From Psychrobacillus psychrodurans (GTDB lineage: Bacteria; Bacillota; Bacilli; Bacillales_A; Planococcaceae), in contig FOUN01000006.1 of the NCBI GenBank assembly GCA_900114885.1, positions 1 through 64,000 on the forward strand: 64,000 nt of DNA, read 5' to 3'. Both the position numbers and the translations under genes were made by a program. The notes beneath the pieces are model-generated. The model saw nothing but the letters and a program-made list of their open reading frames with translations, was not told the DNA's origin and did not search any database. Numbering within the stretch: the stretch's first letter is position 1; each line of letters begins with the position of its first letter. Below are positions 1-64,000 of the stretch, piece after piece.

Positions 1-102
1 ATACAGATTGTCGAAGAATACATTACTTATTATAACAATATCCGTATTCAAACGAAACTAAACAGCCAATCGCCGGTTCAATACCGTCAATTGGCTGCAT
101 AA
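1..102 (+). pseudogene. IS3-family transposase (OrfB), C-terminal end only
   Basis: The first 33 codons of the window read in frame to a TAA at 100-102 and encode the typical tail of an IS3-family (IS150-like) DDE integrase: a YYNNIRIQTKLN motif followed by SPVQYR. This is the end of the rve integrase core, after the last catalytic glutamate. The rest of the gene lies left of the window, so I cannot say whether the element is intact. The roughly 50 bases after the stop should contain its right terminal repeat, which I could not define without the other end. It borders the toxin island. Confidence 0.8.
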
Positions 103-165
103 TAGGGTGTTTTATTCCTGTCTCAAAAACGTTAGTCAGTGCCAGGCAACCAAGTGCTTTATTGT

Positions 166-645
166 TTACTTTTCTTCAAATTCCTTCATTCTCTCTATTA
201 AATCTAAATCTAGCTGTTCTTTCTTTTGGCTTATATATTTATATTCAAAATATTTAATTCTAGCTGTTGGACCAAATTCACTTTCATGCCAATTTGTATA
301 ATCAAAATGTACATTTAATTTTCCTGTATCATTTAATAATAATGTCACTGAAAACCAAGGTTCTTGGTCGTTATCAGTAAAAACTTTTTGAAGTTCAACA
401 GTTAGTTGAAATAATTTATGTAGTTCTTTATTGTAAGCCCTCTTATCTACACTATATAATTTTGGAATATAATGTGAAAAAACGTGTTGCTCCTCACCTT
501 TGGGCGTAAAAAAGAAGAAGACTCCTCCTTCTTCCTCCTTAACTTCACCATTAAAACAGAAATTATCCCATTCAGTCGGAATCATATCATTAACCTGTTG
601 TGCAATTTCTTTATATAACTTGTTTAATTCTATTTCAATACTCAT
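166..645 (-). CDS. yezG: YezG/DUF600-family immunity protein
   Basis: This is a 159-residue cytoplasmic protein of the YezG (DUF600) family, whose members neutralise the nuclease tips of LXG toxins such as Bacillus subtilis YeeF. What shows it: an N-terminal helix (MSIEIELNKLYKEIAQQ), an acidic EVKEEEGG stretch followed by FFFFTPKG, and a C-terminal block with DYTNWHESEFGP. It has no signal peptide or membrane segment. It starts 5 bases after the stop of the upstream nuclease toxin fragment. Its Shine-Dalgarno sequence (AGGAGG) lies inside the last codons of that fragment, so the two were co-translated. Retention of an intact immunity gene beside a broken toxin is typical of orphan modules. 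Confidence 0.85.
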   Translation of the reverse strand: MSIEIELNKLYKEIAQQVNDMIPTEWDNFCFNGEVKEEEGGVFFFFTPKGEEQHVFSHYIPKLYSVDKRAYNKELHKLFQLTVELQKVFTDNDQEPWFSVTLLLNDTGKLNVHFDYTNWHESEFGPTARIKYFEYKYISQKKEQLDLDLIERMKEFEEK

Positions 646-650
646 TAATA

Positions 651-1181
651 TCAGCCTCCTGATTTATTTGCAATCTCACGAATCACTGGGAATTGGCCTT
701 CAATTTCATATTCGACCATAATGGAATCAGGTCGCATTGAATTATTAAAATAGATTGGATCAATGCTAATAGAGACTTTCTTGGGCGGTATCTCTTTTAA
801 TGCATTGGCCCACTCAGTCTCCATTTCGTACCAAACTCCACCCCGCCTATTAATTTGACTATTTTGTGGTACTAGATTATCAATATCAGGAGGACCATTA
901 AATTGTGCTCCTATTAAATGTCCGCCATCATCATCTGGTAATCTGTCTTTTCCCCCTACATTTGCCTGAGCATATTTATTTCTATCAGCCTTTTTCAATA
1001 CAAGTTCAGGAGCATCTACATTTACAATACGTCCAAATTCATCAGTAGTATATTTGTAGTTATCATTGGTTACATACTTAGTATTTGGGAGTAGTTGTTT
1101 CTTACCATTTTCACCTTTTATTATGTGCTTTCCGAAGTCAATTTCTTTAACTTCGTTGACTATATTACCTTTACCCGTACC
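651..1181 (-). pseudogene. orphan LXG-toxin C-terminal module (DNA/RNA non-specific nuclease)
   Basis: An open frame of 176 codons has no N-terminal toxin half. It begins right after an in-frame TAG (1182-1184) with Gly-Thr-Gly-Lys-Gly, the same linker that precedes the nuclease tip of the intact LXG toxin at 4313-6055. Residues 76-107 carry GGKDRL, DDDGGHLIG and NLVPQN, with a later EMETEW. This is the signature of the Endonuclea_NS_2-type beta-beta-alpha metal nuclease found in YeeF (catalytic His in DGGHL). A conventional call would start at the internal TTG (995-998), but the coding signal clearly continues upstream. With no LXG domain it cannot be exported by the type VII system, so it serves as a recombination donor or remnant. 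An IS110 element abuts its 5' side. Confidence 0.8.
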
Positions 1182-1189
1182 CTATGTTG

Positions 1190-2620
1190 TAATCTTAAAA
1201 GCTAAAAATAAAAAAGCAGCCTTTTATAACCTTTATTAAACTACTTCTTTCTCTTTTATTATCGGCAATTCATAGGCAGTTCTGTGCTTCATCATGCCAT
1301 AGATAATGTTTACAAGCCTTCTCATAATGCAGACCAATGCTTGTCCTTTTGTTTTGCCTTCTTTCATTTTTCGTTGGTAGTAAGCATAGAACACTGCGTT
1401 CCTTGGCAGTTTACTTCCTTTTGCTACTTGCACTTGCTGTACAGCTAGGTTGTAAAATAACGCATGCAGCGCCCGATATCCCTGTTTGCTTTTTTGTTCC
1501 TTGCCTTTCCCACCAGAGCCAAAGTAAACAGGCGCTATGCCCGCAAATCGTGCCAGTTTGTTGGCATTTGGAAAACGTCTAACGTCACCAATCTCCGCAA
1601 TTAAAGCGGAAGCTGTTACGAGGTCAATGCCTGGCATAGAGTCTAGTTGAAAGTCTAGTAAACTCATTAACTCTTTTAATTCTCTTTCTACATAGCTCAT
1701 TTCCTTCTTTTTAAACACAATGTCTCGAACGATGCTTCTTACTAGAAAGTCTCGCGTTTCTTGATGCTCTTTTGTTGTATGACCATCTTCTTTAACTAGC
1801 CTCAATATGTCATTTGCCTTTTTTACTGAACATGCATTGTTACTGACTTCTAATAAAAAAGTGGTCAATTTCTTCACACTTACACCGTCTAAACTTGAAG
1901 GTGACGGGTATTGTTTCCAAAATGCCAATGCCGTTTTTCCATCCACCTCTGAGAAAAACTTCTTATAGCTTGGATAATGGTGGCTCAATTGAATGTGCAG
2001 TTGGTTCTTTAAAGCACCTTGAGCTTTCACCAATGCATTTCTTCTAGTTACCAATTGTTGTATCGACCAATATAAATCATGTGGTTTCGCGTCAGGCAAA
2101 TGGTTCAGTTGGTTCAGCAAAACACGCGCAACACATTCCGCATCCCAGCTATCACTTTTTTGTACGGTCACATGGCTTTTTCGTTCAGCGTATGAAAGTG
2201 CTGGGTTACTTCTTTCACAACTTGTCCATGGTCCGTTAAAAACTGTGCTAACAATCGCCCGTAACCACCCACATCTTCTAAACCAAATACAGGTGTCAAC
2301 CCTTCTTCTATCAGTTTATCAATATCTAGTAAAAATGTTGAGAAAGCGGACGGTTTATTTTCAACCTTTATCTCATCAAGCTTCTCCTGCCAACAATTAA
2401 TAATCACTGCCACATGATGATGTTTATGTAAGTCTACACCCACATAAATGTGTTTCTGCTTTTCATGCATGGTTCATCCTCCTATTCAGTTGTCAATTAT
2501 TGAATGAAAATGCCGGCAACCTTAGTTCGAGCGTTCACCAATTGGTGCGCATTGGTACGAAAGCCTATCCATTTTCATCGTTACATAGTAACTTATAAGA
2601 AAATGAGTCCCTTTTTTAAG
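1190..2620 (-). mobile_element. IS110-family insertion sequence (approximate limits)
   Basis: The element is inferred from its transposase (1236-2470, minus) plus flanking non-coding ends: about 45 bases after the transposase and about 150 bases before it. IS110 elements lack terminal inverted repeats, so the borders are estimates. The upstream non-coding stretch (2471 to about 2620) contains the perfect 12-bp palindrome CACCAATTGGTG at 2536-2547. It is where IS110-group elements are known to encode their bridge RNA. The element sits at the 5' edge of the orphan toxin module. Confidence 0.6.
1236..2470 (-). pseudogene. IS110-family transposase, frameshifted
   Basis: Two overlapping reading frames (2168-2470, 100 residues; 1236-2171, 311 residues) together make one IS110 transposase. 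The N-terminal RuvC-like DEDD half is seen in GVDLHKHHHVAV and FGLEDVGGYG. The next acidic residue comes in SDSWDAE of the second frame, and the C-terminal serine-containing Tnp domain follows (ARFAGIAPVYFGSGGKGK). In the family the frame would read through a segment like NPALSYAERKSHVTVQKSD. The downstream half of that string is present, but only in the second frame. The break is one missing base in the TT run at 2206-2207. Either the copy is dead or this is a sequencing error. Unlike IS3 elements, the family is not known to use programmed frameshifting here. Confidence 0.85.
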
Positions 2621-2627
2621 TAACCTA

Positions 2628-3404
2628 TTAAATTATTGCTTCATGTTTCCCATTTGCTTGTATTTTTCCGTATGTATAGATCCCTTGATAAAAACTTTCT
2701 CGGTCTAAAATTCTTTTCACTTGTACTTTTGTAAATGCTTTCCCTTGAGTTGTTTGATAGCCTTCCTCATTTAATGCTTCTGCCAATCTAGACAGTGAAC
2801 ATTTCTTATATTTTTGTTTAAGCTCAAACAATCGTTTCACTATTTCTGCATGACCGTTATGTATTTTTAGTTCCTTTTCACCTTTCTGCTTTTGGTAGCC
2901 AAATGTTGCTCTACCTCCTGCATACCCACCTTCCTTTGCCTTTTTATTTCTTCCTTTTGTTAGTTTAAGCGCTATTTCAAGCCGTTGATATTGGTCTAAT
3001 AACTCCATTAAGCCATTGACCAAAAAGTCGTTTGGGTCTTTCTTATGGATACTGTAAAATGGTTGTTCAATACTTTTAATATCACAGCCATATTTTTTCA
3101 ACTCTCGTTGAAGCAATACTTTCACAATATCTGATCGCCATAATCGGCTTGTGTTCAGCACTACCACAAAATCAACTTGGACAGACGAAAGGTGAGCCAA
3201 CATCTCCTGTAAGCCCACCCTGTCTATTTCTAGTGCTTCTTCATTTAGTTTTGCGCCACTAATTCCTTCGTCTCTAAAAATATGTATCAACTTCAATCCA
3301 CGCTCTTTACAATATGCTTTAATTTCATCTTCTTGATATTTCAAGCTATATCCCTCTTTAGCTTGTCCTTGAGTTGAGACTCGTATATACCCAACAACAT
3401 TCAA
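2628..3404 (-). CDS. serine recombinase (resolvase/invertase N-domain plus recombinase domain)
   Basis: This 258-residue serine recombinase performs site-specific DNA strand exchange. The N-terminal catalytic domain starts GYIRVSTQGQ with nucleophile Ser10 and the downstream arginines of LNTSRLWRSD. A Recombinase (Pfam07508-type) DNA-binding region follows from about residue 150 (KAKEGGYAGGRATFGYQ). It lacks the long zinc-ribbon/coiled-coil tail of large phage integrases, so it is a short form. The start is TTG, preceded by a strong GGGAGGG. It lies between the intact LXG operon and the IS110 element. It may belong to a decayed mobile element or act on the toxin modules. No att repeats were recognised nearby. 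Confidence 0.8.
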   Translation of the reverse strand: MNVVGYIRVSTQGQAKEGYSLKYQEDEIKAYCKERGLKLIHIFRDEGISGAKLNEEALEIDRVGLQEMLAHLSSVQVDFVVVLNTSRLWRSDIVKVLLQRELKKYGCDIKSIEQPFYSIHKKDPNDFLVNGLMELLDQYQRLEIALKLTKGRNKKAKEGGYAGGRATFGYQKQKGEKELKIHNGHAEIVKRLFELKQKYKKCSLSRLAEALNEEGYQTTQGKAFTKVQVKRILDRESFYQGIYTYGKIQANGKHEAII

Positions 3405-3821
3405 CTTTTCACCCTCCCGTTACGAAAATTAAAATTAATGTAACGCTTTTTATACGAATAGCGAGTATTATACGACCGTCTCTTGTAAAAATACAACCCA
3501 TTTTTGTCTGCCCTGACGCTAAACTAGTTACCTTCTTACGTAACCTAGCTTTTATCGCCACGAGCTTTGTCATTCTCATTAGTTTTTTAGCCATTCCCTG
3601 TCATAACTACCCCTGCCATGTAAAATGTCATCTCGCCTAATTATCATACTTTTTTTACTATCCAAGTATTAAACCGATACTCCATGATGGTACAACCTTC
3701 ATGAGTTATGAATTTCATACAGTCTTTTTAAATTACCTCTCATCTATTAATTATGTGAAAAAACCTTGAAGGAACTCACTTCCATTCAAGGTCAACTTTA
3801 TCGTCCATAATATTTCGAAAG
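3405..3821. other. intergenic, no convincing gene
   Basis: This is the space between the recombinase and the end of the toxin/immunity operon. It holds the operon terminator (3763-3792). A 61-codon minus-strand frame (3409-3594) has a start only one base from its purine-rich stretch and is not supported. I saw nothing else here. Confidence 0.6.
3763..3792 (-). terminator. terminator of the LXG toxin/immunity operon
   Basis: Inverted repeat ACCTTGAA / TTCAAGGT (3763-3770 and 3785-3792) lies 30 bases past the immunity gene stop. On the minus strand it is followed by a run of six T. It marks the intact toxin operon as a unit separate from the recombinase. Confidence 0.75.
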
Positions 3822-4307
3822 TTATAATACAATATCTTGATAACCTACTTCTTCTACCATTTCATCTTCAATTTTTATTCCCACTCCATTGTCAATATCC
3901 CAGGAAACATCACAAAGTAAACCTAATCTTCTTTTTCCATTCTTTCTTACTCTTCTTACAATTAATTCAACTGGCTTTACTATTCCTTTTAAATCTGAGA
4001 TAGAATCAATCTTTGGTGCAAATTTATCTGCTTCTGATTCATTACCTAACATCTCTCTATACTCTTCATAGTTCTCAATATAGTAATCGTAGACTTCCTT
4101 TTCAGCCTCATGTATTATGTTTTTCATTTCTTGATTAAAGTTAATAAATGCTTCTTTTTGCACATTTGAAAAATCAGCATTTTCATGTGCATCAACACTT
4201 AAAAGTATTTCTCTTTCCAAATCAAACATTCTAATGGTTGTTTTTCCTCTCCAAAAATTGTTTTTATATTCAAGCTTTCCAAATAATTCATCATTAATTA
4301 TGGCCAT
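3822..4307 (-). CDS. putative immunity protein for the LXG HNH-nuclease toxin
   Basis: A 161-residue soluble, acidic protein is encoded 5 bases downstream of the LXG toxin. Its GGAGAG ribosome site overlaps the last toxin codons, the standard toxin-immunity arrangement. The C-terminal segment (GLLCDVSWDIDNGVGIKIEDE followed by VGYQDI, broken here for length) resembles the WDxxxGxGI...VGxxDI ending of DUF6985/DUF2262-type proteins often found as immunity genes. That family placement is from memory and only moderately sure. The immunity function is inferred from position. No membrane segment is seen, which fits neutralisation of a cytoplasmic DNase or RNase. Confidence 0.65.
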   Translation of the reverse strand: MAIINDELFGKLEYKNNFWRGKTTIRMFDLEREILLSVDAHENADFSNVQKEAFINFNQEMKNIIHEAEKEVYDYYIENYEEYREMLGNESEADKFAPKIDSISDLKGIVKPVELIVRRVRKNGKRRLGLLCDVSWDIDNGVGIKIEDEMVEEVGYQDIVL

Positions 4308-4312
4308 CCTAA

Positions 4313-6055
4313 TTACTCTCCTAACTTAACTTTTATATTATATTCTCCAACTCCACCCAAATGTTTAAAAACACTATTGATTTTACTTGGCACCAATTGT
4401 ATTGTTTCCAAGTCGTTAAGTTCATGCCAAGTATATTTATTATCTTCTCGCCAATCAGCTATATCTTCTGCTGTCCATTTTTGTTCTGGTGTACTCCACT
4501 TTTTAGCCAATTCTTCATCAGCGGTCGAAAAGTTTGATTTTCTATCATTAGTCATATTTTCTAATTTAATCTCACCTTTGGAAAATGGAGAAAAGTCTGG
4601 CATTCCATTTTTATACTCAACTCCATCAACACCAGCTTCATCAAGGTATTTTTTTATTTCACCGGTCTTATCGGAGATAAATAACGATTCTGCTCGTTCG
4701 TTACTCCATTCACCTTTGTTAACAGGGCTAGTTTTTACCCTTTGTTCATAAGAACTGTATTTAGGGTCTACGTCAAAACCTCTTGTAAAGTCTATTTGCC
4801 TATTATTAACCGTACCCTTACCAGTATTCTTTGCCTTTTCTCCACTTTTCAACAAATCAAGTCCAGTATCCGCAATCTTTATTGGTTTACCAAATGTAAA
4901 TAGAGCTGCGGCTAATCGCTCGTTTACAGTAGAATCTGGACCAAACATAGTAACGAGGTCCTCAGTATAGAAGTCGAAGGCAAACATACCAATTGGTGCT
5001 AGTCCATCTGGTGTTCCCGACCCATTCCCACCAACAACTTTTCTCATTCCTTCAAAAGTATGTAGGTATTCACCTGTTAGCGGATCGACTAGGGTATCTG
5101 AACGGTAGTTACCGAAATCAGGGTGTTTCGCCAACTCAGTATAAATCACCTTTAGTTCTTCATCTACTATATTTGTGTCATTTACTTTTTCCTGTCTGTC
5201 GCTTTGTGCGGACGACAATCTAGCAAAAGCTAATGTTTCAGGCCCAAAAAGAATAATTGGACGATGGATTAGTCCACCATAGCCAAAACGAATTGGATTC
5301 GTACTAGACATAAAGGTTTTGAACATCAAATTTAACTGACTTTCTTTAGATAGTTTGTTCGAAATTCCAGCAATCGATGTTGTATGAATTATCAGGTCCG
5401 ACTGAAATCTATTACGTGAAGTCAACTTCTCCCAGTGATTTTGTTGAAAGTCGATATCCGTAAGATTACTGTTAAACATTTCTTCCATGTTTTGGATCCA
5501 TGTATCCATTGCATCCATGTCTTGCTCGAAAGGTAGCAATGCGGCTGTCTGGGTTGCATCAAAATCTTGTAGCCTACCTACTGTATCGTCCCTCTTTCTT
5601 TTCGCATTTAGAACACTTTCCTGTACTCCACTATCATTCAGATGTGGAAGGGCCACGATATCACTTACCTGGTCCATAATACTGTTTGACTCAATCGTTA
5701 GATTTTCAGTCAGTTGTGCGATTGTAGTAAGTCCCTGCTCTACCTCACCTTCTAGAAATTGCTCGACGATATGACCAGACGTATCTGGTTCGAGTGCATA
5801 TAGAGCGTTTTCCATTTGTTGAAGCACTTGCTTATAACCAGCGGCAGAAACGAGGAAGTATTGGAGTAAAGGTAGATGACATTCCGCATAGAAAGCCCGA
5901 ATGGCATTACCTCCTTCTCCTTTAAGTTCGTCTTCCATCCCTACTAATCCTTCTACTGTACGCTGAATTGCTTCTATCTCGCTTTCAAGCCTGTCCAACA
6001 TTGCTATATTTCGCTTGAGTCCATCTTGAAATAAATCTACGTCTAATATTTTCAT
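4313..6055 (-). CDS. LXG-domain polymorphic toxin with HNH-type nuclease tip
   Basis: This is a 580-residue type VII secreted antibacterial toxin. Residues 1 to about 200 form the helical LXG domain (starts MKILDVDLFQDGL), which is the export/adaptor region. A variable middle follows, then the linker NTGKG ends near residue 414 and is followed by a 166-residue tip. The tip contains TWHE (542-545) and a second His near 565 in FKHLGG, the pattern of HNH/Endo VII (WHH/LHH-like) nucleases. WHE replaces the common WHH. The start is ATG at 6055 with AAAGGTG five bases upstream. An in-frame GTG at 6061 would overlap the ribosome site. Its ATG overlaps the TGA of a 30-codon upstream ORF. No WXG100/Lap partner genes are seen. 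Confidence 0.88.
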   Translation of the reverse strand: MKILDVDLFQDGLKRNIAMLDRLESEIEAIQRTVEGLVGMEDELKGEGGNAIRAFYAECHLPLLQYFLVSAAGYKQVLQQMENALYALEPDTSGHIVEQFLEGEVEQGLTTIAQLTENLTIESNSIMDQVSDIVALPHLNDSGVQESVLNAKRKRDDTVGRLQDFDATQTAALLPFEQDMDAMDTWIQNMEEMFNSNLTDIDFQQNHWEKLTSRNRFQSDLIIHTTSIAGISNKLSKESQLNLMFKTFMSSTNPIRFGYGGLIHRPIILFGPETLAFARLSSAQSDRQEKVNDTNIVDEELKVIYTELAKHPDFGNYRSDTLVDPLTGEYLHTFEGMRKVVGGNGSGTPDGLAPIGMFAFDFYTEDLVTMFGPDSTVNERLAAALFTFGKPIKIADTGLDLLKSGEKAKNTGKGTVNNRQIDFTRGFDVDPKYSSYEQRVKTSPVNKGEWSNERAESLFISDKTGEIKKYLDEAGVDGVEYKNGMPDFSPFSKGEIKLENMTNDRKSNFSTADEELAKKWSTPEQKWTAEDIADWREDNKYTWHELNDLETIQLVPSKINSVFKHLGGVGEYNIKVKLGE

Positions 6056-6144
6056 AGGCACACCTTTAACTCTTCTTGTCTAGAGAAAAAATCAAAGTAA
6101 CACCTGCCTACACCATTATATGATATCTTCCTTTCTTGAAACAT
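6052..6144 (-). CDS. 30-residue ORF translationally overlapping the LXG toxin start
   Basis: A short ORF has a very strong ribosome site (GAGGAGG, 6 bases before ATG at 6144). It encodes 30 residues beginning MFQERKISYN and ending EELKVCL. Its TGA overlaps the toxin ATG (ATGA, 6052-6055). The peptide resembles nothing I know and has no signal peptide. The toxin gene has only a modest Shine-Dalgarno of its own. Likely roles are translational coupling or a leader peptide tuning toxin output. A small secretion partner is less likely, because Lap proteins are much longer. Confidence 0.5.
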   Translation of the reverse strand: MFQERKISYNGVGRCYFDFFSRQEELKVCL

Positions 6145-6432
6145 TAAATTCCTCCTCATCCCCTTATTAGTATAATATTCCATTTTTTATACCGTAGGTA
6201 AAGGTGGAAGTATATAATTTTAGTAAAATGAATCGTAGGGCGGGTTAATATGACACCCAAAGCATTACTAATGTTTTAGAAGAATTTACATAATGATTTA
6301 TAAATATCTACATAAGTAGGTCAAACTTCCCCCGATTAACAAAACAGCCATGGACTGCTCTCGTCCATGGCTGTTTTGATTTTTATTTAAACTGATAGGG
6401 TGATTTCCTACGTAGTTGTACTGTTCATGTTG
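6145..6432. other. intergenic: LXG operon promoter region and PTS terminator
   Basis: The upstream sequence of the toxin operon is AT-rich and contains a minus-strand TATACT about 30 bases before the leader ORF, without a convincing -35. The far part carries the PTS terminator. No gene was recognised. Confidence 0.5.
6341..6377 (-). terminator. terminator of the PTS operon
   Basis: Perfect 15-bp inverted repeat AAAACAGCCATGGAC / GTCCATGGCTGTTTT with a 7-base loop, 55 bases past the EIIC stop. Confidence 0.85.
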
Positions 6433-7695
6433 TTAACTAAATAGATTAATAATATACCCAATGATAATTCCTACAACACCGAAATCAGAATCTCCAAAAG
6501 TGGTGCCTTCAAATCCTAGGGAACCTAGAACTGGCAACAACATTGCTGGTAAGAAACTGATTAGTATTCCTTGTACAAAAGCACCAATTATAGCACCTCT
6601 ACGTCCACCAACTGCATTACCAAATACTCCAGCGGCTGCTCCACAGAAAAAGTGTGGAACAAGTCCTGGTACGATTACTGCCAATCCTGCGAGTGGAAGT
6701 AAAAACATACTTAGTAATCCTGCTACGAAACTTGATAAAAACCCTATAATAACCGCATTTGGTGCAAAGGGGAATACAATTGGTACGTCTAGTGCAGGTT
6801 TTGCATTTGGAACAATTTTATCTGCAATCCCTTTAAATGCAGGAACTATTTCAGCAATTAACATACGAACGCCTGCTAAGATGATGAAAACACCGGCAGC
6901 AAAGGTAATGGCCTGTAGTAATGAAAATACTAAAAAGTTAGTACCATCACTTAGGTTTTCCTCTATGTAACTAGGACCAACAAAAAGAGAAACCACAAGG
7001 AACATGATAGTCATTGTCAACGCTAGTGCTACAGACGAATCTCGTAAAAAGCCAAGGGATTTTGGTACTTTGACCTCTTCCGTAGATTTCGTTTTGTCAC
7101 CTGTCAATTTCGCAACTTTAGCAGCTGCAAAATAACCGAATGATCCGAAGTGACCTACAGCAATATCATCTGAACCTGTAATTTCTCTTACCGTAGGTTG
7201 TAGCATTGCAGGTAGTAGAACCATTAATGCACCTAAAATTAGAGAGCCTATGATTACAAGAGGAATACTACCCATCCCTGATGTGGAAAGAACAGCAGCG
7301 AGTAAACAAGCCATGAACATAGTGTGATGTCCTGTCAAGAAGATATATTTAAACTTCGTATATCGAGCTAAGACGATATTAACTAACATACCTATTAACA
7401 TAATCATAGCTGTCTCAGTACCAAAAGCATTTTGTGATAACGCCACAATTGCTTCATTGTTTGGAATAACACCTTCAATATTAAATGCCTTTTCAAACAT
7501 ATCTCCGAATATAGTTAGTGAACCCGTTAATACCGTCGCACCTGCATTAAGAATAATGAATCCCATTATTGTTTTTAATGTCCCAGAAACAACATCGGTA
7601 ATCGCCTTCTTTTGTAACATCAAACCAAATAAAGCGAACAAACCAACCAGAATGGCAGGAGTCCCTAAAATATCCTTCATAATCAAATCGAACAT
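6433..7695 (-). CDS. PTS ascorbate-type transporter subunit IIC
   Basis: A 420-residue integral membrane permease of the SgaT/UlaA (ascorbate/galactitol-like AG superfamily) PTS group. It imports and phosphorylates a sugar or sugar acid. It shows about 10-12 hydrophobic segments, an opening ILGTPAILVGLFALFGLML, and the family-typical FLTGHHTMFMACLLAAVL and PHFFCGAAAGVFGNAVGGRRG. Length matches UlaA (about 465) less some loops. The gene follows EIIB by one base and has a GGGGG ribosome site. The substrate cannot be told from sequence, as no ulaD/ulaG-type catabolic genes sit beside it. Confidence 0.88.
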   Translation of the reverse strand: MFDLIMKDILGTPAILVGLFALFGLMLQKKAITDVVSGTLKTIMGFIILNAGATVLTGSLTIFGDMFEKAFNIEGVIPNNEAIVALSQNAFGTETAMIMLIGMLVNIVLARYTKFKYIFLTGHHTMFMACLLAAVLSTSGMGSIPLVIIGSLILGALMVLLPAMLQPTVREITGSDDIAVGHFGSFGYFAAAKVAKLTGDKTKSTEEVKVPKSLGFLRDSSVALALTMTIMFLVVSLFVGPSYIEENLSDGTNFLVFSLLQAITFAAGVFIILAGVRMLIAEIVPAFKGIADKIVPNAKPALDVPIVFPFAPNAVIIGFLSSFVAGLLSMFLLPLAGLAVIVPGLVPHFFCGAAAGVFGNAVGGRRGAIIGAFVQGILISFLPAMLLPVLGSLGFEGTTFGDSDFGVVGIIIGYIINLFS

Positions 7696-7696
7696 A

Positions 7697-7972
7697 CTAT
7701 TTTTCCCCCAAGATATGAGAAGTTAACGCTTTCTGGATTTCATCTGCACTGACCATATTGATAATACTAATAGTTTTTTTGTTACCATCTTGCAATTGTT
7801 CCATAATTTCAGGAGTGCCAATATAATAATCAGCTACTTCGGTCTTTGCACTCGCTAAGTCCATATTCTTACATTCACCATCAATATTCAATTCTTTTAG
7901 CGCCTTATTTACATTTATTGATAAAATAAAACTAGTACCTAAACCATTTCCACATACTGCTAAAATTTTCAT
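7697..7972 (-). CDS. PTS ascorbate-type transporter subunit IIB
   Basis: A 91-residue cytoplasmic phosphocarrier of the SgaB/UlaB type. Cys7 in MKILAVCGNGLGTS is the phospho-cysteine P-loop. It hands phosphate from EIIA to the sugar bound by the adjacent EIIC, which follows by one base. A good AGGAGG lies upstream. No stand-alone EIIA gene is present in the cluster. The only EIIA-like domain is fused to the regulator just upstream. Confidence 0.88.
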   Translation of the reverse strand: MKILAVCGNGLGTSFILSINVNKALKELNIDGECKNMDLASAKTEVADYYIGTPEIMEQLQDGNKKTISIINMVSADEIQKALTSHILGEK

Positions 7973-8027
7973 TTTTATTTCCTCCTATTAATAGTTAGTT
8001 TCGATCGTATATCCATTGCACACAAGC

Positions 8028-10076
8028 CTATAGTTCAGAGAACTCTACAACTAAATCTAGAATATCCTGTTTTGTCTGCGCCTTCTTCAAAAGTTCTAAT
8101 TTTATAGGATCACTCAACAATGTAGTCAATTGAGCCAAAGCTTTTAAATGTGTTTGGTTATCAATAGCAGCTAAACATATGAATATTTCTACTTTGTTTT
8201 GCTCCTCACCTAGCAAGTAACTAGGTTCTGATAATTTCAACAAGCTCATCCCTAATTTTTTCACTCCAAATTCTGGACGTGCATGAGGGATCGCAACTTG
8301 TTCGCCGATGATAATATACGGTCCCATTGTTTCTATGTTCTCAATCATGACATCTACATACTGATTTGTAATTGAATCATTTGATAACAAAGGTTCCGCT
8401 GCTGTCTTGATTGCATCTTTCCAATCACCAATATTATGCATAAATTGAATATTTTCTTCGATTAATAAATCCTTTAACACTGGTTGTTTCCTCCCTAGAT
8501 TCAAGTGATCATTTTTAAACAAGGCCTGTTGTAATGCACTTTTTAGCAGATCAGGCTGTTTGATATCAGCATACTGACGAATAATTTTTATTAACTCATC
8601 TGAAGTTGGATTATGGTATGACTGTTGCAGCGTAAGCCCTTCTACTGTTTGTACTAGTTCCTTCTTTTCCATTTCACTCATAATCGGTCTAATTATAAAT
8701 AATGGTTTTATTGTTTTAAGTACAACAGTGGAAAATACAAGATCATACTCTGTATCTTTAAGATGTTGAAAATCATAAGATGAAAACGACGAAGTCCACT
8801 TAAACTGTGGAAAAAGTGATCTTAACTGATTTTCCAGCATTAAACTTGAACTAATCCCATTTGGGCAAACGATTACAGCCCTAAATAATTTTATTGAACT
8901 TTCACTATCCTGTTTAAGTAACCCTCCGAAATGAAGGGTAAGAAAGCCTACCTCATCTTCCGGTACCTTAATATTTAACATTTCCTCAATCGGCTTGAGT
9001 ACTTCCTTAACCACAATAAACAAGTCTCGATGCTCTTCCTTAATATCATCCAGTAATACATTTGTAATTGGTATTTTAAAGAGCATCCGGTAGTAAGCTG
9101 GCTTGAAATGTAAATATAGTGTTTCCATTGCCTTGTTTCTATCTAACAATTGAATACATGCATAACGTTCAAAGTTAACAATGATTTGCTCCGTAATAGC
9201 AAACAGCGCATCAGTTCTAGCAGGGCTAACCTCACCTTGGCATATGCCAAGTAGTTGAATGGTCAAAAAAGCAACTTCTTCCCGATTAGTTGTATATCCT
9301 AAGCGTTGCTGTATCAATGTAGACACCAAAAAAGCCTGTTGATTTTCCAAAAAACTCACTGTATCTGGATAAATCTGCACCTTTTTTTGTTGTTGTTGGC
9401 GAATATGTATCATTTGAAGCAAGTAGATAAATTCATCCAATCTGTCTTCAGTGAATGAAAATGAATATTGCTGTTCAAATTCCTTCAAAACTTGTTGATA
9501 GTTCTCATACTGATTTTGCAATTGTTGCTGTTGAAATATAAATGTGAATTTCTCATGAGCATATGATTTAATCTTTAACATGGAAATTGCCTTAAGCATT
9601 AGGTTTCGCTTATCTTCTTCCGTACCTTTTAAATGGTATCCATGTTCTCTTGAATAGCGTACTTCTACACGGAAATCCACACAAAACTTATTAACTCGCT
9701 TCACATCTGAACTGACGGTATTTTTACTAACACCAAACAAATGTTGAAAGTGAAAATTGGAAAGAGGTTCATGTCGGATGAAAGTATATAACAGGAATAT
9801 GATTACTCGCTCTACTTGCTCAAAAGAAAATTGATTTGCTACAAAACCTGCTCCATTTCCCTTCCAATAATCGACAACCTCTTGTTCTATCAAGATTCGG
9901 TCACCCGAAATTCTAATGGGTGGTACCCCCACGTCTAATAGAAAGCTATTAACTTTCTCTACATCATATTGAAACTGACGTTCTGTTAAGTTTATCTTGT
10001 CAATAAAAGAGGATTGTTGCGCCGGTTGCAATTTCATCAATTGATAAAAAGTATTTAGGCTTCGTTTCTCCAGCAT
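8028..10076 (-). CDS. BglG-family (MtlR/LicR-type) PTS-controlled transcription activator
   Basis: A 682-residue multidomain regulator. The N-terminal HTH_11/Mga-like helix-turn-helix region covers about residues 1-180. Two PTS regulation domains follow (about 190-400; note FLTIQLLGI and EVGFLTLHFGG). Then comes a GatB-like EIIB domain (VCPNGISSS) and a C-terminal fructose-type EIIA domain whose phospho-His lies near residue 598 in VAIPHARPEFG. Phosphorylation of these domains couples transcription to PTS flux. The start is ATG at 10076 (GGGGGAG six bases upstream) rather than the adjacent GTG. It is the first gene of the PTS operon and presumably its activator. A cre-like site lies just upstream. 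Its EIIA domain may also serve the transporter. Confidence 0.88.
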   Translation of the reverse strand: MLEKRSLNTFYQLMKLQPAQQSSFIDKINLTERQFQYDVEKVNSFLLDVGVPPIRISGDRILIEQEVVDYWKGNGAGFVANQFSFEQVERVIIFLLYTFIRHEPLSNFHFQHLFGVSKNTVSSDVKRVNKFCVDFRVEVRYSREHGYHLKGTEEDKRNLMLKAISMLKIKSYAHEKFTFIFQQQQLQNQYENYQQVLKEFEQQYSFSFTEDRLDEFIYLLQMIHIRQQQQKKVQIYPDTVSFLENQQAFLVSTLIQQRLGYTTNREEVAFLTIQLLGICQGEVSPARTDALFAITEQIIVNFERYACIQLLDRNKAMETLYLHFKPAYYRMLFKIPITNVLLDDIKEEHRDLFIVVKEVLKPIEEMLNIKVPEDEVGFLTLHFGGLLKQDSESSIKLFRAVIVCPNGISSSLMLENQLRSLFPQFKWTSSFSSYDFQHLKDTEYDLVFSTVVLKTIKPLFIIRPIMSEMEKKELVQTVEGLTLQQSYHNPTSDELIKIIRQYADIKQPDLLKSALQQALFKNDHLNLGRKQPVLKDLLIEENIQFMHNIGDWKDAIKTAAEPLLSNDSITNQYVDVMIENIETMGPYIIIGEQVAIPHARPEFGVKKLGMSLLKLSEPSYLLGEEQNKVEIFICLAAIDNQTHLKALAQLTTLLSDPIKLELLKKAQTKQDILDLVVEFSEL

Positions 10077-10097
10077 CACTAGCTCCCCCTCACATAA

Positions 10098-10119
10098 ATT
10101 ATAACGGAAATCGCTTTCA
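10098..10119 (-). promoter_or_regulatory. -10 box and cre-like (CcpA) site before the PTS operon
   Basis: On the minus strand TGAAAGCGATTTCC (10106-10119) matches the CcpA consensus TGWNANCGNTNWCA at every position except the last. Two bases downstream is a perfect TATAAT (10098-10103). The -35 is weak. A cre overlapping a promoter predicts glucose repression of the PTS operon. Confidence 0.55.
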
Positions 10120-10398
10120 CTTCAGATGACATTTGGTCACAAAAGTTGCTTTCAATTTCTTACTACATTGGTATGTACATTTTATAACAATAAAACTCAT
10201 AGTAAATCTCGACCGAAAGCTTCAAACCGCTTATTATTAAGCTGCTGTGAAACCTCTGTGACACATACAAGTCCCATACTAAGATAATCCGCACACTCCA
10301 GGGGATATCATATAGAACTATTCCCTTATTATATAGAGAAGTATAAAGTTGCACTAAAAAGAGTACCTGGTTTTATCTGGTGGTAACCAATTAAAATA
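10120..10398. other. intergenic, no gene seen
   Basis: Non-coding stretch between the PTS operon start and the mur operon end. Short frames here have no ribosome sites. Nothing further was recognised. Confidence 0.6.
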
Positions 10399-10440
10399 AC
10401 CCTGTGAAAGAAACAGACATCATTGTTTCTTTCACAGGGT
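10399..10440 (-). terminator. mur operon terminator hairpin; short relative of the dispersed palindrome
   Basis: Perfect 17-bp arms ACCCTGTGAAAGAAACA / TGTTTCTTTCACAGGGT around an 8-base loop, 7 bases beyond the murR stop, followed on the minus strand by TTATTTTAATT. The arm sequence CCCTGTGNAAGAAACA is shared with the 80-bp repeats at 17571, 21558 and 36204. Confidence 0.7.
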
Positions 10441-10447
10441 AAGATTT

Positions 10448-11347
10448 TCATTCACTTAGTTCCTGCTCATTAGCAGTTTTTCTTTTAGGCAATTTTTGAT
10501 GGAGTGTATCTATCGCCATTCTTGTTGTGTCCAAGTAGCCAATCGTTTGCTCGAATGTAGTTGTTGCAATACACATAAAGAGCATATCGATTACATGTAA
10601 TTGTGCTAATCTGGAAGAGGTTGCTCCACTGCGAAATGTAGGTTCTAATGAAGTTGCAGTAAACAAATTTATTTCTGCCAAATCAGCTACTAGCGAATTA
10701 CCGTAACGTGTTAAACTAATTGTTTTAGCACCAGCTTGCATACCAATTTCTAATATTTTTGCAACTTCATGTGTATTACCTGAAGAGGAAATACCAAAAA
10801 TCACATCTTTCTTAGAAGCATTGGCAACTGCTGTCGCAGCTAAATGTACGTCTGGGTAATAGGAGCAATACTTATTAATACGCATAAATTTTTGCTGAAC
10901 GTCCATTGCCGCAATGCCTGATGCTCCAACGCCAAATATATAAATATGGGATGCCTCTAAAATAACTTCCACTGCCTTTGTTAGTTGCACCATATCAATC
11001 ATATTTGTTGTTTCTCGTAGTGACCTTATACTTTGCAGTGTTATTTTTTCGACCATCGTTTCAAAAGATTCATTTGGTTCAATATCGCGCAGGTCTTGAC
11101 GTTCATTCTGTAAGTCCCCCGCAATTCTTAGCTTTAAGTCCTGAAAGCTATTCACTTGAAGTGACTTACAAAGTCTTATGACTGCCGCACTACTTGTGCC
11201 ACTCACTTTTCCTAACTCTACGACTGTTAAGTTAATGGACTCTTTCGGAAACTTTAATATATATTCAGCAATTTTCCTTTCTGAGCCTGGCAGACGATCA
11301 ATCATTTCCTCTAATATAGCTAATCCCGCATTCACCTTTTGTGTCAT
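10448..11347 (-). CDS. murR: RpiR/MurR-family transcriptional regulator
   Basis: A 299-residue regulator with an N-terminal HTH_6 domain (about 1-80; TVVELGKVSGTSSAAVIRLCKSL is the helix-turn-helix region) and a C-terminal SIS sugar-phosphate-sensing domain (FGVGASGIAA, FGISSSGNTHEV). MurR proteins bind MurNAc-6-phosphate and control the murQ operon. Here it is the last gene of that operon, 50 bases after murQ. A GAGGTG ribosome site precedes the ATG. I could not identify its operator. Assignment to MurR rather than another RpiR rests on the neighbours. Confidence 0.85.
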   Translation of the reverse strand: MTQKVNAGLAILEEMIDRLPGSERKIAEYILKFPKESINLTVVELGKVSGTSSAAVIRLCKSLQVNSFQDLKLRIAGDLQNERQDLRDIEPNESFETMVEKITLQSIRSLRETTNMIDMVQLTKAVEVILEASHIYIFGVGASGIAAMDVQQKFMRINKYCSYYPDVHLAATAVANASKKDVIFGISSSGNTHEVAKILEIGMQAGAKTISLTRYGNSLVADLAEINLFTATSLEPTFRSGATSSRLAQLHVIDMLFMCIATTTFEQTIGYLDTTRMAIDTLHQKLPKRKTANEQELSE

Positions 11348-11397
11348 TGTACACCTCTAGCTCTTTATTTCTTTCGTAAAGAGTAAATAATCGCACT

Positions 11398-12303
11398 CTA
11401 CTCATCCTTTTCTCCAATAGCCATGCGTACTTTACCATCTGCTTTTTTCAATAAATTTGCACCTTCTTCAGCAGTCGATCCAGTTGAAATCATCACTATT
11501 GCTTGTTTCACATTAAATTGTGTCTCAATGAGAGCTTTCTCTGCTTCTTCATATGTAATATTGGTTACTTCACAAACAATCATTTTTGCACGTTCTTTTA
11601 GTTTATAATTACTAGCATGCACATCGACCATTAAGTTTTTATATACCTTACCAGCTTGAATCATAGAAACAGTAGAAATCATGTTAACAATCATCTTATG
11701 TGCTGTTGCGGCCTTTAAGCGGGTAGACCCTGTTAAAACTTCAGGACCGGTTTCTACCTCAATGGCTACGTTCGCATATTGGCTAATTGTAGCCTGCTTA
11801 TTGCTTGATAGACTAATTGTTTTAGCCCCTACTGATTGAGCATAAGCCAAAGCACCAATTACGTATGGAGTTCTACCACTTGCGGCGATACCAACCACCA
11901 CATCACTTGAAGTAAGATCTAATTGCTTTAAATCACTTTTCCCTAGCTCTTGATCATCTTCTGCTCCTTCCACAGCAACCATAACAGCACTATGACCTCC
12001 AGCAAGCACAGCCTGAACCATTTGGGGTGATGTGCTAAAGGTTGGTGGACACTCTACTGCATCTAGTAAACCAATTCGACCACTCGTACCTGCTCCTACA
12101 TAAAGCAACCTTCCATTATTTGAGAGACCTTTATGAACAATATAAACGGCATCCTCTATTTGGGGTAAAACTCTCTGAACTGCGAGTGCAACTGTTTGGT
12201 CTTCTTCGTTCATCGTTTTGATAATTTCTTTTACAGTCATGATATCTAGTTTTTTAGTTTTTGGATTGGCACGTTCAGTTCCTAGTTTTTCCAATCGATT
12301 CAT
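11398..12303 (-). CDS. murQ: N-acetylmuramic acid 6-phosphate etherase
   Basis: A 301-residue SIS-fold lyase that removes D-lactate from MurNAc-6-P to give GlcNAc-6-P, the committed step of muramic acid recycling. Visible signatures: VGAGTSGRIGLLDAVECPP (residues 69-87, catalytic Glu84 by analogy with E. coli Glu83) and AVEGAEDD around residue 113. A C-terminal UBA-like helical tail is present (ITYEEAEKALIETQFNVKQAI). Its length is that of MurQ. The start ATG (AAAGGT nine bases upstream) lies inside the end of the kinase gene (29-base overlap), which suggests coupled translation of kinase and etherase. Confidence 0.95.
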   Translation of the reverse strand: MNRLEKLGTERANPKTKKLDIMTVKEIIKTMNEEDQTVALAVQRVLPQIEDAVYIVHKGLSNNGRLLYVGAGTSGRIGLLDAVECPPTFSTSPQMVQAVLAGGHSAVMVAVEGAEDDQELGKSDLKQLDLTSSDVVVGIAASGRTPYVIGALAYAQSVGAKTISLSSNKQATISQYANVAIEVETGPEVLTGSTRLKAATAHKMIVNMISTVSMIQAGKVYKNLMVDVHASNYKLKERAKMIVCEVTNITYEEAEKALIETQFNVKQAIVMISTGSTAEEGANLLKKADGKVRMAIGEKDE

Positions 12304-13327
12304 TTATATCATACCTTTCATCGTTCTGTTCATCCATTAATTGTGTCCACGACCTAATTACTTCTTTCCGGAGTTCTGGGCTATGTTCTATCCCTTCACT
12401 AACTAATGCATTTAAATACGAACCTACAACTGGTGGTAGTGTAGGTACATACAATTTGTTATCAAACCCTCGCATAGTATGTTTAAATGTTTCAAGAAAT
12501 AATTCATTTGAAAATAGCCCTCCACAAAGTACAATCGGAAACTCCTTCGCAATTTTTTCCTTGGTAAGAATAGTAGAAATAAGCTCCACTAATGCCTTAA
12601 TCGCTTGCTGAACTATATCAACAGCTGGTTGATATTTTTCTTCAGCTAAGTCTAAAACTAACATTGCTAGTGAAGCAATCGCTGTACGGGGATTCTCGTC
12701 GTCATAAACTGCTGGTACTAATTCATAAACATTTTGTAGATTGTAATGTTGTAAGACGATTTGTGTTAAGCGCTCATTTTTGGAAAGTTCCCCGTGCTGA
12801 TCGTAATACGTTGTGACATAGCGAAGTGCTTCATTTCCTATATGATAACCGCTACCATCATCACCTAGTAAATAGCCCCAGCCGCCAGAACGTATGGTTC
12901 TAGCACCGTTATCCTGCACTAAATAAGCAATGGATCCTGTTCCCGCAATCACAACTAAGCCATTTAAGCTGAAAGTTCCACTTACTAAAGCAGGTAGTGC
13001 ATCATTTGTAATTTGAATCCTACAAGGATGTGGTGAAAAATAGTCCATCATCCAATCATGCCAGGTTTTTTTATCGACATTCCGGTCACCACCAGCAGTA
13101 CCAATATAAATTCCAGAAATCTCTTCTTTTTTTATCCCATACCGGTTCAACAAATCATTTAATAATTCAACAATTTGTAATCGTACCTTTTCAGGTTTTG
13201 TAGATTTGATATTAGACCCTCCACCTACAACTGTGCCAATTATTCTGCCAGTTTTATCGCCAATGACACAGTAGGTTTTCGTTCCACCTCCATCCACGCC
13301 GATTAGATAACTTTCACTTAACTGCAC
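12275..13327 (-). CDS. murK: BadF/BadG-type amino-sugar kinase (MurNAc/GlcNAc kinase)
   Basis: A 350-residue ASKHA-fold kinase: the phosphate-1 motif IGVDGGGTKTYCVIGD is at residues 8-23, the adenosine motif region is IAGTGSIAYL, and GGWGYLLGDDGSGYHIG follows. The family includes N-acetylglucosamine kinases and Clostridium MurK, which phosphorylates both MurNAc and GlcNAc at O6. Sitting between an ABC sugar importer and murQ, it should make MurNAc-6-P from sugar imported unphosphorylated. It replaces the MurP PTS used by Bacillus subtilis. The start is GTG, inside the last codons of the upstream permease (14-base overlap). The symbol murK is a context-based guess. Confidence 0.8.
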   Translation of the reverse strand: MQLSESYLIGVDGGGTKTYCVIGDKTGRIIGTVVGGGSNIKSTKPEKVRLQIVELLNDLLNRYGIKKEEISGIYIGTAGGDRNVDKKTWHDWMMDYFSPHPCRIQITNDALPALVSGTFSLNGLVVIAGTGSIAYLVQDNGARTIRSGGWGYLLGDDGSGYHIGNEALRYVTTYYDQHGELSKNERLTQIVLQHYNLQNVYELVPAVYDDENPRTAIASLAMLVLDLAEEKYQPAVDIVQQAIKALVELISTILTKEKIAKEFPIVLCGGLFSNELFLETFKHTMRGFDNKLYVPTLPPVVGSYLNALVSEGIEHSPELRKEVIRSWTQLMDEQNDERYDINESIGKTRN

Positions 13328-14141
13328 CTGCTGTCAGCCCCTCCATAAATTGTTTGGATGCAACAAAGAATAGTATCATCATTGGTAAAGAAGCTAATGT
13401 TAGGCCAGCGAAAAGCGATCCCCAATCGGCTGAATGTTCACCAAACAGTGACAACATGCCGACTGGTATTGTCATCTTAGCCTTTTCTGTTATAAAAATT
13501 AGCGGGAAGAAGAAGTCATTCCATGCAGCGATAAAGTTGACTATAACCACTGTGCCTAGTGCCGGTCGCATTAATGGAAGAAGAACACTCCATAGGACTC
13601 GTAGGTTTCCTGCTCCGTCCATTCTTGCTGCTTCCTCTAGCTCTGTAGGCATTGTCTTAAAAAATCCAGTTAATATAAGCACCGTTAACGGCGTTCCTGT
13701 TGCAATGTTCATAAATATAAGGGACCAAAGTGAATTGATCAGCCCTAAATCACGCATTAATATAAATAATGGTACAATACCTAATTTAATAGGGATCATC
13801 ATTCCCAATAAAAATATAAAGAAGATAGCATTGTTCCAGCTAAATTTAAAGCGTGCAATATAATAAGCCGCTAACGAGCAAAAAATTACAACCAGTACAA
13901 CAGATGTAACACTAACTATTACACTATTTATAAAATATTGATCAAACGGGACTTTACTCAATAATGTTCTATAGGTATCTAAGCTAAAGTGCGTAGGAAG
14001 ACCTAAAGGATTCTTAAATATTTCTGCACTTGTTTTAAAAGAAGATAAAAACATTAAAAAGATTGGATACAAACTTATAGTAGCCACTGCGAATACAAGG
14101 ACATAATAAAATGGTTTTGACCACATTGAACTATTCTTCAT
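13314..14141 (-). CDS. ABC sugar transporter permease (MalG/UgpE type)
   Basis: A roughly 275-residue inner permease of the CUT1 carbohydrate family with six transmembrane segments. The EAA coupling loop is seen in ELEEAARMDGAGNLRVLWSV and the ending is QFMEGLTAGAVK, characteristic of MalG-like subunits. I prefer ATG at 14141 (AAGGG eight bases upstream) to the GTG at 14150. It pairs with the next permease (14153-15103) and lipoprotein (15123-16430). There is no ATPase gene in the operon, so a shared MsmX-type ATPase elsewhere in the genome is required. Confidence 0.9.
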   Translation of the reverse strand: MKNSSMWSKPFYYVLVFAVATISLYPIFLMFLSSFKTSAEIFKNPLGLPTHFSLDTYRTLLSKVPFDQYFINSVIVSVTSVVLVVIFCSLAAYYIARFKFSWNNAIFFIFLLGMMIPIKLGIVPLFILMRDLGLINSLWSLIFMNIATGTPLTVLILTGFFKTMPTELEEAARMDGAGNLRVLWSVLLPLMRPALGTVVIVNFIAAWNDFFFPLIFITEKAKMTIPVGMLSLFGEHSADWGSLFAGLTLASLPMMILFFVASKQFMEGLTAGAVK

Positions 14142-14152
14142 ACTACTCACCC

Positions 14153-15103
14153 TTACATTTCTACTTCTTTTTTATTTGTAAACTTTAGGAATATCATCGT
14201 ACATATTAATATGAAGAAAAATAACACTGCCGCTAGGGCAGAACCTAGACCTATCGCATCAGAGCTTCCAGATGTGGAGCTTCCAAATGCTAAGCGATAA
14301 AAGAATACCGCCAACGTATCAGTTGAATAATATGGCTCTCCCATCGACCCCTGCATAGCATAGACAAGTTCAAATGCCTCGAAGGACTGTATAAATGTCA
14401 ATACCGTCATAATCATGATGGAAGGAATCATTAAAGGTAAATAAATTTTACGAATCATTGTCATTCCTTTAGCACCATCTAATTTAGCAGCTTCTATTAG
14501 TTCACCTGGAATACTTTGAAAACCCGCTAGAAAGATTAATACACCAAACCCTAAACCAAACCAACAATTTACTAAGATTATAGAAATCAATGCCGTATTT
14601 GGATCTCCAAGCCATGCTCGCTGTAATTCCTCTAGTCCTAGTTTGCCTAGTAACATATTTAGAGTACCGAAGTTAGGATTTAAAATAAGCTTCCACAAAA
14701 AACCGACCACAATTACGGATAATAAACGAGGTAGAAAGAAGGCAATCTTGAAAAACTCAGCACCTCTCACTTTTTTGTAAATGACAAAAGCAAGTATAAA
14801 TGCCAAGCCATTCATAACAATCATTTGAAGTCCAAAATAGAGTAGATTATGCTTGAAGGCATTCGTAAACATGGATCCATATGGCTCTGTCGTAAATAAT
14901 GTAACGAAATTATCAAAGCCAACAAAAGACTCTCGTGAAAAACCTTTGAATGAATAGAAGCTATACGTTAATGCAGCTAGTATAGGATAGAGCACGAACA
15001 CGCTATAAATAATTAATGCGGGAATAGGGAAAAGGTGGATAGTCCACCTTTTCCCATTCTTTCTTCCCTTCTTTTTCAAAGCAGTTTGTACAGTTGTCAT
15101 CAT
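14153..15103 (-). CDS. ABC sugar transporter permease (MalF/UgpA type)
   Basis: A 316-residue CUT1 permease with a basic N-terminus (KKKGRKNGKRW) and six membrane spans. The EAA loop is PGELIEAAKLDGAKGMTMI. The out-of-frame ATG right after GGAGG is a decoy. The in-frame ATG at 15103 lies six bases after GGAGG. It is the second membrane subunit of the muropeptide-sugar importer of this operon. Confidence 0.9.
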   Translation of the reverse strand: MMTTVQTALKKKGRKNGKRWTIHLFPIPALIIYSVFVLYPILAALTYSFYSFKGFSRESFVGFDNFVTLFTTEPYGSMFTNAFKHNLLYFGLQMIVMNGLAFILAFVIYKKVRGAEFFKIAFFLPRLLSVIVVGFLWKLILNPNFGTLNMLLGKLGLEELQRAWLGDPNTALISIILVNCWFGLGFGVLIFLAGFQSIPGELIEAAKLDGAKGMTMIRKIYLPLMIPSIMIMTVLTFIQSFEAFELVYAMQGSMGEPYYSTDTLAVFFYRLAFGSSTSGSSDAIGLGSALAAVLFFFILICTMIFLKFTNKKEVEM

Positions 15104-15122
15104 TCATGGCCTCCTTTTTTTG

Positions 15123-16430
15123 TTATTTAAAAGGCTCAAATGAGGTTTCTGCATTTTCCTGCAATTTTTGAGCTACTTCTGCTGGGGTAACTTCTCCTAA
15201 ATACATCCCTTGTAATTCTGTTTCTAATACCGTTTTCGTAGTTGGGTCCCCACTTACAAAATTAATAACCCAGTAATACGGTGTTGAATTAGATTCTACT
15301 GCTTTGCTTAACTCACTAAGAAGCTTATCATCTGAAGTGATCCCAGGAATTGCACTAATCATTTTGAACTCATCAACAAATAATTCACCAAACTCTTTTG
15401 TTGTTAGGAATTCTAAAAATGTTTTTGCCGCTTCCTTATTTTTAGACTTTGCATTGATTGCAAAAGATCCATCTACCCAAGTCGTTACCGTTTGGTTACC
15501 TGCTTTCGATGGCATTGGGAAAAAGTCATAGTCTAAATCTGCATTTAACTCATTAACGACTGGGATTTCCCAGCTTCCAAGTGGGAACATAGCCGCTTGT
15601 TCCATCGCAAATAATGTACGTATGTCGTCCATTCCTAATCCTTCAGAATTAGCAGGAAAATACTTTTTCAAATCATTCATCGCTTCTATCGATTCTACAA
15701 ATGCTGGGTCTGTAAAATCTTTATCACCAGTAACAAGTTTATCTGCAAATGTATTTCCATCTAACACACCTGCCCCTACAATTCCATGTGTTAGAGATAG
15801 TAACCAACCTTCTTTAGTTCCCATAGCAATTGGCGTAATACCTGCATCCAATAGTTTCTCGTTCACTTCGATAAATTCATCCCAAGTTGTCGGTACTTCA
15901 AGTCCCTGATCTTCAAATATTTTTTTGTTATAGAAAAATTGTGTTGAACTTATGTTTAAAGGAACGCCATATTGTTCCCCGTCAGTACCTTTAGAAGCTG
16001 CTAGATAATCCTCTGAATATTGGTCTAATCCGTTAATGTCTGAAATTGGCTCAACGAATCCAGCTTCTGCTAGCTTTAATCCCGCTGCATATGGACGCAA
16101 GTGGAAAATATCCGGGCCCTCACCTGCTTGTAAGGACGTATTTAAAACTGTATTGTATTCCGTATTTTTAGTTGGATTAAATTCTACCTGAATGTCAGGG
16201 TTTGTTTCATTAAATAAAGCAATTACTTTTTCGTACTTTGCTACATCTTCTGTACGCCAACTACCTATTGTTAGTTTTACTTTTTCTTCTGAAGCCGTTT
16301 CCCCATTTTCACTAGTACCTTCATCAGTATCCGCTTTCGAATCATTCCCGTTATCTGAACAAGCTGCTAAAACGAAAGTTACTAGCATTGCAAATAAAAA
16401 TAGAAGCAAATACTTTGTCATTTTTCTCAT
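15123..16430 (-). CDS. ABC sugar-binding lipoprotein
   Basis: A 435-residue extracellular solute-binding protein (family 1). A lipoprotein signal peptide ends LVTFVLAACS (lipobox Cys about residue 23), followed by an acidic linker rich in D/E/S and a mature domain starting KLTIGSWRTEDVAKYEKVI. Typical features are FNPTKNTEYNTVLNTSLQAGEGPDIF and WIPV-like substrate loops. It is anchored on the outer membrane face and delivers sugar to the two following permeases. Given kinase and murQ downstream, MurNAc, GlcNAc or a disaccharide released by cell-wall hydrolases is the likely ligand (inference). Confidence 0.9.
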   Translation of the reverse strand: MRKMTKYLLLFLFAMLVTFVLAACSDNGNDSKADTDEGTSENGETASEEKVKLTIGSWRTEDVAKYEKVIALFNETNPDIQVEFNPTKNTEYNTVLNTSLQAGEGPDIFHLRPYAAGLKLAEAGFVEPISDINGLDQYSEDYLAASKGTDGEQYGVPLNISSTQFFYNKKIFEDQGLEVPTTWDEFIEVNEKLLDAGITPIAMGTKEGWLLSLTHGIVGAGVLDGNTFADKLVTGDKDFTDPAFVESIEAMNDLKKYFPANSEGLGMDDIRTLFAMEQAAMFPLGSWEIPVVNELNADLDYDFFPMPSKAGNQTVTTWVDGSFAINAKSKNKEAAKTFLEFLTTKEFGELFVDEFKMISAIPGITSDDKLLSELSKAVESNSTPYYWVINFVSGDPTTKTVLETELQGMYLGEVTPAEVAQKLQENAETSFEPFK

Positions 16431-16444
16431 TTTAATACGCCCCT

Positions 16445-17467
16445 TTAATTTGAAATGTACATTCCATAAACTAAATCATGAACGCCTAGCCTCAGTTCTC
16501 TTACATGAGAGTGCCTACCGTAATGCACCGCATTAGTTAACAAAACTACAAATAATTTTTCGTTTGGATCCATCCAGATCGAAGTACCTGTAAATCCTGT
16601 ATGGCCAAAAGAACCTACACTCCACCTCCTACCACAAGATAATAACGGTTCAATACCAGACCAAACCTCAAAGCCTAAGCCTCGATGTTGGAATAATAGT
16701 GTATGACATAAATCCATCCATTCAGATGGTATAACCGACTGAGTTGATATACCAAGCCAAAATTTTGCGTACTGTACTAAATCCATTACATTGGTAAATA
16801 GTCCAGCACTTCCGGAAACTCCTGATAACAAAAATGCCTTTTCATCATGGACCTCTCCCTGTACATATTGCTCCTCAACCATTTCAGTAGAGGCAATAAT
16901 GGGCAGAAGTTCCTTCGATGGATTGAAACACGTGTTATCCATCAACCAAGGTTGAAATATTTCACTTTCTACAAACCTATCTAAGGATTTACCAGATACT
17001 TTTTGTATGATTTCCCCTAGTAAAATCATGCCTAAGTCACTATAAACCACTGCTTCTCCCGTCACATATTGTAGCCTTGACTGATAAACCTCGAGCAGTA
17101 TATTTCTATTCTCACCTCGTTGAACCGGTGGGGTTAAATCCGCTGGCAAGCCACTATTGTGATGAAGAAGATGATAAACGCTAACAGAATCGTATTGAAA
17201 GTCAGGTAAAAATTTCTGCACAGGATCCTCTAATGCTATTTCGCCTTTCGCCAGTAACACCAAGATGGAGGGTAAGGTTGCTATTACCTTTGTTAAAGAA
17301 GCAACATCAAAAATAGTATCTTTTGTAATAGAATGGTAGCTGCCATCTCTAGCCTTATATCCACCACAGCTATGTTGAAACAAAACTTCGTCATCACGTT
17401 GTACGTGTATGACAGTACCTGGAATCTTCTTTTCATCAACAAATTTTTGAATATACTCTTTTAGCAT
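16445..17467 (-). CDS. class C beta-lactamase-fold serine hydrolase (AmiE-like)
   Basis: A 340-residue serine hydrolase with SLTK at residues 57-60 (nucleophile Ser57), the second motif YSD at 142-144 and HTG at 289-291. The family includes Bacillus subtilis AmiE (YbbE), an exo-lytic N-acetylmuramoyl-L-alanine amidase encoded with murQ/murR/murP. The position as first gene of this mur operon fits that role: freeing MurNAc from stem peptide. Unlike AmiE it has no visible signal peptide, so it may act in the cytoplasm on imported muropeptides. It carries a GGGGGG-type ribosome site. Confidence 0.8.
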   Translation of the reverse strand: MLKEYIQKFVDEKKIPGTVIHVQRDDEVLFQHSCGGYKARDGSYHSITKDTIFDVASLTKVIATLPSILVLLAKGEIALEDPVQKFLPDFQYDSVSVYHLLHHNSGLPADLTPPVQRGENRNILLEVYQSRLQYVTGEAVVYSDLGMILLGEIIQKVSGKSLDRFVESEIFQPWLMDNTCFNPSKELLPIIASTEMVEEQYVQGEVHDEKAFLLSGVSGSAGLFTNVMDLVQYAKFWLGISTQSVIPSEWMDLCHTLLFQHRGLGFEVWSGIEPLLSCGRRWSVGSFGHTGFTGTSIWMDPNEKLFVVLLTNAVHYGRHSHVRELRLGVHDLVYGMYISN

Positions 17468-17517
17468 TGCCCACCCCCCAATAATCAGAAATAACAGATA
17501 ATTTAGTTATTTAAAAT

Positions 17518-17523
17518 ATTATA
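17518..17523 (-). promoter_or_regulatory. probable -10 box of the mur operon
   Basis: A perfect TATAAT on the minus strand, 50 bases before the serine hydrolase start. The hexamer 17 bases upstream is a poor -35, which suggests an activated or weak promoter. No recognisable cre or MurR operator was seen. Confidence 0.4.
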
Positions 17524-17570
17524 CTATAAATATTAAAGAATAGTGAAATTTTTTTTCAATTTCTTTTTTA

Positions 17571-17650
17571 GTCCCTGTGCAAGAAACAAACATGAAAATA
17601 GAAACATTCACGTTTATTTGAATTAACGTGAATGTTTCCTACACAGGGAC
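17571..17650. repeat. 80-bp dispersed palindromic element, copy 1
   Basis: Outer arms GTCCCTGTGCAAGAAACA and TGTTTCCTACACAGGGAC pair at 16 of 18 positions. Inner arms AACATTCACGTT / AACGTGAATGTT pair perfectly. It lies between the OpuA terminator and the mur promoter. It is the same length (80 bp) as the copy at 36204 and about 90 percent alike by eye. Confidence 0.85.
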
Positions 17651-17657
17651 AAACTAA

Positions 17658-17696
17658 AAACCCCCAGAACAAGTTTTTTACTCGCTCCAGGGGTTT
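17658..17696 (-). terminator. opuA operon terminator
   Basis: Inverted repeat AAACCCC / GGGGTTT, 12 bases past the opuAC stop, followed on the minus strand by a T-rich stretch. Confidence 0.7.
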
Positions 17697-17707
17697 GTTT
17701 ATATTTA

Positions 17708-19473
<1,766 letters not shown>

Positions 19474-19474
19474 C

Positions 19475-20728
19475 TTACATCACCTCCGTAATAGGTTGCT
19501 CTGCGGAATCCACTGTTCCATCTTTGTTAATGAACTCATTATCACCAGATAATGCACCTATGAGTGCACCGCGTATAATAATTCCTTGCAGCTTTTGTTC
19601 TTCATTAATAACTGCTACAGGAATGCTTGCTGTTGAGACAACATCAAATAACTCTGTGAGAACCGTATCTGGTAAAATCATCGGAAGATCAGAAATAATG
19701 ACATCATTCAGTGATTTCTCTGATTCGATTGCAGCTACAGTATCTTGCGCTGTAACAGCTCCTAATAAGCGATTCGCATTATCTACTACATATATAGAAG
19801 AAATACCTAATTGTTTCATCAGTCGAAGTGCTACACGAGGACCACGGTCAACTTTTACTGTGTCGGCTTTTTTCATGATATGACCAGCAGTTAGTACTTT
19901 AGATAAATCTACGTCTTCCACAAATCTTTCAACATACTCATTGGATGGACTCATCAGAATTTCTTCAGGAGATCCAATTTGAACAATTTCCCCGTCCTTC
20001 ATCAGTGCTATACGGTCACCAATGCGAAGGGCTTCATCTAAATCATGTGTGATGAAAATTATTGTTTTTTGCATATCGTGATGAAGCTGAAGCAGCTCAT
20101 TTTGCATATCTTTTCGAATAAGCGGATCTAATGCACTAAACGCTTCATCCATAAGCAAAATATCTGGATTATTCGCAAGTGCTCTAGCAAGACCAACACG
20201 CTGTTGCATACCTCCACTTAGTTGTTTCGGGTACTGTTCCTCGTATCCTGCAAGACCGACAAGTCTTAAAGATTCTATTGCTTTTTCGTTTCTTTCTTTT
20301 TTAGAAACCCCTTGGATTTCTAAGCCATACTCTGTATTTTCAACAATTGTTTTATGTGGAAAGAGGGCAAAATTTTGAAATACCATTCCAATTTTCTTCC
20401 TTCTTACATCACGAAGTTGTTCCTTATTCATCTGAACAATATCCTTACCATCTAGTAAAATTTTGCCCATTGTTGGATCTATTAATCTATTAAGCATTCT
20501 AACTAATGTTGATTTACCACTTCCGGATAAACCCATAATGACGAAAATTTCACCTTCATTGACATCAAAGGATACTTGTTTCACTCCAACAGTTGCACCA
20601 GTTGCTTTCAAAATTTCACTTTTTGATTTACCATCTTTCAGCAACTGTATTGCACGACCACTACTTTTACCAAAAATCTTTGTAGCGTCTTTTACTACTA
20701 TTTTTTTATTTATATATTCTTCACTCAT
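19475..20728 (-). CDS. opuAA: glycine betaine ABC ATPase OpuAA
   Basis: A 417-residue ATPase with the ProV/OpuAA N-terminal extension, Walker A GLSGSGKST (residues 66-74 from the chosen start), signature LSGGMQQR, Walker B ILLMDEAFSALD, and two C-terminal CBS domains that sense ionic strength in this family. I chose ATG at 20728 (GAGGAG seven bases upstream, sequence starts MSEEYINKKI). The 23-residue upstream extension has no ribosome site and overlaps the promoter. Salt-stress uptake of glycine betaine is the expected role. Confidence 0.94.
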   Translation of the reverse strand: MSEEYINKKIVVKDATKIFGKSSGRAIQLLKDGKSKSEILKATGATVGVKQVSFDVNEGEIFVIMGLSGSGKSTLVRMLNRLIDPTMGKILLDGKDIVQMNKEQLRDVRRKKIGMVFQNFALFPHKTIVENTEYGLEIQGVSKKERNEKAIESLRLVGLAGYEEQYPKQLSGGMQQRVGLARALANNPDILLMDEAFSALDPLIRKDMQNELLQLHHDMQKTIIFITHDLDEALRIGDRIALMKDGEIVQIGSPEEILMSPSNEYVERFVEDVDLSKVLTAGHIMKKADTVKVDRGPRVALRLMKQLGISSIYVVDNANRLLGAVTAQDTVAAIESEKSLNDVIISDLPMILPDTVLTELFDVVSTASIPVAVINEEQKLQGIIIRGALIGALSGDNEFINKDGTVDSAEQPITEVM

Positions 20729-20768
20729 GCCTTCACTCCTCACCGTCCGAAACACACGAACCCTATTC

Positions 20769-20797
20769 ATTATAGAGTGAACTTCATAAATTTTCAA
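20769..20797 (-). promoter_or_regulatory. sigma-A promoter of opuAA
   Basis: TTGAAA (20792-20797), 17-base spacer, TATAAT (20769-20774) on the minus strand, 41 bases before the chosen start. Confidence 0.85.
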
Positions 20798-20819
20798 CAG
20801 TTTAAACTAAATTAATTGT

Positions 20820-20841
20820 TTGTACAGTAAAAACTGTACAA
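20820..20841. promoter_or_regulatory. operator-like palindrome between opuAA and the GbsR-type gene
   Basis: Perfect arms TTGTACAGT and ACTGTACAA with an AAAA centre. It lies just upstream of the opuA -35 and about 100 bases before the divergent regulator. It is the obvious candidate binding site for that regulator (inference). Confidence 0.65.
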
Positions 20842-20942
20842 TAAATATTTAAAAAAATTGCTTTTTGGGTAAGGATATAATACATTTAAATTTAGTTAGC
20901 TGGATTATGTGAACAAGGCTAATTTCAGTGGAGGGAACGTAT

Positions 20943-21500
20943 ATGGAGGACCATGAAAAAATAGATAAAGCACGGGAGAGAATTATAGAGACAATTGCCC
21001 AAAACATACATTTATACGGTTTGGTGCCTTCTGCAGGTAGACAATTCGGAACAATGTTTTTTCAAAATGAACCATTAACATTAGATGATATGACAGAAAA
21101 ACTAGGCATGAGTAAAACAAGTATGAGCACTTCTGTCCGAGCGCTATCCGAACTAAAGTTAGTCGAACGTGCCTGGAAAAAGGGAGTTCGTAAAGATTTA
21201 TATAAAGTGACAGATGATTGGCACCAAAGCTTCATCGATTTGTTTTCTATTAAATGGCAAAGATCAGTCACACTGCATACGGCGGCAATTAAAAAGTCAC
21301 TGGCAGAACTTGAAGAATTATTACAGAATCCGGTCCTAAGTGAAGAATTACGTGAAGAGGTTCAAATAGATATTGATAAGCTTAAATACATGAAAGACTA
21401 TTACAACTGGTTGGAACGCCTCATAGATGCTTTTGAAGACCAACGAATTTTCGATTTAGTTCCTAAGTTTGAGAATTCTAACGAAAATACTAAAAACTAA
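20943..21500 (+). CDS. GbsR/MarR-family regulator of osmoprotectant genes
   Basis: A 185-residue regulator of the GbsR family, which in Bacillus represses choline/betaine uptake and synthesis genes (GbsR, OpcR). The winged helix covers residues 20-90 (LTLDDMTEKLGMSKTSMSTS). The C-terminal half is a long helical dimer/effector region (LEELLQNPVLSEELREEVQID). Start ATG at 20943 has GGAGGG seven bases upstream. The GTG at 20928 lacks a site. Divergent transcription from opuAA with a palindrome between argues for local control of opuA. Whether choline or another ligand is sensed cannot be seen. Confidence 0.88.
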   Translation: MEDHEKIDKARERIIETIAQNIHLYGLVPSAGRQFGTMFFQNEPLTLDDMTEKLGMSKTSMSTSVRALSELKLVERAWKKGVRKDLYKVTDDWHQSFIDLFSIKWQRSVTLHTAAIKKSLAELEELLQNPVLSEELREEVQIDIDKLKYMKDYYNWLERLIDAFEDQRIFDLVPKFENSNENTKN

Positions 21501-21506
21501 TACAAG

Positions 21507-21555
21507 ACCCCAAAACAGCTGCACTTTTTACAGTGCATACTATTTTGGGGTTTTT
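21507..21555 (+). terminator. terminator of the GbsR-type gene
   Basis: CCCCAAAA...TTTTGGGG stem with inner GCAC/GTGC pairing and a TTTTT tail, just after the stop codon. It is convergent with phnE2. Confidence 0.85.
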
Positions 21556-21557
21556 GT

Positions 21558-21617
21558 GTCCCTGTGTATAAAACAAACATGAAAATTTAAACATTCATGT
21601 TTGTTTGAATTAACGTG
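21558..21617. repeat. dispersed palindromic element, truncated copy
   Basis: The first 60 bases match the 80-bp element (GTCCCTGTG, then ACAAACATGAAAAT, AACATTCATG, TTTGAATTAACGTG). The right 20 bases are missing. The copy ends exactly where the phnE2 stop codon begins (21618). Confidence 0.8.
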
Positions 21618-22475
21618 TTATTTTACAGATGTAGCTGGGAAATAACGACTTTTTAATCTAGTAGATGTTAACTCTAAGACAATTGCTAGGATTAGGATCA
21701 TGTAAGTAATTAATCCGACCTCTCGCATATCAAAGTAGAATCCAGAAGCCATAAACAATTCGAATCCGATCCCTCCTGCACCTGCTGCGGCTCCCATTGC
21801 AACAGCTACAGAGAAATTGATTTCAAATCGTAAGAATGTCCAAGATAGTAAATAGGTGAACGTCGAGGGTAAGATAGCATGAGTTACGGTATGCCACCAG
21901 TTAGCACCAGTTGCAGTAAGCGCCTCCAATATCCCCTTATCTACTTCTTCAAAAGCCTCCGAAAATGCTTTTACTAAATATGCAATTGAGTGAAATAGCA
22001 TTCCAAGAACAGCGGCTTCACTTCCTAACCCTGCTGCGATTGCAAAGATTAGTACCCATAAAACGGTTGGTACTGCGCGAACAAAGGCTACTAGAATTCG
22101 TACTGTTTTCGATATCCATTTGTTCGATAAATTAGTTGCTGCCATCAAGGCCAAGAAGAAGGCAATCACTGCTCCTAGAATTGTCGAAAGAAATGCTAAT
22201 CCAAGCGTAATTCCTACTTGATAAAATGCCTCCCCCCATGTGAAGTGACTCAAAGCGGGTTCGAGGAACATCGTCTTCAAATTATATGCTGTTTCTGAAA
22301 TTGCTTTAGTTAAATCTAAGCCAGAATAATTAAATGACATAAAAGCTAAAATAGTTAGTCCAAACAGAACAATCCCTGTCGCTTTCATGACGCGTTCTAC
22401 TTTGTTGCCAGATTTAATCGAAATTCGACCATTTGACTTTTTTCTGATGTATATCGGTGTGGATGTTACTTCCAT
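21618..22475 (-). CDS. phnE: phosphonate ABC permease PhnE (second)
   Basis: A 285-residue permease with six hydrophobic segments and the PhnE coupling loop (EAFEEVDKGILEALTATGANWWHTV). Its longer N-terminus (SNGRISIKSGNKVERVMK) distinguishes it from the partner. It forms a heterodimeric channel with the upstream PhnE and is driven by PhnC. The start ATG overlaps the previous stop (TAATG). The gene's 3' end abuts the truncated dispersed repeat. Confidence 0.92.
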   Translation of the reverse strand: MEVTSTPIYIRKKSNGRISIKSGNKVERVMKATGIVLFGLTILAFMSFNYSGLDLTKAISETAYNLKTMFLEPALSHFTWGEAFYQVGITLGLAFLSTILGAVIAFFLALMAATNLSNKWISKTVRILVAFVRAVPTVLWVLIFAIAAGLGSEAAVLGMLFHSIAYLVKAFSEAFEEVDKGILEALTATGANWWHTVTHAILPSTFTYLLSWTFLRFEINFSVAVAMGAAAGAGGIGFELFMASGFYFDMREVGLITYMILILAIVLELTSTRLKSRYFPATSVK

Positions 22476-23263
22476 TATAGAATCACCTTCCGGATATGAT
22501 TTGAAATCAGTTCTAGCATAATAACGGAAATGACGATACTAAGCGTAACAAGCGCCACTGCATGATAGTTAAGGGTTTTATAATAGAGGTCAAATGAGTA
22601 TCCAATTCCCGTACCGGTTAAGATACCAACTAGTGTGGCACTACGGATATTTGTCTCGATCATAAACAAAATCCAACTGATCATTTGAGGCAAACATTGT
22701 GGAATAACTGCTTTATAGACAATTTGAAAGTAGGTAGCACCAGTGGCCCTCAAGGCTTCCACTGCACTTTGGCTAGCTTCATCGATAGATTCAATAAACG
22801 CTCTTGTTAAAAAGCCCAACGAGCCAACAAACAAAGCTAAGTACCCAGTCACTGAATTTTGACCAAAGGATAGAAGCAATATTAAAGCCCAAGCAACTAC
22901 TGGAATATTTCTTGCCACCGATGCGATAAATCGAGCAAATGCACCGAGTAAATTACTTGTTCCAGTTGTTTTTGAACCCATTAACCCTAAAAAGAGAGAA
23001 AAGACTGTCGCAGTTGTGGTGGCTGCAATAGACATAAGAATAGTTTCCGCTAATTTCTCCAGTATTTTCGGGAGCCTTTCTAGCGTTTCTTGGGTAATAA
23101 ATAGATTTGAAACTATCCAAGTAAAAGCATTTGGTAACGTAGCAATTCCATGAATGATATTAAAGTTCGTTATATCCGATGATAAATATGTCAGGACGAT
23201 TATAATCGTAGCAAAAATAATCGTTTGCCATTTCCGTTGGTTTCGCATTACTTTTTCATTCAC
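22475..23263 (-). CDS. phnE: phosphonate ABC permease PhnE (first)
   Basis: A 262-residue PhnE-type permease with six spans and the loop ESIDEASQSAVEALRATGATYFQIV. Start GTG at 23263 has GGAG eight bases upstream, and it lies 13 bases after phnC. Two different PhnE subunits per operon are usual in Bacillales phnDCE1E2. Confidence 0.92.
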   Translation of the reverse strand: MNEKVMRNQRKWQTIIFATIIIVLTYLSSDITNFNIIHGIATLPNAFTWIVSNLFITQETLERLPKILEKLAETILMSIAATTTATVFSLFLGLMGSKTTGTSNLLGAFARFIASVARNIPVVAWALILLLSFGQNSVTGYLALFVGSLGFLTRAFIESIDEASQSAVEALRATGATYFQIVYKAVIPQCLPQMISWILFMIETNIRSATLVGILTGTGIGYSFDLYYKTLNYHAVALVTLSIVISVIMLELISNHIRKVIL

Positions 23264-23275
23264 TTTGATTACTCC

Positions 23276-24049
23276 TTACACAGTAACTAACTGTCTTTTT
23301 TCTACCGTTTTTGTGCCATAAATTAGATCAGTACTGTCTGTAGATAATCTATAGCTAGGACCGTCAAAGACGATGCCACCTTTACTTAAGCCGATAATAC
23401 GATCAGAATAGCTTCGTGCAATTTCCACTTGATGCAAATTCACAATGCATGTAATGTTAAGCTCCATCGTAATCGATTTTAAATAATCCATAATCACTTT
23501 AGATGCATTGGGATCAAGTGAAGCAATTGGTTCATCACACAGAACAATTTTCGGCTCTTGGATGAGAGAACGAGCAATTCCTACACGTTGTTGCTGACCA
23601 CCACTTAGCTGATCACACCGTTTATAAGCATGCTCTTCAATTCCTAATTTTTTTAGAAGGTAAAAAGCTTGCTCCTTTTCATCTTCTGTAAATTTCCCTA
23701 ATATACCTTGAACAGTTGTTTTATATCCGAATCTACCATGTAGCACGTTCTCGATAACAGATAAGCGTGGGACAAGATTATAATGTTGAAAAATCATGCC
23801 AATGTTTGTACGCATTTTACGTAGTTCTTTTTTGTTCAAACTACCTACATCATTACCATCAAAAATTACTTTGCCTTCGTCGATTTCCACCATCCGATTT
23901 ATACAGCGTAATAGTGTTGATTTTCCAGCTCCTGATGGCCCAATAATTGATACAAATTCTCCAGCTTCTACTTCAAAGCTAACATCGTTAAGAACTTTCG
24001 CATCTGCGTTATATGACTTTCCTAATTTCTCCACTTTAAGTAAGGACAT
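23276..24049 (-). CDS. phnC: phosphonate ABC ATPase PhnC
   Basis: A 257-residue ABC ATPase: Walker A IGPSGAGKST (residues 35-44), Q-loop FQHYNLVPRLSVIENVLHGR (typical of PhnC), signature LSGGQQQR, Walker B IVLCDEPIASLD. It energises phosphonate uptake with PhnD/PhnE. Ribosome site AAAGGAG. A long hairpin (24079-24116) lies between it and phnD. Confidence 0.94.
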   Translation of the reverse strand: MSLLKVEKLGKSYNADAKVLNDVSFEVEAGEFVSIIGPSGAGKSTLLRCINRMVEIDEGKVIFDGNDVGSLNKKELRKMRTNIGMIFQHYNLVPRLSVIENVLHGRFGYKTTVQGILGKFTEDEKEQAFYLLKKLGIEEHAYKRCDQLSGGQQQRVGIARSLIQEPKIVLCDEPIASLDPNASKVIMDYLKSITMELNITCIVNLHQVEIARSYSDRIIGLSKGGIVFDGPSYRLSTDSTDLIYGTKTVEKRQLVTV

Positions 24050-24078
24050 TTATCTAAACTCCTTTAGCTAATTTAATG

Positions 24079-24116
24079 AATAAGAGCATGCATTTATACG
24101 TATGCATACTCTTATT
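24079..24116. other. intercistronic hairpin between phnD and phnC
   Basis: Arms AATAAGAG and CTCTTATT continue through ATGCAT on both sides around a short loop. There is no T-run on the transcribed strand. Such hairpins usually stabilise or attenuate so that the binding protein is made in excess. Confidence 0.65.
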
Positions 24117-24132
24117 TTGAATACCTTGTTTA

Positions 24133-25173
24133 CTATTTTGAAAGTTCACGAATTGGATTGAACCAAGCATCTTCTACTTCCGCGAATCTTTCATTTCCTG
24201 ACTTAAAGAATAATCCACTCTCTCCTGAATCCTCTGGAACAAAGATCTTTTCATTGTTTGCAATTTCATCAGAGGTGAATAATTCTATTAATTTATCATA
24301 ATCCTCTTGACCTAGAGCTTCTAAATTTGCTGCAAATGGTGCGTTTAATACTGGTGTAACAGACATTAACAAAAATTCTTTCCCTGTAACAGTGTTAAAA
24401 GGCTCTGCGGCATCGTCTTTAACTTTATAAACAGACCCTGCTTTGTTCGCTTCACCGTCCACTACTTCTACGTAGTTTTCTACACATGTATCACAGAAAG
24501 CAGCGACCTCTGAATTGTTACTTAATAGGTTTACTGCTGAACCCTGATGTGAATTTCCGAATAGTACTTGAGAGAATAGCTTGCCTCCCTCCATCAAGTC
24601 TTCTGCTACTAAATCTTCAAATCCTGATTTTTTTACATAGTGAGAAATAATGGATGACGTCGGTACCACAAATCCCGATGTCGAGCTATTTGATACAAAT
24701 GAAATACTTTTTTGTTCTAATTTATCTAATGAAAATTCTCCGTCTACCTTGAAATCATCTTGTGCATCTACATTTATAGCTAACCAACTATGGTACAATG
24801 CGTCATCTAATGTACCTGATTCACCTGTTGGTACGACTAAAGGTTGAATAGCATCGTTTCCATTTTTAGCTTCGATATAACCTTGCGCTCCCATGAAAGC
24901 AAGGTCAGCGTTATTATTTATTAATGTTTCAATGGCAATTGCATAATCAGTAGTTAACTGATGTTCCACTGTTTTACCAGTAGCTTCTTCAATTACTCGT
25001 CCAATTTCATCACGCGAAGACTTCATATCCGAACCCGATTCATTTGGATACCAAGCGATTTTTATCACGTCATCCACTTCAGCGTTTTTCGCCCCAGCAC
25101 TTCCTTCTGAACATGCAGATAACAATATAGCTACCACTAAAACCAGACTGATAATAGACCAATTTTTCTTCAT
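24133..25173 (-). CDS. phnD: phosphonate-binding lipoprotein PhnD
   Basis: A 346-residue periplasmic-type binding lipoprotein. The signal peptide ends VAILLSACSEG. The mature domain has IAWYPNESGSDMKSSRDEIG and LAFMGAQGYIEAKN, and the PhnD-family SNSSTSGFVVPTS loop that contacts the phosphonate. Ribosome site AAAAGGAG. It is the first gene of phnDCE1E2, 148 bases after the PHP gene. Whether it has its own promoter is unclear, since no Pho-box array was evident there. Confidence 0.92.
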   Translation of the reverse strand: MKKNWSIISLVLVVAILLSACSEGSAGAKNAEVDDVIKIAWYPNESGSDMKSSRDEIGRVIEEATGKTVEHQLTTDYAIAIETLINNNADLAFMGAQGYIEAKNGNDAIQPLVVPTGESGTLDDALYHSWLAINVDAQDDFKVDGEFSLDKLEQKSISFVSNSSTSGFVVPTSSIISHYVKKSGFEDLVAEDLMEGGKLFSQVLFGNSHQGSAVNLLSNNSEVAAFCDTCVENYVEVVDGEANKAGSVYKVKDDAAEPFNTVTGKEFLLMSVTPVLNAPFAANLEALGQEDYDKLIELFTSDEIANNEKIFVPEDSGESGLFFKSGNERFAEVEDAWFNPIRELSK

Positions 25174-25321
25174 TAATAATTCTCCTTTTCGCTAAATGAA
25201 ATGGTAGTGCATTTAAAACCTGTTCGTACATGTATATTGAAACATAAATTATTTACCAATTGTGGAAATTTACAGTATCTTAGCAGACTATTAAACTTCT
25301 TTACATCTTGACAAGTATTAT

Positions 25322-26128
25322 TTAGCTAAATCTTTCAAATAAAGGACTCACAATATCTCCAACTTCAATAGTGGCGCCATATGAGCCGTGAAAATCCGTG
25401 CCACCTGTCATAATTAGTCCATATTTTTCAGCTAAAATTTCTATCTTTTGATAATCTTCCGCAGTGTGATCTAAATGGTTTCTTTCAATTCCACCTAAGC
25501 CAACCTCTATTAGCTCGGGTATCAACTCATAGGTATTTAGCTGACCAGGGTGTGCAATGACTGCTATTCCCCCATCTCCGACAATGGCTTCTATTGCCTC
25601 AAATACATCAACGTATTGGATATCTCCTGAAGCAACACCATTACCTTTAAATAATTTTTTATATAGCTCTTTATATATTTCAGATGTATAAGGGGCTTCC
25701 GTTAAATTATGCATAATATGTTGCTTGTAAATTATGTCGGATGGCTTTGCAGATTCCTTAATCGCTGCAATATCAAGTTCATATCCAGCAGCTTTTATTT
25801 GTTGTATTTGCCAAAGCGAATGTTCTTGCCTTCGCTTTAACAATGGATTACAAATAGCTTGGATATGAATTGCTTTAGGATGATAGTTATATCCGAGCAC
25901 ATGTACTTTACGATTTCTTTTAAAGTCAAAGGCGGAGATTTCGATACCAGGTATGACTTTAACTCCGTATTTTTTACCAAGTGCAAGAACTTCTGGGAGT
26001 CCCTTGACTGTGTCATGGTCAACAAAACTAATATGCGTGACACCTTGTAGGCTTGCTAGTTTCATCACTGTTTCAGCATGTTCCGATCCATCTGAATAGC
26101 GGCTATGAACATGTAAATCAGCTTTCAT
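25322..26128 (-). CDS. PHP-domain phosphoesterase of the C-P lyase operon
   Basis: A 268-residue PHP (polymerase and histidinol phosphatase) metal hydrolase: DLHVHSRYSDGS (residues 4-15), FVDHDTVKGL, PGIEISA, IAHPGQ and TGGTDFHGSYG supply the trinuclear metal ligands. In Eggerthella a PHP protein from a C-P lyase operon opens the 5-phosphoribosyl 1,2-cyclic phosphate made by PhnJ and then removes phosphate. It probably does the same here, replacing PhnP. No phnP or phnN is present. The start overlaps the phnL stop (11 bases) and lacks its own ribosome site, implying coupling. Confidence 0.82.
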   Translation of the reverse strand: MKADLHVHSRYSDGSEHAETVMKLASLQGVTHISFVDHDTVKGLPEVLALGKKYGVKVIPGIEISAFDFKRNRKVHVLGYNYHPKAIHIQAICNPLLKRRQEHSLWQIQQIKAAGYELDIAAIKESAKPSDIIYKQHIMHNLTEAPYTSEIYKELYKKLFKGNGVASGDIQYVDVFEAIEAIVGDGGIAVIAHPGQLNTYELIPELIEVGLGGIERNHLDHTAEDYQKIEILAEKYGLIMTGGTDFHGSYGATIEVGDIVSPLFERFS

Positions 26129-26840
26129 AGGTTATCGTCTCTTTTACAACTGTTTGCTGTCTTGACTGTATATCGTAAACCTTGTCACAAAGACCTTCCA
26201 TGAATTCAATATCATGAAATATTCCAACTAAGGTTGTGCCTTTATTTTTCAGTTTTTCAATCATTTCACGGACTTTTACTTTAGATTGTTGGTCGAGACT
26301 TGCAGTTGGTTCATCTAGCAATAGTAAACGTGGATTTTTCACCGTTGCCATCGCAATATTTAGTCTCAGCTTTTCCCCACCGGAAAACGTATTAGGATAG
26401 CTATCCCATAGTTTTGGATCCATTTCGAAATGTGTTAGTGCCTCTCCTGACTCCTTCAGAGCAACTTCCTCGGATTCACCCATTTCTAGTAATGCATTAA
26501 TAACAAGCTGGCGGCAGGTTGTTCTTGGCATAACATTTAAAAACTGGGATACATATCCTATCTCATATTGGCGTAAATAAAGCATTTTTCTTTCCGATAT
26601 TGTTGCCAAATCCACTTGTCCAAAACGTGCCGAGTTATATAAAATATTGCCGGTATCCGGTAAATAGGAGCGGTAAATACTCTTCAATATCGTCGATTTA
26701 CCACTGCCACTTTTCCCAACAATTCCAATGAACTCTCCAGCTTCTAAAGAGAAATTGATATGTTCGATTGCTGGCATTGTTTTCTCTAAGTGATGAATCG
26801 TGAATCGTTTGCCAAAATCCTTGATTTCTAGCATTGTCAT
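26118..26840 (-). CDS. phnL: C-P lyase accessory ABC protein PhnL
   Basis: A 240-residue ABC-type protein with no membrane partner: Walker A GIVGKSGSGKST, signature FSGGEKLRLNIAMA and Walker B LLLLDEPTASLD. QFLNVMPRTT in the Q-loop is PhnL-specific. With PhnG/H/I it is needed to couple phosphonate to ATP, forming ribose 1-phosphonate triphosphate. Strong AGGAGG seven bases before the ATG. Confidence 0.93.
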   Translation of the reverse strand: MTMLEIKDFGKRFTIHHLEKTMPAIEHINFSLEAGEFIGIVGKSGSGKSTILKSIYRSYLPDTGNILYNSARFGQVDLATISERKMLYLRQYEIGYVSQFLNVMPRTTCRQLVINALLEMGESEEVALKESGEALTHFEMDPKLWDSYPNTFSGGEKLRLNIAMATVKNPRLLLLDEPTASLDQQSKVKVREMIEKLKNKGTTLVGIFHDIEFMEGLCDKVYDIQSRQQTVVKETITYES

Positions 26841-26860
26841 TTCACTACCTCCTTGATTTA

Positions 26861-28048
26861 CTATTTAATCCGGTAATGTGTTGTCGTTATTAATGCTCCG
26901 TTTACCATTGTTGTAGTCAGCATCGGATACCCATCTTCCATACGTTCAATCACTAAAATATCCGCTTTCTTGCCAGGTTTTATCGAGCCCAACTCATCGT
27001 CCATTTTTACTGCTTTAGCAGGATTTAACGAGACCATCATAAACGTTTTGTGCAAATCATTACCATGCTTCTCGTGCAGATCAAAGATTGCGTGTAGCAA
27101 TGCTGCTGGATAATAATCACTACAAAGAATATCTACACAGTCGTTTGCAACTGCTTCAGCCGCCGACAGATTGCCGGAGTGTGAGCCACCGAGAAGCACA
27201 TTAGGAGCCCCCACAATTGTATGTAGCCCAATTTCCTTTGCTTTCTTTGCTACTTCAAGGGTTATAGGAAATTCACTAATTGTTGTTCCAAAGGATTTTA
27301 CTAATTCTAACTTTTGAATTTTGTCATCGTCATGTGATGCAATTGCAATACCTTTTGAAATCGCAATGTCTGCTACTTCTTTTATTTTTTCACTTGTTAA
27401 AAATTCTGTACTTTGCCGCTCTGCAATTAACACATTGACGTCATCATCTGAAATGTCCCGGTACCCTTTTAATGTTTCACGATATACTTCAAGATTTCGA
27501 TACTGACCTTGCCCTGGTGTATGGTCCATAAATGACAACAGATGGACTTTGCCATCCTCCATATTTTTTACAAGCGTGTCTATTTCATCTACATTGTCTA
27601 TTTCAAACCGTGCATGCATGCGGTGACGGATTAAATGTAGTTCTTTATGCGTCGCGTCGATCGCATCTACCATGCGCTGAATATTATTCGGATTTCGCAT
27701 CGGTTTATGGGTAAAAACATCTTCTCGGTAAAATGACAGGGAATGAAACATCGTAGTGATTCCATGACTGATCAATATTTTCTCTGCTTCCCTCAAACTA
27801 ATATTGAAGTCCATCATACTAGTTGGTCTAGGCGATGCTATTGTCTCAATATAATCCGAATGGATATCTATAAATCCAGGAGATATGTATCCCCCTCTTG
27901 CATCTATTAACTGCGCATTGGTATAAGTAGACACTGTTTCTTGGGGAATTATCGACTGAATTATTTCACCTTCCACTACAACCGCATACCCTTCCAAAAT
28001 TGTTTCTTCTGTTATGATTTTCCCATTATGAATAATGTACAAAGTCAC
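26861..28048 (-). CDS. phnM: alpha-D-ribose 1-methylphosphonate 5-triphosphate diphosphatase PhnM
   Basis: A 395-residue amidohydrolase-fold enzyme that removes pyrophosphate from the PhnI/G/H/L product. Motifs: SPGFIDIHSDYIE (metal-binding region, HxD in place of HxH as in PhnM), ASHDDDK, and GAPNVLLGGSHSGN. LNPAKAV and KPGKKADILVIE are the composite-sheet ending. The frame opens with GTG at 28048. A TTG six bases further in has better spacing (eight bases) from GAGGAG and may be the true start. Confidence 0.93.
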   Translation of the reverse strand: MTLYIIHNGKIITEETILEGYAVVVEGEIIQSIIPQETVSTYTNAQLIDARGGYISPGFIDIHSDYIETIASPRPTSMMDFNISLREAEKILISHGITTMFHSLSFYREDVFTHKPMRNPNNIQRMVDAIDATHKELHLIRHRMHARFEIDNVDEIDTLVKNMEDGKVHLLSFMDHTPGQGQYRNLEVYRETLKGYRDISDDDVNVLIAERQSTEFLTSEKIKEVADIAISKGIAIASHDDDKIQKLELVKSFGTTISEFPITLEVAKKAKEIGLHTIVGAPNVLLGGSHSGNLSAAEAVANDCVDILCSDYYPAALLHAIFDLHEKHGNDLHKTFMMVSLNPAKAVKMDDELGSIKPGKKADILVIERMEDGYPMLTTTMVNGALITTTHYRIK

Positions 28049-28055
28049 CGCTCCT

Positions 28056-28895
28056 CTATAATAATGAGTAAACTAATTGCTGTGTGTACTCATGCTGTGG
28101 GTCTTCTAAAACTTGATCGGTTAAACCTTCTTCGATAACTTTCCCGTTCAACAGCACGATGGTACGATCTGCAAGCATACGTATTACGCCTAAATCATGC
28201 GAAACAACAATCATACTAATCCCTAAATCTCGTTGGATTTTTTTGATTAAATCCAACACGTTTGCTTGCACGGACAGATCCAATCCGGTAGTTACTTCAT
28301 CTAAAAAAAGAATAGGAGGATTATTCGACAACGCCTTTGCAATTTGAACCCTTTGCTGCATCCCCCCCGAAAAGTTTCGCGGTTCTTCTTTCATGCGATG
28401 CAAAGGTATATGCACATTATTCAACAGTTTTTTACTCGTAGCTTCCATATTTGCAACATTGCGATTCCCTGCCGCAATTAATTTCTCCGCTATATTGCCG
28501 ACAGAAGAGAAGTTCATTTTTAAACCATGGACAGGGTTTTGATAAACCATTCCATATACATGGTTACGGATAGAGCGCTTTTGCTGGGAGGATAATCCAA
28601 AAACATTCTGCCCAGCTAATATCGAATCACTAATATACGCTTCTCCTGAAGTGACATCTGCATCGAAATATAAGCATTGCATCATCGTAGATTTACCACT
28701 TCCACTTTCCCCAACGATTCCTAAAATTTCTCCTGGGTACAAATCGAATGAAATATCTTGGCATGCATAAACTGTCCCACAACTCTTACAAAAGTTTTTT
28801 TCTAAATTCCTATTCATAAGTTCAGAGCAATCCTTGCACCCCGTTCCAAATTGCTTCCGCAGGTTCCTTACTTGGAGTATCGGCTTCTCATGCAT
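28056..28895 (-). CDS. phnK: C-P lyase ABC protein PhnK with CxxC insertion
   Basis: An ABC-type subunit of the C-P lyase core complex: Walker A GIVGESGSGKST, Q-loop MVYQNPVHGLKM, signature FSGGMQQRVQIAKAL, Walker B ILFLDEVTTGLD, and the PhnK-like ending DPQHEYTQQLVYSLL. Compared with E. coli PhnK it has about 30 extra N-terminal residues containing CKDC and CKSC, a zinc-ribbon-like pair also remembered from other Gram-positive PhnK proteins. I chose ATG at 28895, which overlaps the phnJ TGA, with GAGGTG ten bases upstream. The longer TTG start at 28913 is less likely. Confidence 0.92.
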   Translation of the reverse strand: MHEKPILQVRNLRKQFGTGCKDCSELMNRNLEKNFCKSCGTVYACQDISFDLYPGEILGIVGESGSGKSTMMQCLYFDADVTSGEAYISDSILAGQNVFGLSSQQKRSIRNHVYGMVYQNPVHGLKMNFSSVGNIAEKLIAAGNRNVANMEATSKKLLNNVHIPLHRMKEEPRNFSGGMQQRVQIAKALSNNPPILFLDEVTTGLDLSVQANVLDLIKKIQRDLGISMIVVSHDLGVIRMLADRTIVLLNGKVIEEGLTDQVLEDPQHEYTQQLVYSLL

Positions 28896-29754
28896 AGCTA
28901 GTTTGCACCTCAACTTTCTCTTTCCTGTTCAGTTGATCCATACAGAAACTTGTATCGTTGCATTGATGACTCTTTTCCCCTGTTTGTTGATCTATTATTT
29001 CATCTAAAAAGATATCTGTTGAACCACATAAGTGACACTTATGACCTTCAAAGGACTCCACAGTGAATGGATAGTCCTCAAAAGCTAGAGATTCCACATT
29101 TGTAAAAGGTGGAACTGCATATATTTTCTTTTCTCGCCCTGCCCCAAGTAAGATTAAAGACTCTGATTGATGCATTTTATTGTTATCAAATCTAGGAATT
29201 GGGCTTGGTGCCATCACATATCGTCCATTTACGTAAACAGGGTGATCGGCAAATGTTGCCGTCCTTCCGTATTTCATGATTTGTTCAAATAACATGAGCC
29301 AAACACCGCTATAATCGTCTTCTGAATGCATTCTTTTCGTCACAAATTCCCTTTCTTCCACTCCTCGAAGTGGTTCTGGAGTAGGCACTTGTAAGACAAT
29401 AATTTGATCTTTTGTTAAGGGAACTTCTGGTATACGGTGCCTTGATTGAATTATAGTTGCTTCTGAGGTTTCCTCTGTTAGCTCTACATTAGTGGTTTCA
29501 TGAACTAACTTTTTTATACTAACTGCATTTACAGATTCGTCTGCACCCTGGTCAATTACTTTCAGCACATCCGACTTACCAATGATGGAAAGGGTAAGTT
29601 GCAATCCCCCTGTACCCCAACCACGTGCAATGGGCATTTCTCTTGAAGCAAATGGCACTTGATAACCCGGTATTGCTACAGCTTTCATGATTGCACGGCG
29701 AATTTCTTTTTTAGATCCTTCATCGAAAAATGCAAAATGGGTATTAGCTTTCAA
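28888..29754 (-). CDS. phnJ: carbon-phosphorus lyase PhnJ
   Basis: A 288-residue radical-SAM C-P lyase that cleaves ribose 1-phosphonate 5-phosphate to alkane and 5-phosphoribosyl 1,2-cyclic phosphate. The C-terminal cysteine set HKCHLCGS followed by HQCNDTSFC corresponds to E. coli Cys241/244/266/272 (three bind the 4Fe-4S cluster, one forms the thiyl radical). GWGTGGLQLTLS and QVPTPEPLRGVE are conserved. Start TTG at 29754, inside the phnI end, with AAGGGGTG seven bases upstream. Confidence 0.96.
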   Translation of the reverse strand: MKANTHFAFFDEGSKKEIRRAIMKAVAIPGYQVPFASREMPIARGWGTGGLQLTLSIIGKSDVLKVIDQGADESVNAVSIKKLVHETTNVELTEETSEATIIQSRHRIPEVPLTKDQIIVLQVPTPEPLRGVEEREFVTKRMHSEDDYSGVWLMLFEQIMKYGRTATFADHPVYVNGRYVMAPSPIPRFDNNKMHQSESLILLGAGREKKIYAVPPFTNVESLAFEDYPFTVESFEGHKCHLCGSTDIFLDEIIDQQTGEKSHQCNDTSFCMDQLNRKEKVEVQTSYA

Positions 29755-30859
29755 CTGTTTGCACCCCTTTCTTCACTTGACGGATACTATCGAGTTTTGA
29801 TTGGAACGTCACATAATGCGGTAGCTTCAAGTGGGAAATAAACCCTGTGGATTCTACAGAATCTATATGCAATAGCACAAATTCTTCATCATGTGTTGGA
29901 AAATCTGATTCTGGGTGCTCCAGGCATTGGTCTAAAATGCTCATAGCGATAGCTTTCGTTTCATTTTGCCCATAACAAATGCCATATCCAATTTCAAATT
30001 CCAGTTCATATTCGTTATTTTCATTTTTCACGTTCGTTGGAACAAAAGACTCAACTTCGGTTACTTTAATTTCACCAATATAAAATTCATCCTCGTCACT
30101 ATGCTCCATCTCATTTGGATGCTGCACATAAATTGGGACAAATCCTACTCTAACTTCTCCAACAGTTGGATGAACCTGCCCATATCCTCTTAATGATGCA
30201 TAGCCTAGTGAAGTAACTGCACCAGTTTGTCCTCTTGTTAGAACTTGAAGCCTCTCACTACGCGTTGTTGGAAATTGTAAACTTCGCTTTGTAACATCTA
30301 TAGGAGGGGTATTATCTGCCTTGTATGTTTCAAAAAGTCCTTCTTCTCGCAAGTAATCTACTACTTTAGGAAAATAGCTTACTTCGTCTAAAGCTTCAAT
30401 TTGATTTAATTGGTCTTGATAATTTTGTAGCCATTGTAGGTTATCTTCTAGATTTTCTTCTTCTAATGTAAAATCTAGTAAGCGGTGTGTGTAATCATAC
30501 GTCGCTCCTAATAATTGTCCACCTGGGATATCTTTAAAACTTGCTGAAATACGACGCTCTACAAACATCTTTTCAGGCTCAACTGTTTGACTGTAATAAG
30601 GACGGGGCAAAGTCGAACGATGAGCCCTCATAAGAAATACCGCTTCTTCCATACTTCCTTCCGCTTGCTTGATCGCAAGTGCTGCCAAGTATGGAGAATA
30701 CAAGCTACTTTCTGACATAACTTGATCAACCATTCCCCGCATAGTTGACATAATCGTCTCTACATCAATTATTTCTTGACCTTTTAACCGTTCAAACTTT
30801 ATACGCTGAATAGATGCATCAATTGCCTGCGTGCCGCCTTTTACCGGAACGTATCCCAT
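29744..30859 (-). CDS. phnI: C-P lyase core subunit PhnI
   Basis: A 371-residue subunit (E. coli 354) that, with PhnG/H/L, displaces adenine from ATP by phosphonate. Conserved opening MGYVPVKGGTQAIDAS and GGQLLGATYDYTHRLLDF. The sequence ends in helices that pack on PhnJ. The ATG overlaps the phnH stop (TAATG). No membrane or signal sequence. Confidence 0.95.
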   Translation of the reverse strand: MGYVPVKGGTQAIDASIQRIKFERLKGQEIIDVETIMSTMRGMVDQVMSESSLYSPYLAALAIKQAEGSMEEAVFLMRAHRSTLPRPYYSQTVEPEKMFVERRISASFKDIPGGQLLGATYDYTHRLLDFTLEEENLEDNLQWLQNYQDQLNQIEALDEVSYFPKVVDYLREEGLFETYKADNTPPIDVTKRSLQFPTTRSERLQVLTRGQTGAVTSLGYASLRGYGQVHPTVGEVRVGFVPIYVQHPNEMEHSDEDEFYIGEIKVTEVESFVPTNVKNENNEYELEFEIGYGICYGQNETKAIAMSILDQCLEHPESDFPTHDEEFVLLHIDSVESTGFISHLKLPHYVTFQSKLDSIRQVKKGVQTVES

Positions 30860-31455
30860 TAGCTCACCCCCATAACACTGATTGATGTTGTTCGAGGAAT
30901 GCAGACTACTTGAGCGTTTTCGTCTGTGAAAATCAAATCAATACCTAGTGGATATTCTTTCGTTTTTTCGTTTCTCGCATGCCACGCCGAGTGATCAAAG
31001 CTTGTATGCAATTGTGCTGTTTCCTGAATTCCAGGACCTCTCAAAGTCAATTCACCTTCACTAGATAATAACGTGCTTTCAATAATCCAAGTTGACGATA
31101 GCTGAGGATCAATGAGGGTGCCGTTTTTACAATTTTGAATAGCACTTTGTATAGCTGTTTCTGTATCTTCACGCAGCACAATGACAAAGTCTGCTTCGTT
31201 AATTGGTGCATATTTTGCAGATGTATATTCTGAAATTTTCTCGATTAACTCCTGCTGATCCTCTGAAAGAATGTGAAATGTAGTTTCTACATCAAAAAAT
31301 GTCATGGCACTTAAAATAGTTGCGTCGTAACAAGGAAGATTCATATCTACACGCTCTGCTATATCAGTTAGGGACGAAATGGTGCCTGGTCTAGACATAC
31401 TGTGCAATATTAATCTGTAAACTTGCTGCAAATCATGTACTTGATCAAACGTCAT
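30859..31455 (-). CDS. phnH: C-P lyase core subunit PhnH
   Basis: A 198-residue PLP-transferase-fold-like subunit without PLP, as in the family. VYRLILHSMSRPGTI near the N-terminus, a central LSSEGELTLRGPGIQ and the ending DLIFTDENAQVVCIPRTT match PhnH. It bridges PhnI and PhnG in the core complex. Ribosome site AGGAG ahead of ATG. Confidence 0.93.
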   Translation of the reverse strand: MTFDQVHDLQQVYRLILHSMSRPGTISSLTDIAERVDMNLPCYDATILSAMTFFDVETTFHILSEDQQELIEKISEYTSAKYAPINEADFVIVLREDTETAIQSAIQNCKNGTLIDPQLSSTWIIESTLLSSEGELTLRGPGIQETAQLHTSFDHSAWHARNEKTKEYPLGIDLIFTDENAQVVCIPRTTSISVMGVS

Positions 31456-31476
31456 ACTATCTCTCCTATTGGTTAT

Positions 31477-31905
31477 TTAGACTTCCATCGTTTCAAAATT
31501 AACTTTTGTCTCAAAAAGCTCTGCTTGCTTTTTTGCTCGTTCTTTTATAATTTGCTTTTCTGCTTCTATTAAATAGGTTTCCCACGTGATGGTTTCAGGT
31601 AATTCTGCTTTATATGCAGCATCGATAATCGCTAAATGTTGTGCAAGCTTGTCTTTCATGCCGACAACAATTCCTATGCCAATACGATTATTAATCTCTA
31701 CTTTTGCTTCTGTTATTAAGACTTCTCCTATATAAAATAGTGAGTTTTTTGCTGTTTCTCGCATTTTAATCATGGTCAATCCGTATTGAGGAGCTATAAT
31801 TTCTCTACATTCATAAGTATCTACAATGGATTCCGCCAACTTTTGCGCCAACTGGACATCACCTTGAATGAGAATCTCGGTTCTTCTTTTTCTTTTCATA
31901 TGCAT
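31477..31905 (-). CDS. phnG: C-P lyase core subunit PhnG
   Basis: A 142-residue first gene of the C-P lyase operon. Helical PhnG signatures: MIKMRETAKNSLFYIGEVLITEAKV (split here by a conserved NSLFYIGE) and GMKDKLAQHLAIIDAA. Partner of PhnI and PhnH in the ribose-phosphonate forming complex. GGAGG lies four bases before ATG 31905 and ten before the in-frame ATG 31899, so either start is possible. Pho-box-like repeats lie 48-75 bases upstream. Confidence 0.93.
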   Translation of the reverse strand: MHMKRKRRTEILIQGDVQLAQKLAESIVDTYECREIIAPQYGLTMIKMRETAKNSLFYIGEVLITEAKVEINNRIGIGIVVGMKDKLAQHLAIIDAAYKAELPETITWETYLIEAEKQIIKERAKKQAELFETKVNFETMEV

Positions 31906-31924
31906 GAATCCTCCTTTGCAAATT

Positions 31925-31980
31925 CATCTTAACTTGTCGCCAAGTGCAAGTGTTTTAAGGTATCGTAAATGTTTCGTAAA
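31925..31980 (-). promoter_or_regulatory. Pho-box-like promoter of the C-P lyase operon
   Basis: On the minus strand three hexamers sit in exact 11-bp phase: TTTACG (31975-31980), TTTACG (31964-31969) and TTAAAA (31953-31958), followed by a TAAGAT -10-like box (31925-31930). PhoP in Bacillus binds TTHACA-like repeats with this spacing at about -20 to -60. This predicts phosphate-starvation induction. Confidence 0.6.
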
Positions 31981-32034
31981 TGCTCTTAATAATTAATGAA
32001 CAAATACGATTTCTTCTATGTAAGAGAACCAGGC

Positions 32035-32069
32035 AAAAAAAAAAAAACGCCCAGTCCTTCAAGAACTGG
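32035..32069 (-). terminator. terminator insulating the phn promoter
   Basis: The stem CCAGT...ACTGG (32051-32069) is followed on the minus strand by GCG and 13 T. It stops leftward transcripts from the MBL hydrolase before the phnG promoter. Confidence 0.75.
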
Positions 32070-32083
32070 AACATAGATATGGC

Positions 32084-32188
32084 GTTGATTGTAGCGAAGG
32101 GCGGGATAAGGGAGACAGATGAAAATTCACATGGAACGCGAAGTGGCGGGGAAGGTTCATCGCGTCGGTCTGAAACGAAAATCAGTGG
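32084..32188. repeat. degenerate copy of the common Bacillaceae/Caryophanaceae intergenic repeat
   Basis: GTTGATTGTAGCGAAGGGCG, GGATAAGGGAGACAG, GGTTCATCGCG and AACGAAAATCA in order match the widespread repeat that I know from Bacillus-like genomes (GTTGATTGGAGCGGAAGGCG ... GGAACGGAAATCAAC). Recognition is from memory. Confidence 0.6.
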
Positions 32189-32393
32189 TATTAGTCATGT
32201 TTTCCATTCCCGTAAGCTTTAGCATTTATTGGTACCTTGTAAGTGCTTCTATTTGCCCGATTAGCGAAAAAAAGAGAAAAGATTCCATTAGTAAAGCCCC
32301 GGTATTTAGTTCCAGGGCTTTAATATGTTTTATGACTATGATATAAGATTAAAAGATTGCCAGTAGTATTACTTTTCGGTCTTAATGATACCT

Positions 32394-33155
32394 CTAAAAT
32401 GTATAGGATTCACCGTCACACGGTACCAATACATTGGACGAGATTCCTTTTTCATTAATGAAGTATCTTAATTCTTCTCTAGATAGTGTCCAATGATTTA
32501 CAGCTTCCATATGCACAGCAATAATTTTAGCCTCTGGAACAGCCTTAACAACCTCACAGACATCATCTTTCCCCATCACAAGAGATCCGCCTTGAAGGAA
32601 TTGATTATCTCCAGCGTTTACCACGACGATTTCTGGTTTCTGAGAATCAATTACTTCCTGAACCGCATCGTACCATACTGTATCCCCAGCAACATATAGT
32701 GTTTTTTCTTTGGGATGTTTGAGGACTATTCCACATACTAAACCAGCATGTTTTAAAATTTCGCCTCTTCCATGCTCGCCTTTTGTTTTAATTAATTGAA
32801 TACCTTCAAATACCGTATCCTCATGTAAAACCTCTACATTTTCGAAACCAGCGTTTCGAATTTCTATTGCATCTTCTTCATTTTGGGTAAATAGTTTAAT
32901 GTTTTTTGGCAATGCCCTTTTTGCAGCCTCATCCCAGTGGTCTAAATGCAAATGAGTGACAATTACAGCATCAATATTGGATATAATCTTGTCAATAGAT
33001 GTTGGTAAGTCAATTAAAGGATTGTTTTGATCTTGTCTTGGTGAGTTTGGAAAGGGAGGATAAGTCCCTTTTTCCGCCAACATAGGATCAATTAGAAACT
33101 TTTTACCTGCATATTCAATGATAATTGTTGCATTACGAATTAGTTGTATATCCAT
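32394..33155 (-). CDS. MBL-fold metallo-hydrolase (UlaG/UPF0173-like)
   Basis: A 253-residue metallo-beta-lactamase-fold hydrolase. The metal motif HLHLDHWD gives HxHxDH, and GEHGRG, VAGDTVWYD and AVHMEAVNHW supply the remaining ligands. The opening IQLIRNATIIIEYAGKKFLIDPML is typical of the UlaG/lactonase-like subgroup used on sugar lactones and many unknown substrates. It is divergent from an Lrp-type regulator with a shared 132-base promoter region, so that regulator probably controls it. Confidence 0.85.
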   Translation of the reverse strand: MDIQLIRNATIIIEYAGKKFLIDPMLAEKGTYPPFPNSPRQDQNNPLIDLPTSIDKIISNIDAVIVTHLHLDHWDEAAKRALPKNIKLFTQNEEDAIEIRNAGFENVEVLHEDTVFEGIQLIKTKGEHGRGEILKHAGLVCGIVLKHPKEKTLYVAGDTVWYDAVQEVIDSQKPEIVVVNAGDNQFLQGGSLVMGKDDVCEVVKAVPEAKIIAVHMEAVNHWTLSREELRYFINEKGISSNVLVPCDGESYTF

Positions 33156-33197
33156 ATTTATTAACTCCCTTATCTTTTAAATTTTTCTTGGTACAAT

Positions 33198-33210
33198 GTA
33201 TAGTCTATAC
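33198..33210. promoter_or_regulatory. GTATAG-T-CTATAC palindrome in the divergent promoter region
   Basis: Six-base perfect arms around one base, between the MBL hydrolase and Lrp genes. The right part GTCTATAC fits the HutC/UTRA GntR consensus GTMTAKAC, and Lrp-type proteins could also bind there. Confidence 0.4.
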
Positions 33211-33238
33211 TATGACTCATAGGCGGATACATAGATAA

Positions 33239-33268
33239 AATAAAGTCTTTTATGCATTTGACTTTATT
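33239..33268 (+). other. inverted repeat in the lrp-type gene leader
   Basis: Perfect 9-bp arms AATAAAGTC / GACTTTATT with a 12-base spacer, ending five bases before the AAAGGAG ribosome site of the regulator. It is a possible autoregulatory operator or leader hairpin. Confidence 0.5.
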
Positions 33269-33287
33269 AATGAAAGGAGTTAAATGA

Positions 33288-33698
33288 ATGATAGATAATA
33301 CGGACATGCGGATATTAAATGAGTTATCCATGAACAGTCGCCTCACGATGAAAGAATTAGGTAAGAAAGTCCATTTGACTGGTCCAGCGGTTTCAACTAG
33401 AGTGGCTAAATTAGAAGAGCAAGGAGTGATTGAGGGTTATTCAATTAAAGTTAATCAAGTTAAACTAGGGTATTTTGTACATGCTTTTATTACAATCATT
33501 ACGGAAAGCACTTATCATCAGCCTTATTTGTCGTTTATAAAAATGCAAAAGCAATACATAATTAATAACTATAAAATTAGTGGAGATGGTTGTTACCTTC
33601 TCGAATGTAAATTTCCTTCTAATGAAATATTGAATGATTTTTTGAATGACTTAAACGAGCATGCAAACTATAAATTATCGATTATTATTGATATCTAG
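33288..33698 (+). CDS. Lrp/AsnC-family transcriptional regulator
   Basis: A 136-residue regulator with an N-terminal AsnC-type winged helix (DNTDMRILNELSMNSRLTMK, then VSTRVAKLEEQGVIEGYS) and a C-terminal RAM ligand/dimer domain that is rather short and divergent. ISGDGCYLLECKF is the usual GxxDYLL region, with Gly-Cys instead of Asp. AAAGGAG lies eight bases before ATG. The neighbours (MBL hydrolase, EamA exporter) suggest control of amino-acid-like metabolite handling, but the ligand is unknown. Confidence 0.88.
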   Translation: MIDNTDMRILNELSMNSRLTMKELGKKVHLTGPAVSTRVAKLEEQGVIEGYSIKVNQVKLGYFVHAFITIITESTYHQPYLSFIKMQKQYIINNYKISGDGCYLLECKFPSNEILNDFLNDLNEHANYKLSIIIDI

Positions 33699-33735
33699 TG
33701 GATTAAACAATAAAGTTTGTGAATAATTGCACTTA

Positions 33736-33753
33736 AACTAACGATGTGCTTTA
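33736..33753. repeat. short degenerate intergenic repeat (AACTAACG-type), copy A
   Basis: AACTAACGATGTGCTTTA closely matches AAGTAACGGTGTGCTTTA at 35360-35377. Weaker relatives (CAACTAACGGG near 34989, GCTAACGCGGC near 35099) lie in the same gene-poor stretch. Confidence 0.45.
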
Positions 33754-33838
33754 GTAAAGAACATCGGGTTGCTTAGGCAACTCTTTATTCTTATTAAATT
33801 AAAGCGGGAGTTTTTATGTAACAATTAACGCATTAAGA

Positions 33839-33871
33839 AAGTGCGTCTCTATTCAAAATAGAAACGCACTT
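33839..33871 (-). terminator. terminator of the EamA transporter gene
   Basis: Arms AAGTGCGT / ACGCACTT with inner CTATT/AATAG pairing, 9 bases past the stop. Confidence 0.7.
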
Positions 33872-33879
33872 ATCAAATA

Positions 33880-34752
33880 CTATTCGTCTTTAATGACTAT
33901 AAAAACACCACTAAAAATTAAAATTGTGCCTAACCAAAATGTAATTCCAATTGTTTCACCTAACAATAACCAACCTAGAAACGTTCCGACAATCGGTTGG
34001 AAGAAAAAGAACAAGCCCCCGCTGGAAGCATTCATTAATTGAAGACCTTTGTTCCACAAGAAAAAACCACCAGCAGTTGATACAATACCTAAGTATAATA
34101 ATCCACCTGAAATTGTAGGTTGTAAAACACTAGATAAATCAACATTATTTAATCTTGGAAGAACCAATGGTGTCAATAAAATTACAGCAACTATAGATGA
34201 ATAAGTAGTAATGACAATTTGTGAATATTGTGGTGGAATTCTTTTAACTAAAACGGACATTAATGCCCAGGTTAACGCAGCAATCAATAGATAAAACCCA
34301 CCTAATTGTTGAGTTAAATTAATTTGCCCACTTCCAACAATAATGCCAACCCCGATTGTTGCTAGCGCAATGGAAAGACATTTTTTTAACGTTATTTTTT
34401 CTTTTAAAATTAAACGTGCAAATAGGACCATAAAAGCTGGTGTAGTAGAAGTAATAATAGCCCCCATCTGAGCAGTGGAAAGCATTGTCCCCATTTCTTG
34501 TGTGACAATGGATATTGTATTACCAAAAAGCCCGACTAGGAAAATAATTAACCAATCTTTTTTAGCAATACGCCAGGATTGTTTCATACAAAAGCCAATA
34601 ACCGCAAGTGTAATTACAGCAATTACATAACGCATCCAGACTAGTTCCAATGGTGGAACTACTTCTACAACTACTTTTACAACAACATACATTGCTCCCC
34701 AGATACTCGCAGCAATAGATAAAAATAAAGCGCCTAATAATTTACTATTCAT
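33880..34752 (-). CDS. DMT-superfamily EamA transporter
   Basis: A 290-residue membrane protein with ten predicted hydrophobic segments and two EamA repeats (ASIWGAMYVVVKVV near the start, LTWALMSVLVKRI at mid-protein). Such proteins export or exchange metabolites such as amino acids. The start chosen is ATG at 34752 (GGAGGG six bases upstream), dropping a seven-residue extension. The 33-bp hairpin at 34786-34818 lies in its upstream region. Substrate unknown. Confidence 0.88.
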   Translation of the reverse strand: MNSKLLGALFLSIAASIWGAMYVVVKVVVEVVPPLELVWMRYVIAVITLAVIGFCMKQSWRIAKKDWLIIFLVGLFGNTISIVTQEMGTMLSTAQMGAIITSTTPAFMVLFARLILKEKITLKKCLSIALATIGVGIIVGSGQINLTQQLGGFYLLIAALTWALMSVLVKRIPPQYSQIVITTYSSIVAVILLTPLVLPRLNNVDLSSVLQPTISGGLLYLGIVSTAGGFFLWNKGLQLMNASSGGLFFFFQPIVGTFLGWLLLGETIGITFWLGTILIFSGVFIVIKDE

Positions 34753-34785
34753 GTTTTTCCCTCCGTTTATCATAGGTATCTATGT

Positions 34786-34818
34786 CCTTAACGGAGAAAA
34801 GCTCTTCTACCGTTAAGG
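34786..34818. other. hairpin upstream of the EamA gene
   Basis: 9-bp perfect arms CCTTAACGG / CCGTTAAGG, extended inward by AGAA/TTCT. It could be an operator or an attenuator in the minus-strand leader. No T-run. Confidence 0.5.
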
Positions 34819-35156
34819 AAGAAGAATTGTTGGAACATCTTGCTCAAATAATGGAGAAAACATCATATAAATCAACACCTTTAAATTATATTTTTATTAA
34901 TTATATATCAAATTTGTTATTGTTAATAGTTAATAGTAGTGAGTTAGGAAGTTTAACTAGTGGAATAGAAGAGAAGGTCCTTGTTCAACTAACGGGTGTT
35001 CATATTGTGGTGGTCTCTTTTTCAAGGAGTAATATTCTTCAACTAACTAGTTCGTTGGCACAAGAAAGATTAAAGCTATTATTGTTGATCTTATTTAGCT
35101 AACGCGGCAGTTTCGTTGAAGAAGCAAAAGACTGATACCGTATTTAGGGGGATGGG
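34819..35156. other. intergenic, no supported gene
   Basis: A plus-strand frame (34782-35102) runs through this stretch, but it overlaps the hairpin and lacks a ribosome site. It seems accidental. Fragments of the AACTAACG repeat are present. Confidence 0.5.
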
Positions 35157-35339
35157 ATGAATAAAAAGAAAGGTATGCAAAAATTCTTTACTGTATTTAT
35201 TTCTTTAGGAATATTAATGTCACTTTTATTAATGCATGACTCAAAAATCCTTGAAAGAATAGCGATGTTAATACCTATTATTGCGGTAACTATTTTTTGG
35301 CTCTGGGTAAACTATGGAGAGAAAAATCGTGAGAAATAA
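35157..35339 (+). CDS. small membrane protein of unknown function
   Basis: A 60-residue protein with basic ends (MNKKKGMQK and NYGEKNREK) and two hydrophobic segments (FFTVFISLGILMSLLL and IAMLIPIIAVTIFWLWV), so a helical hairpin in the membrane. A good ribosome site (GGGGGATGGG directly before ATG) supports translation. No family recognised. It is the only plus-strand gene in this stretch. Confidence 0.5.
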   Translation: MNKKKGMQKFFTVFISLGILMSLLLMHDSKILERIAMLIPIIAVTIFWLWVNYGEKNREK

Positions 35340-35359
35340 ATTTTGGACGTCGAATAATC

Positions 35360-35380
35360 AAGTAACGGTGTGCTTTACTT
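35360..35380. repeat. short degenerate intergenic repeat, copy B
   Basis: AAGTAACGGTGTGCTTTACT; see copy A at 33736. Confidence 0.4.
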
Positions 35381-35425
35381 CAAGAAGAAATAAATCCTTT
35401 ATTCAACTTGAAACATAGCCTTAAA

Positions 35426-35452
35426 CAAAAAAAACAGATAGTGGACACTATC
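35426..35452 (-). terminator. terminator of the GntR-family gene
   Basis: Stem GATAGTG/CACTATC followed on the minus strand by TG and eight T. Confidence 0.8.
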
Positions 35453-35466
35453 GTCCTTTACCTGTT

Positions 35467-36171
35467 TCAATCCATTGATATATCATATTTGAACTTATCA
35501 CTTCGGTAGAGTATTTTTGTATGTTCTAGTACTTTATTGGAGGCGACATCTATGCAGTCACTTTCAACCACAATGAGTGGAACCATGCTTTTACAAGATA
35601 ACAATTGTTGTTCATCTGAGGTGGGAAATGTAATACTTAGCAAGCTTTTTTTACTTATAAATTTCTTATAACCCAATTCTCGATAGTAAGTAAACATTGA
35701 CTCGATCTTTGGTCCATCTTCCAAAATTTTCGGAAACATCTTTTCACTAACAAAGGAATAATGAATTGCAATTGGTTCCCCATCTATATAGCGAATTCTA
35801 CCCACTTTATAGACATCTACCTCTGCCTCTATATTTAAACTATTATAAATTTGTTCATTATAAGCGACTTTTTCACAAACAATATTATCCGTTTTTAATT
35901 TATACCCGGCTTGTTTCATCTTATCCGTGAAACTTGTTTTTCCAGTTAGGTGTAATTGAATCTGCATCGATTCCTCTTTCAAATATCTTCCTTTGCCTTG
36001 CTTAGAATAAATGTATCCTCGTTCTTCTAATTTCGTAAGTGCATTTCTTACGGTCATTCTAGGTACTTTATATCTTTTTGCGAACTCATTTTCGGAAGGG
36101 AGTTTCTCCCCATGTTCAATTGACTTTGAAACTATTAGATGCATAATATCATCTATAATTTTTGTTTCCAT
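35467..36171 (-). CDS. GntR-family regulator with UTRA domain
   Basis: A HutC-subfamily regulator of about 234 residues. An N-terminal GntR winged helix (GEKLPSENEFAKRYKVPRMT, LEERGYIYSKQGKGRY) precedes a UTRA effector domain (YKVGRIRYIDGEPIAIHYSFV). UTRA regulators sense amino sugars, histidine or phosphonates (PhnF), and a phn locus lies 3.5 kb away. The start is uncertain: GGGGAGG lies 20 bases before ATG 36171 and 14 before TTG 36177, while only ATT/ATA codons sit at ideal spacing. Its upstream region is occupied by an 80-bp dispersed element. Confidence 0.82.
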   Translation of the reverse strand: METKIIDDIMHLIVSKSIEHGEKLPSENEFAKRYKVPRMTVRNALTKLEERGYIYSKQGKGRYLKEESMQIQLHLTGKTSFTDKMKQAGYKLKTDNIVCEKVAYNEQIYNSLNIEAEVDVYKVGRIRYIDGEPIAIHYSFVSEKMFPKILEDGPKIESMFTYYRELGYKKFISKKSLLSITFPTSDEQQLLSCKSMVPLIVVESDCIDVASNKVLEHTKILYRSDKFKYDISMD

Positions 36172-36203
36172 ATCCAATGATATAATAATCGCCTCCCCAT
36201 TGA

Positions 36204-36283
36204 GTCCCTGTGCAAGAAACAAACATGAAAATATAAACATTCATGATTGTTTGATTTAACATGAATGTTTCTTACACAGGGTC
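36204..36283. repeat. 80-bp dispersed palindromic element, copy 2
   Basis: It begins GTCCCTGTGCAAGAAACAAA and ends TGTTTCTTACACAGGGTC. Outer arms pair at all but a few positions, and inner AACATTCATG / CATGAATGTT pairs perfectly. It carries the stop codon of the SNF2 gene (36272) and sits directly upstream of the GntR-type gene. Confidence 0.88.
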
Positions 36284-39200
36284 AATCATCAATATCTCTT
36301 TTATATCCTCTTCCGTCATATTAGAAAGGGTATCTTGTCCCGAATGAATTACTTCGTCAATCATGCTTTTCTTTTTGTGTTGGAGTTCGTTTATTTTTTC
36401 TTCTATGGTACCTTTTGCAATTAAACGAATGATGTGTACTTCGTTTTGCTGTCCCATTCGATGAGCGCGGTCTGCCGCTTGCTGTTCGACTGCAGGATTC
36501 CACCATAGATCGTATAATATAACGGTGTCTGCTCCAGTTAAATTTAACCCTGTGCCACCAGCTTTTAGTGATATGAGAAATAGATTTCCTTCTCCGTTGT
36601 TAAAGCGATCACATAGCTCCACGCGGTCGGCAGGCGGTGTTTGCCCATCTAAGTAAAAATAAGGAGCTCCTTTTCGTATCAATTGTCCCCTAATTATGCC
36701 TAGCATTTGAGTAAACTGAGAAAAGATCAGTACTCGTCTACCTGATATTCGACATTCTTCTAAGATTTCCATCAACTGTTCAAACTTTGCCGAACTTCCT
36801 TTGTAGCCATCAACAAAGAGACCTGGATGGCAACATAGCTGACGAAGTCTTGTTAAGCCAGCCAATATTTTTATACGATTTCTTTGGAGATTGCCTTTCT
36901 TCAAATGCTTCAGTGTATCATGTTTTAGTTCTGCCAAATAAGCAGCATACAATGTTTTTTGCTGGGCTTGTAGGTCGGAAAAGAGCATTGTTTCAATTTT
37001 CTCTGGCAATTCCTTCAATACATCTTTTTTCATGCGACGTAATATAAATGGACGTACTCTTTTGGCAATATTATCTCTACTTAATTCACTAAAGGCCCTT
37101 CTGCCAGGCAATAAAGCAGGAAATACTACATGGAAAATAGACCATAGTTCGTCTAATGCATTTTCGATTGGTGTTCCTGTAAGTGCAAACCGATACTCTG
37201 CTTGGATCATTTTTACAGATCTTGCCGTTTTAGTTGCCGGGTTTTTAAAGGCTTGTGCTTCATCTACAAACAATGTATGAAAAATTCGATTCCGGTATAG
37301 TTCTGTATCCATTCTTAAAGACGGATACGAGGTGATTATAACGTCAGTGTTTATTGATGATTTCCATAATGCATTTCTTTCGACCTTGTTACCGTCTATT
37401 ACTTGTACTTGAATATTTGGTGTAAATTTCTCTAGCTCGTTTTTCCAATTATAGATGAGCGAAGCAGGGCATACGATAAGTACAGGTAGTTGTCGATCAC
37501 GAACGTCTGTAAGTACCGATTCGATGAATGCAATACTCTGTAACGTTTTTCCAAGACCCATATCATCGGCCAGTATTCCACCAAATTTATATTTTGCTAG
37601 TAGCTGGAACCAACGGAAACCCACTTTTTGGTAATCTCTAAGAATATTTGTCAAAGGAATCGGTCCATCTAAGTTTATATTCTCTGGATCATTTAAACTT
37701 TTCATAAGCTTGGCAAAGTTTTCACCAGAATCTACAATTTCACTTTGCTCTAAAGAGTCGATTATTTGCATTCCCTTTATTAGCGGGACACGAATTTCTT
37801 CTTGAATAGTATCACTCGATATCCCCATATCGATCATAAAGTTTGATAACGCCTGAAACTCAGGTGTTTCCAGCGATACTAAATTGCCATTTGGAATACG
37901 GTAAAATTTGCGTTTTTCTTCTACAGAGGCCATAAGCCGTTGAATTTCTTTTTCCGGAATGCCATTTAGATCAAACTTAAACTCTAACCAATCTGTCCGT
38001 TCCTTCACTTCAACTCTTATCCTAGGGCCTATATATCCCATTTGGACACGCATCTTCACCGCAGTCGAGGCATATATTTGGACCCATTTCTCCATACTCG
38101 AAACTACGTGATACAAAAAGTGATATTCTGCTTCCTCATCAAATAAGAAAAAACCACCCGGTGTTTGCGTAAACCCACTCTCTCTTAATAGATCGATGAT
38201 GTGTTGTTCTTTATCCAACTGCCGTCTAATTCCAGGGTAGTGCATGATCTCTTGTTCTATTTCTTCACAAGGATTGATAACAAGATGCCCGTAATGGAAT
38301 TCCAGTCCAGCGAGAATTCGATGTTTAACACGATCCAAAAACAGCTTTACTCGAAGTGGAGTTTCTCCGATTCTTTTGGAAATAGATTCTGCTATATGTA
38401 CATATCCGAGCTTCATAAGCCCAGGTATGGTTTTCTCCATAAAATGATCTATTTGCCCCTCCGAGATGACCAACTCATGTTTTCCAGACTGATCGAGCAT
38501 CTCTTTTAATTCTGCTAGTCGAATGCATTCAGCTGGAGGAAGTTTATATAAAATACCTTCTGAAAATGCATATCCATAGCCCTTCAATACTATGACTCGG
38601 TCAAGACCTGCCACATTTAGTTGATAATTGGTCTTCTTCGTTTCATCAAAAGCAAAACGGAGTGGCAGGTCTTTTCCGAAGTGTACACCATCATACATTT
38701 TTTCTTCGTGCTTGAATTTAACCAATGGTACATTAGTTAATAAAGGAAGTAGTTGGTCCCAATCCGATGCTGAAATGAGTAAAATATCTGATTGTACTAC
38801 TTGCTCGTGCTGACCTTTTAGCAATAGTTGAAGAACTGTATCAGTTTCTTTTGGAAAGCTATAGATTTCCTGCGCATAGTACTGTCCTGGTGCATATTCA
38901 AATGGTTCTTTTTTTTCAATACCTCGAAGAAAATCCTTAACGTTAGAAATACTATGTAACTTATTTGGACCTACATTTAACTGAATGCCAAACCCATTAT
39001 CCCCTGCTACTAATGGTAATGGAGTGCATATAAATTCGACATGTAACGACTGTCTTTCATCAAAATGCAGCTGCTTTGCGGTTGGATGCACTGCACTACT
39101 TTCAAACAAATCGAGCATTCTTGTAGCTAAACGTTCCTCTGTTTCCTTTTCTTCTACTACAAATAGGACCGCTGCAATATGATGACAATACGTTTTAACA

Positions 39201-39427
39201 AAACCAACCGGTGGGCAAGTACAAGTACCTCCTACCTTACCATCCGAATCTGCCACCACCATGACCTCAACATCATCTACTGCATGCACAATGGCTTTGA
39301 TGATCGACTCATTTGGTTGAAAAGATTGAACCTGCACTTTTCCTGCTTGAAAATAGGATTTACCTTTTTTAAAGGCTGTTACACCACATAATTTCTTTAT
39401 TTTTGCTTCATTCATCGAAAAATTCAT
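36272..39427 (-). CDS. SWIM zinc-finger SNF2-family helicase
   Basis: A 1051-residue Swi2/Snf2 DNA translocase resembling the RapA-like YwqA type of Bacillus. The SWIM motif CTC-x9-C-x-H lies at residues 69-83. A long middle region leads to the helicase core: DDMGLGKTLQ (Walker A), LFVDEAQAFKN (DEAQ box), LTGTPIEN, and the C-terminal helicase lobe LISLKAGGTGLNLTGADTV with DRAHRMGQ. The start ATG 39427 has AAAGGAT five bases upstream. The ATG at 39475 lacks a site. The final codons (ProVal-stop) come from a dispersed repeat, so the original C-terminus may have been altered. It may remodel transcription complexes or act in repair. Confidence 0.92.
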   Translation of the reverse strand: MNFSMNEAKIKKLCGVTAFKKGKSYFQAGKVQVQSFQPNESIIKAIVHAVDDVEVMVVADSDGKVGGTCTCPPVGFVKTYCHHIAAVLFVVEEKETEERLATRMLDLFESSAVHPTAKQLHFDERQSLHVEFICTPLPLVAGDNGFGIQLNVGPNKLHSISNVKDFLRGIEKKEPFEYAPGQYYAQEIYSFPKETDTVLQLLLKGQHEQVVQSDILLISASDWDQLLPLLTNVPLVKFKHEEKMYDGVHFGKDLPLRFAFDETKKTNYQLNVAGLDRVIVLKGYGYAFSEGILYKLPPAECIRLAELKEMLDQSGKHELVISEGQIDHFMEKTIPGLMKLGYVHIAESISKRIGETPLRVKLFLDRVKHRILAGLEFHYGHLVINPCEEIEQEIMHYPGIRRQLDKEQHIIDLLRESGFTQTPGGFFLFDEEAEYHFLYHVVSSMEKWVQIYASTAVKMRVQMGYIGPRIRVEVKERTDWLEFKFDLNGIPEKEIQRLMASVEEKRKFYRIPNGNLVSLETPEFQALSNFMIDMGISSDTIQEEIRVPLIKGMQIIDSLEQSEIVDSGENFAKLMKSLNDPENINLDGPIPLTNILRDYQKVGFRWFQLLAKYKFGGILADDMGLGKTLQSIAFIESVLTDVRDRQLPVLIVCPASLIYNWKNELEKFTPNIQVQVIDGNKVERNALWKSSINTDVIITSYPSLRMDTELYRNRIFHTLFVDEAQAFKNPATKTARSVKMIQAEYRFALTGTPIENALDELWSIFHVVFPALLPGRRAFSELSRDNIAKRVRPFILRRMKKDVLKELPEKIETMLFSDLQAQQKTLYAAYLAELKHDTLKHLKKGNLQRNRIKILAGLTRLRQLCCHPGLFVDGYKGSSAKFEQLMEILEECRISGRRVLIFSQFTQMLGIIRGQLIRKGAPYFYLDGQTPPADRVELCDRFNNGEGNLFLISLKAGGTGLNLTGADTVILYDLWWNPAVEQQAADRAHRMGQQNEVHIIRLIAKGTIEEKINELQHKKKSMIDEVIHSGQDTLSNMTEEDIKEILMIDPV

Positions 39428-39529
39428 TGCATATCCTTTCTCGATCCTTAAATCAAGAATATCTTTTGATCGCATAATTTGTTTTACTTTATTTTAGCAT
39501 ATACCTAAACTTTCGACCTTTTCTCAAAT

Positions 39530-39566
39530 AAAAGCCTTAGAAACTCCAATGGTTTCTAAGGCTTTT
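39530..39566 (-). terminator. terminator of the CorC-type gene
   Basis: Perfect 15-bp arms AAAAGCCTTAGAAAC / GTTTCTAAGGCTTTT with a T-rich flank on each strand. Confidence 0.85.
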
Positions 39567-39623
39567 CCTAATATTTTGGCTTTGGTAGCGGAGGTTTCGC
39601 TCTTACTCATCATTCCTATTGAA

Positions 39624-40925
39624 TTAAGAAGTTATTTTAATGACCTCTATAAAATGTAATTGATGCCCTTCTTTTTCGTAAATAGAGAAGTTGTATCCAT
39701 TAAACTCAATCTGATTATCCATTAATAGATCCATATCTTGTGTGTAATACCAACCTCCGATAGTATCAATATCAGGATTTTCTAACTCAATTCTTAAAAG
39801 TTTTGCTACATCATCTATCAATACCTTTGAATGGATAATATAATGGTCATCCTTTAGTTTACGAATGTCCGCAACCTCATCTTCGTCAAATTCATCACGA
39901 ATTTCTCCAACGATTTCTTCTAGAATATCTTCTACTGTTACAAGACCAGACGTACCTCCATATTCATCCAATAGAATTGCCATATGCGTACGTTCCTTTT
40001 GCATTTTCAATAACAAATTATTAATCGGAGTCGTATCAATCGTATTAATGACAGGGTTTGTAAATCTTTCTATCGTAAACGTTTCAGCAGTGACACGGTT
40101 GCTCATCCCCTGCGTTAAAAAATCTTTTATATTTATAAACCCGATAATATTATCTCGATCTCCTTCATAAACAGGATAACGCGTATATCGTTCTTCTGAA
40201 ATGAGTGTAAGCACATCATGGAATGTTGCATTTTTTTCAAATCCAATGATTTCAGTACGAGGCACCATAATTTCACGAGCAATACGATCGTCAAATTCAA
40301 ATACATTATTCACATACTTCAACTCATTTTGATTAATTTCACCACTTTTGTAACTTTCCGCTAGTAATAGGCGCAGTTCTTCTTCTGTATGAGACAATTC
40401 ATGTTCAGAAGCCGGCTTCATACCAAATAGACCTACTAAGACACGCGCAGAACCATTTAAGAACCAAATAAATGGATACAAAATTTTATAGAAAATCATT
40501 ATTGGTTTAGCAAAAACAAGAGTCACCGCTTCTGCCTTTTGAATCGCGACCGTTTTAGGTGCTAATTCACCCACCACCACGTGTAAAAATGTTGCAATGG
40601 CAAATGCGGCACCAATCGTAAAGTAGTGGATATTATCTGTACTAATACCAATACTTTCGAATAAAGGATGCAAAATAAATTCGAATGTCGATTCACCTAC
40701 CATACCAATACCAAGTGCAGTTACAGTAATCCCTAACTGACAAGCTGATAAGTATTCATCTAGATGTGTGGTTACATGTTTTGCTGCAAGTGAGCCTTTA
40801 CGACCTTCAGCCACTAGCTGATCAACTCTCGAATGTCGAACTTTTACAATGGCAAACTCTGTTGCGACGAAAAATCCAGTTAATGCTAGTAAAATAATAA
40901 ATATCGTTAAATTTAATACGGTCAA
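39624..40925 (-). CDS. CNNM/CorC (HlyC) family transporter with CBS pair
   Basis: A 433-residue membrane protein. The N-terminal CNNM domain has about four spans (LNLTIFIILLALTGFFVATE, VTALGIGMVGESTFEFIL). Two CBS domains follow (IMVPRTEIIGFEKNAT, HMAILLDEYGGTSGLVTVED) and a C-terminal CorC_HlyC domain ends it. Relatives such as Bacillus MpfA (YhdP) export magnesium, and others affect cobalt or sodium. The start is TTG at 40925, since two stops lie immediately upstream in frame. Its Shine-Dalgarno is 29 bases away with a hairpin between (see 40932-40961). It is downstream of a MerR gene, like yhdQ-yhdP of B. subtilis. Confidence 0.9.
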   Translation of the reverse strand: MTVLNLTIFIILLALTGFFVATEFAIVKVRHSRVDQLVAEGRKGSLAAKHVTTHLDEYLSACQLGITVTALGIGMVGESTFEFILHPLFESIGISTDNIHYFTIGAAFAIATFLHVVVGELAPKTVAIQKAEAVTLVFAKPIMIFYKILYPFIWFLNGSARVLVGLFGMKPASEHELSHTEEELRLLLAESYKSGEINQNELKYVNNVFEFDDRIAREIMVPRTEIIGFEKNATFHDVLTLISEERYTRYPVYEGDRDNIIGFINIKDFLTQGMSNRVTAETFTIERFTNPVINTIDTTPINNLLLKMQKERTHMAILLDEYGGTSGLVTVEDILEEIVGEIRDEFDEDEVADIRKLKDDHYIIHSKVLIDDVAKLLRIELENPDIDTIGGWYYTQDMDLLMDNQIEFNGYNFSIYEKEGHQLHFIEVIKITS

Positions 40926-40931
40926 TAAGTC

Positions 40932-40961
40932 GTCTTACTATAGTAGTAAGACTTCACCTCC
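40932..40961 (-). promoter_or_regulatory. Shine-Dalgarno separated from the TTG start by a 9-bp hairpin
   Basis: GGAGGTG (40955-40961) overlaps the MerR stop codon. Two bases on, GTCTTACTA / TAGTAAGAC (40944-40952 and 40932-40940) form a perfect stem with a 3-base loop. Six bases later comes the TTG. Folding brings the effective spacing from 29 to 8 bases. Confidence 0.7.
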
Positions 40962-41380
40962 TATGTGATAAGTAGAAGTAAAGATTGCATAAGAGCAACG
41001 CTTTCAGTTGAGATCTTTTGTTTGATATTGTGTTGTGTAGTTTCTTCTTCTGTATTAATTTGCTCAAGCAAATGAGAAACTTCTTTTTCCAAATACTGCA
41101 TCTGTAAGCGTAGCTCTTGAATATCTACTTCTTCTATTTGTTCCTTTTCAAACTGTTTTTTGATAGCTTCCAGAGACATACCTGAAGATTTTTTTTCTTC
41201 AATTATTCGTAATTTCTCAATCGTTTCTAAAGGATAGTAACGATAATTCGAAGCAGAACGTTCAGCTTCTAACAAACCGAGCGTCGTATAATAATCAATA
41301 GTACGTCTAGTAATACCTGTTTTCTCTGCTAATTCACCAATTTTCAGTTTTTCGATCCCAATTAGATCACTCCAAACCAT
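40961..41380 (-). CDS. MerR-family transcriptional regulator
   Basis: A 139-residue regulator. The MerR winged helix (KIGELAEKTGITRRTIDYYTTLG, then LLEAERSASNYRYYP) is followed by a coiled-coil dimer helix (EEVDIQELRLQMQYLEKEV) and a short tail without the metal-binding cysteines of CueR/MerR, so it probably senses something else. The frame opens at ATG 41380 only about six bases after the predicted transcription start, which would be nearly leaderless. GGAG lies inside the frame. It is operonic with the CorC gene. Confidence 0.85.
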   Translation of the reverse strand: MVWSDLIGIEKLKIGELAEKTGITRRTIDYYTTLGLLEAERSASNYRYYPLETIEKLRIIEEKKSSGMSLEAIKKQFEKEQIEEVDIQELRLQMQYLEKEVSHLLEQINTEEETTQHNIKQKISTESVALMQSLLLLIT

Positions 41381-41394
41381 AACGTTATAGTTTT

Positions 41395-41423
41395 AGTATA
41401 ATAATAGTTAAATATAATTGCAA
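41395..41423 (-). promoter_or_regulatory. promoter of the merR-corC operon
   Basis: TTGCAA (41418-41423), 17-base spacer, TATACT (41395-41400) on the minus strand, only 15 bases before the MerR ATG. The 10-bp palindrome ATAACGTTAT overlaps the start. Confidence 0.7.
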
Positions 41424-41489
41424 TTATTTAGTGCAACTATATTTAAAACATCAATAAATAGAGCTTTCTTTTAACATTTACCGACTTTT

Positions 41490-41514
41490 GTTTACGGCAG
41501 ACTCTAATGGGTAA
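41490..41514 (+). promoter_or_regulatory. sigma-B type promoter of the general stress gene
   Basis: GTTTAC (41490-41495), 13-base spacer, GGGTAA (41509-41514). It matches the Bacillus sigma-B consensus GTTTAA-N13/15-GGGTAT at ten of twelve bases, 40 bases before the stress protein start. Confidence 0.8.
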
Positions 41515-41554
41515 ATTAAACATAATACTAAATAACATATGGAGGTATAAACAA

Positions 41555-42028
41555 ATGGCACATAAAAAGTTTGTGGGTTCATTTCTAACAGAACAGGAAG
41601 TACTAGATAAAATCAACGAACTTAAACTAGAAGGTTATGTAGAAGAAGATATTTATGTCGTAACAAATCACAAGGAATCGCTTTCGATTGTCCGTGGACA
41701 AACAGGCGTGGAGCTGGAGTCTGCTGGGGGCAGCTGGTTAGATAAATTCAAGGCATTTTTAACCGGGGATGAGCCTGTACGAGCAGCTTTTAGTCAAATG
41801 GGATTTAGTGATGAGGATTCTGAACGCTATTACAGTGAATTGAAAAATGGAGGTATTCTCCTTTATGTGGATAAGAATTACGGCACCGTTTACGATGAAT
41901 ATGCCAAAACCCAATCAGACTCATCTTATGATGGAGATAATTTAGAAGGCACTGGTGAATCAATACGTGCGAAAGATGTAGAGAATCGATTAAATCAATA
42001 TCCACTAAGTGACCGCGGTGAACGTTAA
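41555..42028 (+). CDS. general stress protein 17M-like (YflT domain)
   Basis: A 157-residue soluble protein with a YflT/heat-induced stress domain: KFVGSFLTEQEVLDKINELK at the N-terminus, an EEDIYVVTN strand, then FKAFLTGDEPVRAAFSQMGF and a SERYYSELKNGGILLYVD strand. The C-terminal tail is hydrophilic. In B. subtilis these proteins belong to the sigma-B general stress regulon, and a matching promoter lies upstream. Start ATG 41555 has GGAGG nine bases before it. Molecular function is unknown. Confidence 0.87.
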   Translation: MAHKKFVGSFLTEQEVLDKINELKLEGYVEEDIYVVTNHKESLSIVRGQTGVELESAGGSWLDKFKAFLTGDEPVRAAFSQMGFSDEDSERYYSELKNGGILLYVDKNYGTVYDEYAKTQSDSSYDGDNLEGTGESIRAKDVENRLNQYPLSDRGER

Positions 42029-42064
42029 TTTCATTAATACACTCGAACTAAAGGAGTCATTCCT

Positions 42065-42400
42065 ATGAAAAAACTATTTACTGCACTCTTAGGAGTAACC
42101 TTATTAGTGGGATGTTCAGATGATGCATCCACTGATACCGAATCAAAAAAAATACCAATAGTAAAGGAAGTAAATGAAGCGTTAAATGATCTTCCCGAGT
42201 ATGATTTATTGGCTCAATATATTGATTTGTCTACATATGAGGCAGATATAGAAAGCGATAATAATGGAACACGCGTCATTTACTTTGAGGATGAAGAAGG
42301 ACAAAAAGGTTACAAGAGTGTGTTTGTAAAAAAGTCCAACCATTTAAAGCTGGTTAGTTTAGATAATGATGGATTGGTTTACGATAATATAATTCAATAA
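42065..42400 (+). CDS. small lipoprotein of unknown function
   Basis: A 111-residue protein with a lipoprotein signal (KKLFTALLGVTLLVGCSDD, lipid-modified Cys17) and an acidic mature part of about 95 residues ending in beta-strand-like FVKKSNHLKLVSLD. No family recognised. It is 36 bases after the stress gene with a good AAAGGAG, so likely in the same sigma-B-driven transcript, which ends at 42410-42440. Confidence 0.75.
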   Translation: MKKLFTALLGVTLLVGCSDDASTDTESKKIPIVKEVNEALNDLPEYDLLAQYIDLSTYEADIESDNNGTRVIYFEDEEGQKGYKSVFVKKSNHLKLVSLDNDGLVYDNIIQ

Positions 42401-42409
42401 CTAGAACTA

Positions 42410-42440
42410 TCCCCAAACATAAACAATAACTGTTTGGGGA
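42410..42440 (+). terminator. terminator after the stress/lipoprotein operon
   Basis: Arms TCCCCAAACA / TGTTTGGGGA followed by CTTTGTTTA. Confidence 0.85.
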
Positions 42441-42546
42441 CTTTGTTTATAAACTGAGCAAAACTTCTATTTCCCAGTTCTCGTTTTTTTAACTATTTAA
42501 TGGTAAAATTAGTCCTATAAAACATAGGAATACAAAGGGGATGCTT

Positions 42547-43827
42547 ATGAACATTAATGTTAATTTTTCAGGGGACTTTACACAACTTGTAACACCAGAA
42601 GTTACGAATAGATTAGAGGCAATTCAACAGGGGATACATACAAAATCAGCAACCGGGGCAGAGTTTTTAGGCTGGGTTGATTGGCCGAGTAGTATGAGTA
42701 CCGATTTTCTACAAGATATCCAAAAAACAGCCGAACAAGTACGTTCTAATTCGGATGTGCTAGTCGTTATTGGAATTGGTGGATCATACTTAGGATCCAA
42801 AGCAGTAATAGAAGCACTATCATCACCATTTGAGAAAAAAGAAGGTTTGGAAGTTGTTTTCGCTGGTCATATGGTTAGTGGGGAATATTTGAAGCAACTG
42901 ATGTCTTACTTAGATGGAAAAGAAGTATCATTAAATGTCATTTCTAAGTCAGGTAAAACAACTGAGCCAGCCTTAGCATTCCGATTTTTACAGCAATACA
43001 TGGAAAAACGCTATGGAGATCAGGCAACATCTCGTATTATCGTGACAACTGATGAAGAAAAAGGTGCACTTCTATCACTTGCGATAGAAAAGGGATATAA
43101 GCGCTATGTCGTGCCAAATGACATAGGAGGAAGATATTCAGTATTTACTGCTGTTGGTTTACTACCTATTGCAGCAGCAGGCTATAACATCGATAAATTA
43201 ATTGCCGGGGCTAGAAATGCGGAACAGGAATTCAGTACAGTAGATACAAAAACCAATAGCGCTATTCAGTATGCTATTATCCGCAAACATTTATATGATG
43301 CAGGATACCCAGTTGAGATTATGGCTACCTTTGATGAAAAACTTCGCTATATCCAAGAATGGTGGAAGCAATTGTTCGGTGAAAGTGAAGGCAAAGATGG
43401 TAAAGGGATTTTCCCAGCATCCGTTGTCTATTCGACGGACTTGCATTCATTAGGACAATACATTCAAGACGGAAAACGCATGTTATTCGAAACTTTTTTA
43501 ACTATCGAAAATACGAATGAAGACCTAACTGTTTTTGAAGCAGAGAACGACGGCGACGAATTAAACTATTTAAGTGGATTAACACTTCACAAGTTCAACC
43601 ACGCCTGCCATGAAGCAACTGCTAGCGCTCACTTAGCTGGCGGGGTTCCACAGGTTTCCTTGTCCATCGAGCAAATCGACGAAGAGCATATTGGTCATTT
43701 GTTGTACTTCTATATGATTTCTTGTGCCTATAGTGCATATTTATTAGATATTAATCCATTTGATCAACCCGGTGTGGAAGATTACAAGAATAATATCTTC
43801 AAAATCCTTAAAAAACCAGGTTATTAA
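42547..43827 (+). CDS. pgi: glucose-6-phosphate isomerase
   Basis: A 426-residue cytoplasmic glycolytic isomerase interconverting glucose-6-P and fructose-6-P. Two SIS folds: IGIGGSYLGSKAV, then VISKSGKTTEPALAFR (family SGTTxEP; Lys replaces the usual Thr here), WWKQLFGESEGKDGKGIFP and NPFDQPGVEDYK. It lacks the last 20 or so residues found in B. subtilis Pgi. Start chosen at ATG 42547, six bases after GGGG. The ATG at 42541 overlaps the ribosome site. Monocistronic, with terminator at 43837. Confidence 0.95.
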   Translation: MNINVNFSGDFTQLVTPEVTNRLEAIQQGIHTKSATGAEFLGWVDWPSSMSTDFLQDIQKTAEQVRSNSDVLVVIGIGGSYLGSKAVIEALSSPFEKKEGLEVVFAGHMVSGEYLKQLMSYLDGKEVSLNVISKSGKTTEPALAFRFLQQYMEKRYGDQATSRIIVTTDEEKGALLSLAIEKGYKRYVVPNDIGGRYSVFTAVGLLPIAAAGYNIDKLIAGARNAEQEFSTVDTKTNSAIQYAIIRKHLYDAGYPVEIMATFDEKLRYIQEWWKQLFGESEGKDGKGIFPASVVYSTDLHSLGQYIQDGKRMLFETFLTIENTNEDLTVFEAENDGDELNYLSGLTLHKFNHACHEATASAHLAGGVPQVSLSIEQIDEEHIGHLLYFYMISCAYSAYLLDINPFDQPGVEDYKNNIFKILKKPGY

Positions 43828-43836
43828 TGGTTGGTA

Positions 43837-43863
43837 GGGGGAACCAATACTTCCCCCCCCTTT
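43837..43863 (+). terminator. pgi terminator
   Basis: GGGGGAA / TTCCCCC stem followed by C-rich and TTT tail, 10 bases after the stop. Confidence 0.75.
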
Positions 43864-43965
43864 CTGTTACTATACAAGAAAAAATGGTCAAAAAGACGAA
43901 TCTGTTTCTATCGTTTTCAGAAGGCAGTGGACAGACTTGCTGTATTATAACTGAGTGAATTTTTA

Positions 43966-44006
43966 GGGATGCTGGTTGATGATGACATCAAACCAGCATC
44001 CCTTTT
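43966..44006 (+). terminator. orphan terminator-like hairpin
   Basis: Perfect 12-bp arms GGGATGCTGGTT / AACCAGCATCCC with a 13-base loop and TTTT tail, 140 bases past pgi. Confidence 0.7.
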
Positions 44007-44284
44007 ATCGGTCATCTTATGGGGTTTGTCTGTCCGTCACTCTCCTACAAATCTTAGAAACAGGCAAGTGCATTTTTGGATAACTAGAGAAAAGATACTT
44101 TCCTATTCACAGAGTAGGAGCTCTCGAAGATACAATTTCGTGAGCTATTCTGCTTCTATATTTAATAAACACTTATTATTTCACTGCATAAAATATTTTC
44201 TTTCCTCAGAATTAATTCACGCTCTTGAATCAGTCAAGAAGGCACTTGAAAATAAGAGTATCTACATGCTTTAGTAAGTAAAGA

Positions 44285-44322
44285 AAAAATGAACTCGGAA
44301 ATGTTTCATCAAGCTCATTTTT
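44285..44322 (-). terminator. terminator of the NAD salvage operon
   Basis: AAAAATGAACT / AGCTCATTTTT arms, about 60 bases after the NadD-like stop, with TTTTTTC on the minus strand. Confidence 0.6.
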
Positions 44323-44378
44323 CTGTACAAAGTAACCACGTACCTCAACATAGCCCTACCTTATAAAATTATTTTTAT

Positions 44379-45017
44379 CTAATTTTCCACGGTCGAATTT
44401 TTCCAACCATAAAGTTCATTCTCTTTAATGTAGTTATAGCAACTTGTCGGTAAGAGGTATTTCGCTTCCCCACCTATAGCAAATTCATCACGAATATAGG
44501 TAGAACTGATTTCCATGGCGATACCCTTATCAATTAAGTGAAAAGTGCTTCCATCGTCGTTATTGCGTAGCAAAGGAGAACTACTTATAGCTTTCAACAT
44601 ATCAATACCATCTCTAGCCATGACAATGAACTTATTTTGACTCACCAATTTGTCTGCGTTACCCCACTTACCATCCCCGATATCTACTAATAAGTCTGCT
44701 CCCATAATGAAATATAAATCATCCTCTGGATATATTTTCTTTAAATGCTCCATCGTCTCGTAGGTAGATATTTTCCATGCATCTTGCTTCATTTCAAAAT
44801 CATCTAAAATGAATTTTTCGTCTGATTCAATAGCCTTTTCCAGCATATTCCACCTATGTTCATCCTCTGTTTTCATCGTTTTGTCTTTTCTTTTGTTGGA
44901 GCAAGGTAAAAAAATGACCTTATCTAACTTGCAACGATTCGCTATGGTGCTCGCCGTAAAAAGATGTACATTTGTAATAGGGTCGAAAGATGACCCGTAA
45001 ATCCCTATTTTAGCCAT
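44379..45017 (-). CDS. nicotinate/nicotinamide mononucleotide adenylyltransferase (NadD-like)
   Basis: A 212-residue nucleotidyltransferase that should adenylate NaMN to make deamido-NAD. The N-terminal motif is GIYGSSFDPITNVHL (residues 4-18): the SSFDP loop is standard, but the HxGH signature reads TNVH. The C-terminal ISSTYIR motif is intact. Length fits NadD. It is the last gene of a pncA-pncB operon, so it completes the nicotinamide to NaAD route. Being in addition to a housekeeping NadD (presumed elsewhere) is inference. GGAGG precedes ATG. Confidence 0.83.
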   Translation of the reverse strand: MAKIGIYGSSFDPITNVHLFTASTIANRCKLDKVIFLPCSNKRKDKTMKTEDEHRWNMLEKAIESDEKFILDDFEMKQDAWKISTYETMEHLKKIYPEDDLYFIMGADLLVDIGDGKWGNADKLVSQNKFIVMARDGIDMLKAISSSPLLRNNDDGSTFHLIDKGIAMEISSTYIRDEFAIGGEAKYLLPTSCYNYIKENELYGWKNSTVEN

Positions 45018-45146
45018 ACGGTTTCCTCCAAGTATTCAAAATTAGTTGTGCTGTTTATCCATAAGTTCTCAATAGAACTGAAAAGCTTCTTTCAATGTGA
45101 AGGAGACAGACACGCTAAAGCATATATTATTCAAGTCGCCATAATT

Positions 45147-46616
45147 TTATCGCGTTCTCAACTCTTCTACTTTTTCTTTCACCTGTTCAATATTAGCCAT
45201 TTTGTTATCCCAACATTTTTGGCTTAAATCGACTGGGTATTCCTCAGGATTTAGAAGGCGTTTATATTCATCCCATAGGAACAATAGGTTTTCTTTTACG
45301 TCCTGTTGGATCTCTAAGATTCCAGGCAATTCGTACACCAGTTTACCGTCAATAAATATATCGTGGTGAAGTTCTTTTGCTACATAATTTGTCACGAACT
45401 TACTGATATACGTATGAACCGGATGGAACATTTTCAATTTTTCTTCTTGTTCTGGTTTTTCATCATCCATAGCGATGTAATCACCTTCTGACTTATTACT
45501 AGTCAAATTGATAATGCGGTAGACCTTTTTAAGTCCAGGTGTGGTAACTTTCTCTGGGTTCCCTGAAATCTTAATGGTATCTACCATTTCCCCATGATCA
45601 TCTTCAATGGATACCAGTTTGTAAACTGCTCCTAATGCAGCTTGATCATAGGCAGTAATTAATTTAGTGCCAATTCCCCATGCATCAATTTTAGCTCCTT
45701 GATGCTTTAATTGAGAAATAGTATACTCATCCAAATCATTAGATGCTACGATTTTTGTTTGTTCAAAACCAGCACTGTCTAACATCTTTCTAGCTTCTTT
45801 TGATAAATAAGCCAAGTCACCACTGTCGAGTCGAATCGCTTTGAAGTTGATCTTATCCCCTAGCTCCTTTGCTACTTTAATAGCAGTAGGAACCCCTGAT
45901 TTTAATGTGTCATAGGTATCCACTAGGAAGGTGCAATCTTTATGTCTTTTTGCATACTTGTGAAATGCGGTATATTCATCTCGATAAGCTTGAACCATTG
46001 AATGAGCGTGTGTGCCGGATACAGGAATACCGAATAATTTCCCGGCTCTTACGTTACTAGTTGCTTCAAATCCTCCGATAAAGGCTGCTCTTGTTCCCCA
46101 GATAGCTGCATCCATTTCTTGAGCGCGTCTAGTTCCGAATTCCATAGCGGTTTGATCACCAATCACTTGTTTCATTCGAGAAGCCTTTGTGGCGATTAAC
46201 GTTTGATAATTGACAATGTTTAGTATAGCTGTTTCAATCAATTGCCCTTCTGCTAAAGGAGCCTCGATACGTAGCATAGGCTCATTATGAAAGACCAATT
46301 CTCCTTCTTTCATTGAACGAATCGTTCCAGTGAATCTCAGCGTTTGAAGATACGCTAAAAAGTCTTCTTCGTACCCTAGTTCATATTGAAGGTACTCAAT
46401 ATCACTCTTGGTAAACTGGAAGTTAGAGATGTATTCGACAATTCTTTCAAGGCCGGTAAACACCGCATATCCGTTCCCGAATGGTAGTTTTCTAAAATAC
46501 ACTTCAAAAACAGCTTTTCTGTTGTGTATATTGTCTTCCCAGTAAGTTTCTGCCATATTGATTTGGTACAGGTCGGTGTGTAATGCAAAGCCATCATCTT
46601 TATAAATTTTCGTCAT
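45147..46616 (-). CDS. pncB: nicotinate phosphoribosyltransferase
   Basis: A 489-residue enzyme making NaMN from nicotinate, PRPP and ATP. Characteristic stretches: FALHTDLYQINMAETYW (N-terminus), EFGTRRAQEMDAAIWGTRAA, SGTHAHSMVQ (with the phosphorylated His region) and KAIRLDSGDLAYLSK (PRPP site). Length matches the Gram-positive PncB class. It lies 50 bases after pncA, with GGAGGG before the ATG. Confidence 0.95.
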   Translation of the reverse strand: MTKIYKDDGFALHTDLYQINMAETYWEDNIHNRKAVFEVYFRKLPFGNGYAVFTGLERIVEYISNFQFTKSDIEYLQYELGYEEDFLAYLQTLRFTGTIRSMKEGELVFHNEPMLRIEAPLAEGQLIETAILNIVNYQTLIATKASRMKQVIGDQTAMEFGTRRAQEMDAAIWGTRAAFIGGFEATSNVRAGKLFGIPVSGTHAHSMVQAYRDEYTAFHKYAKRHKDCTFLVDTYDTLKSGVPTAIKVAKELGDKINFKAIRLDSGDLAYLSKEARKMLDSAGFEQTKIVASNDLDEYTISQLKHQGAKIDAWGIGTKLITAYDQAALGAVYKLVSIEDDHGEMVDTIKISGNPEKVTTPGLKKVYRIINLTSNKSEGDYIAMDDEKPEQEEKLKMFHPVHTYISKFVTNYVAKELHHDIFIDGKLVYELPGILEIQQDVKENLLFLWDEYKRLLNPEEYPVDLSQKCWDNKMANIEQVKEKVEELRTR

Positions 46617-46666
46617 GTTAAACCCTCCAATTCATTTTAATACCATTAAGTAACAGCTACTTTTTT

Positions 46667-47218
46667 CTATCTGATCTCTGCACCTATGCTATTTTGAAAA
46701 TGACCTAAAGCCCATTCGTGACCTAGCTGATTGAAGCTTGCGACAGCATCTTTATAAACGACTACTTTAAACCCTTTGTTAAAAGCGTCCACTGCCGTAT
46801 GAAGCACACAAATGTCAGTACATACACCAACAAGATGAACTTCTGTAATTTGTCTTTCCCGAAGCTTTAACTCTAGGTCTGTACCAGCAAACGCAGAATA
46901 CCTAGTTTTGTTTATCCAGTAGACTTGAGCATTAGTTTTATTATTTTCGTATAGCTCTTTGAGTCTGCCAAACAGCTCTCTGCCTTTGGTTCCATCTATA
47001 TTGTGAGGGGGAAATAACTTAGATTCAGGGTGGTAGTTGTCATCCTTTTGGTGTGTATCTATAGCGAACACCACGAATTCCCCATTCGATATAAAATCTT
47101 CGGTTACCTTTACAATAGCTCCCTCAATGTCCTGACCCGGTTTACCACAAGTTAATGCACCGTTGTCTGCAACAAAATCCACTGTGTAATCAATGTTTAT
47201 CAATGCTTTTTTCATCAT
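46667..47218 (-). CDS. pncA: nicotinamidase
   Basis: A 183-residue isochorismatase-fold amidase converting nicotinamide to nicotinate. The catalytic triad is visible as Asp10 (INIDYTVDF), Lys104 (INKTRYSAF) and Cys133 (GVCTDICV). The metal site is Asp54/His56/His63 (AIDTHQKDDNYHPES). Upstream is an NrtR-box-like sequence at 47249. First catabolic gene of the operon after nrtR. Confidence 0.95.
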   Translation of the reverse strand: MMKKALINIDYTVDFVADNGALTCGKPGQDIEGAIVKVTEDFISNGEFVVFAIDTHQKDDNYHPESKLFPPHNIDGTKGRELFGRLKELYENNKTNAQVYWINKTRYSAFAGTDLELKLRERQITEVHLVGVCTDICVLHTAVDAFNKGFKVVVYKDAVASFNQLGHEWALGHFQNSIGAEIR

Positions 47219-47248
47219 TCATCCGCTCCTTCATTCATTCATTCATTG

Positions 47249-47267
47249 TTAACTGCCTAACTGTTAA
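47249..47267. promoter_or_regulatory. NrtR-box candidate between nrtR and pncA
   Basis: TTAAC-N9-GTTAA inverted repeat containing TAACTGTTAA, the same 10-mer found in the palindrome upstream of nrtR (48148-48169). Confidence 0.5.
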
Positions 47268-47278
47268 TCATTAACTTT

Positions 47279-48079
47279 TTAGTAGTTTGCGTTATAGATG
47301 GAAACAAAAGGATCGAAATCGGTAAATTGATATAACTGTGCCTTGTTTTTCGACCATCTATTTGATTTTTTTAACTCCCCTTTGACCATTACCTTTTCTA
47401 TAAATGGTAAAGACGGTGCTTTTCTAAAAAATTGAGCGTCTAGTTTAATCCATGCGTCATCTAATACAGTTAATAATACGCCTTGTAATTCCGACAACAC
47501 GAATTCACTTGGTAAAAAGTTCTTTGCTAATGTAGTGAGGGCCATGTCTTTTTTAATAATCCAAATTGCATCACTGATTATTTGTTCATGGTCGAAAGCA
47601 AGATCCAACTTGTCAATTTCTTCTAACGTGAATAATTGAACATCTGATGCATCGTCTGCTGCTTTTCGTTTGATTAATTGATCTTCAGGTACGATAGCGT
47701 AATGCGCATTGGAGATAATCCAAGCGCGTTTGTCACGACCAGGTTTGTCGTAGGTGCCGAAGTGTTTTATCTTGAGTTCTGTTACTCCAGTCTCTTCTTC
47801 CAACTCTCTCGAGGCTGCCTCAAATGCAGTTTCATCTGGTTGAACAAATCCGCCTGGTAATGCCCACTTACCGCCTTCTACATTGGGTTCTCCCTCTGCA
47901 TCCTTCACTGCTCGCTGTATCAACATCAGCTTCAATTCTTTTACTGGTGGTTTGTGTTTTTCTAATTCAGTTGAAATGATAGTAAATACGGCAATATCGC
48001 TAGTGTAACCTCCTGGTGTTTCATATTTGTTTGTATCGTAATTCTCCAGCATTTCTTCTTCCGTCTTGTATTCTCCCAT
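47279..48079 (-). CDS. nrtR: NrtR-type Nudix transcriptional regulator of NAD metabolism
   Basis: A 266-residue protein with a Nudix domain (about 30-165) fused to a C-terminal winged helix (about 185-266: LSELQGVLLTVLDDAWIKL). The Nudix box is complete (GG at the start, E six residues on, RELEEETG at the end), whereas many NrtR regulators have degenerate boxes, so ADP-ribose hydrolysis may persist. NrtR proteins repress NAD salvage genes and are released by ADP-ribose. It is first in an operon with pncA, pncB and a NadD-like gene. Two related palindromes lie upstream and downstream. Confidence 0.87.
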   Translation of the reverse strand: MGEYKTEEEMLENYDTNKYETPGGYTSDIAVFTIISTELEKHKPPVKELKLMLIQRAVKDAEGEPNVEGGKWALPGGFVQPDETAFEAASRELEEETGVTELKIKHFGTYDKPGRDKRAWIISNAHYAIVPEDQLIKRKAADDASDVQLFTLEEIDKLDLAFDHEQIISDAIWIIKKDMALTTLAKNFLPSEFVLSELQGVLLTVLDDAWIKLDAQFFRKAPSLPFIEKVMVKGELKKSNRWSKNKAQLYQFTDFDPFVSIYNANY

Positions 48080-48147
48080 TATTTCTACCTGCCCTTCTGT
48101 CTTGTTGCAAACTTATGTTAATATTTTTTATGACTTTTTCTTTTTAA

Positions 48148-48169
48148 TTAACAATTAGTTAACTGTTAA
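48148..48169. promoter_or_regulatory. NrtR-box candidate upstream of nrtR
   Basis: A 22-bp imperfect palindrome with TTAACA and TGTTAA ends and GTTAACTGTTAAC on its right side, 70 bases before nrtR. It shares TAACTGTTAA with the second site. Confidence 0.6.
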
Positions 48170-48250
48170 CATTATTATATGCTCTAACCTTTTTTAATGC
48201 AAGTAAAAAAAAAAGATTATTTGCATTTTTTTACAGCTTTTTATAAACAA

Positions 48251-48282
48251 AAAAAGTGTGCATGATATATGCACACTTTTTT
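48251..48282 (-). terminator. terminator of the glucosidase/glucokinase operon
   Basis: Perfect 13-bp arms AAAAAGTGTGCAT / ATGCACACTTTTT, 3 bases past the ROK stop. Confidence 0.88.
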
Positions 48283-48284
48283 AC

Positions 48285-49181
48285 TTATTTTGTTGAATCT
48301 ATTACAAGCATCGCTGCTCCTAGCATTCCTGCTTCATTGCCAAAAGTTGCACGGCTCACTTGAACGGGTTTTAGCTTCAATGGTTCAACTTTTGCTAGAA
48401 GCTCTTCCCACCAGAAATCAGCAGAGTCAGATACTCCACCTCCTATAACAACACAATCCATATCGAGGACTGCTTGAAGACTAGAGATAACAATCGCAAA
48501 GTCAGAAAGGAAACGCTCTCGAACCGCTATTGCTCCGGCATGCCCATTGGCAGCTAAACGGAATACATCATGAGGCTTCGCCAATTCATTGGTTTCCGCA
48601 TTGATAACATTTCCCTCTTGGATAAGTCTCTTGATAGCTGTTCCAGATACATACTCTTCACTACAGCCAGGTCTGCCACAACCGCATACTATACCATTTG
48701 GATATAATATTAAGTGACCAACCTCGCCACCACCACCGTTTTTCCCATTCATCACTTTTCCATCAAGTACTATGCCCCCTCCCAGTTTTGTTCCGACTGT
48801 TAGACAAACTACTTGATTGAATCCTGCTGCTGCACCAAGTCTAGCTTCTGCTAGAGCAGCACAATTGGCATCATTATTTATCTCCACGGGGAGCCCTGTT
48901 GCGGCTTCAAGTAATGCTTTTACGGGCGTCCCTTGCCATCCTGGCATTTCTTTTTCAAACGTGATGACCCCCGTCGCTGCATCTACCATCCCTCTAGTTC
49001 CAATGCCCACTCCAGCTATGTCGGGAACATCGTTCATCATAGCAAGAACCTGTTCCTCTAAGTAAGGATATAAAGGCAACACAGTTGGTATCGTTTTATC
49101 AACTAGAACTTCACCCTGTTCATTTACGACACCCATTCGTATTTTCGTTCCCCCAATGTCTACTCCCAGTACTTTTTTCAA
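48285..49181 (-). CDS. ROK-family glucokinase
   Basis: A 298-residue sugar kinase: phosphate motif GVDIGGTKIRMGV (residues 5-17), sugar-binding INNDANCAALAEARLGAAAG, GGGGEVGHLIL, and the zinc-binding CGCGRPGC of bacterial ROK proteins. It phosphorylates the glucose freed by the co-operonic glucosidase. Start TTG overlaps the glucosidase TGA (TTGA), with AAGGAG eight bases before. No helix-turn-helix, so it is an enzyme rather than a repressor. Confidence 0.9.
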   Translation of the reverse strand: MKKVLGVDIGGTKIRMGVVNEQGEVLVDKTIPTVLPLYPYLEEQVLAMMNDVPDIAGVGIGTRGMVDAATGVITFEKEMPGWQGTPVKALLEAATGLPVEINNDANCAALAEARLGAAAGFNQVVCLTVGTKLGGGIVLDGKVMNGKNGGGGEVGHLILYPNGIVCGCGRPGCSEEYVSGTAIKRLIQEGNVINAETNELAKPHDVFRLAANGHAGAIAVRERFLSDFAIVISSLQAVLDMDCVVIGGGVSDSADFWWEELLAKVEPLKLKPVQVSRATFGNEAGMLGAAMLVIDSTK

Positions 49182-50875
49182 TTCTCTATCTCCTTTTTAT
49201 AAGCGACCACAAAGGCTTCATATGGACGAATTTCTACTATTTTTTCATTTATCTGTACCTTATCATAGTTCGATATAATGAGTCCAAGTGATTTTGATGG
49301 CACGTCACAGATTTCCCATTCTAGTTGTTCAGTTTGACCAGAAAAGTTTGTAACAACTAACCACTCTTCATCAGCAGACTGCCTTTTATAAACAAACAAG
49401 TTTGGATGATTAGCAAGTAAAAGTTGAAAGCTACCATTTGTAATAATATCGTGCTGCTTTCTGAGTTTTATTAGCTTTTGATACGTATAAAAAATAGAAG
49501 AAGAATCATTTATAGCTTGTTCGACGTTTATCTCTTTTGTATTGGGGTTCATTCGGATCCACGGAGCACCTGTCGTAAAACCTCCATCTGGTGTCCATTG
49601 CATAGGAGTTCTTGCATTGTCCCGACCTTTTGCATAAATACTAGACATAATTTCGTCATGCAAAATTCCCTGCTCCATCTTTTCTTTATACATATTCAAT
49701 GTTTCAATATCTCGGTAATCGTCCAGACTCGGGAATTCCACATTTGTCATTCCAAGCTCTTCCCCTTGGTAAATATACGGGGTGCCTTGTAGCATATGTA
49801 GACAAATCGCTAACATTTTAGCAGAAAGCTCCCGGTATTTTCCATCGTTACCAAAACGGGACACAACCCGTGGTTGATCATGGTTGTTCCAATATAAGCT
49901 ATTCCAGCCCACTTTATGAAGACCATGCTGCCATTTTTCTAAATTTCTTTTTAACTCAATTAGCTTTAATGGTTGAACGTCCCACTTTCCATTTGGTCCA
50001 CTATCTAAATCCATATGTTCAAATGTAAATACCATATTTACTTCGTTATTGTCTGGATTAGTGTAAATACACGCATCTTCGGTTGTTGCTCCAGGCATTT
50101 CTCCAACAGTGACCACATCATATTTACTCAACACTTTGTCATTCATCTCTCTCAAGTAAGAGTGTATTTTCGGTCCATTCATGAAATACGGGCTTCCATC
50201 TCCATATAATTTGTTTGGTTGAACAGCACCATCAGGTAGCCTCATATCCTTCGAGATAAAGTTAATGACATCCATGCGGAAGCCACCAATCCCTTTTTCT
50301 AGCCAATAAATCATGAGTTGGTACACGTCCTCCCTAAGATGCTCATGCTCCCAATTTAAATCTGGCTGCTTCTTGGAGAACAAATGAAGATAATAGGAAT
50401 CCGTCTGCTCATCTTTCTCCCAAGCAGAACCTGAAAAAACGGATTCCCAATTATTAGGTGGTTGATCAGCCTTCCCATCTCTCCAAATATAGTAATCTCG
50501 ATACTTAGAATCTTTGGAAGCTCTCGACTCCACAAACCATTCGTGCTCATCAGAACTGTGGTTAACAACTAAATCCATCACAATACGAATTCCGCGTTTC
50601 TTGGCTTCCTCTATGAGCTTTTCCATATCTTCCATTGTCCCAAATTCCTGCATAATCGTACGATAGTTTCGAATATCATAGCCATTGTCATCATTTGGGG
50701 AATCATAGACAGGGCTTAACCAAATAACATCTATACCTAGCCTTTCAATGTAATCTAACTTGGAGATAATCCCTTGAATATCTCCAACACCATCACCATT
50801 CGAATCCATAAAGCTTCTTGGATATATTTGATAAACAACACATTTTTTCCACCAAGGATTCATTTGTTCGCCCAT
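49178..50875 (-). CDS. GH13 alpha-glucosidase (oligo-1,6-glucosidase type)
   Basis: A 565-residue cytoplasmic alpha-glucosidase of the MalL/TreA group: WWKKCVVYQIYPRSF opening, nucleophile Asp in GGFRMDVIN, acid/base Glu in VTVGEMPG, stabiliser in WNNHDQPR. Valine directly after the nucleophile is, in this subfamily, associated with alpha-1,6 (isomaltose-type) specificity. Trehalose-6-phosphate or alpha-1,4 substrates cannot be excluded. No signal peptide. Behind it is ROK glucokinase. A LacI-type operator palindrome lies 58 bases upstream. No transporter gene is adjacent. Confidence 0.88.
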   Translation of the reverse strand: MGEQMNPWWKKCVVYQIYPRSFMDSNGDGVGDIQGIISKLDYIERLGIDVIWLSPVYDSPNDDNGYDIRNYRTIMQEFGTMEDMEKLIEEAKKRGIRIVMDLVVNHSSDEHEWFVESRASKDSKYRDYYIWRDGKADQPPNNWESVFSGSAWEKDEQTDSYYLHLFSKKQPDLNWEHEHLREDVYQLMIYWLEKGIGGFRMDVINFISKDMRLPDGAVQPNKLYGDGSPYFMNGPKIHSYLREMNDKVLSKYDVVTVGEMPGATTEDACIYTNPDNNEVNMVFTFEHMDLDSGPNGKWDVQPLKLIELKRNLEKWQHGLHKVGWNSLYWNNHDQPRVVSRFGNDGKYRELSAKMLAICLHMLQGTPYIYQGEELGMTNVEFPSLDDYRDIETLNMYKEKMEQGILHDEIMSSIYAKGRDNARTPMQWTPDGGFTTGAPWIRMNPNTKEINVEQAINDSSSIFYTYQKLIKLRKQHDIITNGSFQLLLANHPNLFVYKRQSADEEWLVVTNFSGQTEQLEWEICDVPSKSLGLIISNYDKVQINEKIVEIRPYEAFVVAYKKEIEN

Positions 50876-50932
50876 TTTTCCACCGCCCTAAATGTAACTT
50901 AATAGAGTTATTTTAATCTTTCCGCAATAATT

Positions 50933-50948
50933 ATGCAAGCGCTTGCAT
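50933..50948. promoter_or_regulatory. 16-bp perfect palindrome, LacI-family operator
   Basis: ATGCAAGCGCTTGCAT. The CGCT-centred core is typical of LacI/MalR-type regulators and near-cre. It lies just upstream of the glucosidase. No LacI gene is in the window. Confidence 0.75.
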
Positions 50949-50984
50949 TAGTGTGTTTTATTCTAATTTTATTAATTACAAATT

Positions 50985-51680
50985 CTAGTCTAGTTCAGAT
51001 TGCTCTAAGAAATGGGTAAACTCAATATGTGTACCTCCCCCTGAGGAAGAACGTCCATTTTCATTTCCTTCAGGATACGTAATTTGATCCGAGCTATTGT
51101 ATGTGTTCCAACCAAAATAATACGGTGCGGCTGTTGGAGAAACGTTTAACGAATTAATTACAGAAGCCCACTCCTTAGAAAGTTTCATACTTCCATAAAG
51201 ATTCTCTGATAAGGTAATCTCTTGCTCTAGTTGCACACCTGGTTCGTAGTGTACTTCACCATAATTAACTTCAAATCCTCTTTTATTTATTAAGTAGAAC
51301 TTCATATAATTCACTTGATCTTGAGGTGGGTAGTTCCAAATAGCATGGTAAGATGTCGGGTCCTTACTATTTATCTTCCAAACTCGTATATCCCCATCTG
51401 TCGATACAAAAACCTCATGCCATTTACGATTGCTCCACTCCCATAAACTAAACCCATACATTTCATGCTCTGCAATAAAGGGAACAAACACGTGGCGATC
51501 ATCTAAAAAAACAGTATCTTGAATTACACTATTAGAAACTATCGAAAAACTATTACTCATCTCTTCAATTAGTTGATCGTCCGTAGGAAACGAGGTTGGT
51601 TTCGAAGTGTAGTACCAGAAACTAACAAAAACTATAATAGTACCAATTACTATAAAGACAAGTAATTTTGGCTTCTTCAT
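50985..51680 (-). CDS. membrane-anchored protein of unknown function
   Basis: A 231-residue protein with one N-terminal membrane segment (LLVFIVIGTIIVFVSFWYY, residues 5-23) and a roughly 200-residue extracytoplasmic domain rich in Trp and Tyr (FSLWEWSNRKWHEVF). A low-complexity GRSSSGGGTH stretch occurs near the C-terminus. No family recognised. The ATG overlaps the stop of the previous gene by 4 bases, and GAGGAGGGG precedes it, so the two unknown genes are one operon. Confidence 0.65.
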   Translation of the reverse strand: MKKPKLLVFIVIGTIIVFVSFWYYTSKPTSFPTDDQLIEEMSNSFSIVSNSVIQDTVFLDDRHVFVPFIAEHEMYGFSLWEWSNRKWHEVFVSTDGDIRVWKINSKDPTSYHAIWNYPPQDQVNYMKFYLINKRGFEVNYGEVHYEPGVQLEQEITLSENLYGSMKLSKEWASVINSLNVSPTAAPYYFGWNTYNSSDQITYPEGNENGRSSSGGGTHIEFTHFLEQSELD

Positions 51681-52348
51681 TTATTCCCCTCCTCTAACAA
51701 GGGATGCTCCGTCTGAAAATAGTATTGCTTATCCTGTATAGTTATTAATATTCCTTTACCCTTTTCCTCTATATAAACAGTAGTATGAAGCCCACTTCCC
51801 CATTTTGGAAGAGTATTCGCTAGCATATAAGGAAAGCGTTCAGTTGTTTTATCTTGTTCCATGACTGTCTCGTTGTACCAACTATCACTGAAGTAATTTT
51901 GTTGCTTAGCACCTTGTATTAAGTCTATTGCGTTTTCTTTAAGAATAGTGCTTTCGTGTGCCGTTGGATGCGTATTAATAATATAGGCATCCTCCACATT
52001 TGAAATATATGTACTTGGGTCAACGGGCGGATAAAGTAGATAATTTATCAGTACTCCAACCAAAAAGAGTATTAATAAAATAAAATTAGCCCCAAATCCC
52101 AACCATGCAAACATTCGGTACTTTTGCCAGGTTTCTTTATTTTTACTTAACAACGCATATAATATCCATACTCCAAGAGGAAGAATAGAAATCTGTGCTA
52201 CATGACCAAAAACATCCAATTTAATTGAAAACGTAAAAAAACCTGCGAGAATAATTATGATTACTTTCCAAAACACAGGCTTTTCTAATTGCCTTTTATA
52301 TAAACGTGAGGCTATTAATCCAATTATTATCCATCCAATAAGAACCAT
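51677..52348 (-). CDS. membrane protein of unknown function
   Basis: A 223-residue protein. Four hydrophobic segments in the first 115 residues (MVLIGWIIIGLIASRL; VIIIILAGFFTFSI; ISILPLGVWILYALL; FILLILFLVGVLINYLLY) are followed by a soluble domain of about 105 residues. No domain recognised. Its start has no clear ribosome site, so a downstream start is possible. It shares an operon with the following membrane-anchored protein and probably works with it at the membrane. Confidence 0.65.
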   Translation of the reverse strand: MVLIGWIIIGLIASRLYKRQLEKPVFWKVIIIILAGFFTFSIKLDVFGHVAQISILPLGVWILYALLSKNKETWQKYRMFAWLGFGANFILLILFLVGVLINYLLYPPVDPSTYISNVEDAYIINTHPTAHESTILKENAIDLIQGAKQQNYFSDSWYNETVMEQDKTTERFPYMLANTLPKWGSGLHTTVYIEEKGKGILITIQDKQYYFQTEHPLLEEGNK

Positions 52349-52541
52349 TACACTTTCAACAAATTCACCATTCCACCAAATAATAACTCACTCTTTTCTT
52401 CTATTATATGTTCTTTAATTCTACAGGACTTCCAATATTTCCTTCTTTACACTTGCAACAGTTACGTTCGACGTGCCAGACATACGAGACCATGGAACCT
52501 AAAAAAGACCACAACATAATAGTTTTGGCCTTTAAATATTT

Positions 52542-52880
52542 TCATTCCTCTATGGAGTACATTAAAATCATTTCTATTAAAACAACAAAACCAAAAATAA
52601 TTGCTAGTTTACTTTTTCCTGCCGCAAATAGTGCAGTGGTTGCAAGTGCAAATACTATTATTTGAAGCAATATTCGAATAGGAATAGTCACCGCGAAAGT
52701 AGCTTTCGGAGCAATGAAAATCCCCCAAAATATTGCAACTAATAGTGGTGTTCCTATTCCAAATACAGTATTGATGAACCAGCCTTTGTTCATGTGGAAG
52801 CCCCAGTAAGAAAAAGCACCAAGCGCAAAAAGTTCCATAGCAAAAAACAATCCAAATACCGTATATTTGAATACCATCAT
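52542..52880 (-). CDS. YrdB/DUF2568-type small membrane protein
   Basis: A 112-residue protein with four membrane spans (YTVFGLFFAMELFALGAFSYWGF; FGIGTPLLVAIFWGIF; IPIRILLQIIVFALATTALF; LAIIFGFVVLIEMILM). The spans and the GxxxLAxIF ending fit DUF2568 (YrdB). Start ATG 52880 lies just after the MBL stop, using the GGAGG at the end of that gene. A 29-residue longer frame overlaps the MBL gene and is rejected. Confidence 0.72.
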   Translation of the reverse strand: MMVFKYTVFGLFFAMELFALGAFSYWGFHMNKGWFINTVFGIGTPLLVAIFWGIFIAPKATFAVTIPIRILLQIIVFALATTALFAAGKSKLAIIFGFVVLIEMILMYSIEE

Positions 52881-52882
52881 AC

Positions 52883-53566
52883 CTACTGACCTCCTAGCTT
52901 TCTCTCCATACTTTTTACGTATTCCTCTAGTTGATCGGAAGGTTGAAACACAGTATTTCCGTGACATACTTCTAGTTGTTTTGGATTTAGTTGGCTTATT
53001 ATACTAGCACTTGCTACAGCCTGCTCCATGTCTGCAGTGAAAGTAGCCATAGGCTGCTTAAGCTTTCCTTTTTTAGAAGTGAACAAATCACCAGCTAACA
53101 ATACTTGGTCCTGTTCATGGTAATACACGACATGACCTGGGGAATGACCAGGGGTGAAATACGGGGTAAGTGCCCCCATTTTCTTTAGTTTTGTTAGGCC
53201 GTCCTCTAATAAAGGACTAACAATTGTTTTCGGAAGATTATTCTCCAACTTTTTACGTTTTGGGTAAACGACATCACCCTGCATATAGGGGATTTCTACT
53301 GGATGTGCATACACTGGGACTTCATACTTTTTCAAAATTCCCTTTACTGCCCCGACATGATCTGAATGTCCATGTGTTAGAAGGATTCTCTGTAAAGGAC
53401 CGACGTTTAGTTGTTCCATAAAGTTAATGATTCCTTTTGTCATCATCGGCATTCCTGCATCTATTAATGTGATGCCTTCCTTTTCAGCTACTACCCATAC
53501 ATGAATAGGAATGATCATCCATGTTTTCAAACTCCATATATGCTCAGAAATCTTTTTCACCTTCAT
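52883..53566 (-). CDS. MBL-fold metallo-hydrolase
   Basis: A 227-residue metallo-beta-lactamase-fold hydrolase of the glyoxalase II-like group. LLTHGHSDHVGAVKG holds the HxHxDH metal site, TPGHSPGHVVYY and LLAGDLFTSK the further ligands. Substrate unknown. Start at ATG 53566 (eight bases from AAGGGG). It is 12 bases after a tetR gene whose operator is a strong double palindrome, so it is likely repressed by it. Confidence 0.88.
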   Translation of the reverse strand: MKVKKISEHIWSLKTWMIIPIHVWVVAEKEGITLIDAGMPMMTKGIINFMEQLNVGPLQRILLTHGHSDHVGAVKGILKKYEVPVYAHPVEIPYMQGDVVYPKRKKLENNLPKTIVSPLLEDGLTKLKKMGALTPYFTPGHSPGHVVYYHEQDQVLLAGDLFTSKKGKLKQPMATFTADMEQAVASASIISQLNPKQLEVCHGNTVFQPSDQLEEYVKSMERKLGGQ

Positions 53567-53578
53567 CGTCATTGCCCC

Positions 53579-54196
53579 TTACTTTAATTTTTCTTGAAAG
53601 CCTATAAGCAAAACTTCTATCGAAAGGTTAAACGTCGGTATCAATCTTTCCATTAGTACATCGAGCGGTTCATGCTGATAGGAGTATGTACTTAATACTC
53701 CATTCAGTTGGTAATATAAAATTCGAGAAAATGCTAAAAGCTGTTCCTCATTTGAAATGGAGAGATTTTCTTGAATGGTAGATTTCAATAGTTCAAATAT
53801 CGATATTCGAAGTTGATTGATTTGTAATTCAGGCTTTTCATCCACCCTAGAGGATTTCGCATTGAAAAAAATATCATACATATTACGGTTTTTTAAACAA
53901 AAGAAAATATATTCTAAACTAATTTCTTTAAGCTTACTTTCCGATGATATTGAATCTCCCCTTGAAATACCCTGCATTTTTTGATGTAGCTCTTTCAATG
54001 GCGGCAAAGATAGCTGGTGAAGTAATGTTTCTTTGTCTTTAAAATATAGATATATCGCTGTATGTGAACAGCCAGCATCCTTTGCAATTTCTCGTATTGT
54101 TACTGCATCATACCCTTTTTTCGCAAATAAGTTTGCTGCAGAATCCAATATTAACTTTTTCGTTTCTTCTGAACGTTGCTCCTGTTTACTCTTCAT
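53579..54196 (-). CDS. TetR-family transcriptional regulator
   Basis: A 205-residue repressor with an N-terminal TetR helix-turn-helix (KKLILDSAANLFAKKGYDAVT, IREIAKDAGCSHTAIYLYFK) and a C-terminal ligand/dimer domain of the TetR_C type. It is first gene of a tetR-MBL-yrdB operon. The 49-bp palindrome at 54214-54262 immediately upstream is its likely operator, giving autorepression. Ligand unknown. Confidence 0.92.
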   Translation of the reverse strand: MKSKQEQRSEETKKLILDSAANLFAKKGYDAVTIREIAKDAGCSHTAIYLYFKDKETLLHQLSLPPLKELHQKMQGISRGDSISSESKLKEISLEYIFFCLKNRNMYDIFFNAKSSRVDEKPELQINQLRISIFELLKSTIQENLSISNEEQLLAFSRILYYQLNGVLSTYSYQHEPLDVLMERLIPTFNLSIEVLLIGFQEKLK

Positions 54197-54213
54197 GTTA
54201 CGGATCCTCTTTT

Positions 54214-54262
54214 CACTTTAACTAACCAGTGGTTATATTATAACCATTGGTTAGTTAAAGTG
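54214..54262. promoter_or_regulatory. 49-bp palindrome with two tandem TetR-type operators
   Basis: 24-base arms differ at one position. Inside are two 13-bp sites, TAACCAGTGGTTA (54223-54235) and TAACCATTGGTTA (54241-54253), with centres 18 bp apart. Confidence 0.8.
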
Positions 54263-54313
54263 TCAATGTATTTGAAAACAAGCAAAAAACCTCAATAAAA
54301 CCAGGCAAAAAGA

Positions 54314-54360
54314 CACCCGCTCCGAGCGGACGCTTTCCGTGGGCACGGCTTCAGCCTGTT
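54314..54360. repeat. fragment of the common Bacillaceae intergenic repeat
   Basis: CGCTCCGAGCGGACGCTTTC followed by CGTGGGCACGGCTTCAGCC, a well-known high-GC intergenic repeat of Bacillus-like genomes (recognised from memory), opposite end to the copy at 32084. Confidence 0.6.
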
Positions 54361-54385
54361 AAGCCCTTAGTTACTATTAAAAAAA

Positions 54386-54416
54386 CACCCCCAACCATTT
54401 GAAATAGTTAGAGGTG
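54386..54416 (-). terminator. spo0M terminator
   Basis: Stem of CACC/GGTG and AAC/GTT with an internal loop, followed on the minus strand by seven T. 36 bases after the stop. Confidence 0.65.
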
Positions 54417-54451
54417 CTATTATTTTATATGCAGTTAGGAGGAATAAAGTG

Positions 54452-55216
54452 CTATATCCCAATTGCTCGTTGTAGTTTGTCTTTAATAGTCGGTATGTCT
54501 TGTGCATTGATCGTTAATCGAATGAATTTCTCGTCCATTTCAAATGCCTCTGCTAACAGTCCACCTAGCCCTCTTGCTCTTCGGTCAACCTGCATTAAAA
54601 TGTCAGCTGATTGGGAGGACTGGGACAGAAATAGGATTTCCAGCTCATCAAGTTTTGATCTATAGGCACCGCTGACCGGAACAAATTCAAATTCTTGTAC
54701 AAATGGATATTGACTGCCTAATTTATAAGAGGCTTTCTCACATTCAACTTTCCGTAATTTAAATCCAAGTTGTTCAATCGCTTCTAAAATATGTGTAGCT
54801 AGTTTTGTTGGTCGTACGTTAATATAATCTTTATCTGTAGGATCTACACTATTTTTGATATCTAACCCTGTGCTAACCCATACACGGGTGTTACCATAAG
54901 TGACTGGTGCATCTTCAGGAAGCGTTAGCGAAAAGGGAATTATTTTCTTTTCATTTGCTCCAATTGTAAAGGGCTCAGTAACTTTAAATTTTTGAATGGC
55001 CGCTACATCCGTGTATTTTCGATCATTCGATTCACGAATATATGTTGTATTTACCGTTAAGTAAATCGCATCAATCTGTTGTTCTAAATTTCCGCCACTG
55101 ACTTCCACTACACCCTGCATGATTTCTCCAGCAGTAAACTCTGATTTTTCTAGTTTCGTGTCTACTTTAGCCCCGCCAACCCCTACACTTGCTAATACTT
55201 TATTGAAAAATGACAT
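54452..55216 (-). CDS. spo0M: sporulation-control protein Spo0M
   Basis: A 254-residue arrestin-like protein. SFFNKVLASVGVGGAKVDTKLE at the N-terminus, the long beta-sandwich with FSLTLPEDAPVT, and a C-terminal SANRRARGLGG-like segment (DRRARGLGGLLAEAF) are diagnostic of Spo0M, which influences entry into sporulation in B. subtilis. Start ATG 55216 has AGGAG seven bases upstream, in preference to ATG 55222. Single-gene operon. Its presence supports a spore-former. Confidence 0.93.
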   Translation of the reverse strand: MSFFNKVLASVGVGGAKVDTKLEKSEFTAGEIMQGVVEVSGGNLEQQIDAIYLTVNTTYIRESNDRKYTDVAAIQKFKVTEPFTIGANEKKIIPFSLTLPEDAPVTYGNTRVWVSTGLDIKNSVDPTDKDYINVRPTKLATHILEAIEQLGFKLRKVECEKASYKLGSQYPFVQEFEFVPVSGAYRSKLDELEILFLSQSSQSADILMQVDRRARGLGGLLAEAFEMDEKFIRLTINAQDIPTIKDKLQRAIGI

Positions 55217-55469
55217 ATACATTCTCCTTTTATTTTAATAACACTTTTACGCTTTTACATTGTAATAGGTTTCACTTTGTTATAAAAAAAGAATCTGTTC
55301 CTATTCATCACCTAATTACTACAGCCCGAGTCTTTTCAGATAAGCATTTTCAGTGATAAAATAACTTTCCTACTTGTATTTATGTAAATTTAATTCAATT
55401 TATTAGTATTAATAAATATAGAGCTGATTATTTGAAATACCTACATCTGGGTTCAAGGTAATTTCCTTA

Positions 55470-56381
55470 TTAACGATAAGGAATATGCGATAGTTTAATA
55501 GGAACAGTTGGGTATCCTACATTTTTCAAATAATAATTGATACTTCTTGCTGTGAATTCATTGGTTCCGGAAGGACCGATAATGATTTGATTGACAGGAA
55601 GCCTATTGTCATTTTGAAGTACTTTGTTATGCGTCTCTAACTCAATATATGGCAAAATAATATTATCTCGTGCACGGAATTTGAGTTCATGCTGATACGA
55701 CATACTCTTGGAGTTCGTCACAATAATTCGCCATTCCTTTTCCTCTGAAAAAGTAGCATGTTTAAACAGTGGGAGAAAGTATCCAATCGTTCTTGCCACT
55801 TCCTTTGGAGAGAACTGTGGTTTCACTCCACTTAGCTCTAAGCTAAGGAGCGAGACGTTTATAATTCTGCGAATAATTCTTTCTTGTAGCTTATGATCGT
55901 ATATGACCTTTCTAGGAAAAAAGTTTTCTTCACTTAAATGAAAAGAAACATCAAATAAGGATGAAAAGTCAAAGCCAATAGAGATTCCATGCTGACTTCT
56001 GCTATATCCTCGCCACTGACTTAGTAGGTCTCCACTTTCACAAAATGACACTACAAAAATATCCGTATCCTGTTCCTCTAGAATCGTAAAAACTTCTTCT
56101 AAATAAGCTCTTCTAGGATTTTCTACCGGTAATTCTTGAATGAGCTTTTGTACGATACTTTCACAAACCTCTAACCCATGACTATATTCTTTCGAGTCAT
56201 TCATAAACTTTATATGCGAAGCCCAAAAGGTTTTATTGCTAATTATTCCTTGCGCTCCTTCTAAATTTGTATAATGATATAAAGCTTTAATATTTTTGGT
56301 AAAGTATTTTTTGAATTCCTTACTGATTAAAGGGATAAGAGCCTTCATATCGATTTTTGAAATAGGGTTTTGCTCAGACAT
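55470..56381 (-). CDS. DUF2971-domain protein
   Basis: A 303-residue soluble protein. The DUF2971 signature is seen at ALYHYTNLEGAQGIISNKTFW followed by ASHIKFMNDSKEY, with FVVSFCESGDLLSQWRGYS and SIGFDF in the middle. Function unknown. DUF2971 genes often occur in accessory or defence-like loci of bacteria, but no partner gene is visible here. It stands alone, with 250-300 bases of non-coding DNA on both sides. The ATG has GGAGG upstream. Confidence 0.8.
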   Translation of the reverse strand: MSEQNPISKIDMKALIPLISKEFKKYFTKNIKALYHYTNLEGAQGIISNKTFWASHIKFMNDSKEYSHGLEVCESIVQKLIQELPVENPRRAYLEEVFTILEEQDTDIFVVSFCESGDLLSQWRGYSRSQHGISIGFDFSSLFDVSFHLSEENFFPRKVIYDHKLQERIIRRIINVSLLSLELSGVKPQFSPKEVARTIGYFLPLFKHATFSEEKEWRIIVTNSKSMSYQHELKFRARDNIILPYIELETHNKVLQNDNRLPVNQIIIGPSGTNEFTARSINYYLKNVGYPTVPIKLSHIPYR

Positions 56382-56668
56382 TTCAATAGCACCTCCTATA
56401 CTTTTATAGTATCACTTCCCTCTTTTTATGTACAAAACTGGTAATTCGAAACAGGACCAGCTAAATAAACGAGAATTATATGATAAAAAGTCCACCTGAT
56501 ACGTAAATCAGCAGGATTATTATTCTTGAAAGTGTCGAGAACGCGGTGTTTACTGGACATTTTTATATACTTTCTTATCTTTTAAGAAAAACCAAGAGAA
56601 TGACATACCCGGTTCTTTAAGATCAAAACCTATTTCTATGGGTTTTGTATATACTTCATCTAAAAAAA
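56382..56668. other. intergenic, no gene seen
   Basis: AT-rich non-coding sequence upstream of the DUF2971 gene. Apart from the EAL-protein terminator at its far end I saw no structured element. Confidence 0.5.
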
Positions 56669-56704
56669 ACCAGAAATGGAAAGATTTCAATCTTCCATTC
56701 TGGT
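56669..56704 (-). terminator. terminator overlapping the end of the MHYT-EAL gene
   Basis: ACCAGAA...TTCTGGT stem (56669-56704) with TTTTTTTT on the minus strand. The stop codon (56687) lies inside the hairpin. Confidence 0.8.
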
Positions 56705-58741
56705 TTCTAGATACCACTTGATAAGGTCATGAGGTTTCATCGGTTTTGCAAAATAATATCCCTGAAAAATTGGATTTTTACTGGTGTTCGTTAAGAAATT
56801 TACTTGCTCCTTTGTTTCTACTCCTTCGATGACTACATTTAAGTCTAAAGATTCACCTAATGTAACAATAGCTTGGATAATAGCTGAATCTTTAGCAGAG
56901 GTCGGCACATCATCTATAAAAGATTTATCTACTTTTAAGGTTGATATCGGCATTTGCTTTAAATAAGAAAGTGATGATACTCCGGTACCAAAGTCGTCTA
57001 ATGCGACAGAGAAGCCTTCTCTTCTAAATGCTCCTACCGCACGCATAGCTTCTTCCATATTCTCAACAAAGCTATTCTCTGTTATTTCTAATTCTATTTG
57101 CGATGGTTCCAGACCATAGTCATTCAGTTTCTGTGTTAATACCTTTAATAGTAGCGGTGAAGTTACATACTCGCCTGGTATATTAATAGCAATTTGCTGA
57201 AAGGAAATATCCTGTTGTTCCCATTTAGCTATTTGTTGACACACTCTGTCTATTATCCAATCCGTCACTTTAATCATACGATGATATTCCTCTAAGATAG
57301 GAATAAAAACAGCTGGTGATAGAACTCCATACTTCGGATGGTCCCATCTTAATAATGTTTCAAGCCCTACAATGTTTTGTGAATTTAAACGAACCTTCGG
57401 CTGGTAAACAAGAAACAATTCATCATCTCTCATAGCTCGGTTTATGTCTTCTGCTATTTCGCGTTCAAATGTATACGTATGAATATTAGAGTCATAGTAA
57501 ACAATATCATGATTATACGTAATGGATGGATAGTTTAGAACTGCTAGAACATTTGTATAAATATTAGAAGCATCACCCAAATGATCTGTCTCAGATATTG
57601 CACATACGCCATATGAAAAAACTTCTTGATCCTTTACGAGTATAGGTTGACGAAGAACATCTGATATTTCCTTCAAAGCCTCTATTAGTTGTTTTGCACT
57701 ATCCACATCCCTAGTTAGTAGAGCAATGCGATGCCCCTCAATTCGATAAATCTCTGTTTTTGACGGTGTTCTAGACTTGAAGAGATGTACTAAAGCAAGA
57801 ATCACATCATCGCCGAAGGAATAGTCAAACTGTCTATTAATATATTCTAAATCATGTATATGCCAGACCGCTAAAACTTTAGGTGATTGAAGTTTTTTCT
57901 CAAACAATCGGCGATTTGGTAATTGAGTTAATGCATCATAATAGTTTGCTCTGTACTGGATGTAACGGTCTATCAAACTCGATAGTAATAATATACTCAA
58001 AAGCATAGCCATTCCCACTGTCACAATAACTGCTAGTCCATACATTTCTGTCATATGAGAATGAACTAAGTGTAATTCATACCCCTCTGGAATATAAAAG
58101 TTCATAGCAGCCATGCCCGTGTAATGCATACTTGAAATAGCCAAACCCATGATCAAGGATATTAAAAGCTGAATTATATAATTTATTTTATAGGATTGGA
58201 CAGTTGAAAAAATGTAGACTGCAATTATAGAAACAAATATGGCAATACAAATAGAAGCTACAAACAGTAAAGGATCATAAGTATAAACAACATCCATTTC
58301 CATTGCATACATTCCTATATAATGCATAGAGGAAATTCCAGTCCCCATTGCAATCCCAGCGAAAGTATAAGACCAAAAGTTTCGTTGTGGAAGATTCGCC
58401 AAATAGAAAGCTATAAATGATGCTAGCATAGCTGGGACAATTGAAATTAGCGTAATAATATTATTGTAACTCATATTTACCGGTAACGAAAAAGCCCCCA
58501 TCCCTACAAAATGCATAGACCATATACCAAATCCTAAACTGAGAGAGGCTAGCAATAACCAGAAATTCTTATGAAAAAAACTATTTTCTTTCGCTCGTTT
58601 ATTCAATGACAGGGCTGTATAGGATGCCACCACTGCAATAACTATTGAAAATAATACTATTAACCCGGAATATTCCCCATTTATCTCCATATATGAATTA
58701 TTCACAGGACTATTGTTATTAATATTGAATATATTCTCCAC
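56687..58741 (-). CDS. MHYT-(degenerate GGDEF)-EAL signalling protein
   Basis: A 684-residue membrane c-di-GMP protein. Seven spans contain three MHYT repeats (MHFVGMGAF, MHYIGMYAM, MHYTGMAAM) thought to sense a diatomic gas through metal. A GGDEF-like domain follows (DALTQLPNRRLFE) whose GGDEF is replaced by EGHRI, so no cyclase activity is expected. Then comes a well-conserved EAL phosphodiesterase domain: LETLLRW (EAL reads ETL), NIPG, LEITE, DDFGTG, VDKSFI, IEGVE. Most likely a c-di-GMP phosphodiesterase. Start is GTG at 58741 after AAAGGA. Monocistronic. Confidence 0.92.
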   Translation of the reverse strand: MENIFNINNNSPVNNSYMEINGEYSGLIVLFSIVIAVVASYTALSLNKRAKENSFFHKNFWLLLASLSLGFGIWSMHFVGMGAFSLPVNMSYNNIITLISIVPAMLASFIAFYLANLPQRNFWSYTFAGIAMGTGISSMHYIGMYAMEMDVVYTYDPLLFVASICIAIFVSIIAVYIFSTVQSYKINYIIQLLISLIMGLAISSMHYTGMAAMNFYIPEGYELHLVHSHMTEMYGLAVIVTVGMAMLLSILLLSSLIDRYIQYRANYYDALTQLPNRRLFEKKLQSPKVLAVWHIHDLEYINRQFDYSFGDDVILALVHLFKSRTPSKTEIYRIEGHRIALLTRDVDSAKQLIEALKEISDVLRQPILVKDQEVFSYGVCAISETDHLGDASNIYTNVLAVLNYPSITYNHDIVYYDSNIHTYTFEREIAEDINRAMRDDELFLVYQPKVRLNSQNIVGLETLLRWDHPKYGVLSPAVFIPILEEYHRMIKVTDWIIDRVCQQIAKWEQQDISFQQIAINIPGEYVTSPLLLKVLTQKLNDYGLEPSQIELEITENSFVENMEEAMRAVGAFRREGFSVALDDFGTGVSSLSYLKQMPISTLKVDKSFIDDVPTSAKDSAIIQAIVTLGESLDLNVVIEGVETKEQVNFLTNTSKNPIFQGYYFAKPMKPHDLIKWYLETRMED

Positions 58742-58966
58742 CCCTCTCTATCCTTTAGACTATATCACATCTATTCCTTAGTCATAAATTAAGCAAAATT
58801 TTAAAAAATTATCATTTTTATAATAACCAAATATATCTATTTAAGAGGAATAAAGATACTAAAAAACAGTTTGCAACATGATCATCGATGCTTAAATAAC
58901 GAGAAGACTGGCCTCGTATTAGCAAGTAGCTCCCGCCTTTTAACATTTAAAATTTTAAAAAAAAAA

Positions 58967-58992
58967 CACAGAAACTAGTTAAAGTTTCTGTG
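58967..58992 (-). terminator. terminator overlapping the end of the second OpuA-type operon
   Basis: CACAGAAAC / GTTTCTGTG stem followed by ten T on the minus strand. The left arm contains the last codons and stop (58979) of the ATPase gene. Confidence 0.9.
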
Positions 58993-60190
58993 CATCGTTT
59001 TGTTCATTGTTACTCTCACTAATGAGACTTGCTAATACATGAACCCTCAGTATGATTCCCTTAATGGTTTGTTCTTCATCCGTAACGACGATTGGATATT
59101 TCGAGTCTAATACGTACGGTATAATATCTTGAACATATTCATCAGGTTGTACGGTTTTAACTTCTGTGGACATGACTTCTTGTAATGTTTTTTTCTCTTT
59201 CAGACCATCAATTGCTTGGTCAACCGTTACAATTCCTTGCAGCTGGCGTTTGCGATCTGTAACGAAAGCACTTGAGATACCACTTTCTCGCATAACTTGG
59301 ATAGCTACATTAAGTCCATCCTTTAAGGAGACTAAGCCATATGGTTTGGACATGATATGCTCTGCCTGAAGAATTTTAGAGCGATCAATATCCCGAATAA
59401 ATTCCGAAATGTAGTTGCTAGCCGGTTTTTCCAAAATTTCTTCCGGTGTGCCAATTTGTTCTACTTTTCCATCCTTCATCACCGCTACACGGTCACCAAT
59501 TTTAAATGCCTCATTTACATCATGTGTAATGAAGATAATTGTCTTTTGTAATTTGTTTTGAATATCAAGCAGCTCTAATTGCATTTCGCGTCGAATTAAA
59601 GGATCCAACGCACTAAATGGCTCATCCATCAGTAAAATATCCGGATCATTAGCGAGTGCTCTTGCAATTCCTACTCGTTGGCGCATTCCACCAGATAATT
59701 CATCAGGATACTGATTTTCATATCCTTTTAGGCCAACCGTCTCTAAATGCTTTTGGGCAATTTCTCGACGTTCTGTTTTTGACATCGCTCGTATTTCCAA
59801 GCCATATTCAATATTTTCCAATACAGTTCTATGGCTAAATAATCCAAAATGTTGAAATACCATGGCAATTTTTTTCTGACGAAAATATTTTAATTGGTTT
59901 TTATTATATCCGACTACATTTTCTCCATCGACATAAATAGCTCCATAGGTTGGTTTGTTCAACAAATTTAGGCAACGAATTAACGTTGACTTTCCGCTTC
60001 CCGAAAGTCCCATGATGACAAAGGTCTCACCTTCCATAATTTCCATGGAGGCATTATAGACACCTACAGTGTGCCCCGTTTTTGCTAGAATTTCATCCTT
60101 TGGAACACCCTTTTCAATCATAGGGATGACTTTTTTAGGTCTTGGTCCAAAGATTTTAGATACATTTTCAACCTTAAGTTTTACTGTCAT
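58979..60190 (-). CDS. glycine betaine/proline-type ABC ATPase
   Basis: A 403-residue ProV/OpuAA-like ATPase: N-terminal extension, GLSGSGKST (Walker A), LSGGMRQRVGIARAL, ILLMDEPFSALD, then two CBS domains. About the same architecture as OpuAA in this window (19475-20728), but clearly a separate paralogue. It overlaps the permease by 4 bases. Third gene of a binding protein-permease-ATPase operon, the reverse order of opuA. Confidence 0.93.
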   Translation of the reverse strand: MTVKLKVENVSKIFGPRPKKVIPMIEKGVPKDEILAKTGHTVGVYNASMEIMEGETFVIMGLSGSGKSTLIRCLNLLNKPTYGAIYVDGENVVGYNKNQLKYFRQKKIAMVFQHFGLFSHRTVLENIEYGLEIRAMSKTERREIAQKHLETVGLKGYENQYPDELSGGMRQRVGIARALANDPDILLMDEPFSALDPLIRREMQLELLDIQNKLQKTIIFITHDVNEAFKIGDRVAVMKDGKVEQIGTPEEILEKPASNYISEFIRDIDRSKILQAEHIMSKPYGLVSLKDGLNVAIQVMRESGISSAFVTDRKRQLQGIVTVDQAIDGLKEKKTLQEVMSTEVKTVQPDEYVQDIIPYVLDSKYPIVVTDEEQTIKGIILRVHVLASLISESNNEQNDAQKL

Positions 60191-61047
60191 GCTGCATCCC
60201 TCCTATGTTTCTGAAGGCGGTTTGCAATTCCTCCTGTAATTCGGTCAATAATAATTGCTAGGAATACAATACTAATCCCTGCTTCAAACCCTAGCGAAAT
60301 ATCAATTCGATTTATGGCGTATAGTACACGTTCACCAAGACCTTGGGCACCAACCATGGATCCGACAACTGCCATCGATAGTGCCATCATTGTCGTTTGG
60401 TTTACACCAGCCATAATAGTAGGCAAAGCTTGGGGCAATTGTACTTTCATTAACATTTGGGACGTAGAAGAACCAAAGGATTGTGCAGATTCTACTACTT
60501 CTTTATCTACATTACGAATTCCTAGCTCAGTCAATCGAATAACTGGTGGAAGTGCATAAATAATAGTAGCAATAACCGCTGGAACATTTCCTAGAGGGAA
60601 GAAGAATATTACTGGTATTAAATAGACAAAGCTTGGCATTGTTTGCATTGCATCCAAAACAGGTCTCATTATTGTCGACATTGTTTTACTAAATGCAGTC
60701 CCAACTCCTAGTGGAATCCCAATTACAAGAGAAAGTATAACTGAGATTAACACAATGGATATAGTGGTCATTGTTTCGGGCCACAAATCGAATGTACCTA
60801 TTAGGAATATAAAGAGACCAAAAAGAAGTCCTCCATATAAATTTGTAAAGTACCACCCTAAAAGAAAGATAATTATGATAAAAATCCACCATGGGATTGC
60901 TAAAAGACCTGCTTCTAGCCCCTTAATCATGGAAGAAGATATAACAAAGATAAAATCAAAGAATGCTTCAAAATTCATCGCTAAAAAGTCAATGAAATTT
61001 TCTACTACATCTCCAATTGGAATTCTTACTTCAGGAAATTCTGTCAT
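60187..61047 (-). CDS. glycine betaine/proline-type ABC permease
   Basis: A 286-residue OpuAB/ProW-like permease with an N-terminal extracytoplasmic helix (IGDVVENFIDFLAMNF), seven or eight spans and a coupling loop NVDKEVVESAQSFGSSTSQ. No ribosome site precedes ATG 61047, and 76 bases separate it from the lipoprotein gene, so the start may be downstream. Paralogue of OpuAB at 18616-19473. Confidence 0.9.
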   Translation of the reverse strand: MTEFPEVRIPIGDVVENFIDFLAMNFEAFFDFIFVISSSMIKGLEAGLLAIPWWIFIIIIFLLGWYFTNLYGGLLFGLFIFLIGTFDLWPETMTTISIVLISVILSLVIGIPLGVGTAFSKTMSTIMRPVLDAMQTMPSFVYLIPVIFFFPLGNVPAVIATIIYALPPVIRLTELGIRNVDKEVVESAQSFGSSTSQMLMKVQLPQALPTIMAGVNQTTMMALSMAVVGSMVGAQGLGERVLYAINRIDISLGFEAGISIVFLAIIIDRITGGIANRLQKHRRDAA

Positions 61048-61123
61048 ACATTTTGGACTGTATCAAAAAGAACAGTCGCATACACCTCACTTTTTATGGT
61101 TAAATTACTATGATCATGAACCA

Positions 61124-62119
61124 TTATTTCAAAGCTGCTTTCACTTTTTCTGCAACTTCTTCAGACACCCAAGTAGTCCAAATATCTTCATGCTCATTCA
61201 TCCACCACTGTGCGGCTTCATCTGCTTCTACTTCGTTTTCATTCATATATTTTAATGCTTCTTCTGTTAGAGCATTACTAGTTTCATATTTGCTTAAGAA
61301 ATCAGTTACGTCTTTTGCTTGCGTTGGAAAATCTTTGTGTACTGCGATTACAACATCATTCGGAGGAAATTCAGTTCCTTTAGATTCTTCCCAAGTTGCT
61401 GCATCATAAGGAGTATCCTCAAGTAATGTTAAGTCATAACTAGCTGTTACCCATGTCGGCGACCAGTAATACCCTACCCATGGTTCACCCTTTTTATATG
61501 CTCCCGCTAAATCTGCTACTATTGCAGAGTCAGATCCAGGTGCTAAGTAATTGTAGTTCGCGTCAAGGCCATATGTTTCAAGTTTCGTCTCCAAGTGTTC
61601 ACTTACAGCCCAGCTAGAAGGTGCACCAATTATTCTACCTTTGGTGTTGTCTTCAGGGTCTTGGAAAATATCTGGATATTTCTCTAGGTCTTGGACAGTT
61701 TTCAAATCAGGTGCAACTGCTTCAATCCCTCTTTCTTTATCCCCTTTTATCACGTAAGTTGGAACATATAGTCCTTGCGTATTATCATTGAAATTAGTTG
61801 CTAATTTCACAATGTTTCCACTATCAATTGCTTTTTCATAAATCTCCTTTGTATTATCTGTCCATATCTCCATATAAACATTGATGTCCCCTTGTTCAAG
61901 TGATTGCAATGTAGCTGCCGTAGTTCCACTTGTAACCTCGGTTTCATAGCCATAACCTTCTTCGACAATTAATTGGGCTATACTATTGTGAACACGTATA
62001 CTATCCCACCCTGCATCTGCAAATTTAATCACTTCAATACTGTCTTTGCTAGATTCACTACTACATGCACCTAGTACTAAAAATGCACACAAAGAAATAA
62101 ACAACATAATTTTCCTCAT
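61124..62119 (-). CDS. ProX-like osmoprotectant-binding lipoprotein
   Basis: A 331-residue OpuAC-domain binding protein. Lipoprotein signal LCAFLVLGACSSES, mature start IEVIKFADAGWDSIRVHNSIA, and Trp-rich ligand loops (YMEIWTDN, VGYYWSPTWVTASYDL, PSSWAVSEHLET). It differs from OpuAC (17708-18619) in arrangement and is more ProX/atypical, so its ligand may be glycine betaine, proline betaine, choline-like or other quaternary amine. GGGG ribosome site. Confidence 0.88.
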   Translation of the reverse strand: MRKIMLFISLCAFLVLGACSSESSKDSIEVIKFADAGWDSIRVHNSIAQLIVEEGYGYETEVTSGTTAATLQSLEQGDINVYMEIWTDNTKEIYEKAIDSGNIVKLATNFNDNTQGLYVPTYVIKGDKERGIEAVAPDLKTVQDLEKYPDIFQDPEDNTKGRIIGAPSSWAVSEHLETKLETYGLDANYNYLAPGSDSAIVADLAGAYKKGEPWVGYYWSPTWVTASYDLTLLEDTPYDAATWEESKGTEFPPNDVVIAVHKDFPTQAKDVTDFLSKYETSNALTEEALKYMNENEVEADEAAQWWMNEHEDIWTTWVSEEVAEKVKAALK

Positions 62120-62527
62120 TATTTTTCCCCTTTTCTCTATTTATTAAAATAGACACATAGTCCTACCCTCCAATACATACCCTTTTTTCTCAAGTTTAAT
62201 CATTTGAATATTATTATAGAACTATGCCCCCAAATTTCCAAAATTCTGGTACGTCTATTTTATGAGTTCCCATGTTACTAGAGTTTATGAAGTGAAGCAA
62301 ATAAGAGATGGTTAAAAACCGTATATTATTCAATAATTACGAGTAATAAGAATTGGATTTACAGACTATTAGTTATAGAGTTATGGTATTTATTGTGTAA
62401 TTTAAGATATTTTTTGTAGGTATTATGAATCAATCTGGGGTTTATTGAATTTTCTACTTTTAGGAAGGGATATTAAATGTAATTTCTATAAATGAGAGAT
62501 AATTGGTTTGATAAATTAATAAAAAAA
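62120..62527. other. intergenic, promoter of the second osmoprotectant operon
   Basis: AT-rich, no gene. It holds a sigma-A promoter (62213-62241, minus). The rest shows no recognisable structure. Confidence 0.55.
62213..62241 (-). promoter_or_regulatory. promoter of the second osmoprotectant ABC operon
   Basis: TTGGAA (62236-62241), 17-base spacer, TATAAT (62213-62218), 94 bases before the lipoprotein start. The long leader could carry regulation. Confidence 0.7.
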
Positions 62528-62551
62528 GTGGTCACTAAATTATAGGACCAC
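62528..62551 (-). terminator. terminator of the 2-hydroxyacid dehydrogenase gene
   Basis: GTGGTC / GACCAC stem followed by seven T on the minus strand, about 10 bases after the stop. Confidence 0.8.
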
Positions 62552-62561
62552 CGCTTAAGTA

Positions 62562-63521
62562 TTATACAATTCTATTCTGAGGCTCTCTGTTTTCTAACAC
62601 TGCTTCTATATCTTTTGCGTTCAATTCCATCATTGCTTGACGAGTTCGAATACTAGCACTGCCAATATGAGGCAATACAGTTACGTTAGGTAATGTCAAC
62701 AAAGGATGATCTAACGGCACAGGTTCTTGTTCAAATACATCAAGCCCAGCAGCCCATATTTTTTTAGAAGTTAATGCGTTAAATAGAGCTTGTTCATCTA
62801 CAATGCCACCTCGTGCGACATTAATAATTGTTGCAGTATTCTTCATCAGATTGAGTTCACGTTCACTTATAAGTCCTTTTGTTTCTGGAGTTAGTGGAGT
62901 TAGCAATATAACAAAATCAGATTGCTTTAGTAAGTCTTCTAATTCAGCATAAGTAAAACCATACGTTTCTTCCGCTTCTAGTTTTCTAGAACGATTATGA
63001 TATAACACATTCATGTCAAAGCCTTTTGCACGCCTTGCAACTGCTTCTCCTATGCGACCCATCCCAACAATACCAAGCGTTGCACCGAAAATATCCATGC
63101 CTGTATATTGCATTGGCGACCAGGACGTCCAATTACCTGAACGAATTTCTTGTTCTACTTCTGTTATTCTTCGAGCCGTCGCTAACAATAAAGCAAATGT
63201 TAAGTCTGCTGTTGTCTCTGTTAATACACCCGGCGTATTAGTTACGATAATACCGTGTTCTTTTGCAGCTTCCACATCTATATTGTTATAGCCAACAGCA
63301 AAATTACTGATTACTTTTAAATTTGACAGACTTTCAATTAGTGCACGATCGATATTATCAGATAGCATCGTCCATAAAGCATGTGCACCTTTAGCATTTA
63401 TTTTTATTTCTTCATATGTCATCGCAATACTTTCGCTATGCCACATATGTACATCAAATTTCGCCCTTAAAGGCTCGACGATTTCTTCAGGTAGTTTACG
63501 TGTAATGTATATTTTGTCCAT
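62562..63521 (-). CDS. D-isomer 2-hydroxyacid dehydrogenase (glyoxylate/glycerate type)
   Basis: A 319-residue NAD(P)-dependent dehydrogenase of the GyaR/GRHPR group. Substrate-domain NFAVGYNNIDVEAAKEHGI, Rossmann motif LGIVGMGRIGEAVARRAKGF, catalytic Arg in NVARGGIVDE, Glu in LDVFEQEPVP and His in LPHIGSAS. It reduces glyoxylate or hydroxypyruvate. Start ATG 63521 with GGGGGA seven bases upstream. A 21-residue longer frame would begin in non-coding DNA. Monocistronic and divergent from the RNA genes to its right. Confidence 0.92.
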   Translation of the reverse strand: MDKIYITRKLPEEIVEPLRAKFDVHMWHSESIAMTYEEIKINAKGAHALWTMLSDNIDRALIESLSNLKVISNFAVGYNNIDVEAAKEHGIIVTNTPGVLTETTADLTFALLLATARRITEVEQEIRSGNWTSWSPMQYTGMDIFGATLGIVGMGRIGEAVARRAKGFDMNVLYHNRSRKLEAEETYGFTYAELEDLLKQSDFVILLTPLTPETKGLISERELNLMKNTATIINVARGGIVDEQALFNALTSKKIWAAGLDVFEQEPVPLDHPLLTLPNVTVLPHIGSASIRTRQAMMELNAKDIEAVLENREPQNRIV

Positions 63522-63585
63522 AACTTCTTCCCCCTTTGTTGTATTAACCAAATCATGGACGAAAGTACGAAATTTTGCAAACATA

Positions 63586-63614
63586 TTTACATCTTTTAAT
63601 AGCTACGTTATACT
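63586..63614 (+). promoter_or_regulatory. strong promoter of the structured RNA
   Basis: TTTACA (63586-63591), 17-base spacer, TATACT (63609-63614). Predicted start around 63621. Confidence 0.8.
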
Positions 63615-63619
63615 TTGGG

Positions 63620-63816
63620 CACATAAGAAAAGTGCGAGCACCTATGTTAGCTTCAACAATGTTCTTTTGCGATAAGCTTTGCGCAGAAGCAGGCTCTGGA
63701 TAGAAATTCACGTAAAGACGTCCTTATGGCTTGGTGAAATTCTGAAGTGTCTCAAGCGATTTAGGTGCTGAACTAGATAGATATGCGTAACAGCACATAT
63801 TTTCTAGTCTTTTAAA
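63620..63816 (+). ncRNA. ssrS: structured RNA of about 195 nt, 6S RNA-like candidate
   Basis: No ORF. After a near-consensus promoter the transcript shows nested pairing: GCAC/GTGC at the 5' end, a long-range stem AGCACCTA / TAGGTGCT (63638-63645 with 63762-63769), an inner AGAAATTCAC / GTGAAATTCT stem, and an ACTAGA / TCTAGT terminator hairpin ending in CTTTT. Length, long-range closing stem and the ATGTTAG segment near the 5' strand recall 6S RNA of Bacilli, but I cannot confirm this without a covariance model. A leader for the TPP region downstream is the alternative. Confidence 0.45.
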
Positions 63817-63835
63817 AAACTACATACCGTTTTCT

Positions 63836-63926
63836 GCACTAGGGGTGCCCACTTTGGCTGTGATGAGAGCTTTTTAGCTCCGATCCCTTATTACTCGATC
63901 AGGATAATACCTGCGTGAGGAAGTGC
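63836..63926 (+). promoter_or_regulatory. TPP (THI-box) riboswitch
   Basis: GCACTAGGGGTGCCC opens the aptamer. GCTGTGATGAGAGC holds the pyrimidine-binding TGAGA-type loop, CGATCCCTTATTACTCGATC gives the P1/P4-side pairing, and AGGATAATACCTGCGTGAGG then AAGTGC closes it. P1 pairs GCACT with AGTGC. It controls a thiamin gene starting right of the window. Confidence 0.92.
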
Positions 63927-63962
63927 GGTGACTTTCCTAATATTTTTGTATTGGATTAGTGA

Positions 63963-63991
63963 CTGCATCTTCACGGATGTGGCCTTTTTTT
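63963..63991 (+). terminator. riboswitch-controlled terminator
   Basis: CTGCATC / GATGTGG stem (with two G-U pairs), 6-base loop, CC then T7 at 63985-63991. It lies 37 bases after the aptamer, so TPP binding should cause premature termination. Confidence 0.8.
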
Positions 63992-64000
63992 ATGAAAAAA

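Follow-up and report, generated by a model that had tools for sequence, protein, structure and literature searches.

A hairpin between the Shine-Dalgarno sequence and a UUG start codon as a probable split ribosome-binding site in a Mg2+-exporter gene family of Bacilli

A CNNM-family gene of Psychrobacillus psychrodurans begins with UUG, and between this codon and a strong Shine-Dalgarno (SD) sequence lies a stem-loop whose folding would reduce an over-long gap to a near-normal one. We consider it probable that this arrangement is a hairpin-spanned, or "split", ribosome-binding site that holds initiation at a limited rate in a Mg2+-exporter gene. The anatomy, its conservation, the covariation of the stem, the near-constant effective spacing and the association with UUG and with one gene family can all be read from the sequences compared. 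On that basis bridging of SD and UUG by the folded stem appears well supported, and we infer that the hairpin stays folded on the ribosome and tunes or limits exporter dose.

Start region of the CNNM gene

The window, that is the whole stretch analysed, comprises the first 64,000 nucleotides (nt) of contig FOUN01000006.1, and its relevant features are collected in Table 1. CNNM, CBS and CorC_HlyC domains all scored above the Pfam cut-offs in the window protein, with two CBS stretches, and the protein is probably a Mg2+ exporter of the MpfA/YhdP type, export activity being known for relatives only (PMC6711546, PMC8844918).

Table 1. Features of the start region and of the related clade
Feature	Position	Strand	Basis or accession
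CNNM + CBS + CorC_HlyC protein, 433 aa, MpfA/YhdP-like	39624..40925	-	PF01595, PF00571, PF03471
UUG start codon	40925..40923	-	read from sequence; kept in relatives
Hairpin, perfect 9-bp stem (40952-40944 with 40940-40932), loop 40943-40941	40932..40952	-	folding and covariation
In-frame stops TAG (40940-40938) and TAA (40937-40935), within the 3' arm of the stem	40935..40940	-	
Shine-Dalgarno GGAGGTG	40955..40961	-	9-nt match to SD consensus
MerR-family regulator, 139 aa, immediately upstream of the CNNM gene	40961..41380	-	
Start regions of the second paralogue clade: L018, L020, L021, L025, L027-L029, L111, L112, L115-L117, L119, L120, L123, L124, L128			

On the minus strand, the stop codon TAG of the MerR gene (40963-40961) shares position 40961 with GGAGGTG, which is followed by AA, the 5' arm GTCTTACTA, the 3-nt loop CTA and the 3' arm TAGTAAGAC, and GACTTA separates this arm from TTG. 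The distance from GGAGGTG to TTG is 29 nt in linear form and 8 nt without the 21-nt hairpin (10 nt if counted from GGAGG with the hairpin folded), and the minimum free energy of the spacer is -10.0 kcal/mol. The initial annotation, made from the sequence of the window, had described this geometry, with a perfect stem and 3-base loop filling the gap between a distant SD and TTG, and its coordinates and both distances were borne out.

UUG starts are prone to mis-calling, and translation could begin elsewhere, the hairpin being then an ordinary intergenic element. We regard this as very unlikely. The two in-frame stops by which TTG at 40925 had initially been fixed as the start were found inside the 3' arm itself; no ATG, GTG or second TTG occurs between them and TTG, which leaves UUG the sole candidate before the conserved N terminus, and the reading frame from TTG begins where protein homology of relatives begins. 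UUG and SD are, moreover, retained together across genera.

Taken alone, the 81-nt region of the window is unremarkable in stability (z = -1.42; 12 of 200 shuffles equally stable). Within positions 40955-41000, folding predicts that the 3' end of the MerR coding sequence pairs with the SD, whose probability of being unpaired is 0.03; in this operon translation of MerR may expose it. This predicted pairing is not needed by the bridge model and counts against it.

Occurrence and spacing of the hairpin in relatives

We assembled 170 start regions of the family from 30 loci, 80 named contigs and 60 short stretches, and regions were placed in the hairpin class when the interval from a strong SD to the start held a helix of 4 bp or more. 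With starts set by rule, or by hand for nine regions (L018, L023, L094, L119, L124, L135, L144, L154 and L158), a hairpin was found between SD and start in 155 of the 170, some of these assignments being poor, such as L153 with its 67-nt spacer. The remainder comprised four regions with normal spacing, 10 without a strong SD before the candidate start and one other. Because L001-L030 and L031-L110 overlap in genomes, distinct spacers were counted, of which there are 122 in the hairpin class.

Stem sequence, stem length and loop are highly variable within the family. The linear spacing from GGAGG to the start ranged from 18 to 67 nt over the 122 distinct spacers, whereas the spacing after removal of the stem-loop was 8-13 nt in 106 of them, and the 16 outside this range result partly from weak outer pairs folded into the stem. 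Narrow hairpin-removed spacing beside wide linear spacing, together with the joint retention of stem and start and the covariation described below, agrees with the proposal made at the outset that the start codon is selected by an RNA bridge. Loss of the stem with the start kept had been named as an observation that would speak against it; in the relatives, start and stem are retained together. The start codon is UUG in 114 of the distinct spacers, AUG in four and GUG in four, compared with UUG in 10 of 26 non-hairpin loci of a phylum sample (one further locus gave no start), a comparison that takes no account of relatedness and in which the "normal" starts were picked by rule.

Comparison with dinucleotide shuffles showed that at most 2 of 200 were as stable as the native spacer in 88 of 122 cases and at most 10 of 200 in 113. 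Among the 109 spacers with a hairpin-removed spacing of 6-14 nt, to which pair probabilities were applied, the mean pair probability at 37 °C was at least 0.8 in 102, and most stems are predicted to be folded at both 10 and 37 °C. Since the stems are predicted to be so stable at 37 °C, simple melting, one of the triggers first envisaged, is not an obvious one.

Covariation within the stem

A plain MAFFT alignment of a hand-chosen set of 31 orthologues (A1) has 98.1% of its cells paired and gave a covariation score of 0.282 versus 0.129 for shuffled alignments, none of 500 shuffles reaching it. Structures slid along A1 scored at most 0.092, and the slid controls over both MAFFT alignments at most 0.114. 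The other MAFFT alignment, again of a hand-chosen set (A4, 22 sequences), covers a second paralogue clade and gave 0.425 versus 0.198 (0 of 500 shuffles); both partners have changed in 10 of its 14 pairs. Neither of these alignments was fitted to structure. In a third alignment (A3), made by fitting 45 distinct sequences to the model, both partners have changed in 6 of 8 pairs, and its score was likewise attained by none of 500 shuffles. Compensatory changes, which the initial annotation had proposed to look for in relatives, are therefore present. When 5' and 3' arms were exchanged between sequences, 5.87 of 6 pairs formed within a sequence versus 3.45 of 6 between sequences, in a test (same 109 spacers) that leans towards pairing because its helices were found by folding. 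A chance hairpin is ruled out by the shuffle counts across relatives, by the covariation and by the strict genome scan described below.

Across relatives the stems contain G-U pairs and their loops change in length, which indicates that the element acts as RNA and not as a DNA dyad. This bears on an alternative in which the palindrome would serve purely at the DNA level, as the operator to which the adjacent MerR regulator binds. MerR proteins bind dyads, and a MerR-like ORF lies within 1 kb upstream in 73 of the 108 hairpin loci for which at least 700 nt of upstream sequence was available; nevertheless, G-U pairs and varying loops leave no dyad of fixed spacing, the hairpin keeps a fixed place between SD and start with near-constant hairpin-removed spacing, and the other 35 loci have no MerR-like ORF upstream. 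We therefore rejected the operator, whose chance of being correct we consider negligible. Given the same 35 loci, coupling to MerR cannot explain the hairpin in general either, and the suggestion that ribosomes finishing MerR control the gene did not hold as a general rule.

Specificity of the element

A strict search for the combination of SD, hairpin and start over 444 kb (380 kb of a sister genome plus the window) returned three matches among 84 strong SD sites. Two are copies of this gene; the third, L217, is a false positive in which the supposed stem includes an AUG at normal spacing. This search supersedes an earlier, looser genome control over 391 ORFs, which was too permissive (52 candidates, two of them without a normal SD). 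When 61 genomes were searched with a covariance model (R1), 20 strong matches were obtained in 17 genomes, all at starts of CNNM genes, with E values of 1.6e-9 or better and the next match at 0.0025, the search missing some divergent hairpins owing to the stricter filters of Infernal and the sequence bias of R1. Seven weaker matches were inspected and turned out to be plain SDs or terminator-like hairpins, and the idea of a motif common to other genes was dropped.

Searching Rfam with positions 40600-41600 of the window gave eight matches up to E = 10, all of which fell short of the gathering score and lay off the hairpin, and 20 relatives gave no match up to E = 1. No covariance model of a known cis-regulatory family in Rfam, the M-box included, thus matches the element. 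Literature searches, which covered open-licence papers and are for that reason weak as evidence of absence, brought up no description of it.

A transcription terminator was also considered and rejected for the family, as no U run follows the stem in the window and TTTT occurs in the 3' flank of only 2 of 122 spacers, although Us drawn into stem pairing, for which L126 and L305 are examples, escape this count. In L126, L305 and L022 the bridging hairpin precedes or merges with a U run just before the start, and in these three it could double as a terminator.

Distribution and paralogues

In a tree of 87 proteins (58 with hairpin and 29 normal), the trait requires 3 changes versus 24.6 in shuffles; for this tree the hairpin was scored by eye in L171-L200 and L221-L250, the short stretches L111-L170 were omitted, and several normal members have long branches. 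The hairpin is absent in 27 of 30 loci sampled from the phylum at large, the other three being of the same class. The third, distant CNNM gene of the genome from which the window comes (L201) has AGGAGG at normal spacing before TTG. That some family members manage without a hairpin, namely 15 of the 170 start regions and these 27 phylum loci, counts against the bridge model. The only clean loss seen is in a Macrococcus-type genome (L105), where UUG is retained and GGAGG lies 6 nt before it, a normal distance without any folding, as the bridge model would have it; its sister in the tree, L222, also of Macrococcus type, has the hairpin. This pair offers a natural deletion experiment.

All 10 Staphylococcus-type genomes examined have hairpin and UUG at the main copy. 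A shorter CNNM paralogue of Staphylococcus type (L295-L298) coexists with the hairpin-bearing main copy and has GGAGG fairly near UUG and no clear hairpin. Two genomes resembling the B. subtilis group carry hairpins at L281, L282, L293, L294, L305 and L306, the last of which starts with AUG. In a genome of the same genus as the window, mpfA is split over two overlapping frames (G011:C26:327589-328741) with its leader hairpin intact, which is either a young pseudogene or an assembly error.

In the second paralogue clade the hairpin is longer and contains an internal loop. Its middle apical pair flips from C-G to G-C, and the loop CUCAUUYG is mostly constant, which hints at a specific binder.

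Discussion

An over-long linear gap, a stem-loop lying wholly within it and a near-normal folded spacing together characterize a split ribosome-binding site, and all were found here; so was, as a second mark, selection on the structure, in the form of covariation that none of 500 shuffles equals in any alignment. In the mechanism that we propose, the 30S subunit would pair with the strong SD while the stem-loop remains folded and points away, and folding would place UUG, far off in linear form, at a normal effective distance. The long SD, the structured spacer and the weak start codon would then jointly cap the initiation rate. As the exporter dose presumably has to be right, capped initiation would set it.

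Bridging alone does not explain why a costly design is kept where a short spacer would serve, and two further roles were considered. The first is a switch responding to Mg2+ or ribosome state: high Mg2+ would make the spacer fold more stable on the 30S subunit and ease the use of UUG, raising exporter synthesis, and low Mg2+ or faulty ribosomes would lower it. UUG is better tolerated by the ribosome at high Mg2+, and a bridge would be expected to respond to the condition of the 30S subunit; the hairpin is tied to Mg2+-exporter genes and to UUG, in the proportions given above. In B. subtilis, mutational loss of mpfA raises cell Mg2+ and rescues the ribosome defect of cells without L34 (rpmH) (PMC8844918). 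On the other hand, most stems are predicted to be folded at both temperatures considered, and we hold such a switch to be possible but doubtful. Its fullest form is an aptamer-free riboswitch, kept in much of Bacilli, in which the folded spacer and the weak UUG would turn the 30S subunit into the Mg2+ sensor, exporter output would track free Mg2+, and the conserved loop of one clade would add a second reader; it seems to us slightly less likely still.

The second role is that of a landing or cleavage site for a helicase, a nuclease, or a structure-specific or ribosomal protein, by which translation or mRNA life would be set. The covarying stem and mostly constant loop of the second paralogue clade fit this, as do the presence of the hairpin at the main copy throughout the Staphylococcus-type genomes and the rise of S. 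aureus mpfA mRNA on loss of the DEAD-box helicase CshB. CshB, however, need not act on the hairpin, and since the stems vary widely in sequence, length and loop, no sequence-specific reader can be shared by the whole family. We therefore regard a landing site as unlikely, about on a par with the riboswitch.

For the split ribosome-binding site, the 122 distinct spacers provide a natural library for how the 30S subunit accepts folded mRNA, and the hairpin becomes a candidate means by which bacteria control Mg2+ export. Gene callers built around a short distance from SD to start may also misplace hairpin-bridged starts.

Comparison with known systems

The M-box riboswitch and the leaders of Salmonella mgtA and mgtCBR are large aptamers or leader ORFs that lie upstream of the SD and control importers. 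They resemble the present hairpin in being RNA elements before Mg2+ transporter genes, but the latter is short, sits within an exporter gene's ribosome-binding site and has no match in Rfam. In cmpA of B. subtilis, a conserved stem-loop between the ribosome-binding site and the early codons restrains dose and ties translation, in a MraW-dependent manner, to the condition of the 30S subunit (PMC13317604). Both are conserved structures at a Bacillus start region; the cmpA stem, as described there, occludes early codons and inhibits, whereas the stem here leaves SD and start outside.

The closest precedents are genes 38 and 25 of phage T4, in which a stem-loop between SD and start likewise shortens an over-long gap. 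According to the T4 account (PMC3014915), the gap between SD and AUG is cut from 22 to 5 nt in gene 38 and from 27 to 11 nt in gene 25, mutations that weaken the structure lower initiation, and the gene 25 structure is backed by DMS probing and reporters. Both tested genes demonstrate that bridging a split site can work. In S. aureus without mpfA, Mg2+ tolerance returns when AUG replaces the GUG start of mpfB or when a mutant initiator tRNA is present (PMC6711546), and initiation strength in the CNNM family can therefore set Mg2+ tolerance. Together with the mpfA result in B. subtilis, these precedents lead us to infer that the structured spacer and UUG set, and possibly regulate, the dose of the exporter.

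The T4 examples, in the account cited, are phage genes with AUG, and the gene 25 structure occurs only in close T-even phages; the present hairpin is chromosomal, belongs to one Mg2+-exporter family, is nearly always joined to UUG, occurs in many families of Bacilli and in some genomes is found at several paralogues. What has so far been a phage curiosity is here a standing, covarying trait of one chromosomal gene family that controls Mg2+. The hairpin start thus appears as a variant of the split ribosome-binding site that extends across Bacilli: the bridge itself is known from T4, and its covarying, UUG-linked form in a single Mg2+-exporter family, which turned up neither in Rfam nor in the searches of open-licence papers, appears to be new.
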